Position numbers and translations under genes: made by a program. Shown here piece after piece: positions 1-47,292 of a stretch of DNA of 47,292 bases (positions are counted from its first letter, which is position 1; the number at the start of each line of letters is the position of its first letter). The notes below the pieces were generated by a model. That model had not been told where the DNA came from. It saw nothing but the letters and a program-made list of their open reading frames with translations, and searched no databases. Source of the stretch: Nitrospirae bacterium JdFR-81 (GTDB taxonomy: Bacteria > Nitrospirota > Thermodesulfovibrionia > UBA6902); assembly GCA_002011735.1 (NCBI GenBank), contig MTOQ01000038.1, forward strand, positions 1-47,292, in the 5' to 3' direction.

Positions 1-90
1 AGAGGCTTCTTCTTTATCCCTGGGGACGAAGGGTCTGATATTCCTCCTCTTCCATGGTTTATTATTCTCAGGGTGGATACTATGTCCTAA
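1..90 (+). CDS. C-terminal end of an unidentified protein (cut by window edge)
   Basis: An open frame runs in from the left edge and stops at TAA 88-90, giving 29 codons. The peptide is rich in Phe, Pro and Ile and contains FFFIPGDEG and PPLPWFIIL, which reads like a natural protein tail. It is too short to assign a family. A short stop-free frame could arise by chance, so this stays tentative. Confidence 0.35.
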   Translation, partial: RGFFFIPGDEGSDIPPLPWFIILRVDTMS

Positions 91-108
91 CCGGAAAGAG
101 AATGAAAT

Positions 109-138
109 TTGACTTGATGAAGATGGATTTGTTATTCT
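109..138 (+). promoter_or_regulatory. Candidate sigma70-type promoter for the DksA-like gene
   Basis: TTGACT at 109-114 and TATTCT at 133-138 are separated by 18 bp. The predicted transcript start near 145 leaves a leader of about 30 nt before the ATG at 176. The match is by eye only. Confidence 0.4.
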
Positions 139-175
139 ATCATTTACTTTTAAAATCTTTGTGAGGACTGGACAT

Positions 176-679
176 ATGGCAAAGAAGAAGACAACCGTAA
201 AGAAGGCCACGAAGAAGGCATCATCCAAGGCAGCAAAGAAGCAGACAAAGACAACGAAGGCAAAAAAGAAGACGGCAAAGAAATCAACGACCAAAAAGTC
301 CCTGCCACGCATCTCAAAGAGGGAGAGGATCATTCAGGAGATCAAGCAGAGCCTCATCTCACAGAGGGAGGCACTACTGAGAGAGGCTGAGGAGGCATTG
401 AATGCCCTGCCTGGTGAGATAAACTTCCCTGATATGAGTGACCAGGCAACCGCAGAGACCGATAGAAACTTCATGCTCCGTCTCAGGGACAGGGAGAGAC
501 TACTGCTCAAAAAGATAGAGGATACCATTGAAAGGATCGACAACAATACCTATGGTATCTGTTCATCCTGTGGTAGCGAGATAGATATAAAGAGACTGCA
601 GGCACGGCCTGTCACAGACCTCTGTATCGATTGCAAGATACGCCAGGAAGAGGAGGAGAGGATAACAGAGGGCAGATAG
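176..679 (+). CDS. dksA: DksA/TraR-family zinc-finger protein with lysine-rich N-terminal tail
   Basis: The C-terminal part has the C4 zinc finger of the DksA/TraR family (CSSCG then CIDC near the end), preceded by a long helical hairpin (about residues 48-130) with many charged residues. Family members bind the RNA polymerase secondary channel and modulate transcription with ppGpp. The first ~45 residues are almost entirely Lys, Ala, Thr and Ser (KKATKKASSKAAKK), like the C-terminal tail of histone H1; standard DksA lacks this. I start at ATG 176 rather than the in-frame GTG at 161, because GTGAGGA at 161-167 serves as its ribosome-binding site. The zinc-finger assignment is firm; DNA binding by the tail is inferred from composition. 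The gene converges with the permease to its right. Confidence 0.88.
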   Translation: MAKKKTTVKKATKKASSKAAKKQTKTTKAKKKTAKKSTTKKSLPRISKRERIIQEIKQSLISQREALLREAEEALNALPGEINFPDMSDQATAETDRNFMLRLRDRERLLLKKIEDTIERIDNNTYGICSSCGSEIDIKRLQARPVTDLCIDCKIRQEEEERITEGR

Positions 680-699
680 GAGGGCCTTTAAGGGGCCTC
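680..699. terminator. Possible weak bidirectional hairpin between convergent genes
   Basis: GAGGGCC at 680-686 can pair with GGCCTC at 694-699 with one bulged G, giving a 6-bp stem. It lies exactly where the stop codons of the DksA-like gene and the permease face each other. There is no clear T-run, so termination is only suggested. Confidence 0.25.
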
Positions 700-1728
700 T
701 TCATATCTGTGCATCTCAAGCAGGGAAAGACAGAGGGCCGTTATCAGTGGCCCGAGGATGAAGCCAAGGAAGCCGAAGAATCTGATCCCTCCAAGGACAC
801 TGAAGAAGACGAGCAGGATATGCATCTTTGTCCTCTCACCTATCACCATTGGCTTGATTATGTTGTCGACGGAGCTGATAATAATGGCCCCATAAAGCAG
901 CAGACCTATCCCCTTAACATACTCACCTGAAAGAATAAGGATGAGGCCAGCAGGGCCCCAGATAAGAAAGGTCCCGAATACAGGAACAAGGGAGAAGAAT
1001 GCCATGGTTGTCCCCCAGAATACGGGCGATGAGATACCGAATGCATAGAATGCAATGCCCCCGAGTGTCCCCTGGGCTATACCAACCGCGACCCCTCCGT
1101 ATATCGCGGCAACCACCATCTCCTTGACACGCCTCTCAAGCCTCTCCTTCTGGATCTCTGTAAATGGCAGCAGGGTCTTTATATAATTGGCGAGGGAGTT
1201 CCCATCCTTGAGGAAATAAAAGATGGTGAAACACATTATGACAAAATTTACAACCAGCATTATCGCATTCCTGAATAGATTGGAAAAGTTCTGTGCTATG
1301 TATTTACCTATCCCTTTCAGTGTTGTGACAACCTCCTCCTGAATGTCAAAATCCTCAAACATCTTGTACAATCTTATCCTCTCAAAGATGCCCTCTATCC
1401 TTGGATGCCGCTGGATCTCTGCTATAGCCTCGAAGCCCTTCTTCTCTATAGTGATGTAGAGGTCTGTGGTCTCTTTTATAAGCGAGCCCACGATGTATGT
1501 AAAGGGGCCTATCACCAGGATCAGAATAAAGAGGAGGGTCAATAATGAGCTGAGCCATGGACGCTTAAGGAATCTGAGGAGGCCCTTGTATAATGGATAG
1601 AATGTAATGCTCAGGACCATTGCCCATGCAATGGTTGTGAGAAACGGATAAAGCATCCTGTAGAGCAGATACAGGAGGATGAAGATTATAGCGATGGAGA
1701 GAGTTGTGTATATCCTTTCTTTCAGCAT
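688..1728 (-). CDS. AI-2E family (PerM/YdiK-type) membrane transporter
   Basis: This 346-residue protein opens with two hydrophobic helices (residues 8-52), has another at 60-85, a soluble insert of about 100 residues rich in charge (90-150), and then a block of helices to the C-terminus. That is the layout of the AI-2E exporter/PerM family, as are the Pro-rich loop LVPVFGTFLIWGPAG and the C-terminal FLGFILGPLI. Members export small signalling or charged molecules, but most have no known substrate, so the autoinducer-2 name should not be taken as function. It sits 19 bp downstream of the D-aminoacylase on the same strand and may be co-transcribed with it. Confidence 0.85.
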   Translation of the reverse strand: MLKERIYTTLSIAIIFILLYLLYRMLYPFLTTIAWAMVLSITFYPLYKGLLRFLKRPWLSSLLTLLFILILVIGPFTYIVGSLIKETTDLYITIEKKGFEAIAEIQRHPRIEGIFERIRLYKMFEDFDIQEEVVTTLKGIGKYIAQNFSNLFRNAIMLVVNFVIMCFTIFYFLKDGNSLANYIKTLLPFTEIQKERLERRVKEMVVAAIYGGVAVGIAQGTLGGIAFYAFGISSPVFWGTTMAFFSLVPVFGTFLIWGPAGLILILSGEYVKGIGLLLYGAIIISSVDNIIKPMVIGERTKMHILLVFFSVLGGIRFFGFLGFILGPLITALCLSLLEMHRYEEAP

Positions 1729-1747
1729 ATCCAGCCCCTTCTCTATC

Positions 1748-3313
1748 TCATATTATCCTTCCTGCCATTATCCCTGTCTCCCTGCCCTCAAAGATCACCG
1801 GTAATCCATTGACGAATACATAATGTATCCCCTCAGGCCTCCTGAACGGGTCTTCATAGTCTGCATTGTCCCTTATCCTGTCAGGGTCAAAGATAACGAT
1901 ATCTGCAAAAAAACCCTCCTTGATAACCCCCCGTTCTCTTATACCGAACCTCTTCGCAGGCAGACCTGTCATCTTATATATAGCCTCAGAAAGTGATAAT
2001 ATACCATCCTCCTTAACATATTTTCTCAATACCCTTGGGAAGGTTCCGTATGTGCGTGGATGAGGCCTGCCCTCTGCGGTTACACCTTCAAAACACCTTG
2101 CCGAACTATCAGAACCTATCATTGTATAGGGGAGTCTTAATATCCTCTTAAGATTCTCCTCCGACATATTAAAGAAGATCGCATCAACCTCCAGCCCCTC
2201 TTCTACCAGGATATCAAAGAGGCAGTCCTCTGGCCTCTTACTCAGCCTTACACCTATGTCGTGTATGCTCCTGCCCTCCATCCATCTGTTCTTCTCAGAT
2301 CTTACAGATGATACCATCACAGAGTCCCATTCACATCCTGCGGACATGATTACGTCCTCTATCCGTGTCCTCTCATCTCTCAGCCTCTTAAGCTCCTCAT
2401 CCCTCCCTCCCTCAAATATCCAAGATGGAAGAATCGAATCAAGCGATGTGCATGAGGCGATATAGGGATATCTATCACATGTAATGGCCACCTGCCCATG
2501 ATTTATATTATCAATCTTATCAATAACCTCCCCTATCTTCGACCAGTTTCGCCTGCCCTGTGTCTTCAGATGAGATATATGGGCATTAACCCCTGTCTTC
2601 TTGACAACACCTATCACCTCCTCAACAGAGCCTACCAGTCCATCACCCTCATCCCTCATATGGGTTGTATAGATCCTGTTATATCCCTTGGTCAGGGTGG
2701 CAAACTCTACTATCTCCTCTGTATCTGCATAACAGCCCGGTGGGTATATCAGGCCTGTTGAGAGCCCCCTTGCCCCTGCCATGAAGGCATCATGAAGGAG
2801 TGCAAAGGCCCTCTCCTTCTCTGATGATGAGAGTGGCCTGTCCTCATACCCTGCAACAGACGCCCTTATATTGCCATGGCCAACAAGGGTTATAAAATTT
2901 ATGGCCACCCCTGTCTTCCGTAAGAGACCAAGATACTCATCAAGGCTATTCCACCTCTGTCTGATGCCAAGCCTCTGGAGCTCACCTTCCCTCTGCTCAA
3001 ACGCCCTGCCATAAAGTGGGGCTGCTGAAGAACCACAGTTGCCATTTATCTCTGTCGTTACCCCCTGGGCTATCTTGCCCACAGCCCTTCCATCTGCAAG
3101 GAGAGTAAACTCTGAATGGGCATGGGTATCTATAAATCCAGGGCACACACACAGTCCCTTAACATCCAGCGTCCTGTCCGCATCCAAGCCCGTAAACCTG
3201 CCGATGGCCTTTATACGATCCCCCTCTATGGCAATATCAGTCTCTACAGGGTCCAAGTCAGGCCTGTCCCCACTTATCACAAGACCACCCCTGATGAGAA
3301 GATCTATACCCAT
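1748..3313 (-). CDS. N-acyl-D-amino-acid deacylase (amidohydrolase family)
   Basis: This 521-residue amidohydrolase superfamily protein has the metal-binding HxH motif in FIDTHAHSEF (His64, His66), the family-specific Cys in NGNCGSSAAP (Cys93), a later metal ligand region TTHMRDEG, and a C-terminal return to the small beta domain (RGVIKEGFFADIVIFDPD). Length and order match D-aminoacylases, which release the acyl group from N-acyl-D-amino acids in the cytoplasm. Substrate chirality is known from the family and not visible here. A GGTGG-containing ribosome-binding site precedes the ATG. The cell-wall amidase lies immediately upstream in the same direction, which would fit salvage of wall-derived D-amino acids, although that link is inferred. 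Confidence 0.88.
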   Translation of the reverse strand: MGIDLLIRGGLVISGDRPDLDPVETDIAIEGDRIKAIGRFTGLDADRTLDVKGLCVCPGFIDTHAHSEFTLLADGRAVGKIAQGVTTEINGNCGSSAAPLYGRAFEQREGELQRLGIRQRWNSLDEYLGLLRKTGVAINFITLVGHGNIRASVAGYEDRPLSSSEKERAFALLHDAFMAGARGLSTGLIYPPGCYADTEEIVEFATLTKGYNRIYTTHMRDEGDGLVGSVEEVIGVVKKTGVNAHISHLKTQGRRNWSKIGEVIDKIDNINHGQVAITCDRYPYIASCTSLDSILPSWIFEGGRDEELKRLRDERTRIEDVIMSAGCEWDSVMVSSVRSEKNRWMEGRSIHDIGVRLSKRPEDCLFDILVEEGLEVDAIFFNMSEENLKRILRLPYTMIGSDSSARCFEGVTAEGRPHPRTYGTFPRVLRKYVKEDGILSLSEAIYKMTGLPAKRFGIRERGVIKEGFFADIVIFDPDRIRDNADYEDPFRRPEGIHYVFVNGLPVIFEGRETGIMAGRII

Positions 3314-3355
3314 CTACCACCTTCGATTTGGTCATTTAAGAGATGCAACAGATGA

Positions 3356-4498
3356 TTAAATGTTACCACCAGGGCCTCTGACAACAAGTGTTGACTGGTT
3401 GATATAGTCACCCACGCCCTTGGCAATGGCCTCGGCTATCTTATGCCTGTACCGTTCCGTTGCAAGCCTCTTCTCCTCAATGGGATTGCTGATGAAGGAT
3501 ATCTCCGCAAGTATGGATGGCATCTCCGCACCTATAAGGACATAAAACAGGGCCTGTTTTACCCCCAGATCCTCAACACCCCTGTAGCTCTCTCTGAGCA
3601 TCTTTGTGAGCGAACTCTGGACACTATGGGCAAGCCTTATCGATTCGTCCCTCTTGTTGTTTCGCGCCAGATCAAGCAGTATCATCTGAAGCTCATCCTG
3701 GACCCTCTGCATCCTCCTTGGTGAGATAGCGTTCTCCCTTGCAGCAACCCTTATCGCCTCCTTATCATTCGTCCAGTTCAATACATATGTCTCTATCCCC
3801 TTTGCATGCCTCCTCCTGCTCGCATTTGCATGGATGGAGATAAAAAGATCTGCACCCTTTTTGTTTGCAAACTCTGTCCTCTCATTAAGCGGGATAAAGA
3901 CATCCTTAGTCCTTGTATAAAAGACCCTGACACCGTATCTCTCCTTGAGTATTCTGCCCAGTTTCTTTGCCACATCGAGCACCACGTCCTTCTCTCTGAG
4001 GCCCGAGGCCCCTATCGCCCCAGGATCTTCACCACCATGGCCTGGGTCTATAACAACGGTGTCTATGCGGTCAAACCTCGGCCCTTCATCCCTCCTCTTA
4101 TCCTCTTCATGTGGTCTTGAGGCATAAACATCGATCACCAGTCTGTTGGGGTTCTCAAGGGTAAAGGCGTAGAATTTATCAAACCCCTTGAGATCAAGGA
4201 CCACCCTGACGACAGACCTGTTGTGCTGGGCAATACGGACAGCCTTCAGGACATTATCGTTTATAAATATGGTGGGGATCCTTCTAAACAGGAGGCAACC
4301 CTTAAGATCAAAATATAATCGATCAGGATCTGTGAGCTGGCCTGAGGTAAACTCAACAGGGCCTGTCAGATCAACGACAACCCTTGTATAGGTTCTGTTC
4401 GAGGAATATCTGACCTTCTCAACGCTGACACCTTTGAATGCCTCGCCATGACTCAATAGGAAGAGCCACAGCAACGGCACAACCAGGGCCTTTTTCAT
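3356..4498 (-). CDS. amiC: N-acetylmuramoyl-L-alanine amidase with AMIN domain
   Basis: The 380-residue protein begins with a signal peptide (residues 1-20, MKKALVVPLLWLFLL). An AMIN domain follows (about 22-125, with VVVDLTGPVEF and RLVIDVYA), then a zinc-dependent amidase_3 domain (about 145-365). Catalytic-site residues are visible: His154 in IDPGHGGEDPGA, Glu169 in LREKDVV, His223 in FISIHANA, and the C-terminal Glu in AEISFISNP. Such enzymes cut the amide between MurNAc and the stem peptide in the periplasm, usually at the septum, where the AMIN domain targets them. No inhibitory helix is obvious in the catalytic domain. It could act with the downstream deacylase in wall recycling, but its main role is probably daughter-cell separation. 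Confidence 0.93.
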   Translation of the reverse strand: MKKALVVPLLWLFLLSHGEAFKGVSVEKVRYSSNRTYTRVVVDLTGPVEFTSGQLTDPDRLYFDLKGCLLFRRIPTIFINDNVLKAVRIAQHNRSVVRVVLDLKGFDKFYAFTLENPNRLVIDVYASRPHEEDKRRDEGPRFDRIDTVVIDPGHGGEDPGAIGASGLREKDVVLDVAKKLGRILKERYGVRVFYTRTKDVFIPLNERTEFANKKGADLFISIHANASRRRHAKGIETYVLNWTNDKEAIRVAARENAISPRRMQRVQDELQMILLDLARNNKRDESIRLAHSVQSSLTKMLRESYRGVEDLGVKQALFYVLIGAEMPSILAEISFISNPIEEKRLATERYRHKIAEAIAKGVGDYINQSTLVVRGPGGNI

Positions 4499-4540
4499 AC
4501 AGTAAATTCTATCTAACCCCCAAACATGTCAACCTGAGAC

Positions 4541-5440
4541 CTACTCCACACATCTTGGATCCGTCGGACTCGGGATCTTCTTGCCCCTGCATCTCCTGCC
4601 AAGACAGTGGTCATCCACTGTGCAGGGGTCTCCATCATCACAGGGCTTACAATTGTCAGGCACACATACACCCTGCGGATTCAACCTCTCACACTCATTA
4701 CAACGCTCCACACACTCACCCTTTCGGAATACCTCCCCCTCAATACACTTCTGCTTACACTCCCATTCTACGGCACCCTTTAACTCCAGAAGCTCATCAT
4801 AGATATCCTCTGGGATGAGATATGGTTCTTCAGGTGCACCGTCCTTACCTATACAGGTCATGTATCCCTCTGGTACCCTCACGCTGCCCTTCTCATTCTC
4901 AAAGTCAACTATCGCTATCTTCTTACTCGGGTCCCTCAGAACAGCAAGGCAGAATGTCCTCTTTCCGTCTTTAATCGCCTCCCACACTGTAAAATCAGAG
5001 GCCCTGTAAATGGCAGAGGCCTGGGCCTTTGGTGTATTGACCTTCAGTCTATTATTACACGTCTTTACCCTGACCCTTCCATGGGAGAGGAAGAGTATCG
5101 ATTCACCACGCCTCTTCTTATCCCCACGGGTGTATTTCTCAAAGGAGAGCCTTGTCTCCTCATCAAGGATGACAAGGGTGTCCTCGATCATATGAATGGT
5201 AAGCAATGAATCATCCTCGGTCCTTGAGGTATCCTTAAGCATAACATCCTTCTCTTTCTTGGCATCGAATTCTTTACCCTCCCTTATGATCTTGGCCTCG
5301 CCCTTAACCTCTACCACCTTGCCTACCTTGTTCTTCTCCTTCCCCCTCTCCTCCTTTGAGAAGACAGAAGGAGCTGATATTAACAGGATCACTATCAGGA
5401 TTATGGAGGACAAGGAACTTATGGTCTGAAGCTTTCTCAT
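4541..5440 (-). CDS. Secreted FecR-domain protein with cysteine-rich tail
   Basis: A signal peptide (about residues 1-28) precedes a FecR-like beta-rich domain (about 38-205), recognisable by GKVVEVKGEA near the start, LLTIHMIEDTLVILDEETRLSF and RVKVNTPKA-like strands. FecR domains occur in anti-sigma/TonB signalling but also in many exported proteins of unknown role, as here with no sigma factor nearby. The last ~75 residues hold about 14 cysteines in a pattern (CDDGDPCTVDDHC) typical of small disulfide-rich extracellular modules. The ATG has a good ribosome-binding site (AGGGGTGAGAC). It lies 42 bp upstream of the amidase on the same strand. The disulfide pattern implies a periplasmic or surface location. 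Confidence 0.72.
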   Translation of the reverse strand: MRKLQTISSLSSIILIVILLISAPSVFSKEERGKEKNKVGKVVEVKGEAKIIREGKEFDAKKEKDVMLKDTSRTEDDSLLTIHMIEDTLVILDEETRLSFEKYTRGDKKRRGESILFLSHGRVRVKTCNNRLKVNTPKAQASAIYRASDFTVWEAIKDGKRTFCLAVLRDPSKKIAIVDFENEKGSVRVPEGYMTCIGKDGAPEEPYLIPEDIYDELLELKGAVEWECKQKCIEGEVFRKGECVERCNECERLNPQGVCVPDNCKPCDDGDPCTVDDHCLGRRCRGKKIPSPTDPRCVE

Positions 5441-5465
5441 GTCTCACCCCTTTGGATAATAAATT

Positions 5466-5894
5466 TTATAAAACCACCTTCTCACAGGAGACACGCACAA
5501 GCTCCCTCAACCATTCATAGAGCATGGCCTGCCCCTCTTTATCATAATCAGTAATGGGTTTCAACTCCTTGACCGTTTTTATATCTTCATCCCTGTAGAT
5601 GCCTATGTAGCCATAAAGCCTCCTGCCCTTTAACACCGAATAAAGGCAGAACCTGATCTCTGGTAATAACCTGTTGTACCGGACAAACACAAAACCAACA
5701 CCAGGAATGAGACCCTTCTCCCCATCTATAGCCGGTGGCGAGATGACAGACCTGATATCGAATCCAAACTGGTGATTGAACCTCTCGACCTCTCTATGAA
5801 CATTTGAAAGGAACCTTAAGAGCCCACTCCTCTCCTCCCATGTGGATGGACCACACCATGCCTTCTTCCTATCCACAACATTCAATGTCTTCAT
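5466..5894 (-). CDS. Unknown soluble protein (~142 aa)
   Basis: I do not recognise a family. The protein has no signal peptide or membrane helix. It starts with a polar region (TLNVVDRKKAWCGPSTWEER), has a helix resembling LSNVHREVERFNHQFG, then alternating strands (FVFVRYNR, FCLYSVLKG, YGYIGIYR) and a final helix. I prefer the third in-frame ATG (5894) over 5909, because a run of six G at the first ATG is well placed as its ribosome-binding site. It is followed by the FecR protein 25 bp away and is the first gene of the leftward block that includes the amidase and deacylase. Confidence 0.6.
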   Translation of the reverse strand: MKTLNVVDRKKAWCGPSTWEERSGLLRFLSNVHREVERFNHQFGFDIRSVISPPAIDGEKGLIPGVGFVFVRYNRLLPEIRFCLYSVLKGRRLYGYIGIYRDEDIKTVKELKPITDYDKEGQAMLYEWLRELVRVSCEKVVL

Positions 5895-5940
5895 ACCCAT
5901 ACCCCCCATTTTTAAATAGTATAAACATTTTACAGCCTGC

Positions 5941-5969
5941 TTACAAGCATAATTTTAATCTTATATAAA
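5941..5969 (+). promoter_or_regulatory. Candidate promoter in the AT-rich divergent spacer
   Basis: TTACAA (5941-5946) and TATAAA (5964-5969) are spaced by 17 bp in a very AT-rich 112-bp gap between divergent genes. It would drive the flippase-like gene at 6022. The opposite-strand promoter for the gene starting at 5894 probably lies in the same gap but I could not pick it out. Confidence 0.35.
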
Positions 5970-6021
5970 TTCTCTTAATATGTTAAAATATTAAGTTATT
6001 TTTTTCTAAAAAGCAGAGACG

Positions 6022-7056
6022 ATGCGGAAGAGACACCTCTTAATCGGGATCATAATAATCATACTCTCCCTGTATTATGCATTCAAGAATGTCTCGATGA
6101 GTGAACTCGGTAACACCCTCCTTTCGATCCGTTATGTATATCTCCTGCCGGCCGTGCTTCTGGTAGTCCTGAGCTATATCCTGAGGGCCATAAGGTGGCG
6201 ATACCTTATAAGCTCGGTCAAGGATGTGAGGGTATCAAATATATTCTCACCCTTGATGGTCGGGTTTATGGCAAACATGCTGCCTGCAAGGGCTGGAGAA
6301 TTCATCAGGGCATATCTGCTTGGGAAGAAAGAGGATATCAGCTTCAGTGCATCGTTCGCAACCATATTCATAGAGAGGCTGTTTGATATGTTACTCGTGC
6401 TGTTACTGCTGTTCACCGTCATGTTCTTTAGGACAGAGATATTTGCCTCTACAGATGCCACAGCAAATCACAGGCTCATAGGCTATATGATGAAGTTCGG
6501 CTGGATCAGCTTCTCAGGTTTTATGTTGATCCTTGTCTTCTCTGTCTTTCTCCAGTTCAGGAACGAATGGGCCATGAAGATAGTTCACCTCATAATCAGA
6601 CCCCTGCCAGAGAAATGGAAGTACAATATCATCAGCATGGTGCATTCCTTTACGAATGGTCTGAGCGTTATAAAAGACAGAAGGGGGTTCTTATTAACTG
6701 TTTTTCTCTCTCTGCTGATATGGACCACATTTGTGCTTATCTATTACCCAATGTACCTTGCCTTTGATATACAGGCAAATCTGCCCATCATCCCATCACT
6801 GCTTGTCCTCTGTCTCACTGTTGCTATATTCATTACCCTATTCCCCACGCCCGGGTTTCTCGGGGCATTCCAGGCTGCATGTGTTGTTGCACTACATGAG
6901 GTCTTCATGATCCCCAAGGCGATCGCTGCGAGCTTCGGGATAGTGGCATGGCTCACCATGATGGGCACAACCGTAGTTGTTGGTACATTCTTTGTACTGA
7001 AGGACAATATATCAATAAAAGAGGTGATCACCGAAGAGGAGAGGGTCAAGAAATAA
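6022..7056 (+). CDS. UPF0104/LPG-synthase-TM-like flippase domain protein
   Basis: This 344-residue protein is almost all membrane helices and carries hallmarks of the UPF0104 family (TIGR00374-like): a conserved SYILRAIRW after the second helix, the PARAGEFIRAYLLG motif (about residues 92-105), FIERLFDML, and a late PTPGFLGAFQAA. The family includes the flippase domain of MprF and many stand-alone proteins thought to move lipids or lipid-linked sugars. There is no C-terminal synthase domain, so it should not be called a lysyl-PG synthase. Its substrate is unknown. It is divergent from the gene at 5894 and its 3' end almost touches the convergent zinc-ribbon gene. Confidence 0.85.
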   Translation: MRKRHLLIGIIIIILSLYYAFKNVSMSELGNTLLSIRYVYLLPAVLLVVLSYILRAIRWRYLISSVKDVRVSNIFSPLMVGFMANMLPARAGEFIRAYLLGKKEDISFSASFATIFIERLFDMLLVLLLLFTVMFFRTEIFASTDATANHRLIGYMMKFGWISFSGFMLILVFSVFLQFRNEWAMKIVHLIIRPLPEKWKYNIISMVHSFTNGLSVIKDRRGFLLTVFLSLLIWTTFVLIYYPMYLAFDIQANLPIIPSLLVLCLTVAIFITLFPTPGFLGAFQAACVVALHEVFMIPKAIAASFGIVAWLTMMGTTVVVGTFFVLKDNISIKEVITEEERVKK

Positions 7057-7058
7057 CC

Positions 7059-7418
7059 CTAATCAAACTCCCCATATCCCCTGAACTGCTCAAAGAGCCT
7101 CCTGAATCGTGGTTCATATATCAACTCATACAGGTATGCCTTATCCGGAAAACTCTCCTCGATCTTCTCCCTTAACCTCTCCTTCTCGATCATGATGTCT
7201 ATCTCGGGATAATCTGTGCTCACTATGAGAAATGCTATCCTGTCAGCAAGCCTCTTTATCTCGTTGATCTTCTCCTCTTCAATGGAAGATTCCCTCCTTT
7301 CAAGGTGCTCCCTGTGTTCAAACCTCACCATGTGCCCGCAGACACAACTTATCTCCCTCTCAAACTCAAACAATGTCACATCATACTCCCTTCCACAGTA
7401 TGGGCACCTGATAGCCAT
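7059..7418 (-). CDS. Small protein with N-terminal zinc ribbon, unknown role
   Basis: The first 30 residues form a rubredoxin-like zinc knuckle pair (CPYCG then CVCG, about residues 5-29). The rest is helical and strongly charged, with no catalytic motif that I recognise. Length is 119 residues. It lies 2 bp downstream of the ICMT-like methyltransferase and is probably co-transcribed with it. Function is unknown; a nucleic-acid or protein-docking role is possible from the fold alone. Confidence 0.65.
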   Translation of the reverse strand: MAIRCPYCGREYDVTLFEFEREISCVCGHMVRFEHREHLERRESSIEEEKINEIKRLADRIAFLIVSTDYPEIDIMIEKERLREKIEESFPDKAYLYELIYEPRFRRLFEQFRGYGEFD

Positions 7419-7420
7419 GC

Positions 7421-7999
7421 CTATATTCCCTTTTTACAGGGTAAGAACATCGGTACCCTCTCTCTATAATACCTGTACTCTTCTCCAAACCGTGTAAGTA
7501 ACTCTCTCTCTTCAAGGGGGATGATCATGGTAAGGACAATAAACAGATCAAACATGGTTATCACCCCAACCGCTATCACCCCTGTGATGAGAAATGCCCC
7601 TGAGAATATCATTGTATGAGCAAGATATGTTGGATGCCTGACAACAGAGAATGCCCCTGTAGTGACAAGTCTGCCCCTAACCTCCCTGGATATCTCGAAT
7701 AAACCCATAAGCCCCCTGAGGCTCAGGAGTCTTCCGGTCCATAGCTGAAGGGCCAATCCAGATATAAAGAGAATCCATCCTGCCACCCTGAGGATCAAAG
7801 GAATGGTGAGCTCAATAGAAAGGATAAAGGATCTGTTCTTGTAGATAAAAAAGGTGAGTGGTGCCCATATCATGAGCAGAAAGAGATAGGTAAGGATCCC
7901 GAGCCTTCTGAACAGAGGGGTCATAAGATGTACAGGTATCCAGAAGAGAGGGATGAGAGGCCACAGGATCATGATCAATAATGCAAGATAATCCTTCAT
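7421..7999 (-). CDS. Isoprenylcysteine carboxyl methyltransferase-like membrane protein
   Basis: Four to five hydrophobic helices lead into the signature of the ICMT/PEMT fold: GAFSVVRHPTYLAH (about residues 125-138, binding S-adenosylmethionine) and EERELLTRFGEEYRYYRERV (about 163-182). Bacterial members methylate unknown small or lipid acceptors; the eukaryotic substrate, prenylcysteine, is not expected here. The gene heads a two-gene leftward unit with the zinc-ribbon protein. Its start lies opposite an inverted repeat shared with the divergent zinc-ribbon gene at 8096. Confidence 0.82.
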   Translation of the reverse strand: MKDYLALLIMILWPLIPLFWIPVHLMTPLFRRLGILTYLFLLMIWAPLTFFIYKNRSFILSIELTIPLILRVAGWILFISGLALQLWTGRLLSLRGLMGLFEISREVRGRLVTTGAFSVVRHPTYLAHTMIFSGAFLITGVIAVGVITMFDLFIVLTMIIPLEERELLTRFGEEYRYYRERVPMFLPCKKGI

Positions 8000-8024
8000 A
8001 TCTTAATCTACCAGAGATGGGAGA

Positions 8025-8050
8025 AAAGTGCACCCCCATTGTTGCACTTT
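8025..8050. repeat. Inverted repeat in divergent spacer (operator-like)
   Basis: AAAGTGCA (8025-8032) and TGCACTTT (8043-8050) form a perfect 8-bp inverted repeat around a 10-nt centre. It sits between two divergently transcribed starts (7999 leftward, 8096 rightward), so a terminator is unlikely and a dimeric regulator site is more plausible. The regulator is unknown. Confidence 0.45.
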
Positions 8051-8095
8051 GTATCAAAGATTGGATATTATCTAAAAAAGGGAGGTGATTAATAC

Positions 8096-8383
8096 ATGAG
8101 TGGTTGTGGAGGCTGTGAGGGTGGAGCAGGACCATACTCTGAAGGAAGAGAGCTGGTCGAGTTTGTGTATAATGCCCATGGTGGTGCTATAAGGGATATG
8201 CCCATTCCGGATGGTGGACTCAAGACACGCTGTCAGGGTTGTGGTGAACCGTTTGTATTGAAGACCTTTGTAGGCAAATGCCCAAAGTGTGGTGGTGTCC
8301 ATGCGGTCTCGCCACCACGGTGCCATGACCCTGCCAATATCCAGTTTGCAGGTGTCGGATACAAACTTCCAGACGAAGACTGA
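8096..8383 (+). CDS. Small Gly/Cys-rich zinc-ribbon protein
   Basis: A perfect ribosome-binding site (GGAGGTGA at 8081-8088) sits 7 nt before the ATG, so expression is likely high. The 95-residue product starts MSGCGGCEGG and later has two more Cys pairs, CQGCGEPF and CPKCGG, typical of a zinc ribbon, followed by a further Cys in PPRCHDP. No enzymatic motif is present. I do not recognise a named family. It is followed 26 bp later by the L,D-transpeptidase. Confidence 0.75.
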   Translation: MSGCGGCEGGAGPYSEGRELVEFVYNAHGGAIRDMPIPDGGLKTRCQGCGEPFVLKTFVGKCPKCGGVHAVSPPRCHDPANIQFAGVGYKLPDED

Positions 8384-8409
8384 TCCTAAGCCCCTGTGGG
8401 TCCTTTAAA

Positions 8410-9282
8410 ATGAGGATTCTCGGTGCCACCCTTCTACTCTTCTTTGTTGTGCAAGATCTATATGCATCAGGGGCCTTCCCGATAGAAGGCCCTGGATCCA
8501 CACTCATAGGTAGAACACTGAGATACACGATTAAGGATAAAGAGACCCTGATAGAGCTCGCCAGGAGGTTTGATATTGGATATAACGAGATCGTATCCGC
8601 AAACAGGGGTGTTGATCCCTGGGTCCCTGAAAAAGGTACGGATGTAGTGATCCCAACATCCTGGATCATCCCTGAGGTAATGGATGAGGGGATATTAATA
8701 AACCTTGCGGAGATGCGCCTATATCTCTTCCTCAGGGTCGGGCATAAAAGATACGTCAGGACATTCCCTATCGGGATAGGAAGAGAGGGGTTTGAGACAC
8801 CTGAGGGTACCTACAGGATTGTGGCCATGATCAGGGACCCTGTCTGGCATGTCCCTGAAGGGATCAGGAGGGAACGGCCTGAACTGCCCCCGTATATACC
8901 ACCAGGGCCTGAAAACCCCCTTGGAAGATACTGGCTACAGCTCTCCCTCAGGGGCTATGGTATCCATGGAACAAACAGACCCTTTGGCATAGGGAGGATG
9001 GTGAGCCATGGATGCATAAGGCTGTACCCCGAGGATATCGAGACGCTGGTGCACTATGTCAGGATCGGTACCATGGTAAGGATTATAAATAAACCCTTAA
9101 AGGTTACCCGACATAACAACAGGGTCTATATCGAGATAGAAACACCATCCTCCGGCCCCATACTGCAACAGAGGATAATAGAGGAACTCAAAAGGCACCG
9201 CCTCTTGAGGTACGTTAATAAAGAGAGGCTGATGGATGCGGTCCAGAACCCAACGGGGCTGCCTACCGTGATATCCAATTGA
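8410..9282 (+). CDS. L,D-transpeptidase with LysM domain
   Basis: A signal peptide (residues 1-19) is followed by a LysM peptidoglycan-binding motif (about 38-83, with YTIKDKETL and ARRFDIGYNEI) and a YkuD-type catalytic domain (about 94-235). The active site is clear: His186 in YGIHGTN and Cys202 in SHGCIRL. Such enzymes make 3-3 crosslinks in peptidoglycan or attach proteins to it in the periplasm. A C-terminal extension of ~55 residues follows the catalytic domain. The next gene, on the opposite strand, encodes a small Ala/Lys-rich coiled-coil lipoprotein that could be tethered to the wall as Lpp is; that pairing is inferred from adjacency. Confidence 0.92.
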   Translation: MRILGATLLLFFVVQDLYASGAFPIEGPGSTLIGRTLRYTIKDKETLIELARRFDIGYNEIVSANRGVDPWVPEKGTDVVIPTSWIIPEVMDEGILINLAEMRLYLFLRVGHKRYVRTFPIGIGREGFETPEGTYRIVAMIRDPVWHVPEGIRRERPELPPYIPPGPENPLGRYWLQLSLRGYGIHGTNRPFGIGRMVSHGCIRLYPEDIETLVHYVRIGTMVRIINKPLKVTRHNNRVYIEIETPSSGPILQQRIIEELKRHRLLRYVNKERLMDAVQNPTGLPTVISN

Positions 9283-9588
9283 TCACTTTGCCTGCTTCAT
9301 CTCAAATGCCCTGACTGCCTTCTCTGCTGCCCTCTCTGCCTTGTCTGCTGCCTTCTCTGCCCTTTTTGCCGCTGCCTCTGCCCTGTCTGCCGCCCTCTCC
9401 GCCCTGTCCGCAGCCTTCCCTGCCCTCTCAGATGCTGCAGATGCCGCATCTGCCGATGCCTTTGCATCCTGAGCGGCCTTCAGTGCATTCTCAAGGAGTG
9501 CCCTGTCCTCGGGTTTAAACACATACCTTGTGGTGCATCCCATTGCTACTATGGATAGGATCACCAAGGATAAGACCAGTAACCTCAT
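9283..9588 (-). CDS. Alanine-rich coiled-coil lipoprotein (Lpp-like)
   Basis: The 101-residue precursor has a short signal sequence ending in a lipobox, VAMGC (Cys18), so the mature protein should be lipidated. From about residue 30 it is an uninterrupted Ala/Lys/Glu helix with heptad-like repeats (KAADRAERAADRAEAAAKRA and similar), an alanine-zipper layout like the Braun lipoprotein and OprI. It ends FEMKQAK, a C-terminal Lys that would suit wall attachment by an L,D-transpeptidase. The ribosome-binding site AAGGGGGTGA is strong. Stop codons of this gene and the convergent transpeptidase abut with no gap, forming TGATCA. Confidence 0.8.
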   Translation of the reverse strand: MRLLVLSLVILSIVAMGCTTRYVFKPEDRALLENALKAAQDAKASADAASAASERAGKAADRAERAADRAEAAAKRAEKAADKAERAAEKAVRAFEMKQAK

Positions 9589-9611
9589 ATACTCTCACCC
9601 CCTTTGTATAA

Positions 9612-9640
9612 ATTAAAAGATATTTATAACATTAATTCAA
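9612..9640 (-). promoter_or_regulatory. Candidate promoter for the lipoprotein gene
   Basis: On the minus strand TTGAAT (9640-9635) and TTTAAT (9617-9612) are 17 bp apart, in the 59-bp AT-rich gap after rseP. This is followed by the strong ribosome-binding site, consistent with separate expression of an abundant lipoprotein. Confidence 0.4.
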
Positions 9641-9647
9641 GTTTTAT

Positions 9648-10754
9648 TCATCTATTCAGAAAGGCATCATGGAGCCACGGAACCACCACCCTCATTATAT
9701 CATTATAAAAGACAAAGGCTATCAACATAATGAGTAGTGCCATGCCCACCCTGTTGGCTATGTTTAGCGCCCTCTCACTCAAAGGCCTTCTTCTAAGGGC
9801 CTCTATGCCAAGGAACATAAGATGGCCTCCATCAAGCACAGGCACAGGGAAGAGATTGAGGATGGCAAGATTGATGCTTATTATGGCGATAAAATTAAAA
9901 TATGCGGATAACCCCACCGCAGCCGCCTTTGCAGCTGCATCCACTATCAATATCGGCCCTCCCACCTGTTTGGCTGACAGCGCCCCTGTCAAAAGTTTGC
10001 CCACCACCTTCAATGTAAGCACACACCATCCATAGACAGCCTCGATCGCCTTAAAGGGCGCCATAACAATCCCTGAGGACTCCACTGTGTGGACATTCAG
10101 CTTCTTTGTAATGCCTATCCTTCCAACAACCCTCTTCCTTCCGCCCACCTCTATCTCTGTAGGTCTTGGCGTCACCTTTACGGTGATCAACTCATCACCC
10201 CTCCTGACCTTCAGGGTGAGCTCCCTGCCAGGGTTATTTGCAAAGTATTCGGCCATCTCATTCCAGTCCTTGACAGGTTCATCATCAATCGCAACAATGG
10301 TGTCGTCCCTCTTCAGTCCTGCCTTCATGGCAGGTGAATCCTCCAGGACGTTCTCTATGGTGGTGCTTATACTGCTCAGGTCGGGTATATTCACAGGCAC
10401 CCCCAGTCCGAGGAAGAGGACAAACACTATATATGCCAGGAAGAGGTTAAACACAGGGCCTGCAGAGACTATGGCCGCCCTCTTCCAGACAGGCTGAAAA
10501 TTGAACGCCCTTGGCCTCTCCTCCTCGCTCAGCTCCTCACCAGGCTCCTCACCAAGAGGCTTCACATAACCACCGAGTGGCAGGGCTGATATCAGATACT
10601 CTGTCTCACCTATCCTCTTGCTCACAATCTTCGGGCCAAAGCCGAGTGAGAACTTCAGCACCTTGACCCCGACCAGTTTTGACACTATAAAATGGCCGAG
10701 CTCATGAAAGAATATCAATGTCCCAAAAAGGATTATCGCCCAGAGTGCTGTCAA
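9648..10754 (-). CDS. rseP: RIP site-2 zinc metalloprotease RseP
   Basis: The 368-residue integral membrane protease has the HELGHF zinc motif (His17, Glu18, His21) in its first helix, a PDZ domain in the middle (about residues 125-200, with SPAMKAGLKRDDTIVAIDD) and the second active-site motif NLFPVPVLDGGHL near the C-terminus. RseP enzymes cut anti-sigma factors and leftover signal peptides within the membrane. It has a single PDZ domain, whereas E. coli RseP has two. It is the last gene of an operon with uppS, cdsA and dxr and overlaps dxr by 4 nt, the common bacterial order. Confidence 0.95.
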   Translation of the reverse strand: MTALWAIILFGTLIFFHELGHFIVSKLVGVKVLKFSLGFGPKIVSKRIGETEYLISALPLGGYVKPLGEEPGEELSEEERPRAFNFQPVWKRAAIVSAGPVFNLFLAYIVFVLFLGLGVPVNIPDLSSISTTIENVLEDSPAMKAGLKRDDTIVAIDDEPVKDWNEMAEYFANNPGRELTLKVRRGDELITVKVTPRPTEIEVGGRKRVVGRIGITKKLNVHTVESSGIVMAPFKAIEAVYGWCVLTLKVVGKLLTGALSAKQVGGPILIVDAAAKAAAVGLSAYFNFIAIISINLAILNLFPVPVLDGGHLMFLGIEALRRRPLSERALNIANRVGMALLIMLIAFVFYNDIMRVVVPWLHDAFLNR

Positions 10755-11932
10755 CTGACTCCTCCCTTCTTAATCCTCCACCTCTCCTGAGAGCTGATTA
10801 AACGCCGTGCCTCCTCCTCCGCCCATCGGGAGGCATCCATTATCTCTTCAATCGACTCTCCCTTCCCCACATCATGGGCCCTCATCACACCTGATACAAC
10901 ATGGAAGATCGATGTAAACGGAATGTCTCCATTCAGAAAGCTCTCGACCGCCACCTCATTTGCAGAATTCATAACACAGGGCATGGTACCTCCACACCTA
11001 AGTGCCTCATAACTTAATGAGAGGGATGGATACTTCTCAGGATCAGGCCTCTCAAAGACGAGTTCATGTATCTCAGAGAGATCAAGCGTGGGCATCACCC
11101 CCTCGTATCTATCCGGATATGAGAGGGCATAACATATTGGGCCCTTCATATCAGGGATCGACATATGTGCAAGCATGCTCCCGTCAATGAACTCCACCAG
11201 GGAGTGCACTATGCTCTGTGGATGGAGGAGGACATCTATCCTTTCAGGTGGGATGTCGAATAGCCAGTGTGCCTCTATCACCTCAAGCCCCTTGTTCATG
11301 AGTGTTGCCGAGTCTATCGTGATCTTCCTCCCCATCTGCCAGTTGGGATGCCTGAGCGCCTCCTCAGGCGTCACCCTCTCAAGCTCGTCCTTCGATCTCC
11401 TGAGAAAAGGTCCACCCGAGGCGGTCAGTATCACCCTCCTGACCTCTGCCCTCTCCCTCTTCTCCAGGCATTGAAACAGAGAGCTGTGTTCGCTATCCAC
11501 AGGGATTATATTGACCCTGTTCTCCCTTGCCTCGGACATGATGAGATGCCCTGCCATTACAAGGGCCTCCTTATTGGCAAGGGCCACATCCTTGCCCGCC
11601 CTCACCGCAGATATTGTCGGAATGAGGCCGGCAGAACCGACTATTGCTGACACAACGGTATCAACACCATCCATAGTAGCAACCGCGACAAGCCCCTCAT
11701 CGCCACTCAACACCTCCACAGGCGGCCGCCGCCTCCTCAGCCTCTCTGCCGATGCCTCATCATGCACCGCAACCACCTCGGGATGAAACGCCTCTATCTG
11801 TCTCTCCAGCAGGTCTATGTTCTCCTTAACAGCGAGGGTAACCACCCTGAAGCTATCAGGGTGTTCTGCAACCACCTCGAGCGTGTTCCTGCCTATAGAG
11901 CCTGTTGAACCTAATATAGAAAGCCTCTTCAA
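10751..11932 (-). CDS. dxr: 1-deoxy-D-xylulose-5-phosphate reductoisomerase
   Basis: This is full-length Dxr (393 residues), the enzyme that converts DXP to MEP in the non-mevalonate isoprenoid pathway using NADPH. The N-terminus has the dinucleotide-binding GSTGSIGRNTLEVV (residues 8-21). Metal and substrate residues are seen in PVDSEHSSLFQ, in the flexible loop around HPNWQMG, and in STLMNKGLEVIEAHWLF. Its product feeds undecaprenyl phosphate through the uppS gene of the same operon. It overlaps cdsA and rseP by 4 nt on each side, so translation is probably coupled. Confidence 0.97.
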   Translation of the reverse strand: MKRLSILGSTGSIGRNTLEVVAEHPDSFRVVTLAVKENIDLLERQIEAFHPEVVAVHDEASAERLRRRRPPVEVLSGDEGLVAVATMDGVDTVVSAIVGSAGLIPTISAVRAGKDVALANKEALVMAGHLIMSEARENRVNIIPVDSEHSSLFQCLEKRERAEVRRVILTASGGPFLRRSKDELERVTPEEALRHPNWQMGRKITIDSATLMNKGLEVIEAHWLFDIPPERIDVLLHPQSIVHSLVEFIDGSMLAHMSIPDMKGPICYALSYPDRYEGVMPTLDLSEIHELVFERPDPEKYPSLSLSYEALRCGGTMPCVMNSANEVAVESFLNGDIPFTSIFHVVSGVMRAHDVGKGESIEEIMDASRWAEEEARRLISSQERWRIKKGGVS

Positions 11933-12759
11933 GACAACCTCAGGATAAAATAAAGGATAGGGCCTGCAAGCAACACCCCGTCGATCTTATCGAGGATACC
12001 ACCATGACCTGGGATGATACTGCTTGAGTCCTTCACACCTGCATCCCTTTTAAACATTGACTCTATAAGGTCACCGATGACGGCTGACAACCCGAGTATC
12101 ATCCCTGTGATGAGCGTGCCTGTCAGTGCCCATTTGCCTGAATCATAAAGTATCGCCTTTATTATCAGGGCACCAAGCCCACCACCCAGAACACCTCCAA
12201 CAGCACCCTCCACAGTCTTCTTGGGGCTGATTGATGGATAGAGCCTCCTCCTGCCAAGATATGTACCGATATAGTATGCAAAACTATCAGCAAACCACAC
12301 GGTCCCATAAAGGAGTAATATATGTTTACTGCCCATCATATCTTCACGCAAAAACCACTGGAAACTCAAGAATGTGATGATATACAGAAAGGCAACCGTC
12401 ACGGTCCCGAGCTCCCTCATACTCCCTGAGGGTGAGGTAACGGAGAACAGCCGTATCAGGAGCACCAGCGAGAGGATAACGAATATGGCGGTGACAATAG
12501 CCTCTGGCTTGAGACAGAGTATATAGAAAAACACCCCACCAAGGATAAGGGCAGGGACATAGAGGGACTTTTTCAGGTTATACATGGTGAAGAACTCCAT
12601 GGTTGATATCATCGCTACGGTCAAAAGCAGGACAAAAAAATACGGGAAGGGTGGCAGATAATGGATATATGCCACTATCAACGGGAGCAGGATCACCGCT
12701 GTATAAATCCTCTTTAAATCCAGCCCCTTTCCACCCTCCATGTCCTTTGTAAACTCCAT
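11929..12759 (-). CDS. cdsA: Phosphatidate cytidylyltransferase
   Basis: The 276-residue protein has about eight hydrophobic helices and ends with the CDP-diglyceride synthetase signature (about residues 215-262: IGDLIESMFKRDAGVKDSS, then PGHGGILDKIDGVL). It makes CDP-diacylglycerol from phosphatidate and CTP, the precursor of phosphatidylglycerol and other phospholipids. A GAGGG ribosome-binding site precedes the ATG, 2 bp after the end of uppS. It overlaps dxr by 4 nt. Confidence 0.95.
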   Translation of the reverse strand: MEFTKDMEGGKGLDLKRIYTAVILLPLIVAYIHYLPPFPYFFVLLLTVAMISTMEFFTMYNLKKSLYVPALILGGVFFYILCLKPEAIVTAIFVILSLVLLIRLFSVTSPSGSMRELGTVTVAFLYIITFLSFQWFLREDMMGSKHILLLYGTVWFADSFAYYIGTYLGRRRLYPSISPKKTVEGAVGGVLGGGLGALIIKAILYDSGKWALTGTLITGMILGLSAVIGDLIESMFKRDAGVKDSSSIIPGHGGILDKIDGVLLAGPILYFILRLS

Positions 12760-12761
12760 CC

Positions 12762-13457
12762 TTATGCCCTCTTAGGCAGTGCGCCAAACCTCCTTTCCCT
12801 CCTCTCGTAGTCCTTTATCGCCCTGAGAAACTCCTCCCTGCCAAAGTCAGGCCACAGGGTCTCTGTAAAATAGAGCTCGGAATACGCCGATTGCCACAGG
12901 AGAAAGTTGCTGAGCCTCATCTCTCCACTCGTCCGTATTATCAGGTCTGGCTCCGGGATGCCTGCGGTATAAAGATATTGCTCTATGAGCCTTTCATCAA
13001 TATCCTGAGGACCGACCCCATTCCTCATGATATTCCTGATGGCATTCACTATCTCATCCCTTCCCCCATAACTGAGGGCGCTTATGAGTTTTAACCCTGT
13101 ATTATCCCTTGTCTGCTCCTCGAACTTCTTCAACAGCCTCTGTATCCTCTCAGGCAGCATCTTTATATTACCGATTGCCCTGAAGACAACATCCTTCTCG
13201 ATCAGCCTCTGCATCTCACTCCTGAGGTATTTATGCAGCAGGCTCATAAGGGCATTGACCTCCCTCTTCGGCCTCCGCCAGTTCTCCATCGAGAATGTGT
13301 AAAATGTTATCGCCTCTAATCCTGACTCTATAGCCACATCGATAATCTCATTAACGCGCTTGATCCCTTCCCTGTGTCCTTCAATGCGTGGAAGACCCCT
13401 GCGCCTTGCCCATCTACCATTACCATCCATGATTATGGCTACATGCCTGGGCCTCAT
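12762..13457 (-). CDS. uppS: Undecaprenyl diphosphate synthase (cis-prenyltransferase)
   Basis: The N-terminus carries the catalytic Asp11 in IIMDGNGRWA; later come the FPP-binding FYTFSMENWRRP and the C-terminal signature DLIIRTSGEMRLSNFLLWQSAY, shown here in two parts as DLIIRTSGE and RLSNFLLWQ, then the Mg-binding ELYFTETLWPDF. Length is 231 residues, normal for the family. It extends farnesyl diphosphate to the C55 carrier used for peptidoglycan and surface glycans. It overlaps the upstream exported-protein gene by 4 nt. Confidence 0.96.
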   Translation of the reverse strand: MRPRHVAIIMDGNGRWARRRGLPRIEGHREGIKRVNEIIDVAIESGLEAITFYTFSMENWRRPKREVNALMSLLHKYLRSEMQRLIEKDVVFRAIGNIKMLPERIQRLLKKFEEQTRDNTGLKLISALSYGGRDEIVNAIRNIMRNGVGPQDIDERLIEQYLYTAGIPEPDLIIRTSGEMRLSNFLLWQSAYSELYFTETLWPDFGREEFLRAIKDYERRERRFGALPKRA

Positions 13458-15208
13458 CTCTCTATAAACTTATAATAGTAGAGTTTCGTCCCCCTGGAGA
13501 ATTCCCCTGAGATCGCCTTCTTGACAAACGAAAAAAGACCGCCATGCGCAACAATAAAGAGCTCATCACCATCAAGCAGGTAGTCTGTGGGTGTGCCTGG
13601 GAGATCACCCATGATCAACCTGCTCTCCATCACATCCCCATCCCACCATAAAGAATATACGCTGAAGCCGCTATACCCAAGACCAGGGACATTTGAGAGC
13701 ACAGGATTCTTCTTTATAACTATACATTCCTCTCCCCTCTCGGTCCTTATGGTTATAAGCCTGCCCTTTACACTCCACTTCCTTACGGGGTTCACAATCG
13801 AATGGGTGGGCTGTTCAAAGGTCAGGGGAGACCTGCCAAAGGACTCCTTACTCCTCCACACCCTCTCTCCTGCCCTGTAAAGGTTGAGGTATCCATCTGT
13901 GTCGAATGAGAGTAGATACCCCTCACCACTGTTTCCCCAGTCAATGTATGTAAAACCATATATGTCTATCCCCTCTGGGAGCCTTAAGGGTTTATCAGGC
14001 CTGTATTCCCCATCCTCCCACCGTGCCTCATACACAGGGCCTGAGAATATCCCGGTCATGTTAAAGCCCTGCATGAGAAGTCTACCATTAACAACCCTGA
14101 AGAAGTAGGGTATCTCCTTCTTGATCCTCCTGTATCCCTCACCAGGGATATACTCGATGATAAACGAGCTGACACTACCGAGGCCTGCAGGATTAAAACT
14201 GCTCTCATCACTTGTGATCATCCCCTCCATCCCCTTGATGGATGTCACGAATATCTCGGCCCTGCCGTTGTCGTTCATATCAAGGGCATCAATGGATAGA
14301 TGCCTCTCACCGGCCCTCCCATCTATTGACCACAGCTCCCTGGGCTCATCCCTAAAGCTGTATATCTTTATGTTTGTGCCATCACTCACGATGAGCTCAT
14401 CTGAGCCATTACCATCAACATCTCCAGCAGCTATCAACTCACCTGATCCTATGTCATAACTGCCCCACGGCTCTGTATCAACAGGGCTGAAGGCAAAAAG
14501 ACCCCTGCCAGGCATTGACGCTTCCAGTGCCTCCTCACTGACAGGCCCTCTCAGACGCGCAAACAGCCTGACATCCTCCACCCAGTAGAGGTTGACATTA
14601 ATAAACCTCATCCCCCCCTCCAGAGGTGTGGTGAGTATAAGCATGGCCTCTGCCCCAAGTTCCCTTGCGATCTCCGCGAGCCTTTCAGGCTCATAGGTCT
14701 TTGTATATGCCTCTAATATCTCGAATCGTCCACTCTCCTTGAGTGAATCATAAAAATCCTCTGAAATGGCCCATTCTGCCTCCCTCTGCTGGAAAAAGGC
14801 GATCTTGATCCTTGAAGAGGTAATCCTTACCAAATCACCAACCCTTATATCACCCCTTATCCTTGAACACACATATAGACCAGCCTTCCTCTCAACGACC
14901 TCTATCCTGCCAACAGGTGTCTCGATCCTCCCCAGGGGTTTTTTCGTTACAGGGTGATAAAATGGCCTGCCCTCTCTAAATACAGAGAGTCTCGTCCCCT
15001 TCTTGAGCTCTATCCCCTGCTCTATATAGACACCTACATACCCATCATTCACCTCCTTAACCACACCCTTTACAGGAGGAAAGTATGATAGAACCTCATC
15101 CCTTACGGCAATAACAGGATCCTGCGGGGGTCTAACCTCCTCCCCTGAGGCATCCAATCTTAAGGGGATATACAGGACAGCCAATATTAAAAAGATTATA
15201 CGTCTCAT
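13454..15208 (-). CDS. Exported FG-GAP/VCBS-type protein heading the uppS operon
   Basis: A signal peptide (residues 1-20) precedes ~180 residues of beta-rich domain resembling FlgT- or LpoB-like modules (GVVKEVNDGYVGVYIEQG; FEILEAYTKTYEPERLAEIARELGAEAMLI in two stretches around 150-190). From about 265, FG-GAP-like calcium-loop repeats appear (AAGDVDGNGSDELIV; ALDMNDNGRAEIFV), followed by a beta-propeller-like C-terminal half. The acidic DVDGNGSDE loops are standard calcium sites. I do not know its function; the layout suggests a periplasmic or outer-membrane-associated scaffold. It overlaps uppS by 4 nt and is first in the operon. There is no clear Shine-Dalgarno; TATACT lies 12 nt before the ATG. 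Confidence 0.75.
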   Translation of the reverse strand: MRRIIFLILAVLYIPLRLDASGEEVRPPQDPVIAVRDEVLSYFPPVKGVVKEVNDGYVGVYIEQGIELKKGTRLSVFREGRPFYHPVTKKPLGRIETPVGRIEVVERKAGLYVCSRIRGDIRVGDLVRITSSRIKIAFFQQREAEWAISEDFYDSLKESGRFEILEAYTKTYEPERLAEIARELGAEAMLILTTPLEGGMRFINVNLYWVEDVRLFARLRGPVSEEALEASMPGRGLFAFSPVDTEPWGSYDIGSGELIAAGDVDGNGSDELIVSDGTNIKIYSFRDEPRELWSIDGRAGERHLSIDALDMNDNGRAEIFVTSIKGMEGMITSDESSFNPAGLGSVSSFIIEYIPGEGYRRIKKEIPYFFRVVNGRLLMQGFNMTGIFSGPVYEARWEDGEYRPDKPLRLPEGIDIYGFTYIDWGNSGEGYLLSFDTDGYLNLYRAGERVWRSKESFGRSPLTFEQPTHSIVNPVRKWSVKGRLITIRTERGEECIVIKKNPVLSNVPGLGYSGFSVYSLWWDGDVMESRLIMGDLPGTPTDYLLDGDELFIVAHGGLFSFVKKAISGEFSRGTKLYYYKFIER

Positions 15209-15274
15209 TCTGGATGAATTAGTATAACCTATTTTTTATACTGAAATACACTCACTCCAACATCAATATTTATA

Positions 15275-15303
15275 TTGTCTTTATTACCAATATCTGATAG
15301 GAT
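15275..15303 (+). promoter_or_regulatory. Candidate extended -10 promoter for the nucleotidyltransferase-like operon
   Basis: TTGTCT (15275-15280), a 17-bp spacer and TAGGAT (15298-15303) preceded by TGA form an extended -10 pattern. The predicted start of transcription lies only a few nucleotides before the ATG at 15313, so the mRNA may be nearly leaderless. Confidence 0.35.
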
Positions 15304-15312
15304 AGATACTGT

Positions 15313-16059
15313 ATGCCTGAGCTCAGGCTGGACAGACTGCATACCACTGCAGCGGAGAGGATAAGACCCTTCTTTGAAGAGGTGCTGGCCCAGTACCAGG
15401 AGGGTATACACTCTATAAATGTAACAGGAACCGCTATTACAGAGGATTATGACCCCAAACACTCGGATGTCAATTCCATCATAATATTGAAGGAGATAGA
15501 CCTCAAATTCCTTGAGGTCCTTGCTCCACTTGGCAAGAAATACAGAAGGCATAAGGTTGCAGCACCCTTAATCATGACACCTGATTATATAAAGAAGTCA
15601 CTTGATGTCTTCCCTATCGAATTCCTGAACTTCAGGCTCATACACTCCACTGTCTATGGTGAGGATATCCTGAACGATGTGGAGATCAGCCTCCAGGACC
15701 TCAGGCATCAGTGTGAAAGGGAACTCAAGTCAAAACTCATCTGGCTGAGACAGGGATACATCTCATCCCTTGGTGATAGAAGGATCTTAACAGAGGGCTT
15801 TGTCAGCTCCATTACCGGTTACATCCCCCTGTTCAGGGGTATCATCACACTCTTCGGTAAAGAGCCACCTTTGAGGCAGGAGGAGGTAATAAGGTCTCTC
15901 TCTGAAATAACAGGGGTAAACACAGAGACCTTCCAGAGGGTATACAGTATCAAGCGCAACAGGACAAGGCCATCGATCGAGGAGTTGAACACGATATTTG
16001 AGGATTTTTATCATGCAACCGAAAGGCTTAGCAGGATAGTCGATGAGCTCAAGATATAA
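15313..16059 (+). CDS. Nucleotidyltransferase-like protein, probably inactive
   Basis: The N-terminal ~75 residues resemble a polymerase-beta-type nucleotidyltransferase core: GTAITEDYDPKHSDVNSIII sits where active enzymes have G-S then SD-x-D. Here the second position is Thr and the second catalytic Asp is Asn (SDVNS), so nucleotidyl transfer is doubtful. The remaining ~170 residues are helical and of unknown role (CERELKSKLIWLRQG; HATERLSRIVDEL). The 3' end overlaps the TPM gene by 17 nt, so both are probably translated together. The family assignment rests on one motif and is tentative. Confidence 0.6.
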   Translation: MPELRLDRLHTTAAERIRPFFEEVLAQYQEGIHSINVTGTAITEDYDPKHSDVNSIIILKEIDLKFLEVLAPLGKKYRRHKVAAPLIMTPDYIKKSLDVFPIEFLNFRLIHSTVYGEDILNDVEISLQDLRHQCERELKSKLIWLRQGYISSLGDRRILTEGFVSSITGYIPLFRGIITLFGKEPPLRQEEVIRSLSEITGVNTETFQRVYSIKRNRTRPSIEELNTIFEDFYHATERLSRIVDELKI

Positions 16060-16840
16060 GGCCTCTATCCTCGTCTTCTTCATACTCGTCTTTGTATCCT
16101 CTGCATCCCTTGCAAGGGTGGCCATCCCCGAGAGGCCATTGAATTATGTGGTTGACCTTGCAGGGATAATAAACGATGATGTGGAGTCAGCATTAAACAG
16201 GTATCTCCTTGAGTTAGAACAGAAGACCACGGCCCAGATGGTGATACTTACTATAGATGAACTCGGTGGACAGTCAATAGAGGAGCTCTCTATAAGCATT
16301 GCACACGATAAATGGAGGCTTGGCCAGAAGGGAAAGGACAACGGGGTACTACTCCTCATCTCCCTCAAAGACAGAAAGTACAGGTTTGAGATAGGTTATG
16401 GTTTAGAGGGGGTGCTACCTGACAGCCTTGTAGGCACCATAGGAAGGCGATACCTCGTCCCATATTTCAGGAAGGGGGACTATTCAACAGGGATATTCCA
16501 AGCGGCACTGGCCGTGATTAAGGAGATCGCCACTGATGCAGGCGTTGAGATAACAGGCATGCCCACCCTCAGGAGACCTCTGCCCCGGCCATACGGCTCA
16601 AGAGGGTCAAAAGGCCCTGGCATCCTCGGCACCATCTTCTCCATCCTCTTCTTCATGGCCCTGATATATCTGTTCATCAGGCATCCGAGGCTACTGCTCC
16701 TGATGCTCATGTTCTCATTCCTTGGTGGTGGAAGGAGGAGTGGATGGGGTGGCGGTGGAGGCTTTGGTGGTGGCTTTGGCAGTTTTGGTGGCGGTGGAGG
16801 CGGTGGCTTTGGGGGGGGTGGAGCGACAGGTGGATGGTAG
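16043..16840 (+). CDS. TPM-domain membrane protein with Gly-rich tail (YgcG-like)
   Basis: A signal or anchor helix (about residues 7-24) is followed by a TPM domain (about 30-160, with VVDLAGIINDD, AQMVILTIDELGG and GYGLEGVLPD). A transmembrane segment (about 195-230) and a tail rich in Gly, Phe and Ser (GGGGGFGGGFGSF) complete it. TPM domains in some lineages have acid phosphatase activity and in others act in photosystem repair or membrane-protein quality control; the role here is unknown. The partner LemA gene follows after 24 bp, as it does in many bacteria. Confidence 0.88.
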   Translation: MSSRYKASILVFFILVFVSSASLARVAIPERPLNYVVDLAGIINDDVESALNRYLLELEQKTTAQMVILTIDELGGQSIEELSISIAHDKWRLGQKGKDNGVLLLISLKDRKYRFEIGYGLEGVLPDSLVGTIGRRYLVPYFRKGDYSTGIFQAALAVIKEIATDAGVEITGMPTLRRPLPRPYGSRGSKGPGILGTIFSILFFMALIYLFIRHPRLLLLMLMFSFLGGGRRSGWGGGGGFGGGFGSFGGGGGGGFGGGGATGGW

Positions 16841-16873
16841 AAGAATCAAATCAAATAAAAGGGGGTGTTTTCT

Positions 16874-17449
16874 GTGTCTAAGGGATTAAAGGTTGCCTTA
16901 ATCATCGTAGGGATCATCCTGCTCATAGCCTTCTCAGCCTTCAGCTGGATCAAGAATGGTTACGACAGGGTCATCGCCATGGACGAGAATGTGAAGGCCT
17001 CATGGGCACAGGTGGAGAACCAGCTCAAGAGGAGGTATGACCTCATCCCGAACCTTGTGGAGACTGTAAAGGGTTATGCAAGGCATGAGAGAGAGCTCTT
17101 TGAACACATCGCAGATGCAAGGACAAAGTATTTCCAGGCAGGCTCTGTAAAGGAGAAGATAGAGGCATCCCAGGGGCTTGAACGGGCCCTCTCCAGGCTG
17201 TTACTTCTGCAGGAGAGGTATCCCCAGCTAAGGGCAAACGAGAACTTCCTGAAGCTCCAGGACAGCCTTGAAGGGACTGAAAACAGGATAGCGGTGGAGA
17301 GGAAGAGATACAATGATGCGGTGAGGGAGCTCAATACATATATAAGGACCTTCTTTGGGAGGTTCTTCGCAGCCCTTGCAGGGGTTGGCCCTGCTGAATA
17401 CTATGAGATACCTGAGGCAGAAGAGGAGGTGCCACAGGTCAGGTTTTAG
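16874..17449 (+). CDS. lemA: LemA family membrane protein
   Basis: An N-terminal transmembrane helix (about residues 5-25) leads into the LemA signature: WAQVENQLKRRYDLIPNLVE and then TVKGYARHE. A helical coiled domain follows, ending LNTYIRTFFGRFFA. The family is widespread and of unknown function, and often sits with TPM proteins as here. The reading frame is open from a GTG at 16865, but GGGGGTG there is better placed as the ribosome-binding site of the GTG at 16874, which I use. The stop codon overlaps the convergent HDAC stop. Confidence 0.9.
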   Translation: MSKGLKVALIIVGIILLIAFSAFSWIKNGYDRVIAMDENVKASWAQVENQLKRRYDLIPNLVETVKGYARHERELFEHIADARTKYFQAGSVKEKIEASQGLERALSRLLLLQERYPQLRANENFLKLQDSLEGTENRIAVERKRYNDAVRELNTYIRTFFGRFFAALAGVGPAEYYEIPEAEEEVPQVRF

Positions 17450-18291
17450 AGTTCAAGCCCCACAAGGAATTGATACACACACTCAGGCAGGTCCCTGCTG
17501 TATCCACCCTCAAGCACGGCAAAGGTGGGTCTCTTTATATCTGAAAGCATCCTGCCTATCTCCCTGTATGTCTCTTTCTCAAGTGACAGGTGGGTGAGTG
17601 GATCGAGCCTGTATGAATCAAACCCTGCAGAGACTGCAATAAGGTCGGGATTAAACCCCCTGACCTCCTTCATGGCCCCCTCAAACACCCTCAAATATTC
17701 ATCAGGCGTGGTCTCGGGGGAGAGGGGATAATTGAGACAGTTCTCCCTGCTACTCAGTCCCGTGCCTGGATAAAGGGGGCTTTGATGAAGCGAGACATAC
17801 AGAAAGCCCTCCTTACCAAGGAATATATCCTCTGTCCCATTTCCATGGTGACAGTCAAAATCCACTATTGCAATCCTATCTGCCCTGTCCTTCACCCTCA
17901 GGCATGCTATGGCGATATTATTAAAATAACAAAAACCTCCAAGCATATCCCTTGTTGCATGATGGCCTGGGGGGCGCATCAAGGAGAACGCCCTGTCACC
18001 ACCAAGACACGCCTCTGCAGCCATTATGGCAGAGCCAGCAGAAAGCCTCGCATATTCATAGATATCAGGCAGTGCCGGTGTGTCAAGGTCAAGAAACCCT
18101 CCGCTCTTTACCGCATCAAGCAGGTTGATGGAATGGGCAAGGAGTATGTCCTCATCAGAACACTGCCCCGGCTCTATAAACTCATACCCCTTATCCTTGA
18201 GGAACAGATAGGTGGACTGAACCCTTTCTGGGGACTCAGGATGTCCTATCTGAAAGTATTTTAGACACCTGCTGGAGAAGAATATCTTCAT
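17446..18291 (-). CDS. Histone deacetylase-family (class II/AcuC-like) zinc deacetylase
   Basis: The HDAC fold is clear: RPPGHHATRD with the paired active-site His110/His111, zinc ligands in IVDFDCHHGNG (Asp146, His148), and the third zinc Asp in SAGFDSYRLDP. Length 281 fits the small bacterial class II-like group, which deacetylate acetylpolyamines, acetyl-lysines or short amides. All catalytic residues are present, so activity is expected; the substrate is not determined. It overlaps the THEP1 NTPase by 4 nt and lies downstream of tilS in a three-gene leftward unit. Confidence 0.92.
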   Translation of the reverse strand: MKIFFSSRCLKYFQIGHPESPERVQSTYLFLKDKGYEFIEPGQCSDEDILLAHSINLLDAVKSGGFLDLDTPALPDIYEYARLSAGSAIMAAEACLGGDRAFSLMRPPGHHATRDMLGGFCYFNNIAIACLRVKDRADRIAIVDFDCHHGNGTEDIFLGKEGFLYVSLHQSPLYPGTGLSSRENCLNYPLSPETTPDEYLRVFEGAMKEVRGFNPDLIAVSAGFDSYRLDPLTHLSLEKETYREIGRMLSDIKRPTFAVLEGGYSRDLPECVYQFLVGLEL

Positions 18292-18812
18292 AACAATGCC
18301 CTCACCTTCTCCATCACATCCATAAAGAGCCCCTCCCTGTTTTCTATATCAAGCTCAAACAACCTCACATCCCTCCTCTCCTTCAATGCCCTAAGGAATT
18401 CATTATTATACACTGCAATCGTAGCAATAACCACCCTCTGACTATCCATGGCCTGCAGCACGGCCTGCCTAAACCTCTCTGAAAACAGCTCCATCTTGCC
18501 TATCTCATCTATGATCACAACCTTCCTCTCCTTAATCGCATCATCTATTGAGCTGACGATCAGATCATCGATGGCCCCTACATCAACACCATACCTCCCC
18601 ACCCTGAAACGGGATTTAATATCCACATGCGCAAGTATCTGAGACCTGCCATCAACGGTCTTTGCAATAAAACCAACACGGTGCCTGCCCTCCCTTATCT
18701 CCTGGGTATAAAAGCCACCTGCCACACCCTTATCAAGGGAATCCACGACCCTCATCACCAGCGTTGTCTTGCCCACACCAGGCCTGCCTGTTATAAGGAG
18801 GTTCCTAAGCAT
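18288..18812 (-). CDS. THEP1-family nucleoside-triphosphatase
   Basis: The P-loop GRPGVGKTT is at residues 9-17 and the Walker B motif VVIIDEIGKMEL follows near residue 100, the layout of the archaeal/thermophile THEP1 (DUF265, NTPase_1) family. The length of 174 residues is normal. Members hydrolyse NTPs in vitro but their cellular role is unclear. It overlaps tilS by 8 nt and the deacetylase by 4 nt, so translation is probably coupled. Confidence 0.9.
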   Translation of the reverse strand: MLRNLLITGRPGVGKTTLVMRVVDSLDKGVAGGFYTQEIREGRHRVGFIAKTVDGRSQILAHVDIKSRFRVGRYGVDVGAIDDLIVSSIDDAIKERKVVIIDEIGKMELFSERFRQAVLQAMDSQRVVIATIAVYNNEFLRALKERRDVRLFELDIENREGLFMDVMEKVRALL

Positions 18813-20193
18813 CCCTTATGAACTCAAGCACCAGAAACCTCTTGGTCCCTCTTCCTGCCTTGAAACGCCCATCCATCCTGTAGCCAGCAACCCATATGAT
18901 CTCCTCACCTGAAGTAACCACGGGGATGCTGTCCCTCTCGTGTCGTGGCACCTTCTCATCAACGAAGAAGTCCTGTAGCTTCTTCCTCTTATCACCCATG
19001 CCAGCAGGATAGAAATAATCCCCCTCCCTCCGCTTCCGTATCCTGAGCGGACAGCTGACCCTGTCAAGGTCAAACACCGCCCTGCCCTTGCCGTCTCCAT
19101 CATGCTCAACAGTGGATGACACACTCGCCCTTATGGTTGCATTGATCTCTCCAAGATAGACCTCTCCAGGAACATCAAGAAGTCGGGGCAACACCTCCAC
19201 ATCCCTCTTTGTTGTAAGCAGAAGGGTGGAATATTTTTTAATCGCCTTTAGCCCCTTTGGAAGGCTGATCATATCCCCGCTCTTGCCTTCCCTTATCAAC
19301 CTCATGACATCTTCGATATGTATAAACTCTATCTCCCTCGGATCTATAACCTCACCCATTGCCCTGATCAGCACCCTCCTCATGATCGGCCTCTCAAGGC
19401 CTTCAAGGGGCACGAGGAAGAGCTCGACCAGGCCCTCATCCCTCTTGCTTACGAGCCTCAACATGGTCTTTGTCACCATCGTCTCAAGATAGAGGTCCTC
19501 CTCGCTAAGCACAACAGCGGATCTGTTCAGTGTCTCAATGAGTGATGGGTTCAACCGCTTCAACTGTGGGATAAGGTTGAGCCGTATCCAGTTGCGGAGA
19601 TAGTCTGTCTTCAGGTTTGAGGAGTCGACCATATACCTCACAGGTGGCTGTTGTGCTGCAAGGAATGCCTCAATCTCACTCCTCTGGACCTCTATCAATG
19701 GCCTTATAATCTTTCCTCTCACAGGCGGGATACCCGTAAGCCCCCTCCGTCCCGTGCCCCTCAGGAGCCTCATAAGGATGGTCTCTGCCTGGTCATCGGC
19801 ATTGTGGCCAAGGGCTATGCGCTGGGCCTTGAGTAGCAGGGCGTGCCTCCTGAAGACATCGTGTCTCAGTTCCCTTGCGGCCTCCTGGAGATTGTTAACC
19901 CTGTGGTCTTTCATATACTCCCTCACATTAACCGATTCGCTATAGAACCTTATATCCAGCCCTTTACACAGGTCCCTGCAGAAGGACTCTTCCCTCTTGC
20001 TCTCTTCGGGCCTCAAGCCGTGATTGACATACACAGCAGAAAGGGATAGATTGAAATTGGGCCTGAGTTTATCTAAAATAATTGTCAAACATACTGAATC
20101 TGGACCACCTGAGAGTCCGATGAGCACACTGTCACCAGGAGAGAGCATAGAATATTTTTTTATGGTTCCGTTTACCTTTTTAAGAATATCCAT
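18805..20193 (-). CDS. tilS: tRNA(Ile)-lysidine synthase
   Basis: The PP-loop ATP pyrophosphatase motif SGGPDS is at residues 28-33, followed by the TilS signature LGHNADDQAETILMRLLRG. A C-terminal TilS_C-like domain (about 380-455, RIRKRREGDYFYP and KKLQDFFVDEKVP) completes it. TilS converts C34 of tRNA-Ile(CAU) to lysidine so that it reads AUA. AUA codons are frequent in this genome, so the enzyme is expected to be essential. TATAAT ends only 9 nt before the ATG and no Shine-Dalgarno is seen, suggesting a leaderless mRNA. Confidence 0.95.
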   Translation of the reverse strand: MDILKKVNGTIKKYSMLSPGDSVLIGLSGGPDSVCLTIILDKLRPNFNLSLSAVYVNHGLRPEESKREESFCRDLCKGLDIRFYSESVNVREYMKDHRVNNLQEAARELRHDVFRRHALLLKAQRIALGHNADDQAETILMRLLRGTGRRGLTGIPPVRGKIIRPLIEVQRSEIEAFLAAQQPPVRYMVDSSNLKTDYLRNWIRLNLIPQLKRLNPSLIETLNRSAVVLSEEDLYLETMVTKTMLRLVSKRDEGLVELFLVPLEGLERPIMRRVLIRAMGEVIDPREIEFIHIEDVMRLIREGKSGDMISLPKGLKAIKKYSTLLLTTKRDVEVLPRLLDVPGEVYLGEINATIRASVSSTVEHDGDGKGRAVFDLDRVSCPLRIRKRREGDYFYPAGMGDKRKKLQDFFVDEKVPRHERDSIPVVTSGEEIIWVAGYRMDGRFKAGRGTKRFLVLEFIRDA

Positions 20194-20202
20194 GATAGAT
20201 TA

Positions 20203-20208
20203 ATTATA
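20203..20208 (-). promoter_or_regulatory. -10 element for tilS
   Basis: TATAAT on the minus strand lies 9 nt before the tilS ATG in the 46-bp spacer shared with lysA. No good -35 is seen. The overlapping plus-strand TATAAC (20205-20210) could serve lysA with a leader of about 23 nt. Confidence 0.35.
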
Positions 20209-20239
20209 ACCTAAACACCCATCTGATACTTGAACGACC

Positions 20240-21499
20240 ATGCACGACTTTCTATATAGGAACTCCGAGTTATATGCAGAGGGTGTGCCTGTAAGGAGGA
20301 TAGCCGAGAAGGTCGGGACGCCCCTGTACATATATAGCCATAAAACCCTCCTCAGACACATAAGGGCATACCAGGGTGCCTTTGACGGTCATCCTCACAT
20401 CGTCTGTTTTGCCCTCAAGGCAAACTCAAACCCTGCCATCCTGAGGGTGTTTGCACAGAATGGCTTTGGAGCTGATGTGGTCTCTGGGGGTGAGCTCTTC
20501 CTGGCCCTCAGGGCAGGCATACCCCCCAGGAGGATCGTTTATGCTGGCGTTGGAAAGACAAGGGAAGAGATTACATATGCATTAAAGTCCAGGATACTGA
20601 TGTTCAATGTGGAGTCCCCTGATGAGCTGAAATTCATAGACAGTATAGCAGGCGACCTTGGCCTGAAGGCCCCGATCGCCTTAAGGGTGAACCCTGATAT
20701 AGATCCCAGAACACACCCCTATATCTCAACAGGCCTCAGGAAGAACAAGTTTGGCATCCCCATAGAGGATGCGATCGAGAACTATCTTATCGCGAGGAGA
20801 CTCCAGAATGTTGAGATCCTCGGTATCCATAAACACATAGGCTCCCAGATAACAGACCTGAGGCCCTTTGTTGATGCATTAAAGAGGGTCATAATACTCG
20901 CGGATGACCTAAGGAGACACGGGATAGAGATCAAACACCTTGATATAGGTGGTGGTCTCGGGATCTCCTATAAGGGGGACGAGGCCCCCCCTGAACCAGG
21001 CGAGCTATCGAAGGCAATCCTGCCCATCATAAGGGGGTATGGCTTCAACCTGATACTCGAGCCTGGAAGATCCATCACCGGCAATGCAGGGATATTCGTA
21101 ACAAGGGTCCTCTACCTGAAGAGTCAGAAGGGGAAGACATTTGTGATCGTTGATGGTGGCATGAATGACCTTTTGAGACCGAGCCTCTATAATGCATACC
21201 ATGAGATCATACCTGTAAGGAGGCACAGGAGAAGGAGGATCGTTGCAGACATTGTCGGACCGATCTGTGAATCAGGCGACTTCCTTGCGAGGGAGAGGGA
21301 ACTTCCAAGGCCCGAAAGGGGCGAATTTCTCGCTGTGATGAGCGCAGGTGCCTATGGATTCACGATGAGCTCAAACTACAATAGCAGACCGAGACCTGCA
21401 GAGGTCCTCGTCAAGGGTAACAGGTTCTATGTCATCAGGGAAAGGGAGTCATACAGAGACCTTATCAAGGGGGTTAAGGTTCCTGATTTTCTGAGATGA
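20240..21499 (+). CDS. lysA: Diaminopimelate decarboxylase
   Basis: This is a full-length LysA (419 residues): the PLP-binding lysine Lys60 in CFALKANSNP, the His and Gly-rich phosphate loop HLDIGGGLGI, EPGRSITGNAG, and the dimer-interface catalytic Cys343 in GPICESGDF. It converts meso-diaminopimelate to lysine. It heads a rightward cluster with dapF, yacG and dapB and diverges from tilS. Confidence 0.97.
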   Translation: MHDFLYRNSELYAEGVPVRRIAEKVGTPLYIYSHKTLLRHIRAYQGAFDGHPHIVCFALKANSNPAILRVFAQNGFGADVVSGGELFLALRAGIPPRRIVYAGVGKTREEITYALKSRILMFNVESPDELKFIDSIAGDLGLKAPIALRVNPDIDPRTHPYISTGLRKNKFGIPIEDAIENYLIARRLQNVEILGIHKHIGSQITDLRPFVDALKRVIILADDLRRHGIEIKHLDIGGGLGISYKGDEAPPEPGELSKAILPIIRGYGFNLILEPGRSITGNAGIFVTRVLYLKSQKGKTFVIVDGGMNDLLRPSLYNAYHEIIPVRRHRRRRIVADIVGPICESGDFLARERELPRPERGEFLAVMSAGAYGFTMSSNYNSRPRPAEVLVKGNRFYVIRERESYRDLIKGVKVPDFLR

Positions 21500-21519
21500 G
21501 GTCAGGGGGTGGTAAGAGT

Positions 21520-22377
21520 ATGAGGCTCGCCTTCACAAAGATGCAGGCCCTGGGCAATGACTTTATCATCATTGACAACAGGGACGGCAGGCTCAGGACA
21601 GTCGGCAGATACGCAAGGAGACTGTGCGACAGGAGGTTTGGTATAGGCGCGGATCAGTTGCTTCTGTTGAGCAACTCCAGAAAGGCCGACTTCAAGATGC
21701 GGATATTCAATTCAGATGGTTCAGAGGTGGAGATGTGCGGAAACGGGATAAGATGCCTCGCAAGATACATATGGGATAATATAATCAGCCCCCAACAACA
21801 CAGACGGCAGAACCACCTATCCATAGAGACACTTGCAGGGACAAAGTATGTTGAACAGAGGAACGGTCTCATAATGGTTGAGATGGGGGAGCCCGTGTTA
21901 AAACCAGCAGAAATACCATTGAAAACTTCGGAACTTAAGGCCAAGAATCTAAAGTTAATACTTAAGTATCCACTGCGGATAAAAGACAGGACATTCAGGA
22001 TCACCTGTGTCTCAATGGGCAATCCCCACGCCGTAATCGTGGTGGATAATGTCAAGGCATTCCCAGTAGGGGAATACGGTCCTTTAATCGAACATCATCA
22101 CCTCTTTCCAAAGAGGACGAATGTGGAATTCATAGAGATCGTCAGCAGGAAGAGGATAATGATGCGGGTATGGGAGAGGGGAGCAGGAGAGACGATGGCA
22201 TGTGGAACAGGGGCATCAGCAGCCACGGTCGCATCCTCATTGCTTGGGCTTACAGAGAGGAAAGTCACGGTTGACCTGGCAGGTGGCAGGCTCTACATCG
22301 ATTGGTCAGACAGGGATAACCGTGTATATATGACAGGGCCTGCTGAAAAGGTCTTTGAGGGGCAGATAGAGTTATAG
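21520..22377 (+). CDS. dapF: Diaminopimelate epimerase
   Basis: Both catalytic cysteines are present: EMCGNGIRCLARY and ETMACGTGASA, along with MQALGNDFIIID at the N-terminus. The enzyme interconverts L,L- and meso-diaminopimelate for lysine and peptidoglycan. The frame is open from ATG 21496, which overlaps the lysA stop as ATGA. I prefer ATG 21520, since family members start M-x-F-T-K-M and a GGGGGTGG sequence is placed upstream of it. Total length from this start is 285 residues. Confidence 0.95.
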   Translation: MRLAFTKMQALGNDFIIIDNRDGRLRTVGRYARRLCDRRFGIGADQLLLLSNSRKADFKMRIFNSDGSEVEMCGNGIRCLARYIWDNIISPQQHRRQNHLSIETLAGTKYVEQRNGLIMVEMGEPVLKPAEIPLKTSELKAKNLKLILKYPLRIKDRTFRITCVSMGNPHAVIVVDNVKAFPVGEYGPLIEHHHLFPKRTNVEFIEIVSRKRIMMRVWERGAGETMACGTGASAATVASSLLGLTERKVTVDLAGGRLYIDWSDRDNRVYMTGPAEKVFEGQIEL

Positions 22378-22386
22378 CCTGTATCA

Positions 22387-22560
22387 ATGAGGATAAAGTG
22401 TCCGACATGCAAGAAATGGACTGAATGGAAGGATAACCCTTACAGACCATTCTGTTCTGAACGATGCAAGCTGATTGACCTTGGAAGGTGGGCATCAGAG
22501 GAATACAGGATAGAGGGGGAAAAGACATCGGAAAAGGAGGATATTGACAAGGAAGAATAG
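22387..22560 (+). CDS. yacG: YacG-like zinc protein (DNA gyrase inhibitor family)
   Basis: This 57-codon gene is short enough to be overlooked. The product begins [14 protein letters not shown] and continues with [21 protein letters not shown], matching the YacG signature of four cysteines (CPxCxK, then CSxRCKxIDLG-x-W). E. coli YacG binds zinc and inhibits DNA gyrase. The C-terminus is short and acidic. It starts 9 bp after dapF and ends 33 bp before dapB. No strong ribosome-binding site is visible, so it may rely on coupling to dapF. Confidence 0.88.
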
Positions 22561-22593
22561 CTTTTACCAGTAAATATAAGAGGGAGGGTTATA

Positions 22594-23397
22594 ATGCCAA
22601 ATATCATAGTGTCAGGTGCTGCTGGCAGGATGGGAAGTCGCATCATCTCATTATCAGGGGAATATAAGGATGTCAGGCTTGTGGGGGCCATAGAGCGAAG
22701 GGATCATAAAGACATCGGTCGTGATATCGGTGAGATAGTGGGCACAGGGCCTCTGGGTATCAGCCTGGTGGGGGACATCAATGATGTCAAGGAAGACCCT
22801 GATGTGCTGATTGAGTTCTCAACCCCAGGGGCAAGCCTTGAACACCTGAGGATCGCATCAGACAGGGGTATTGCCATGGTAATAGGAACGACAGGCTTCA
22901 GCAGGGAGGAGATAGAGGAGATCGAGTCTCACGCCAGGAAGATCCCCTGTGTGCTTGCACCAAACATGAGCGTTGGTATCAACCTCCTGTTAAAGATCGT
23001 CCAGGATGTGGCAAGGGTCCTTGGCGAAGACTATGACATAGAGATCATCGAGGCACATCACAGGATGAAGAAGGACGCACCTTCAGGTACTGCACTCAAG
23101 ATAGCACAGACGATCGCCCATACCCTTGGCAGGGATCTGGATAAGGTGGGTGTCTATACAAGAAAGGGCCTGATCGGGGAGAGGAGCAGGACAGAGATAG
23201 GGATTCAGACGATCCGTGCCGGGGACATCATAGGCGAACACACCATCCTCTTTGGAGGTCTTGGAGAGAGGATCGAGATCACCCACCGTGCATCGAGCAG
23301 GGACACCTTTGCAAGGGGTGCATTAAAGGCATCTGTCTGGATATCAACACAAAGGCCAGGCCTCTATGACATGCAGGATGTGCTCGGTCTGAAATAG
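22594..23397 (+). CDS. dapB: 4-hydroxy-tetrahydrodipicolinate reductase
   Basis: The dinucleotide motif SGAAGRMGSRI is at residues 6-16 and the active-site signature EIIEAHHRMKKDAPSGTAL near 152-170 contains the catalytic HH and Lys. The C-terminal GALKASVWI is also typical. It reduces hydroxytetrahydrodipicolinate in lysine and diaminopimelate synthesis. A GGGAGGG ribosome-binding site precedes the ATG. The usual partner dapA is not adjacent. Confidence 0.96.
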   Translation: MPNIIVSGAAGRMGSRIISLSGEYKDVRLVGAIERRDHKDIGRDIGEIVGTGPLGISLVGDINDVKEDPDVLIEFSTPGASLEHLRIASDRGIAMVIGTTGFSREEIEEIESHARKIPCVLAPNMSVGINLLLKIVQDVARVLGEDYDIEIIEAHHRMKKDAPSGTALKIAQTIAHTLGRDLDKVGVYTRKGLIGERSRTEIGIQTIRAGDIIGEHTILFGGLGERIEITHRASSRDTFARGALKASVWISTQRPGLYDMQDVLGLK

Positions 23398-23403
23398 GAA
23401 TGC

Positions 23404-24447
23404 CTATATAATGGAGAACTTCTCACTCAATACCACCTCAACCACAAGGGGATCGAACTGTGTCCCTGCATTATCCATGAGCTCCTTCTTGATAAGCTCT
23501 TCAGGCAGATTGCCCCTGTAGGGCCTTGACCTCAGCATTGCATCAATCGCATCTGCAACCGCCACTATCCTTGCCGAAAGGGGTATGTCCTTACCCTTCA
23601 GGCCCCTTGGGTATCCCCTGCCATCGTACCTCTCGTGATGATGGAGGATCACAGGTATGGCCTCTTCAAGGAAGGGCACGGCACTCACAATCGTCACCCC
23701 TATCTCAGGATGCTTCTTCATTATCTCGTATTCCTCAATACTCAAACTGCCCTGCTTCCTGAGTATCCTCTCATCAATGCCTATCTTCCCTATATCATGT
23801 ATTAAGGAGGCGTGTTTCAGGCCCTCTATCACACTTGATCCAAGTCCCAGACTCCTTGCTATTGCACACGTCAGCTCAGAAACCCTACGAGAATGGGCGT
23901 TCGTATAGCTGTCCTTTGCATCGATGGCAAGCAGGAGGGCATTTATCGTGCCCTCAAAGGCTGCAATGAGATCACTCTTCGCCCTTGCAATCTGTTCCTC
24001 AAGCAGGCTTGCCCTTATGCGCAGGTGCTCCTGTTCAACCTTGCTGGTATGGCTCTGAAACTTCTTCTCCAGGCCCTTTCTTACGGTATTCAACAGGTCG
24101 TCCTTGTCAAATGGCTTCATCAGGTAGTCGAATGCACCATACCTCACGGCATCCCTTGCGGTCTCGAGGCTTGCATAGGCGGTCAGGAGCATGACCTCTG
24201 TCTCAGGAGAGAGTTTCTTGATCTCCTTCAGTGTGGTTATACCATCCATGCCTGGCATCTTTATATCCAGGATCACGAGATCAAAACTCTCCTCTTGCAG
24301 ATAGGCAAGCCCCTGCTGTGCATCCGAGGCGAGGACCACCTCATATCTATCCTTGAGGACCATCCTGAGGGACTCCCTTGCAGATATGTCATCATCTATA
24401 ACGAGTATCCTGCCGTTATCCCTGAGACTCTCTTGTATCAGATTCAA
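23404..24447 (-). CDS. Response regulator with HD-GYP output
   Basis: A receiver domain (about residues 13-128) has the acidic pair in LVIDDD, the phospho-acceptor Asp61 in LVILDIKMPG, the conserved Thr in LLTAYAS and the Lys in MKPFD. A coiled linker leads to an HD-GYP domain (about 185-345) with HDIGKIG, the HHHERYDGRGYP signature and AVADAIDAM. HD-GYP domains hydrolyse cyclic di-GMP or related dinucleotides. The active-site residues appear complete. Its 5' end overlaps the gene of the degenerate kinase by 32 nt, so the two are probably produced together. Confidence 0.94.
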   Translation of the reverse strand: MNLIQESLRDNGRILVIDDDISARESLRMVLKDRYEVVLASDAQQGLAYLQEESFDLVILDIKMPGMDGITTLKEIKKLSPETEVMLLTAYASLETARDAVRYGAFDYLMKPFDKDDLLNTVRKGLEKKFQSHTSKVEQEHLRIRASLLEEQIARAKSDLIAAFEGTINALLLAIDAKDSYTNAHSRRVSELTCAIARSLGLGSSVIEGLKHASLIHDIGKIGIDERILRKQGSLSIEEYEIMKKHPEIGVTIVSAVPFLEEAIPVILHHHERYDGRGYPRGLKGKDIPLSARIVAVADAIDAMLRSRPYRGNLPEELIKKELMDNAGTQFDPLVVEVVLSEKFSII

Positions 24448-26458
24448 CTGATGCAGCCCTCCTCTCTATGGCTGGTATATTTATAACAAAGATATTCCTA
24501 CCTTTCTCTGAAAATATTTCAAACTTCCCATTATGCCCGTTCACTATCTTATGACTTATCGGTATGTTTAGCTCTATCTCAAGATTATCAACCTCGGTAA
24601 GGGGCTTAAGCATATCCCTCCTCTCCTCCTCGGTAAACTCCTCCCCCTCGAACCCTATCCTTATCTCAAGGGAGGGCAGGCCCTTCATGATGGTCCTTGC
24701 ATCAACCACCAATGAGAGATCAGGCCCGTATCTGCTGATGATATACGCAACAACATAATAAATGGCCTTAACAAGGAGCTTTTTATCGGCACTGATCAGG
24801 AGAGAGGGTTCTATGTCATGCCTCTGAAGATTATACCCTTGATGTATATGTTTTTCAAGATAATCTGCTATCTCATCAAGCAGTGTGTCCACATCAACAT
24901 TCTCAAAATTAAACTCCTGTGATATGGAGAAGGTGATCAGACGGTCTATGAGTGTATCAAGCTTCTGGATAGAGCGGTTTACCGACGACACATAAAAATC
25001 ATGGAGCTCTGTATCATCCCTGTATTTTTCATTTATCAGCTGGACATATGTCTGGATGGATGTAAGTGGATTCCTTATCTCATGGGCTATCTTTGCCATG
25101 AGCTGGTTTACTGCCTCGATCTTCTCTGCCCTCCTGAGCCTCTCCTCAAGCTGCTTGGAATCCGAGAGGCTTGAGAACACTATACCGGCACCCACGGGGT
25201 TCTGCTGTTCATCAAGCAACCTGTAACTGTTTATCCCGAGGGGTATCCTCGAGGGGAGTATCTCAACCTCGTAGCGCCTGTATGATGTGCCTGTAAGCAT
25301 TGTCTCATACAATATATCCCCCAGGGGTGAGGGCAGACGCCTCAGATCACTACCGATCACCTGTGATGGATCTAAATTCAATATCTCTGCAGCCTGTTGA
25401 TTGAATACCGTAATCTTCCCATCTTTATCAATGGCGATCATCCCGCTGTTCATGCTTGCAAGGATATTCTTTGTAAACTCCTTCTGATACCACATCTGAT
25501 GATACTGGTCTATATCCTTGACAGCAGCAGCGAGATAATTGCAGAGGACATAGATTATCTCGAGCTCCTCTCTATAGAAGGGTTCATCCGTGATCTTATT
25601 GTTTATATTAAAAATGCCTATGAGCCTTCCCTTGTATATCATCGGGAAGGAGAACGAACACTGAAGGAGGTCCATCTCCTTTTTGATATTAACAGCCACC
25701 CTGTTGGAGGGATTGACAGGTTTCTGCATTATCCTTCCGTGTTTCATAAGCCATCCAGCAAGGGCGCTGTCCTTCCTCAGCCTGATGTTCTCTGCGATAT
25801 ACGGATCAAGACCATAGTGTGTCTTCACATAGAAGCCGTCCCCCTCTCTCAGCATAATGGACATCTTGCTTACCCGTGCGATCTCCATAACAGAGTCCAT
25901 GAAATGGTTAAAGAGCTTCCGCATATCAAAGCTTGCAGTGAGCATCTTGGCAAAATTGACAAGGACCTTCTCGGGCAGGTACTTGCCACTCGGGAAGGAC
26001 TCGAAACGGCCTGAAAATACATCAACCTCGGACTTAACATATGCAGGCAGGTGATTTGAGTTATTATTGTCTTTTATCTGCCTTAACAATCTGAGTTCAC
26101 TCTTAAACCTCTGCCTCTCAAGGGCACGCTCAACCACGATCGGCAGTTCAATCCTGAGGGATTCAAGACCGACACTATCGTAAACACTCGATGGCAGGGC
26201 ATCAAGGGCGTGTTTATCAAGCTTTTCAGGTGCGATAAGCACAACCATATCATCGTCCAGCTTATTCAGGACCGTGTTGAGGGAAGAGAGGTTGTGAGAG
26301 ATGGTATCAATAATTACCAGGCTGAGCGGGATGTTACTGTTTAAGTCCTCAAGCTCTTCTACGGTCTTTAAGGGATATACGGTATATTTTCTTATCGACT
26401 CTTTCACATGAGGTATTATCTGTTCGTCCCTGTTACTTAAAAGTGCAAGCAGCTCCAT
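24416..26458 (-). CDS. Histidine kinase homologue with decayed ATP-binding domain (pseudokinase)
   Basis: This 680-residue soluble protein has a receiver-like N-terminus (about 1-115, Asp51 in SLVIIDT), a GAF domain (about 165-315), a PAS domain (about 328-430) and an intact dimerisation/phosphoacceptor helix, KIAHEIRNPLTSI, with His459. The ATPase domain has lost its key motifs. The N-box region reads LVKAIYYVVAYIISR with no Asn, the G1 box is GFEGEEF instead of DxGxG, and the G2 box is NLEIELNI instead of GxGLGL. It therefore probably cannot bind ATP, but its His could still be phosphorylated by a partner. A canonical kinase gene lies 47 bp upstream in the same direction, and the response regulator overlaps its 3' end. 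Compositional drift alone would rarely remove all three motifs while keeping the H-box. Confidence 0.85.
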   Translation of the reverse strand: MELLALLSNRDEQIIPHVKESIRKYTVYPLKTVEELEDLNSNIPLSLVIIDTISHNLSSLNTVLNKLDDDMVVLIAPEKLDKHALDALPSSVYDSVGLESLRIELPIVVERALERQRFKSELRLLRQIKDNNNSNHLPAYVKSEVDVFSGRFESFPSGKYLPEKVLVNFAKMLTASFDMRKLFNHFMDSVMEIARVSKMSIMLREGDGFYVKTHYGLDPYIAENIRLRKDSALAGWLMKHGRIMQKPVNPSNRVAVNIKKEMDLLQCSFSFPMIYKGRLIGIFNINNKITDEPFYREELEIIYVLCNYLAAAVKDIDQYHQMWYQKEFTKNILASMNSGMIAIDKDGKITVFNQQAAEILNLDPSQVIGSDLRRLPSPLGDILYETMLTGTSYRRYEVEILPSRIPLGINSYRLLDEQQNPVGAGIVFSSLSDSKQLEERLRRAEKIEAVNQLMAKIAHEIRNPLTSIQTYVQLINEKYRDDTELHDFYVSSVNRSIQKLDTLIDRLITFSISQEFNFENVDVDTLLDEIADYLEKHIHQGYNLQRHDIEPSLLISADKKLLVKAIYYVVAYIISRYGPDLSLVVDARTIMKGLPSLEIRIGFEGEEFTEEERRDMLKPLTEVDNLEIELNIPISHKIVNGHNGKFEIFSEKGRNIFVINIPAIERRAASVESDTRESQG

Positions 26459-26505
26459 ATGCCCCTTTAAAATAATACAACTAATATTAAAATTTTATCA
26501 AAAAC

Positions 26506-30125
<3,620 letters not shown>

Positions 30126-30209
30126 TTAGATTTTTACATTGTGTCTTATTATGTCTTCCATTAATTTACTACACTCTCCCAATCTTCTGTATATACTCTC
30201 AGCAACTTC

Positions 30210-31313
30210 CTATACCACCCTCTTTTTAACAAATCCCCTGCTTATACAATATTCTAATACTTTTAAAAAGGATTCTCTATTGAAACCTGTGAACTCGAAT
30301 CCATATTCTTTCAGGAGGGTATTTGTCGTTGTTGAATCAAGCACAACCTCATTATTATATAAGAGGATGTTATTCTGTAGGAGCATCCTCTGGGCTGGCG
30401 TTGGATTCTTTTTAAAGAACTCATCAGGTGAGACAAGGACAGGACGTTTAAAACCAATGAATTCGCTCGAGATATCCAGTATCGTTTCAAGCGACACCGA
30501 CCTGTTATCAAAAAGATTGTAGGTCCTATTTGGATATGGTGTGTTGGAGGCAATCTTAAACAGGGCGTTACAGAGGTCGTCTACATGAACAATATTCACC
30601 TGGCATCCCCTTCCAGGAAAATAATCGAATATCTCAAGACCCCACATATGAAGAAGTTGATACACACCCTGCTGAAAGGTGATGGTCTTGCCTGTTAGAG
30701 ACTCTCCAATAACGAGTGGAGGCCTGAATACATCTATCCATAGCCCCCCTCTTCTATATCCCTCTATCAGTTTCTCTGCCTCGAACTTGCTCTGTTCATA
30801 TGTGGAATTAAACCCCTGACCCCTGTCCAGATCGTCTTCTCTAAAAACACCTTTAAAATCCCCGCATACATAGGCAGTGCTCAGATGATTCACCTTCTTA
30901 AGCCTTCCCTCCCTGTGTAACACAAGCGCAAGCTCAAGGAGGTTCCTTGTGCCCCGGACATTATATCTCCTGACCTCATCAAGGGGCAGGTTAAACTGTG
31001 TTGATGCTGCTGAGTGAAAGATCTCCTCTATCTCACTTTTTAATAAGTCTATATCGTGATTTCCAAGCCCGAGGTTCTTTTGTGTTATGTCTCCTTCGAG
31101 AATTACAAGATTACCATGTTTGCTTGATAAAACACCTTCATCCCAGAATCTCAGAGCCTCCACAACCCTTTCACCTGCATTTTTGCTATCCCTGCTCCTT
31201 GCCAATGCATAAACCTTGCAGTTGTTCTGTAATAATATCCTTAACAGATAAGAACCGATTAAACCTGTGGTTCCTGTAAGGAAGACCACTTTATTTATTG
31301 TTTCCCTGTTCAT
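30210..31313 (-). CDS. Thioester reductase-like extended SDR (NAD-binding_4 type)
   Basis: The NAD(P)-binding motif FLTGTTGLIGSYLLRILL begins at residue 11, followed by VYALARS. The active-site signature has Ser145 in HLSTAYV, Tyr172 and Lys176 in STYEQSKFEAEK, and IFHSAASTQFN. This pattern matches the extended SDRs called thioester reductases/male-sterility proteins, which release acyl thioesters from ACP or CoA as aldehydes or alcohols. It is 367 residues, a stand-alone domain. A nucleotide-sugar epimerase is possible but less likely given ARS after strand 2 and the VRGTRNLLELAL segment. Its ATG overlaps the TGA of an upstream remnant frame as ATGA. After the TAG stop, 27 more sense codons continue in frame. 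Confidence 0.75.
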   Translation of the reverse strand: MNRETINKVVFLTGTTGLIGSYLLRILLQNNCKVYALARSRDSKNAGERVVEALRFWDEGVLSSKHGNLVILEGDITQKNLGLGNHDIDLLKSEIEEIFHSAASTQFNLPLDEVRRYNVRGTRNLLELALVLHREGRLKKVNHLSTAYVCGDFKGVFREDDLDRGQGFNSTYEQSKFEAEKLIEGYRRGGLWIDVFRPPLVIGESLTGKTITFQQGVYQLLHMWGLEIFDYFPGRGCQVNIVHVDDLCNALFKIASNTPYPNRTYNLFDNRSVSLETILDISSEFIGFKRPVLVSPDEFFKKNPTPAQRMLLQNNILLYNNEVVLDSTTTNTLLKEYGFEFTGFNRESFLKVLEYCISRGFVKKRVV

Positions 31314-31540
31314 CTTATTCCTTCTAATAGCTTGGCAGGACTCATTAACTTTAATATCCTTTTTATTTTTCTTTTATAAATGCTTTCACACCTTCGTGTA
31401 TTGAAGAAAAATACTGGATGAGTCCTCAAAATCCTTATATTTTGCATATAATGAAGCCAGCTGATAAACCTAAGTTGAGAAATTAATTTGACTTTTCCTG
31501 ACAATCTCTTGTGAATATAATTATACCTGGAGAAAAAATT
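31310..31540 (-). pseudogene. 3' remnant of an upstream gene (truncated)
   Basis: A minus-strand frame ends with TGA overlapping the ATG of the thioester reductase-like gene in an ATGA junction, typical of coupled genes in one operon. Its last ~65 codons read like a real basic C-terminus (RISQLRFISW-like helices, then KIKRILKLMSPAKLLEGIR at the end). Upstream of about 31540 the frame loses protein-like character and overlaps the plus-strand DUF5678-like relic. I read this as the tail of an operon gene whose 5' part was lost. The family is unknown. Confidence 0.35.
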
Positions 31541-31800
31541 TGATCTGTGGATAGTGGAACACTTCAGCGAACTGGTAGAAAAGTATGCTGGTAAATATAT
31601 AGCTGTCGTAGATGAACGGTTAGTTGCCGTGGGCAAGACCGGCAAAGAAGTAGAAGGAAAGACAAGAAAGTTTAATCCACACAAGATTCCGTCCGTACTC
31701 CGTGTTCCTCGCGAAGAGGATATGACGTGTCTCTTACAGAATTTCCACATGTCCACTATAAAGGTCATTTGATACCCATGATTCCAGTTGCAATCTCTAA
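31527..31800 (+). pseudogene. Relic of a DUF5678-type protein with frameshifted aspartic-protease-like tail
   Basis: The plus strand encodes a compact domain (VEKYAGKYIAVVDERLVAVG, then KIPSVLRVPREEDMTCLL) that resembles DUF5678 proteins from memory. No ATG precedes it; the codon at the expected start is CTG (31527). After TCTCTT (31730-31735) the coding signal moves to the +1 frame, which reads TEFPHVHYKGHLIPMIPV, similar to the start of retropepsin-like partner proteins, and then decays. One deleted base near 31736 would rejoin the two. The lost start codon, frameshift and missing catalytic region mark it as a dead insertion. Confidence 0.45.
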
Positions 31801-31911
31801 TCACCGACCATCAGCCGCAAGGGCATCTTTGACCAATTCCAAATTTGCTTCAACGACCATACTCGCAAGGTGTCCTTTCAAAAGATTTAATGCTACCCTA
31901 TCTTGAATCAT
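31801..31911 (-). CDS. Possible 36-residue ORF overlapping the ketosynthase stop
   Basis: A frame starts with ATG overlapping the last codons of the ketosynthase gene and runs 36 codons (MIQDRVALNLLKGHLASMV, then ending LVKDALAADGR). It is amphipathic and protein-like, and its overlap would allow coupling, but it is short, lacks a ribosome-binding site and may be the 5' fragment of a lost gene. Confidence 0.22.
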   Translation of the reverse strand: MIQDRVALNLLKGHLASMVVEANLELVKDALAADGR

Positions 31912-33118
31912 ACTTCTTTATCACCAGGCATGAGTTGTTTCCACCAAAGGCAAAGGCATTGTTTAAAACAACCCTTACATTTTTAATCCTTGCCTTGTTG
32001 GGGACACAGTCTATGTCACAGTATGGGTCAGGGGTCTCAAAGTTTATGGTGGGAGGAATTATATCCTCGCTGACGACAAGACAGCATGTCAATGCCTCTA
32101 TTGCTGATGCAGCACCCATCGTATGACCGATCATGGACTTTATCGAGCTTATAGGGATGCCCTTATATCTCTCCCCCAGAACCTTTTTTATGGCAGAGCA
32201 TTCAACCCTGTCATTGCCAGGTGTGCCTGTCCCATGGGCACTTATGTAGTCAATATCATCTGCATCAATACCTGCATCCTCCATCGCCTTTTTAATAACC
32301 TTCTGTATCCCCTCCACATGCCCTGTGGTTATATGATAGGCATCACAACTTAGGCCATAGCCGAGTATCTCTGCATAGATCCTCACCCCTCTGCTCAGGG
32401 CAGATTCAAGCGATTCAAGTATCAGGATGCCTGCCCCCTCTCCAAGGATCATGCCCTTCCTGTTCTTATCGAATGGCTGGCACCTCTCAGGGGCCATTGC
32501 ATAGAGACGGTGAAAACCGCTGAAGGCAAGCTTTGAGAAAGACTCTCCTCCTCCTGCAATGGCATAGTCAATATCTCCCTTTTTTATCAGATCAAAGGCA
32601 TAACCTATGGCATAATTTCCGGCTGCACAGGCAGTGGGGATCAGATAGTTTGGCCCCTGGATCCTGAAGTAATTGGCAACATTTGTCGATATGTTATTGG
32701 CGGTGGCCTGTAAGACCATCTGTTTGTCAATCCTCTCAACACCCTCCTTCACCCACTTATCAATCGACTCCTCCATCGGCCTCTCTCCCATGGTGGTCCC
32801 GATAAAGACGCCAGCCCTTTTCTTCTCCAGATCCTTCTGTCTCAGTCTGGCATCCTTTAAAGCAAGGATAGAGGCTGAGATGGCAAATTGAGAGGTCCGA
32901 CCAAGAAATGGGATGAGCCTCCTGGGAATAAATTCATCTGCCCTGAAATCCTTTATCTCGCCGGCATAATGACACCTTAATTTACTTGTATCAAAGGATT
33001 CGACCCTGCTTATACCTGACCTGCCATTTATTATGGATTCCCAGAACCTTTCTTTACCAATTCCAACAGAAGAGACAACCCCCAGACCTGTAACTACAAC
33101 CCTGCGATTATTCATCAT
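31898..33118 (-). CDS. Beta-ketoacyl-ACP synthase (KSalpha), catalytically complete
   Basis: This 406-residue FabF/KAS-II-type ketosynthase has the full Cys-His-His triad: Cys164 in PTACAAGN, His295 in SAHGTGTPGND and His332 in IGHTMGAAS. The Gly-rich C-terminal AFGGNNSCL is also present. It would decarboxylate malonyl-ACP and extend an acyl chain. It is the last of five genes KR, CLF-like, ACP, DH, KS, and its pairing with a degenerate second KS is the layout of type II polyketide and aryl polyene systems rather than of housekeeping fatty acid synthesis. Confidence 0.93.
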   Translation of the reverse strand: MMNNRRVVVTGLGVVSSVGIGKERFWESIINGRSGISRVESFDTSKLRCHYAGEIKDFRADEFIPRRLIPFLGRTSQFAISASILALKDARLRQKDLEKKRAGVFIGTTMGERPMEESIDKWVKEGVERIDKQMVLQATANNISTNVANYFRIQGPNYLIPTACAAGNYAIGYAFDLIKKGDIDYAIAGGGESFSKLAFSGFHRLYAMAPERCQPFDKNRKGMILGEGAGILILESLESALSRGVRIYAEILGYGLSCDAYHITTGHVEGIQKVIKKAMEDAGIDADDIDYISAHGTGTPGNDRVECSAIKKVLGERYKGIPISSIKSMIGHTMGAASAIEALTCCLVVSEDIIPPTINFETPDPYCDIDCVPNKARIKNVRVVLNNAFAFGGNNSCLVIKKYDSR

Positions 33119-33148
33119 CTTGAGTTGTGTTTTGCCCTTCTATCTCCA

Positions 33149-33589
33149 TCATGATGTCTTTCTCACCCCGAACACAAGGCTCGCCCTGGCAACTATCCTG
33201 TCCTCGACCCTTGCCAGTGCATCCACCACACCTGCGTTATCTGTGATCTTAACACCCTTTACCTCTATAAAAAGCCTATCACCAGGATAAACGGGATGGA
33301 GGAACTCGGCCTTTACTCTACCAAGATAATACTCTGGTCTTGTCTTTGCCACCTCGGGCTTGCATACATGATAAAGTATCAGTGAGGTCTGTGCCATTGC
33401 CTCCACTATCAGGACACCTGGCATTATCGGTCTTCCAGGGAAGTGACCCCTGAAGAAGGCCTCGTCACCGTTTATGTCCTTAACAGCAATTACTCTCTCA
33501 TTGCCCTCTATACTGACAATCCTGTCAACAAAGAGAAAGGGTTCCCTGTGAGGCAGGATCCTTTTGATCTCTTCCTTATCCCAATCCAT
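33149..33589 (-). CDS. fabZ: FabZ-type 3-hydroxyacyl-ACP dehydratase
   Basis: The 146-residue hot-dog protein has the FabZ signature: catalytic His14 in ILPHREPFLFVDRI and Glu63 in PGVLIVEAMAQ, with FRGHFPGRPIMPG between. It removes water from 3-hydroxyacyl-ACP to give a trans-2-enoyl chain. Genome-wide FabZ usually sits with lpx genes; here it lies between ACP (23 bp away) and KSalpha (30 bp), suggesting dedication to this cluster. Confidence 0.93.
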   Translation of the reverse strand: MDWDKEEIKRILPHREPFLFVDRIVSIEGNERVIAVKDINGDEAFFRGHFPGRPIMPGVLIVEAMAQTSLILYHVCKPEVAKTRPEYYLGRVKAEFLHPVYPGDRLFIEVKGVKITDNAGVVDALARVEDRIVARASLVFGVRKTS

Positions 33590-33612
33590 TGATTAAAACC
33601 CATCCTGAATCT

Positions 33613-33849
33613 TCATTCTCGCTTTTTATCCAGATATTCCATTATATTCCTTATCGTCCTGATGTTCGGGATATCATCTTCCGGGATCACAATCTTATAC
33701 TTCTTTTCAAATGCCGCCACGATCTCGATCGCCTTAAGGGAATCGATATTTAGATCCCTGAAGAAGTCAGCATCAGGTGTGAGCTTCTCAACCGGAACCT
33801 CGGTAACGTCCGAGACAAGCTGTCTTATTTCGTCAAGACCATCTGTCAT
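33613..33849 (-). CDS. Acyl carrier protein
   Basis: The 78-residue acidic helical protein carries the phosphopantetheine attachment Ser37 in LNIDSLKAIEIV. It would carry the growing chain of the surrounding ketosynthase pair. AAGGAGGGC a few nucleotides before its ATG is a strong ribosome-binding site. A long hairpin lies just upstream, between it and the CLF-like gene. Confidence 0.94.
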   Translation of the reverse strand: MTDGLDEIRQLVSDVTEVPVEKLTPDADFFRDLNIDSLKAIEIVAAFEKKYKIVIPEDDIPNIRTIRNIMEYLDKKRE

Positions 33850-33868
33850 ATGCCCTCCTTAAAAATCT

Positions 33869-33935
33869 GACATCAGACAAGACATTACTGGCCGGTCATT
33901 GGCTTTACCTATCCAGTACCCAATTGTCTGATGTC
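33869..33935. terminator. Long bidirectional hairpin with A/T tracts between CLF-like and ACP genes
   Basis: GACATCAGACAA (33869-33880) pairs perfectly with TTGTCTGATGTC (33924-33935), and inner TACTGG (33886-33891) pairs with CCAGTA (33913-33918), around a 21-nt loop. T7 follows on the plus strand (33937-33943) and T5 on the minus strand, so it reads as a terminator in both directions. Inside a co-directional operon it may be an attenuator, an mRNA-end protector for ACP, or an inserted palindromic element. Confidence 0.6.
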
Positions 33936-33947
33936 GTTTTTTTATAT

Positions 33948-35186
33948 TCAGTTGTATTTCGATATTATCAATGATGCGTTGTTCCCTCCTGGCCCGAAAT
34001 TATTGATCAACACATTATTCACCCTTGCTACCCTTGCCCGATGTGGCACATAATCAAGGTCGCACTCCTCATCCCTTTCAGAGTAGTTAATCGTGGGTGG
34101 GATGAAACCCTTAACAATACTGCCCACCGAGGCAATTATCTGGAAGAGACCGCCTGCACTGAACGGCTCACCGATCATTGACTTAATAGCACTCACGGGT
34201 ATGTTGTAAGCAAATCTCCCAAATGCATCCTTTATCGCCATTGTCTCAAGCCTGTCATGTTCTGGCAGGGAATTGGCAGAGGCACTTATATAATCAATCT
34301 CTGTGATATCGAGGCCTGAATTATAAATCACCTTTATCATACTCTCCTTAAGCCCCTGTGCATTTGTTGAATACTTGCCCATTCTATGAACCTCGAAGGA
34401 GTTGCCCATCCCTTTGATCTCGGCATATATACCTGCCCCCCTCTCTTCGGCTGTCTCTACCTTTTCTATCACCACAAAGCCTGCCCCTTCTCCAAGGACT
34501 ATACCGTTCCTCCTCCTGTCAAAAGGACATGAGAGTTCCTCACCATCCATACCTGCAAGCAGTCCCAGCCTGTAGAAGCCGACAAAATTTACGAGGGAGA
34601 GGCTCTCCACCGCACCCACAAGCATGGTCTTGACCCTTCCCATCCTTATAAAATCAATGGCATACCTCAGTGCATCAATACTCGAACTATATCCCGTTGA
34701 GATGGTAGTGTTCACACCCTGAATACCGAATCTGATCGAGACATAACTTGAGGCTGCATTCATCACCGTGCCCGGGAATAGAGAGGCATCGGTAAAGAGT
34801 GGGCCATCGATTATGGCGCCCCTCTCAAATTCAGAGAAGTTCCATAGATATCCGAGTGTTGTTCCGGTGCAGACCCCTATATCATCTGTATTCTTATAAT
34901 TAATGGTCAGTCCTGCATCGTCTATCGCCAGTTTCGCTGCTGAGCAGAGGAGCCTCGCCGACCTGTCAAGCTCTTTAAGACCCTTCTGCCCCAGAAAGTG
35001 TGTTGGCCTGAAATCGCTTATTTCGCCTCCCTGCTTGCACTTAAATTCGCTGGTGTCAAACCTCTTTATCGGTCTGATGCCTGACCTCCCCTCCCTGAGG
35101 GATTGCCAGAATTCCTCCTTTCCTATGCCATTCGGTGCTATAACCCCAATCCCTGTTATAACTATACGATCTTTACTCACCATCAA
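33948..35186 (-). CDS. Ketosynthase homologue lacking catalytic residues (chain-length-factor-like, KSbeta)
   Basis: The 412-residue protein aligns along its whole length with FabF-type ketosynthases (RIVITGIGVIAPNG start, LGEGAGFVVIE middle, FGPGGNNASL end). All three catalytic residues are gone. The active-site Cys position is Tyr166 (STGYSSS), the first His is Ser303 (SASANSLPEHD) and the second His is Glu340 (SMIGEPFSAGG). Loss of the triad in a gene next to an intact KS is the mark of a chain length factor in type II polyketide systems, where KS and CLF form a heterodimer that sets chain length. A decayed pseudogene is unlikely because the frame is intact and the fold-forming regions are conserved. 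Confidence 0.88.
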   Translation of the reverse strand: MMVSKDRIVITGIGVIAPNGIGKEEFWQSLREGRSGIRPIKRFDTSEFKCKQGGEISDFRPTHFLGQKGLKELDRSARLLCSAAKLAIDDAGLTINYKNTDDIGVCTGTTLGYLWNFSEFERGAIIDGPLFTDASLFPGTVMNAASSYVSIRFGIQGVNTTISTGYSSSIDALRYAIDFIRMGRVKTMLVGAVESLSLVNFVGFYRLGLLAGMDGEELSCPFDRRRNGIVLGEGAGFVVIEKVETAEERGAGIYAEIKGMGNSFEVHRMGKYSTNAQGLKESMIKVIYNSGLDITEIDYISASANSLPEHDRLETMAIKDAFGRFAYNIPVSAIKSMIGEPFSAGGLFQIIASVGSIVKGFIPPTINYSERDEECDLDYVPHRARVARVNNVLINNFGPGGNNASLIISKYN

Positions 35187-35220
35187 ATTGATAACTTCTT
35201 AATTACTTGCATTCAGGTCA

Positions 35221-35973
35221 TCACACCAAACTCATTCCACCGTCTATAACTATGGCCTGACCTGTGATATACCGAGCTTCGTCGGTGGCGAGAAACCTCA
35301 CCACTCTTGCAACCTCCTCGGCGTTCCCTGGTCTGTTCAATGGTATATATTTAACTATGCGATCCCTGTAATCCCCTCCCATCTCCCTGAGCATATCTGT
35401 CTCGATAAAGCCAGGTGCAACGGCATTAACCCTGATGTTATACGGAGCTACCTCCCTTGCAAGGGCCTTTGTAAAGCCGATGATGGCTCCTTTTGAGGCT
35501 GAATAATTCGTCTGTCCAGGCAATCCCCTGATCCCGCTTATCGATGAGATATTGATTATAACCCCGCTCCTCTGCTTGATAAGGCCAACAATTGTCGCCC
35601 TTGTAAGGTTATATGTCCCGTTCAGGTTTGTGTTTATGACATCATGCCAGTCCTGTGGCTGCATGAAAGCAAGGGCCCTATCCCTTGTTATCCCTGCGTT
35701 GTTGATCACTACATCAATCCTTCCAAAGGACTCCATGGTGTCATCAACCCATGCCCTTACTGCCTCAAAATCCCTGATATCCACCTTGAACGCCCTGGCC
35801 CTCACCCCAAGACCACCAATCCTCTCCTCAAGTTCTTTTGCCTCTGAATCACTCCTCAGATAATTAAAGCTGATGTCTGCGCCCTCACCTGCTAATTCAA
35901 GGGCAATGGCACGGCCTATCCCCCTTGTCGCTCCACTGATAATTACAGTCTTATCTCTAAGGAGATTACCCAT
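35221..35973 (-). CDS. fabG: FabG-type 3-ketoacyl-ACP reductase
   Basis: A classical short-chain dehydrogenase of 250 residues: NADP-binding SGATRGIG (13-20), NNAG (91-94), and the catalytic Ser144, Tyr157 and Lys161 in NISSISG and NYSASKG. The end TGQAIVIDGGMSLV is typical of FabG. It reduces 3-ketoacyl-ACP. It is the first gene of the ketosynthase cluster, 34 bp before the CLF-like gene. GGAAG lies directly against the ATG, so the ribosome-binding site is poor. Confidence 0.92.
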   Translation of the reverse strand: MGNLLRDKTVIISGATRGIGRAIALELAGEGADISFNYLRSDSEAKELEERIGGLGVRARAFKVDIRDFEAVRAWVDDTMESFGRIDVVINNAGITRDRALAFMQPQDWHDVINTNLNGTYNLTRATIVGLIKQRSGVIINISSISGIRGLPGQTNYSASKGAIIGFTKALAREVAPYNIRVNAVAPGFIETDMLREMGGDYRDRIVKYIPLNRPGNAEEVARVVRFLATDEARYITGQAIVIDGGMSLV

Positions 35974-36052
35974 CTTCCAAATCAGAATTCGCAGAAGAAT
36001 GGCTGTTTGATACAGAGACGTGGCTCGACCGGTCTGTCTTGATACCAGAAGA

Positions 36053-36290
36053 TCATAAATGAAGACTTCTAATTTCTGCGGTAGCTATTAGCCGTCCGCA
36101 GGAAAAGGCCATCAGGGTCTCAATCTTCTCTGGATTTTGTCTGCAATCAACAACTGCATAAACTATTACTGTATCTTCCTGAACTTTAATAAATAGCAGA
36201 AGGAAATCTTTTTGATAACATTCTGTGGTATCCAAATATTTCTGGTGTATCCCTCCCATACAATTGTAAAGAATCAATGGCTGAAAACAT
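36053..36290 (-). pseudogene. Frameshifted RelE/ParE-type toxin relic
   Basis: Two minus-strand frames together spell a RelE/ParE-like toxin. The upstream frame gives FGYHRMLSKRFPSAIY and hits TAA (36186-36188). The +1 frame continues KVQEDTVIVYAVVDCRQNP to a stop at 36053. These match the conserved late strands of the family (RFPY-x-IYY-x-V, then AV-x-x-x-RR-x-P). The N-terminal half is scarcely recognisable and no antitoxin is next to it. The rest of the 440-bp gap (35974-36413) shows nothing else I can support. Confidence 0.55.
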
Positions 36291-36413
36291 GGTCATTTTT
36301 CCTAAAGTGACTTTATCTTTTCCCTCAAATTATTTTAAATCTCTCCAGAACAATTTGCAATCTGTCTTATTTTTTAATTTATTTCATGTGCCAAGAAAAT
36401 CAGGATAAAATAT

Positions 36414-37475
36414 CTAAAACAGGCTGAACTTAAAGTATCGCCTCGGGTTATCCCTCATATCCTTTATCAGGGCATTAAGCTCTTTGAGTGTGGTCTTCAA
36501 TTCCGTGGATAGCTCCTCGTCTCTTATGAGACTCCCCATAACCCCCTCACCCTTCTCCACCCTTTCAAGGAGCACGGCGAGCCTCTCTGAAACACTGTTG
36601 ATATTCTCATACAGGCTCTCATCCTCTATCAACCTGCCCAGCGTGCCTCTTGATCTGGCAAGCCTGTCTGTAAACTCCTCAAGGCTCTCCGATGCCCTTA
36701 GAAACCGCTCATAGAGTGCCGGATCTTTTATTACTTTATTAAGTGTACCCTCGGAGGTCTTCAGGGATTCTGCAAAGGCGCTTATATCCTTTACAGAGGA
36801 TGAGATATCCTGATAAATCGTCTCATCCCGCATAAGTCTTCCGAGTGTCCCCTCCCCAGCCTCAAGCCTCTGAAGGAGCCTTGCAAGCTCACCTGTGGTC
36901 TCCTTCAGATTCTCATACACAGATGGATCCCTGATAAACCTTGCCACAGTGCCCTCACCCTTTTCGATCTTCCGTATTATCTCATCAAGGGTCTTTATAA
37001 ACTCAGAGAGCCTTTCGATCGACTCCTTGCCTGTTTCAACGACCTCCCCTATCTCTATCTGGGAGGTCCCCTGGATGGTATCTCCTGGTTCAAGGGGTTC
37101 TGCACCCTTTGAGCCAGGGTCTATCTCCATATATTTGTCCCCAAGGAGCCCAAAGGTCAGGATGGTTGCCCTTGAGTCCTTCTTTAGGTATTTAAGGACA
37201 TCAGGGTCCAGCGAGATGGTCGCCCTTATCCTTTGCTGGGGCATGAATTGTAACGATTTAACAGAACCAACCTCGATGCCAGCAAACCATACAGGGGCAC
37301 CCTTCCTGAGCCCCTTCACATCATCAAAAACAGCATACACCTCAACCCTTGAGGTAAAGAGCCCTTCAAGACTGCCTGCAAACAGCACTGCGAGGACAAG
37401 GACAATGAGTGCGATGGTGATGAGGATGCCAACCTTCAATCCGGCCCATCTGAGGTGTTTTACATGATCATACAT
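36414..37475 (-). CDS. mlaD: MlaD-like MCE-domain lipid transport protein
   Basis: A single transmembrane helix (about residues 14-36) anchors an MCE domain (about 40-118, with VYAVFDDVKGLRKGAPV and VWFAGIEVGSV). The remaining ~220 residues contain five copies of a ~40-residue unit built on G-x-GT-x-GRLIRD-x-x-LY-x-N (for example GEGTLGRLMRDETIYQD), probably a helical extension. MlaD rings bind phospholipid and pass it between inner membrane and periplasm. It is 9 bp downstream of mlaF in an mlaEFD operon; mlaB and mlaC are not here. Confidence 0.92.
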   Translation of the reverse strand: MYDHVKHLRWAGLKVGILITIALIVLVLAVLFAGSLEGLFTSRVEVYAVFDDVKGLRKGAPVWFAGIEVGSVKSLQFMPQQRIRATISLDPDVLKYLKKDSRATILTFGLLGDKYMEIDPGSKGAEPLEPGDTIQGTSQIEIGEVVETGKESIERLSEFIKTLDEIIRKIEKGEGTVARFIRDPSVYENLKETTGELARLLQRLEAGEGTLGRLMRDETIYQDISSSVKDISAFAESLKTSEGTLNKVIKDPALYERFLRASESLEEFTDRLARSRGTLGRLIEDESLYENINSVSERLAVLLERVEKGEGVMGSLIRDEELSTELKTTLKELNALIKDMRDNPRRYFKFSLF

Positions 37476-37484
37476 TTACTCTAT

Positions 37485-38240
37485 TCAACATCTCCCTTCA
37501 ATGGTAAAGAGCTCATTGATAAAGGCCCTGAGCTCTGGATCGGTCGTTTCTTTAAGCGATTTCATGTCACCATCAAAGGTTATTTTACCATTTTTAAGAT
37601 ACATAAACCTATCAGCGACCTTCGCAGCATCAGACACCTTATGTGTCACGATTATAAGCCCCATCCTGTCAGGTGGTTCACCCGAGGAAAGCTCCTTTAT
37701 CATGGCACAGATATTATCCGAGGTCAGCGGGTCCAGGCCGGTGGTCGGTTCATCATAGAGCATGGTCTTTGGCCTGCCTGCTGCAAGTGATCTTGCTATG
37801 GCGACCCTCCTCTGCATGCCTCCACTGAGCTCCTCTGGCATGAGGTCGATCGCATCCTCTATACCAAGCCTCCTGATCAATGCCCTGACACGCTCCTCTA
37901 TCTCCTCCTCTGAAAGGCCCGAATATTCCCTGAGGCAGAATGCAACATTATCACGCACACTTAATGAATCGAAAAGTGCACCCTCCTGAAAGACGATGCT
38001 GAACTTCATCCTGACATCCCTCAATTCAGACTCTGACATCACTGTAATATCCTGACCATCAATGATTATCCTCCCCTCATCAGGCCGTATAAGGCCCAGG
38101 ATGAGCTTCAGGATGGTGGTCTTGCCCTCTCCGCTACCACCGAGTATGGCAACCCTTTCATAGAAATTGATGCGAAAACTCAACCTGTCAAGGACGACAT
38201 GATCCCCGTATGAAAGGACCACATCCCTGAACTCTATCAT
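37485..38240 (-). CDS. mlaF: MlaF-like ABC transporter ATPase
   Basis: An ABC ATPase of 251 residues with Walker A GGSGEGKTT, signature LSGGMQRRVAIARSL and Walker B TMLYDEPTTGLDP, close to MlaF of the phospholipid transport system. The reading frame is open further upstream to 38384, but that stretch is the overlapping mlaE sequence. ATG 38240 (MIEFRDVVLSYG) has GATGAGGGT upstream and overlaps the mlaE TGA by 4 nt, so it is the true start. It energises transport through MlaE. Confidence 0.93.
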   Translation of the reverse strand: MIEFRDVVLSYGDHVVLDRLSFRINFYERVAILGGSGEGKTTILKLILGLIRPDEGRIIIDGQDITVMSESELRDVRMKFSIVFQEGALFDSLSVRDNVAFCLREYSGLSEEEIEERVRALIRRLGIEDAIDLMPEELSGGMQRRVAIARSLAAGRPKTMLYDEPTTGLDPLTSDNICAMIKELSSGEPPDRMGLIIVTHKVSDAAKVADRFMYLKNGKITFDGDMKSLKETTDPELRAFINELFTIEGRC

Positions 38241-39001
38241 ACCCTCATCCCCAGCAGATAAAGCAGTATCCTCGTAAGGACAAAGTCTGATAGGATGATC
38301 ATTATCGTGGACAGCACCACTGCCGATGTTGTAGACCTCCTCAACCCCCTCGCCCCCCCACTCGTTGAGAGGCCCATATAGCAACTTATACAGGATATAA
38401 GGTATCCAAAGATGAATGGCTTTGCAATACCTGCGAAGATGTTCTCGAATATCATTATATCCCTTATCTGGCTCCAGTAGAACGAACCACTCTGATGGCT
38501 GACAAAGGCAACGATGTAATAGCCCCCGAACAATGAGACGGCATCACCTATAATAGTGAGGATGGGTAACATCACTATTGAACTTATGACGCGTGGTGTA
38601 ACGAGCTTCTTTATAGGACTTATACCATACACCCTCAATATATCCACCTGATGCCCGAGCATCATGGAGCCAAGTTCCGACGCCATCCCTGAACCCACCC
38701 TGCCTGCAAAGCTGAGGGCTATCGCAACAGGCCCTATCTCCCTTATGATCGATATCCCCACTATCCTGCCTGTATACATCCTGAGTCCCAGGGCACCAAG
38801 TTCGGCAGAGACCTGCAGGGAAAGCGCCATGCCTATGAAGAGGGAGACAAGGAGGACGATAAAGAGCGAGCCCGCGCCCGCATAATCCATCTGTTCGATG
38901 ATATCACGGATATAAACAGGCCTCTGAAAGATACCGATTGGAGCCTTAACGGAGAGGATATAAAAATCCTGAACCTTCTTTATGCCCTCTTTCAGATTCA
39001 C
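38237..39001 (-). CDS. mlaE: MlaE-like permease
   Basis: The 254-residue integral membrane protein has about five helices and the conserved MlaE core RVGSGMASELGSM and LRVYGISPIKKLVTPRVI. It is the inner-membrane channel of the MCE/ABC phospholipid transporter. It starts with GTG, after TATAAT on the minus strand (39028-39023) that lies 21 nt upstream. It is first in the mlaEFD unit that reads toward the ketosynthase cluster. Confidence 0.93.
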   Translation of the reverse strand: MNLKEGIKKVQDFYILSVKAPIGIFQRPVYIRDIIEQMDYAGAGSLFIVLLVSLFIGMALSLQVSAELGALGLRMYTGRIVGISIIREIGPVAIALSFAGRVGSGMASELGSMMLGHQVDILRVYGISPIKKLVTPRVISSIVMLPILTIIGDAVSLFGGYYIVAFVSHQSGSFYWSQIRDIMIFENIFAGIAKPFIFGYLISCISCYMGLSTSGGARGLRRSTTSAVVLSTIMIILSDFVLTRILLYLLGMRV

Positions 39002-39022
39002 TAAGGCAACCCGTGATATACA

Positions 39023-39080
39023 ATTATACCGATTTTTGGCATTTTCTCATAGCAGATCGAGCAAAAAAATATTATATAAT
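39023..39080. promoter_or_regulatory. Divergent -10 elements between mlaE and the GalU-like gene
   Basis: TATAAT occurs on the minus strand at 39028-39023 (for mlaE) and on the plus strand at 39075-39080 (for the GalU-like gene at 39091). The plus-strand copy ends 10 nt before the ATG, with no Shine-Dalgarno, so that mRNA would be nearly leaderless. No convincing -35 boxes are seen. Confidence 0.4.
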
Positions 39081-39090
39081 AAATCCTGTT

Positions 39091-39927
39091 ATGAAGACCG
39101 AGATACCCTATATCGTCATCCCCTCTGCAGGACTTGGTAAAAGGATGCGCCCTGTCAATCCCTATATCCCGAAGGAGATGTTACCGGTGGGGAACAAACC
39201 TGCCATACAGTATACAGTGGAGGAGGCCTTCTCAGCAGGTATCAGGAACATCATTATTATCATAAACAGACAGAAGGAGATGATAAGACAGTATTTCAAG
39301 GATAGAGACTACAGGCACAGGCATTTCCCACTTGCGGCTGAAATAATAGATGAGATAAACAGGGCCTGTGACTTCGAGTTCCTCTATCAGAAGGAACCAC
39401 TTGGAGAATCAGACGCAGTGGCCCTATCAGAGAGACTCGTTGGCAATCATCCACTGGCTATCGTCTATCCTGACAACATCCACCTTCCCTCACCAGGTGC
39501 ATTGAATACCCTTAAGTCAGCATATCTTGCATACAGGACAGACACGGTCGCATTGATGGAGGTGACCGGAAAGAACCGTGCAGGCATAAGCAACTCAGGG
39601 AGGGTGGATGTGAGTCATATAGAAGGCAGGGTCTTCAGGATAATAAGGTTTCATCCCAAGGGAGAGGGGTACTTCAACCTCAGGTTCAAGAGGGAACTGC
39701 GCACATGTGGCTTCTCCATCTCGGGCCCGCACATCTTTGAATACATACGAAGGGCGAGGGAAACGATCAGTGGGGGAGAGTTCATCGATGTGCCGGTTCG
39801 CCAGCTCATGCTCAGTGAAAGGGAGCTTATAGGTTGCCACCTCCCTGGCATTGTATTCGACATAGGTAACCCAGAAGGTTATCGGGCCTGTCTGAGATAT
39901 ATAGAAGAGGGCGGACAAAATTGCTAA
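39091..39927 (+). CDS. galU: GalU-like UTP-glucose-1-phosphate uridylyltransferase
   Basis: The N-terminus has the sugar-nucleotidyltransferase signature PSAGLGKRMRP (about residues 9-19) and the GalU-specific PKEMLPVGNKPAIQYTVEEA. Later motifs include PLGESDAV and VYPDNIHLPS, and the end VFDIGNPEGYRACL. It makes UDP-glucose for surface glycans. The open frame extends to a GTG at 39013, but M27 of that frame, ATG 39091, matches the family start and I use it, giving 278 residues. GalU relatives with other nucleotide specificity are possible. Confidence 0.85.
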   Translation: MKTEIPYIVIPSAGLGKRMRPVNPYIPKEMLPVGNKPAIQYTVEEAFSAGIRNIIIIINRQKEMIRQYFKDRDYRHRHFPLAAEIIDEINRACDFEFLYQKEPLGESDAVALSERLVGNHPLAIVYPDNIHLPSPGALNTLKSAYLAYRTDTVALMEVTGKNRAGISNSGRVDVSHIEGRVFRIIRFHPKGEGYFNLRFKRELRTCGFSISGPHIFEYIRRARETISGGEFIDVPVRQLMLSERELIGCHLPGIVFDIGNPEGYRACLRYIEEGGQNC

Positions 39928-39955
39928 ATAATCCACTGTGTGATAATTTTAATGT

Positions 39956-42397
39956 ATGAACCTTGCGCTTTTTAAAAGGCCCACAAGATATACAGGGAAC
40001 GAGATAAATATCATCCGGAAGGATGCAAAGGTAAGGATTGCGCTGTGCTTCCCTGATACGTATGAGGTCGGGATGTCCCACCTGGGACTGAAGATCCTCT
40101 ATGAGATAATCAACAGCATACCCTGTGCATCTGCTGAGAGGGTCTTTGCCCCATGGGTTGATTTAGAGTCCTATTTAATCAGACATGACATCCCTCTCAC
40201 ATCCCTTGAGAATAAGAGACCTTTAAGGGATTTTGATGTTGTTGGCTTTACCCTTCAGTATGAGCTGTCGTACACGAATATACTGAATATCCTGAGGCTC
40301 GGAAAGATCCCTCTAAGGTCTGATGAGAGGGAGAGAGATGATCCCATCATAATCGCAGGTGGTCCATGTGCCTTTAATCCCCTTCCGCTTTCTCCCTTCA
40401 TCGATGCATTTGTCATCGGTGACGGAGAGGAGATAATAAGGGAGATAGTATCAATCTGCAATGATCTGAAGGGCATGGACAGACAGGAGATACTCGAAGG
40501 GCTCTCAGGGGTGGAAGGCATCTATGTCCCCCTGATCCATGATACAAAGAAGGTGAAGATCAGGAGGAGGATTGTCCAGGACCTTGACGGCACACCATTC
40601 CCTGAGTCACCCATCGTCCCGTATGCACCAATAGTGCATGACAGGGTCACCATCGAGATATCAAGGGGATGTACAAGGGGCTGTCGCTTCTGTCAGGCAG
40701 GCATGATATACAGGCCTGTAAGGGAGAGATCGGTCAGGAGGATACTCGAGATCTCGGAAAGATCACTATTAAACACCGGGTATGATGAGGTATCCTTCAC
40801 CTCCCTGAGCACAGGGGACTATAGCTCCCTGCACACATTGATCAAGGGTTTTAACATGCTCTTCTCTGACAGATACATAGCCGTATCACTTCCATCATTA
40901 AGGGTTGGCGCCATTGATCAGGAGATACTCGAAGAGATAAAAAAGGTGAGAAAGACAGGCTTCACTATCGCACCTGAGGCAGGGACCCCGAGGCTCAGGG
41001 ATGTTATAAACAAGGACTTCACCGAGGATGAATATGAGAGGACACTGAAGATACTGTTTGAAGAGGGGTGGAGGCATGTAAAACTGTATTTCATGATAGG
41101 CCTGCCCACAGAGACAGAGGCAGACCTCAACGGGATCATCAATATGGTCAGGACAGGCACGATGATAGGAAGGGCCATATGGCAGAAGGGTATAAATATC
41201 AACGTGAGTGTTTCTGCCTTTGTCCCCAAGCCACACACCCCTTTCCAGTGGACAGGCCAGCTCCCTTATAATGAACTCAAGGAGAGGCAGGCCTATCTGA
41301 AGAAAAATCTGAAACGAAAGGGTATAAACTTTAAGGGCCATGACCTCGGCCAGAGCCTTCTTGAGGCGGTATTCTCAAGGGGGGATGAGAGATGTGCCGT
41401 GCTGCTGGAGAATGCATATAGTGAAGGATGTCGGTTTGATGGATGGACGGAATTATTTGACTTTGACAAATGGCTCAGGGCCTCTGAGAGGGCAGGCATC
41501 GACCTCTTTAAATATGCATCGAGACACTTTGAAGCTGATGATGAACTCCCCTGGGAATTCATCGATACAGGGATAAAAAGGGAGTCATTGATAAATGAAT
41601 ATAAAAACTCCACGGAAGGCAAACGCACCGAAGACTGCAGGAAGGTCTGTTATGGATGCGGGCTGGATTGTAAAAAATGGGTTAAAGGCCCTGAGGAGGA
41701 ACCAATCTCACACATAGAGACAGGCCGGAGGACACAGAAGATACAGGGCAGGATGAGGCTTCGTGTAAGGTACTCGAAAAAGGGCACCATGCGGTATCTA
41801 TCGCATCAGGAACTGATGACCGCGATACTGAGGGCAGCAAGGAGGGCAGAGATCCCGCTCGTCCACACCTCAGGGTTCCATCCTCACCCTGTTGTCTCCT
41901 TTGGCCCAGCACTGCCTGCAGGGGTTGAGGGCATGAATGAATACATTGATATCGAGATACATCCCCTAATGAGCCCAGAGGAGTTCAAATGGAGACTCAA
42001 TTCAAAACTCCCTGAAGGCATAGAGATCCTTGAGGCCATAAGGATCGACAGACGTGTGCGTGCATTGAACGACGTAATCACATGCTATGTATACGAGGTC
42101 GAGATAGGCCCGGATGACCCTGAGGCCGTAAGTAATTTTATGAACAAGGCCACCTTTACCGTCACGAGAAAGGATAAGAAGGTGGATATAAGGAGGATGG
42201 TGAAGGATGCCACGATCCATGGCAACACACTGAGGCTCATCCTTATGGATGAAGACAATCATAAGGTAAGGCTCTTCGAGATACTCCAGGCCCTGTTATC
42301 CAGGCCACTTGAGTATATCCTGGGCCTAAGGATTAAAAGGACAGGTCTCTACAGTTATAATATATACGAGAGGGAGAAGACTTGGCAGGCCAAATAA
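39956..42397 (+). CDS. Radical SAM protein with B12-binding-like and DUF2344 domains
   Basis: This 813-residue fusion has an N-terminal region resembling a B12-binding domain (about 25-190, IALCFPDTYEVGMSHLGL), a radical SAM core whose Cys239, Cys243 and Cys246 (GCTRGCRFCQAG) bind a 4Fe-4S cluster, and a DUF2344 C-terminus (about 600-810, RYLSHQELMTAILRAARRA and FHPHPVVSFGPAL). Many genomes split it into two genes next to ribonuclease E/G. Its reaction is unknown; the link with RNase G suggests RNA or ribosome modification. It overlaps the RNase gene by 16 nt. Confidence 0.9.
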   Translation: MNLALFKRPTRYTGNEINIIRKDAKVRIALCFPDTYEVGMSHLGLKILYEIINSIPCASAERVFAPWVDLESYLIRHDIPLTSLENKRPLRDFDVVGFTLQYELSYTNILNILRLGKIPLRSDERERDDPIIIAGGPCAFNPLPLSPFIDAFVIGDGEEIIREIVSICNDLKGMDRQEILEGLSGVEGIYVPLIHDTKKVKIRRRIVQDLDGTPFPESPIVPYAPIVHDRVTIEISRGCTRGCRFCQAGMIYRPVRERSVRRILEISERSLLNTGYDEVSFTSLSTGDYSSLHTLIKGFNMLFSDRYIAVSLPSLRVGAIDQEILEEIKKVRKTGFTIAPEAGTPRLRDVINKDFTEDEYERTLKILFEEGWRHVKLYFMIGLPTETEADLNGIINMVRTGTMIGRAIWQKGININVSVSAFVPKPHTPFQWTGQLPYNELKERQAYLKKNLKRKGINFKGHDLGQSLLEAVFSRGDERCAVLLENAYSEGCRFDGWTELFDFDKWLRASERAGIDLFKYASRHFEADDELPWEFIDTGIKRESLINEYKNSTEGKRTEDCRKVCYGCGLDCKKWVKGPEEEPISHIETGRRTQKIQGRMRLRVRYSKKGTMRYLSHQELMTAILRAARRAEIPLVHTSGFHPHPVVSFGPALPAGVEGMNEYIDIEIHPLMSPEEFKWRLNSKLPEGIEILEAIRIDRRVRALNDVITCYVYEVEIGPDDPEAVSNFMNKATFTVTRKDKKVDIRRMVKDATIHGNTLRLILMDEDNHKVRLFEILQALLSRPLEYILGLRIKRTGLYSYNIYEREKTWQAK

Positions 42398-43863
42398 TCA
42401 TAAACTCAACACCAGAAGAGGTCAGACTCGCCCTCCTTGAATCAGACAACCAGCTTGCTGAACTCTACATAGAGAGGCGCAAGGATGCAAGCCTTGTGGG
42501 CAATATCTATAAGGGAAAAGTCATAAAGATACTCCCCGGCATGCAATCAGCGTTTGTGGACATAGGCCTGCCAAAGGCGGCATTCCTGCATGTGGCTGAT
42601 GTGCACTCTACATTCGAATACTCACTCTTTGGAGAAGACATCGACACCACCATTCCATTTGAACTCCCCATTGAGGAGCTCCTTCAGGAAGGACAGGATG
42701 TGTTTGTGCAGGTCTCAAAAGACCCTATAGGCACAAAAGGGGCAAGGGTCACATCCTACATAACACTGCCAGGCAGGTACCTGGTCCTCATGCCAGAGGT
42801 CGAACACATCGGTATCTCAAGGAGGATAACCGACGAGAAGGAGCGCGCAAGGCTCAAGGCCATTGTGAGTGAATTAAAACCAAAGAATTTTGGTTTTATA
42901 ATCAGGACCGCAAGCGAGGGCTGTACAGAGGAGGAGCTCAAGAAGGACATCGATTTCCTCATGCGTCTATGGAGGAATATCCAGGAGAAGAAGGAGAGGC
43001 TACACTCGCCCCATCTGATCTATGCAGACCTCGATCTACCTTTAAGGAGTATAAGGGACATGCTTGGTAACGAGGCCGACAGACTCGTCATAGATTCAAG
43101 GGAAGAGTACAGGAAACTCACCGAATTTGCAAACACCTATTTCCCGAAGCTCACATCAAGCATCCAGCTATATGAAGGCAATGAACCCATATTCGAGGCC
43201 TACGGGATAGAGATCGAGATACCAAAGGCCCTGGGCAAAACCGTATGGTTGAAATCAGGAGGATATATCGTTATAGACCAGACAGAGGCCCTCACATCCA
43301 TTGATGTCAACACAGGGAAGTTTGTGGGAAAGGCCTCCCTTGAGGATACCATCCTGAAGACAAACCTTGAGGCGGTGAAGGAGATAGCATACCAGATAAG
43401 GCTCAGGAACCTTGGAGGGATAATCATCATCGACTTCATAGACATGGAAAAGAAGGAGAACAGAGAGAAGGTATTCAATACATTCAAGGAGATAATGAGC
43501 AGGGACAGGGCGAAATGCACGATCCTTGAGGTCTCTGAACTGGGCCTGATCCAGATGACGAGGAAGAGGGTGAGAGAGAGCCTTGGCAGGATACTATGCG
43601 AACCGTGTCCCTATTGCGAGGGGAAGGGCTTTGTAAAGTCTCCCACAACCGTATGTTACGAGATATTCAGGGAATTGAGGAAGATAGGCTCATCAAACAG
43701 GGAGAGGAATGTGATTGTAACGGCCCATCCCCTGGTGATTAACATGATATATGAGGATGAAAGGGATGGCTTTGAGGCGATCGAGAGGCAATACAACCTC
43801 AAGGTGATGCTAAAGGCTGACAAGAACCTCCACCAGGAATACTATGAACTGGCCACTGCATAG
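42382..43863 (+). CDS. rng: Ribonuclease E/G family
   Basis: The N-terminal S1-like region is GNIYKGKVIKILPGMQSAFVDIG in part (residues 40-62), the catalytic metal-site aspartates are Asp308 in SIDVNTGKF and Asp351 in IIIDFIDME, and the zinc-link is CEPCPYCEGKG (about 410-420). The length of 493 residues is that of RNase G, lacking the long degradosome scaffold of RNase E. It starts with TTG preceded by AGGGAGA. It processes rRNA and mRNA. The overlap with the radical SAM gene suggests translational coupling. Confidence 0.93.
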   Translation: MAGQIIINSTPEEVRLALLESDNQLAELYIERRKDASLVGNIYKGKVIKILPGMQSAFVDIGLPKAAFLHVADVHSTFEYSLFGEDIDTTIPFELPIEELLQEGQDVFVQVSKDPIGTKGARVTSYITLPGRYLVLMPEVEHIGISRRITDEKERARLKAIVSELKPKNFGFIIRTASEGCTEEELKKDIDFLMRLWRNIQEKKERLHSPHLIYADLDLPLRSIRDMLGNEADRLVIDSREEYRKLTEFANTYFPKLTSSIQLYEGNEPIFEAYGIEIEIPKALGKTVWLKSGGYIVIDQTEALTSIDVNTGKFVGKASLEDTILKTNLEAVKEIAYQIRLRNLGGIIIIDFIDMEKKENREKVFNTFKEIMSRDRAKCTILEVSELGLIQMTRKRVRESLGRILCEPCPYCEGKGFVKSPTTVCYEIFRELRKIGSSNRERNVIVTAHPLVINMIYEDERDGFEAIERQYNLKVMLKADKNLHQEYYELATA

Positions 43864-44704
43864 CGATACCATGAAGAGCCTGGAGAAGTTTAACAGATTG
43901 AAGGAACAGCTCAAACAGATGGAGAAGGCCATCGTAGCCTACTCAGGCGGTGTGGACAGCACCTTTCTGCTCAAGACAGCCACCCTCTCGGGCATGAGGG
44001 ATATAATAGCGGTCACTGCCTCTTCCGAGAGTCTGCCTGCTGAGGAGCTCTCCTTTGCCAGGGAGATGACGTCCCTTTTAAACATAAGACACATAGTAAT
44101 CTCCACAGAGGAGTTAAAGGACGAAAACTTCTCAAACAATCCACCTGAGAGGTGTTATTACTGCAAGAAAGAACTATTCAGTAAACTGAGGGAGATTGCG
44201 GATAGAGAGGGCATTGAATACATACTGGACGGAACCAATGCAGACGATATGAATGACTGGAGGCCCGGTGTAAAGGCAGCAAGGGAGTTCGGGGTGGTGA
44301 GCCCGCTCCGTGACGCAGGGCTCACAAAGGCAGAGATAAGGGAGCTGTCGCAGTCTCTTGGCCTCAAGACATGGGACAAGCCTGCAACCCCCTGCCTTGC
44401 CTCACGCTTTCCCTATGGGCAGAGGATCACCAGGGATGCCATTGAAAGGGTATCCAGGGCAGAGGGGTTTATAAAGGGCCTTGGCATAAGAGATCTGAGG
44501 GTAAGGACACATGGAGAGATTGCAAGGATTGAGGTGCCTGTGAATGAGTTTGCTACCCTGATGGATGATGGCGTCAGAAAGGCGATCGTGGACTTTCTCA
44601 AATCCCTTGGCTATATATACATCACACTCGACCTTCAGGGTCTGAGGAGTGGCAGCCTCAACGAGGTCCTGAGTAACAGCGAAAAAACCCGCTGTATTAA
44701 ATAA
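43844..44704 (+). CDS. larE: LarE-type ATP-dependent sacrificial sulfur transferase
   Basis: The PP-loop SGGVDS (residues 34-39) and the sulfur-donating Cys in TPCLASRFPYG (Cys184 from the first ATG, Cys175 from ATG 43871) are both present. LarE transfers its cysteine sulfur to the nickel-pincer nucleotide cofactor of lactate racemase in bacteria that have it. Homologues also occur without LarA/B/C, as here, where their role is unsettled. ATG 43844 overlaps the RNase stop; ATG 43871 is an alternative that gives the family-typical start MKSLEKFN. Confidence 0.9.
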   Translation: MNWPLHSDTMKSLEKFNRLKEQLKQMEKAIVAYSGGVDSTFLLKTATLSGMRDIIAVTASSESLPAEELSFAREMTSLLNIRHIVISTEELKDENFSNNPPERCYYCKKELFSKLREIADREGIEYILDGTNADDMNDWRPGVKAAREFGVVSPLRDAGLTKAEIRELSQSLGLKTWDKPATPCLASRFPYGQRITRDAIERVSRAEGFIKGLGIRDLRVRTHGEIARIEVPVNEFATLMDDGVRKAIVDFLKSLGYIYITLDLQGLRSGSLNEVLSNSEKTRCIK

Positions 44705-44732
44705 TAGAAGGGGCTTATCGGCCCTTGCAATT

Positions 44733-45923
44733 GTGTCTCTTATAGATCCGTCCATGTCACCCATTCAGAACCATACAGACTTAGAGAGGTGTGTCAGATG
44801 CGGGATATGTAAGGCCACCTGCCCAACGTATCTCATAGCCCTTGATGAGGGCATGAGTGCAAGGGGCAGGATGGCACTGCTTGGTGGTCTAAAGGAAGAG
44901 AAACTCCAGCCAACAGAGAATCTCTCTGAAAAGATATTCAGCTGCCTGTTATGTGAGGCGTGTAAAGGTATATGCCCGCTCGGTATAGACATCACCCGTA
45001 TGATATACGAAGGGAGAAGGAATCTAAAAGACACCTTCAACAGGGGAAGGCTACTCAGAAGGGCCATAAGGCTTTCGATCCAGAGGCCTGAGATAGCCTT
45101 TATGGTGCTAAGGGCCCTGCAGAGGCTCACGATTATAAACAGGATATCAGGCTATCTACCACCTGTTACAGCCCATCCCCTTAAGAATGGCCAGTCCGTC
45201 TTCAGGGGCACAAGGACAACCGCAAGGGTGGGCCTATTCCTCGGATGCAGTGTCAACTATCTCTATCCATCTATAGGTAAGGCGCTCATAGAGATACTGA
45301 ATACACTTAATTATGAGGTCGTGATAATGAAGGGTGAGGTCTGCTGCGGGGCCCCCTTAATGTCACTTGGATATGAGGATGAGGCTATAAGGCTTGCAAG
45401 GAAGAATATCAGCCTGTTTCAGAGGATGAAGGCAGAGGCCATCATCAGCCTCTGCCCAACATGCACAATGGTGATCAGAGACCGATATCCTCTACTCACA
45501 GGAGATGGCATACCAGGGATCGTGGATATCAATGAATTCCTGGTAAAGATCGATATCCACAAAGGCCGCTGCATGGTTGAAAGAAGGGTAACATATCATG
45601 ACCCATGCCACCTCAGCCATGGCCTCGGCATAACAGAGGAGCCAAGGGAGATAATCCACAACATTGAGAACACAACCCTTGTGGAGATGGAGGATGCCCG
45701 TAGATGCTGTGGTTTCGGAGGCCTCTTCAGCAAATTATTCAAGGACCTATCCATGGAGATCAGCAGAAGGAAGATGGAGGATATAAAGAAGACAGGCGCA
45801 GATACAGTGGTAACCTCATGCCCTGGCTGCATAATCCACCTGAATGAATTAAAGAGACAGATGGGTATTGATATAGAGATACTACACATCGTGGAATTGC
45901 TCCATGAGGCTATAACAGGATAG
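44733..45923 (+). CDS. GlcF-like 4Fe-4S / CCG-domain protein
   Basis: Two 4Fe-4S motifs open the protein (CVRCGICKATCPT with Cys20, 23, 26, 30; CLLCEACKGICPLG near 70). Two CCG domains follow, with GLFLGCSVNY plus VCCGAPL and YHDPCHLSHG plus RRCCGFGGLF. This is the architecture of glycolate oxidase subunit GlcF and HdrD-like proteins, which pass electrons from a flavin partner. No FAD subunit (GlcD/LldF) is adjacent, so the donor is unknown. The start is GTG 44733 or ATG 44754; neither has a good ribosome-binding site. Confidence 0.88.
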   Translation: MSLIDPSMSPIQNHTDLERCVRCGICKATCPTYLIALDEGMSARGRMALLGGLKEEKLQPTENLSEKIFSCLLCEACKGICPLGIDITRMIYEGRRNLKDTFNRGRLLRRAIRLSIQRPEIAFMVLRALQRLTIINRISGYLPPVTAHPLKNGQSVFRGTRTTARVGLFLGCSVNYLYPSIGKALIEILNTLNYEVVIMKGEVCCGAPLMSLGYEDEAIRLARKNISLFQRMKAEAIISLCPTCTMVIRDRYPLLTGDGIPGIVDINEFLVKIDIHKGRCMVERRVTYHDPCHLSHGLGITEEPREIIHNIENTTLVEMEDARRCCGFGGLFSKLFKDLSMEISRRKMEDIKKTGADTVVTSCPGCIIHLNELKRQMGIDIEILHIVELLHEAITG

Positions 45924-45926
45924 AAA

Positions 45927-45935
45927 TGCTATAAT
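45927..45935 (+). promoter_or_regulatory. Extended -10 promoter just before fmdB
   Basis: TGCTATAAT (45927-45935) is an exact extended -10 element. It ends 8 nt before the fmdB ATG, too close for a Shine-Dalgarno leader. Confidence 0.45.
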
Positions 45936-45943
45936 ATAGTGAT

Positions 45944-46150
45944 ATGCCGATATTCGAATACAGATGTAATGAGTGTGGGACAGAATTCGAGGAACTCGTC
46001 TCAGGGCAAAACCCTGATGTCAGGTGCATAAAGTGCCATTCAAAAAATGTCAAGAAAAAGTTCTCTTTATTCGGGATGAGCGGGGTCGAGAAACAGGTCT
46101 CATCAGGGTGCACATCCTGCAGCTCCTCATCATGCAAAAGCTGTAAATAA
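45944..46150 (+). CDS. FmdB-family zinc-ribbon protein
   Basis: The 68-residue protein starts MPIFEYRCNECGTEFE, the FmdB signature, and has a second Cys pair CIKCHS. It ends in a Ser/Cys-rich tail (SSGCTSCSSSSCKSCK). FmdB proteins are often called regulatory but their function is unproven. Stop TAA overlaps the thermonuclease ATG by one base. Confidence 0.9.
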   Translation: MPIFEYRCNECGTEFEELVSGQNPDVRCIKCHSKNVKKKFSLFGMSGVEKQVSSGCTSCSSSSCKSCK

Positions 46151-47055
46151 TGTATCCCGAAACACTGCACCGCTGGATCATTATAATAATCACCCTCTCC
46201 CTGCTCTCTTTATCCCCATTCCACCTATATGGCATGTCTTCATCACCAGAGGAAACCATCCTCTCAGGATGCGAATTCCAGAGGGTATCACATGTAATAG
46301 ATGGTGACACCTTCGTGCTTGAGGATGGCAGAAAGGTGAGGATGCTCGGTGTCGATACACCAGAGACCGTTGATCCACGGAGGGATGTCCAGTTCTTTGG
46401 TAAGGAGGCTGCAAGAAGACTGAGGGAATGGATAGAGGGAGAGGTGGTCTGCCTGAGAAGGGACGCCGACAGGACACAGGACACCGATAAATACGGGAGA
46501 TTGCTCAGATATGTATGGATTTATCGACCATCATCCCGGCAGGAACCCGTAAAGGGCTTTTTTGTCAATGCCGAGCTCATAAAACAGGGTTATGCCTTTG
46601 CATATACCCGATATCCGTTCCAGTATCTCGAAGACTTCAGGGCCTATGAGAGACAGGCGCGGCAGAAGAACCTTGGCCTCTGGGATGAAGAGCGATACAA
46701 AGAATGGCACGAGAACCTGAAAGAGAGTGAAAGCATCTCACTGACATGCGGCAGGGCTGAGACCATCTGTCCTGACGATGCCATCAACCACGTTGGCGAG
46801 ACAAGGACGGTCAGATTCTTCGTAAGAAAATCCTACGACAGCGGCAGGGCTGTCTTCCTGAACAGCAAGAACGACTTTAGAGACCCTGATAACTTTACAG
46901 CGGTAATATTTAAAAAGGACAAACACAAATTCCTCCGTCCCCCCTCCGAATACTACTGGGGCAAGACAGTGGATGTGACAGGTGTAATAGAAGAATATGA
47001 CGGAAGGGCAGAAATAATCATAAAAGATCCCTCACAGATAAGGATAGTGGAGTAA
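46150..47055 (+). CDS. Secreted thermonuclease (SNase-like) with C-terminal OB-like domain
   Basis: A signal sequence (about residues 1-28) precedes an SNase domain (about 42-185) with RVSHVIDGDTFVL, catalytic residues Arg64, Glu72 (MLGVDTPETV) and Arg117 (DKYGRLLRYVW). The last ~85 residues form a second beta-rich domain (GETRTVRFFVRKSYDSG, ending KTVDVTGVIEEYDGRAEI) that looks like an OB-fold nucleic-acid-binding module. It would degrade DNA or RNA outside the cytoplasm. Both domains are intact. Confidence 0.88.
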   Translation: MYPETLHRWIIIIITLSLLSLSPFHLYGMSSSPEETILSGCEFQRVSHVIDGDTFVLEDGRKVRMLGVDTPETVDPRRDVQFFGKEAARRLREWIEGEVVCLRRDADRTQDTDKYGRLLRYVWIYRPSSRQEPVKGFFVNAELIKQGYAFAYTRYPFQYLEDFRAYERQARQKNLGLWDEERYKEWHENLKESESISLTCGRAETICPDDAINHVGETRTVRFFVRKSYDSGRAVFLNSKNDFRDPDNFTAVIFKKDKHKFLRPPSEYYWGKTVDVTGVIEEYDGRAEIIIKDPSQIRIVE

Positions 47056-47075
47056 CTCCCCATAAAAAGGTTTTG

Positions 47076-47105
47076 TTGAATTTATCAGCCCTTATTCTTT
47101 ATAAT
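47076..47105 (+). promoter_or_regulatory. Promoter of the tRNA-Asn gene
   Basis: TTGAAT (47076-47081), an 18-bp spacer and TATAAT (47100-47105) are placed so that transcription would start near 47112, about 12 nt before the tRNA. Confidence 0.55.
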
Positions 47106-47123
47106 GTATTGTCTAACTCCTCT

Positions 47124-47199
47124 TCCCGGGTAGCTCAGTCGGCAGAGCGGGTGGCTGTTAACCACTTAGTCGGGGGTTCGAGTCCCTCCCCGGGAGCCA
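47124..47199 (+). tRNA. tRNA-Asn (anticodon GTT), CCA encoded
   Basis: A full cloverleaf can be folded. The acceptor stem TCCCGGG (47124-47130) pairs perfectly with CCCGGGA (47189-47195). The anticodon stem encloses loop CTGTTAA with GTT at 47157-47159. The T arm has loop TTCGAGT (47177-47183). The D arm contains TAGCTCAGTCGGCAGAGC. G96-type discriminator and CCA (47197-47199) are encoded. Confidence 0.95.
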
Positions 47200-47210
47200 T
47201 TTTAATGGCT
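47195..47210 (+). terminator. Possible small hairpin after tRNA-Asn
   Basis: AGCCATT and AATGGCT form a 7-bp stem with a 2-nt centre, overlapping the tRNA 3' end. It has no T-run. It may be fortuitous, though it could help 3'-end formation. Confidence 0.2.
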
Positions 47211-47292
47211 GTTTCAAACTCATTTAAAGTGGCCTTCCATCTTGCCCGCACAAGGAAGAAGGCAGGCAAAATAAAAATATTTCTTTCTCCTA

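Follow-up and report, generated by a model that had tools for sequence, protein, structure and literature searches.

The window, the whole stretch of 47,292 nucleotides analysed here, encodes on its minus strand a ketosynthase (KS) in which the entire Cys-His-His catalytic triad has been replaced. This protein is probably a non-catalytic subunit resembling a chain-length factor (CLF), which most likely forms a 1:1 complex with the intact KS of the gene 31898..33118 and would shape the chain built by an accessory type II FAS/PKS. This reading has the strongest support: the loss of the triad is conserved, the gene is under purifying selection, an intact KS is frequently encoded nearby, and a relative has been solved together with its KS and an acyl carrier protein (ACP). 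An earlier note on this DNA had already proposed a chain-length-factor-like partner; the non-catalytic partner holds up in the light of the conserved triad loss, the nearby KS and the PDB entries 9s5h and 9s5i, whereas the accompanying remarks on the residues found at the Cys position do not.

A ketosynthase without a catalytic triad

The reading frame (33948..35186) is open and has the full length of a KS. An in-frame ATG lies directly after the listed TTG start, and since the starts of the orthologues align with this ATG, it is probably the genuine start, which makes our residue numbers one lower than those given previously. Both KS domains are matched (Pfam ketoacyl-synt, 155.6 bits; Ketoacyl-synt_C, 76.1 bits), in agreement with the intact frame and the KS fold motifs described in the earlier note, and the NCBIfam fabF models score well under their cut-off (TIGR03150, 345 bits versus 493.75). 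In an alignment with FabF, C163, H303 and H340 correspond to Tyr165, Ser302 and Glu339 (166, 303 and 340 in the former numbering), so the replacement of the whole triad was correctly reported. The catalytic Lys is retained (K334), E349 is changed to Gln, and the gating Phe400 is replaced by Pro398 (Table 1). Overall, the FabF positions C163, H303, T305, T307, K335, H340, E349 and F400 read Y, S, N, L, K, E, Q and P in this protein. They read C, H, T, T, K, H, E and F in the adjacent intact KS, to which it is 38% identical and which is indeed the complete KS three genes away, being the third gene downstream.

Table 1. Coordinates of the triad-less ketosynthase gene, its active-site codons and the neighbouring genes in the window
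Feature	Position	Strand	Remarks
Triad-less ketosynthase, probable CLF-like subunit	33948..35183	minus	411 aa from ATG; 412 aa from TTG at 35186
Tyr165 codon (TAT), catalytic Cys position	34689..34691	minus	F or Y in 67/79 clade members
Ser302 codon (TCT), first catalytic His position	34278..34280	minus	From the FabF alignment
Lys334 codon, retained catalytic-site Lys	34182..34184	minus	K in 78/78 readable clade members
Glu339 codon (GAG), second catalytic His position	34167..34169	minus	E in 73 and D in 5 of 78 readable members
Pro398 codon, gating Phe400 position	33990..33992	minus	Pro in 60/79
FabG-type ketoreductase	35221..35973	minus	TIGR01830 above cut-off; homologue near core in 51/79 loci
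Acyl carrier protein	33613..33849	minus	PF00550; near core in 51 loci
FabZ-type dehydratase	33149..33589	minus	PF07977, NF000582 above cut-off; best PDB match 7qv0
Intact ketosynthase (C-H-H-K), proposed catalytic partner	31898..33118	minus	Best PDB match 9s5h_B, 496 bits
Thioester-reductase-like protein (NAD_binding_4), possible reductive release	30210..31313	minus	Profile match
CrtI/phytoene-desaturase-like flavoprotein	28611..30110	minus	Profile match; near core in 29 loci

Conservation of the replaced site and proximity of an intact ketosynthase

Residues were counted in 79 clade members from the collected loci, the Lys and second His positions being readable in 78. None of the 79 keeps the catalytic triad. 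The position of the nucleophile (FabF 163) is occupied by Phe in 46 members, Tyr in 21, Val in 4, Met in 3, Glu in 3, and Ile and Gln in one each, and position 305 (Asn304 in the window protein) is Asn in 73. Because the Lys is invariant, the second His is always replaced by Glu or Asp and the triad is never kept, its loss cannot be ascribed to chance. Relatives with restored triads, which had been named as a possible refutation of the CLF-like reading, are thus absent among these 79 members, and the reading is not refuted. Tyr at the Cys position, considered unusual in the earlier note, appears from this alignment to be a normal state of the clade and no oddity. The description of CLFs as carrying "Gln or another small residue" at this position also proved too narrow, as the canonical CLFs that we fetched have Gln or His, and an Apilactobacillus CLF has Lys. 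The triad-less clade is under purifying selection, with dN/dS values between the closest pairs of 0.05-0.12 compared with 0.04-0.08 for the partner KS; in comparisons involving the window gene, synonymous sites are saturated.

In 58 of the 69 testable loci, the same strand carries an intact partner-type KS (residues CHTT) no more than 4 kb away; the complete set of 79 comprises these 58, 10 truncated loci and 11 where such a KS is missing. The latter belong mostly to a subgroup of Omnitrophota, and FabG and FabZ are encoded nearby in those examined. Adjacency to a KS is therefore not universal, and it is chiefly these loci that weaken a rule that the gene is always paired. When eight genomes were searched (seven of the exceptions and one related), three had a KS with a match of 57-60% elsewhere and five had nothing above FabF-like matches of 40-43%. 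Judged from the sequences, the gene comes after riboflavin genes in the Omnitrophota exceptions (L063, L064, L067, L068, L071, L076, L083, L092, L096). In two of these loci, a Pfam scan identified the triad-less KS followed by FabG, FabZ, an acylphosphatase, a metallophosphatase and ligA.

These observations bear on the possibility that the protein is an enzyme with a different chemistry, for example the loading or recruitment of an uncommon acyl group, a role that Rattray et al. put forward for the anammox paralogues (PMC2649909). We consider this unlikely. The near-invariance of Lys334 and Glu339 and the conservation of Asn304 indicate a constrained pocket, and the Omnitrophota that keep the gene with FabG and FabZ and no adjacent KS would suit such an enzyme. 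However, a nucleophile position that accepts Phe, Tyr, Val, Met, Ile, Glu or Gln offers no conserved nucleophile, the Lys and Glu are possibly structural, and most of the testable loci do have the intact KS alongside.

Solved and predicted structures

The best PDB match of the triad-less KS is 9s5h_C (382.6 bits, 49% identity), followed by an ordinary FabF at 281.6 bits, and the intact KS of the window matches best the co-chain 9s5h_B (56% identity). The triad-less KS (chain C) and the active KS (chain B) each occur eight times in the two entries 9s5h and 9s5i, and 9s5i also contains an ACP. Chains C and B of 9s5h are each 94% identical to the products of neighbouring genes of Candidatus Brocadia pituitae; the species of 9s5h is deduced here from sequence, as our literature search found no paper on this entry. 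In KS dimers, the acyl tunnel ends at a helix of the dimer interface. The AlphaFold monomer of the triad-less KS has a pLDDT of 90.9 and a pTM of 0.90, with pLDDT values of 56-70 over most of residues 111-140; this stretch may be the tunnel-end helix region, where low confidence would be expected with the partner missing. Foldseek recovered the general KS fold only, 9s5h being absent among the 50 matches listed. Mapping of the gate residues F109/T112/F116, which we take from the Act structure to set chain length in the Act CLF, onto the triad-less KS was abandoned, the helix alignment being ambiguous.

A subunit that pairs with the KS but only stabilises it or docks the ACP, chain length being set otherwise, is more improbable still. 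It would be consistent with the presence of the KS pair and an ACP in 9s5i and with Iga11-Iga12, where the ACP touches mainly the CLF (PMC8358021), but the precedent of an acyl tunnel ending at the KS/CLF interface (PMC12664062) leads us to expect some influence on the tunnel. A KS fold that lacks the catalytic Cys also recalls the KSQ-type malonyl decarboxylases that generate starters, a very improbable function here, which we rejected on the residues: decarboxylation by a KS requires two His (PMC2649909, citing mutagenesis), both of which are replaced clade-wide, and Gln stands at the Cys position in 1/79 members, the window protein having Tyr, Ser and Glu and not Gln with both His. Finally, a decaying duplicate of the adjacent KS, which the loss of the whole triad and the 38% identity to that KS might suggest, is hardly credible and was rejected, since the frames of the collected relatives are open, none of the 79 has the triad, the replaced site follows a fixed pattern throughout the clade and dN/dS is low.

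Operon and genome setting

On the minus strand, the genes are arranged in the order FabG, triad-less KS, ACP, FabZ, intact KS, thioester-reductase-like protein, CrtI-like flavoprotein, histidine kinase, second kinase and HD-domain response regulator. No enoyl reductase was recognised in the window operon, and a (poly)unsaturated acyl chain would therefore be the expected product. The genome (2.05 Mb, 96% complete) harbors four KS genes, two in the window and two elsewhere. One of the latter, on contig C27, is accompanied by genes for an ACP and a FabG-like reductase, which resembles a primary fatty-acid operon. Given this separate fabF-acp-fabG set, the window operon is accessory.

We propose that the active KS carries out acyl transfer and decarboxylative condensation, while the CLF-like subunit would form with it a heterodimer in this organism, contributing its side of the interface at which the acyl tunnel terminates. 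The latter subunit probably aids ACP docking and, by shaping the tunnel, would influence which chain is made and how long it becomes; its own pocket is probably plugged by the aromatic residue, Tyr or Phe, that stands in place of the nucleophile next to the conserved Lys-Glu pair. Together with FabG, FabZ and the dedicated ACP, the complex would constitute the accessory type II FAS/PKS. The CrtI-like flavoprotein may then modify the acyl chain, and the thioester reductase may release it by reduction.

Some additional features of the locus deserve mention. A strong hairpin followed by a T run (33855-33947; -30.4 kcal/mol, z -5.25) lies between the triad-less KS and ACP genes; it has no Rfam match and could act as an attenuator inside the operon. 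Lipid-transport genes MlaE-MlaF-MlaD (36414-39001) are found directly upstream of FabG, and a BLAST search found none beside the related operons that were fetched. Downstream of the operon come the two histidine kinases and the HD-domain response regulator (23404-28614), for which many related genomes have similarly placed homologues. Near the partner KS, a thioester reductase is present in 9 loci (8 distinct) and a third KS, about 435 aa long and marked by an NNACASG motif, in 18 (16 distinct). The two never occur together in one locus, although this is not significant (Fisher p 0.09) once the loci with neither, many of which are truncated, are counted, and it is possible that they represent alternative release steps. 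The gap 31310-31898 of the window showed no match to a remnant of the third KS.

Distribution and phylogeny

Relatives were drawn from a scan of 84,980 named genomes, with group names taken from the record titles, and belong foremost to Nitrospirota and Omnitrophota, then to Planctomycetota, including anammox genera, and to a few other groups. Among 60 related genomes, about 17 have orthologues at 67-75% identity, three have them at 48-51% and the others have ordinary KSs only, pointing to a patchy distribution of the operon. The order FabG-CLF-ACP-FabZ-KS is the same in about 15 related sets, as far as the contig ends allow. A pattern scan of viral contigs recovered no relative of the triad-less KS, and plasmids yielded generic KSs only, all below 60% identity, with 37% the best among the matches listed.

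In a FastTree phylogeny that placed 192 of the 193 collected KS sequences, 80 triad-less KSs, including 9s5h_C, form one clade (support 0.998), also recovered from a smaller set with IQ-TREE under a site-mixture model (SH-aLRT 98). This clade adjoins the intact partner KSs with an SH-aLRT of 86, below the starred level. Aromatic-type and actinobacterial CLFs are placed elsewhere in the free tree, but a constrained tree grouping them with the clade is not rejected (p-AU 0.535), and we therefore do not claim an origin independent from the actinobacterial CLFs. The collection also contains KS relatives that, unlike standard FabF, have the Cys and the first His together with a second His changed to Gln (L110, L111, L121, L128) or Asn (L114, L127).

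Comparison with known KS/CLF systems

Heterodimers of a KS and an inactive KS are established elsewhere (PMC12664062; PMC8358021). Like the window protein, the actinorhodin-type CLF (1tqy chain B) has a KS fold without the catalytic Cys, and its gene is accompanied by those for an active KS and an ACP, but it has Gln at the Cys position, lacks the Lys-Glu pair and belongs to an aromatic pathway; one fetched Act-type CLF is 30% identical to the window protein. ApeC, of the aryl polyene KS-CLF ApeO-ApeC, is likewise a non-catalytic partner in a FAS-like cluster with a ketoreductase and a dehydratase. It is about half the length (240 aa in E. coli CFT073) and has lost most of the second thiolase fold, whereas the window protein is full length. 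The ishigamide system Iga11-Iga12 (6kxd-f) also combines a KS-CLF with separate ketoreductase and dehydratase, its product being a polyene, and 6kxd chain A ranks second among the PDB matches of the intact KS of the window. It differs in being an actinomycete system; the sequence comparison was made for the KS chain.

Relationship with the candidate ladderane cluster of anammox bacteria

A close parallel exists with the candidate ladderane cluster of anammox bacteria, kuste3603-3608, which codes for ACP, FabZ, FabF, a non-canonical FabF, a phytoene-desaturase-like protein and a radical SAM protein (PMC4790861), and where Kuste3606 was termed a "non-canonical FabF" (Rattray 2009, PMC2649909). 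At the eight FabF positions, 9s5h_C has the signature V, N, Y, G, K, E, Q and R, identical to the one given for Kuste3606 (PMC2649909 Table 2). The window protein shares with both the retained Lys, the change of the second His to Glu and that of the neighbouring Glu to Gln, while differing from 9s5h_C by Tyr instead of Val at the Cys position and Pro instead of Arg at the gate. On sequence grounds, we assign it to the Kuste3606/9s5h_C clade.

The gene order of kuste3603-3608 is found in the Brocadia locus. ACP, FabZ, KS, non-canonical KS and CrtI-like genes, the components common to the Brocadiales cluster and the window operon, occur together in locus L094 as in the window. In anammox bacteria the order is ACP-FabZ-KS-dead KS-CrtI-radical SAM, whereas that of the window is rearranged, with FabG and the thioester reductase in addition. 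No radical SAM gene of the Kuste3608 type is present in the window, and a search of the full genome gave at best a partial-length match of 31%. To judge from its gene content, the window operon is a relative of kuste3603-3608 with a rearranged gene order and without the radical-SAM gene.

Kuste3607 failed to behave as a phytoene desaturase (PMC4790861), so the CrtI-like label should not be taken to imply carotenoid chemistry. Ladderane-like clusters have already been reported, with function unassigned, in non-anammox phyla including Omnitrophota (PMC9902471). D. psychrophila, which has a syntenic cluster, contains C31 polyunsaturated hydrocarbons and no detected ladderanes (PMC2649909); by analogy, a polyunsaturated product would be reasonable in the window organism. 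Tentatively, the clade might represent a second, independently evolved KS/CLF system, derived in anaerobes from a duplicated copy of its own partner KS and producing polyunsaturated chains. Its later inheritance, with the addition of radical-SAM enzymes, would have given rise to the anammox ladderane pathway. We regard this scenario as possible but doubtful; if true, a ladderane-free ancestor of the module would survive in Nitrospirota and Omnitrophota.

Since 2009, the "non-canonical FabFs" of anammox bacteria have posed a puzzle, as their active sites are incapable of FabF chemistry. The placement of a protein from a non-anammox bacterium in a large conserved clade, mostly accompanied by an intact KS, favours the view that they are CLF-like partners and not enzymes with a new chemistry. 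The window operon, with FabG, the CLF-like subunit, ACP, FabZ and KS and no radical SAM, also offers a simpler setting for studying which chain such a synthase builds ahead of ladderane ring formation.
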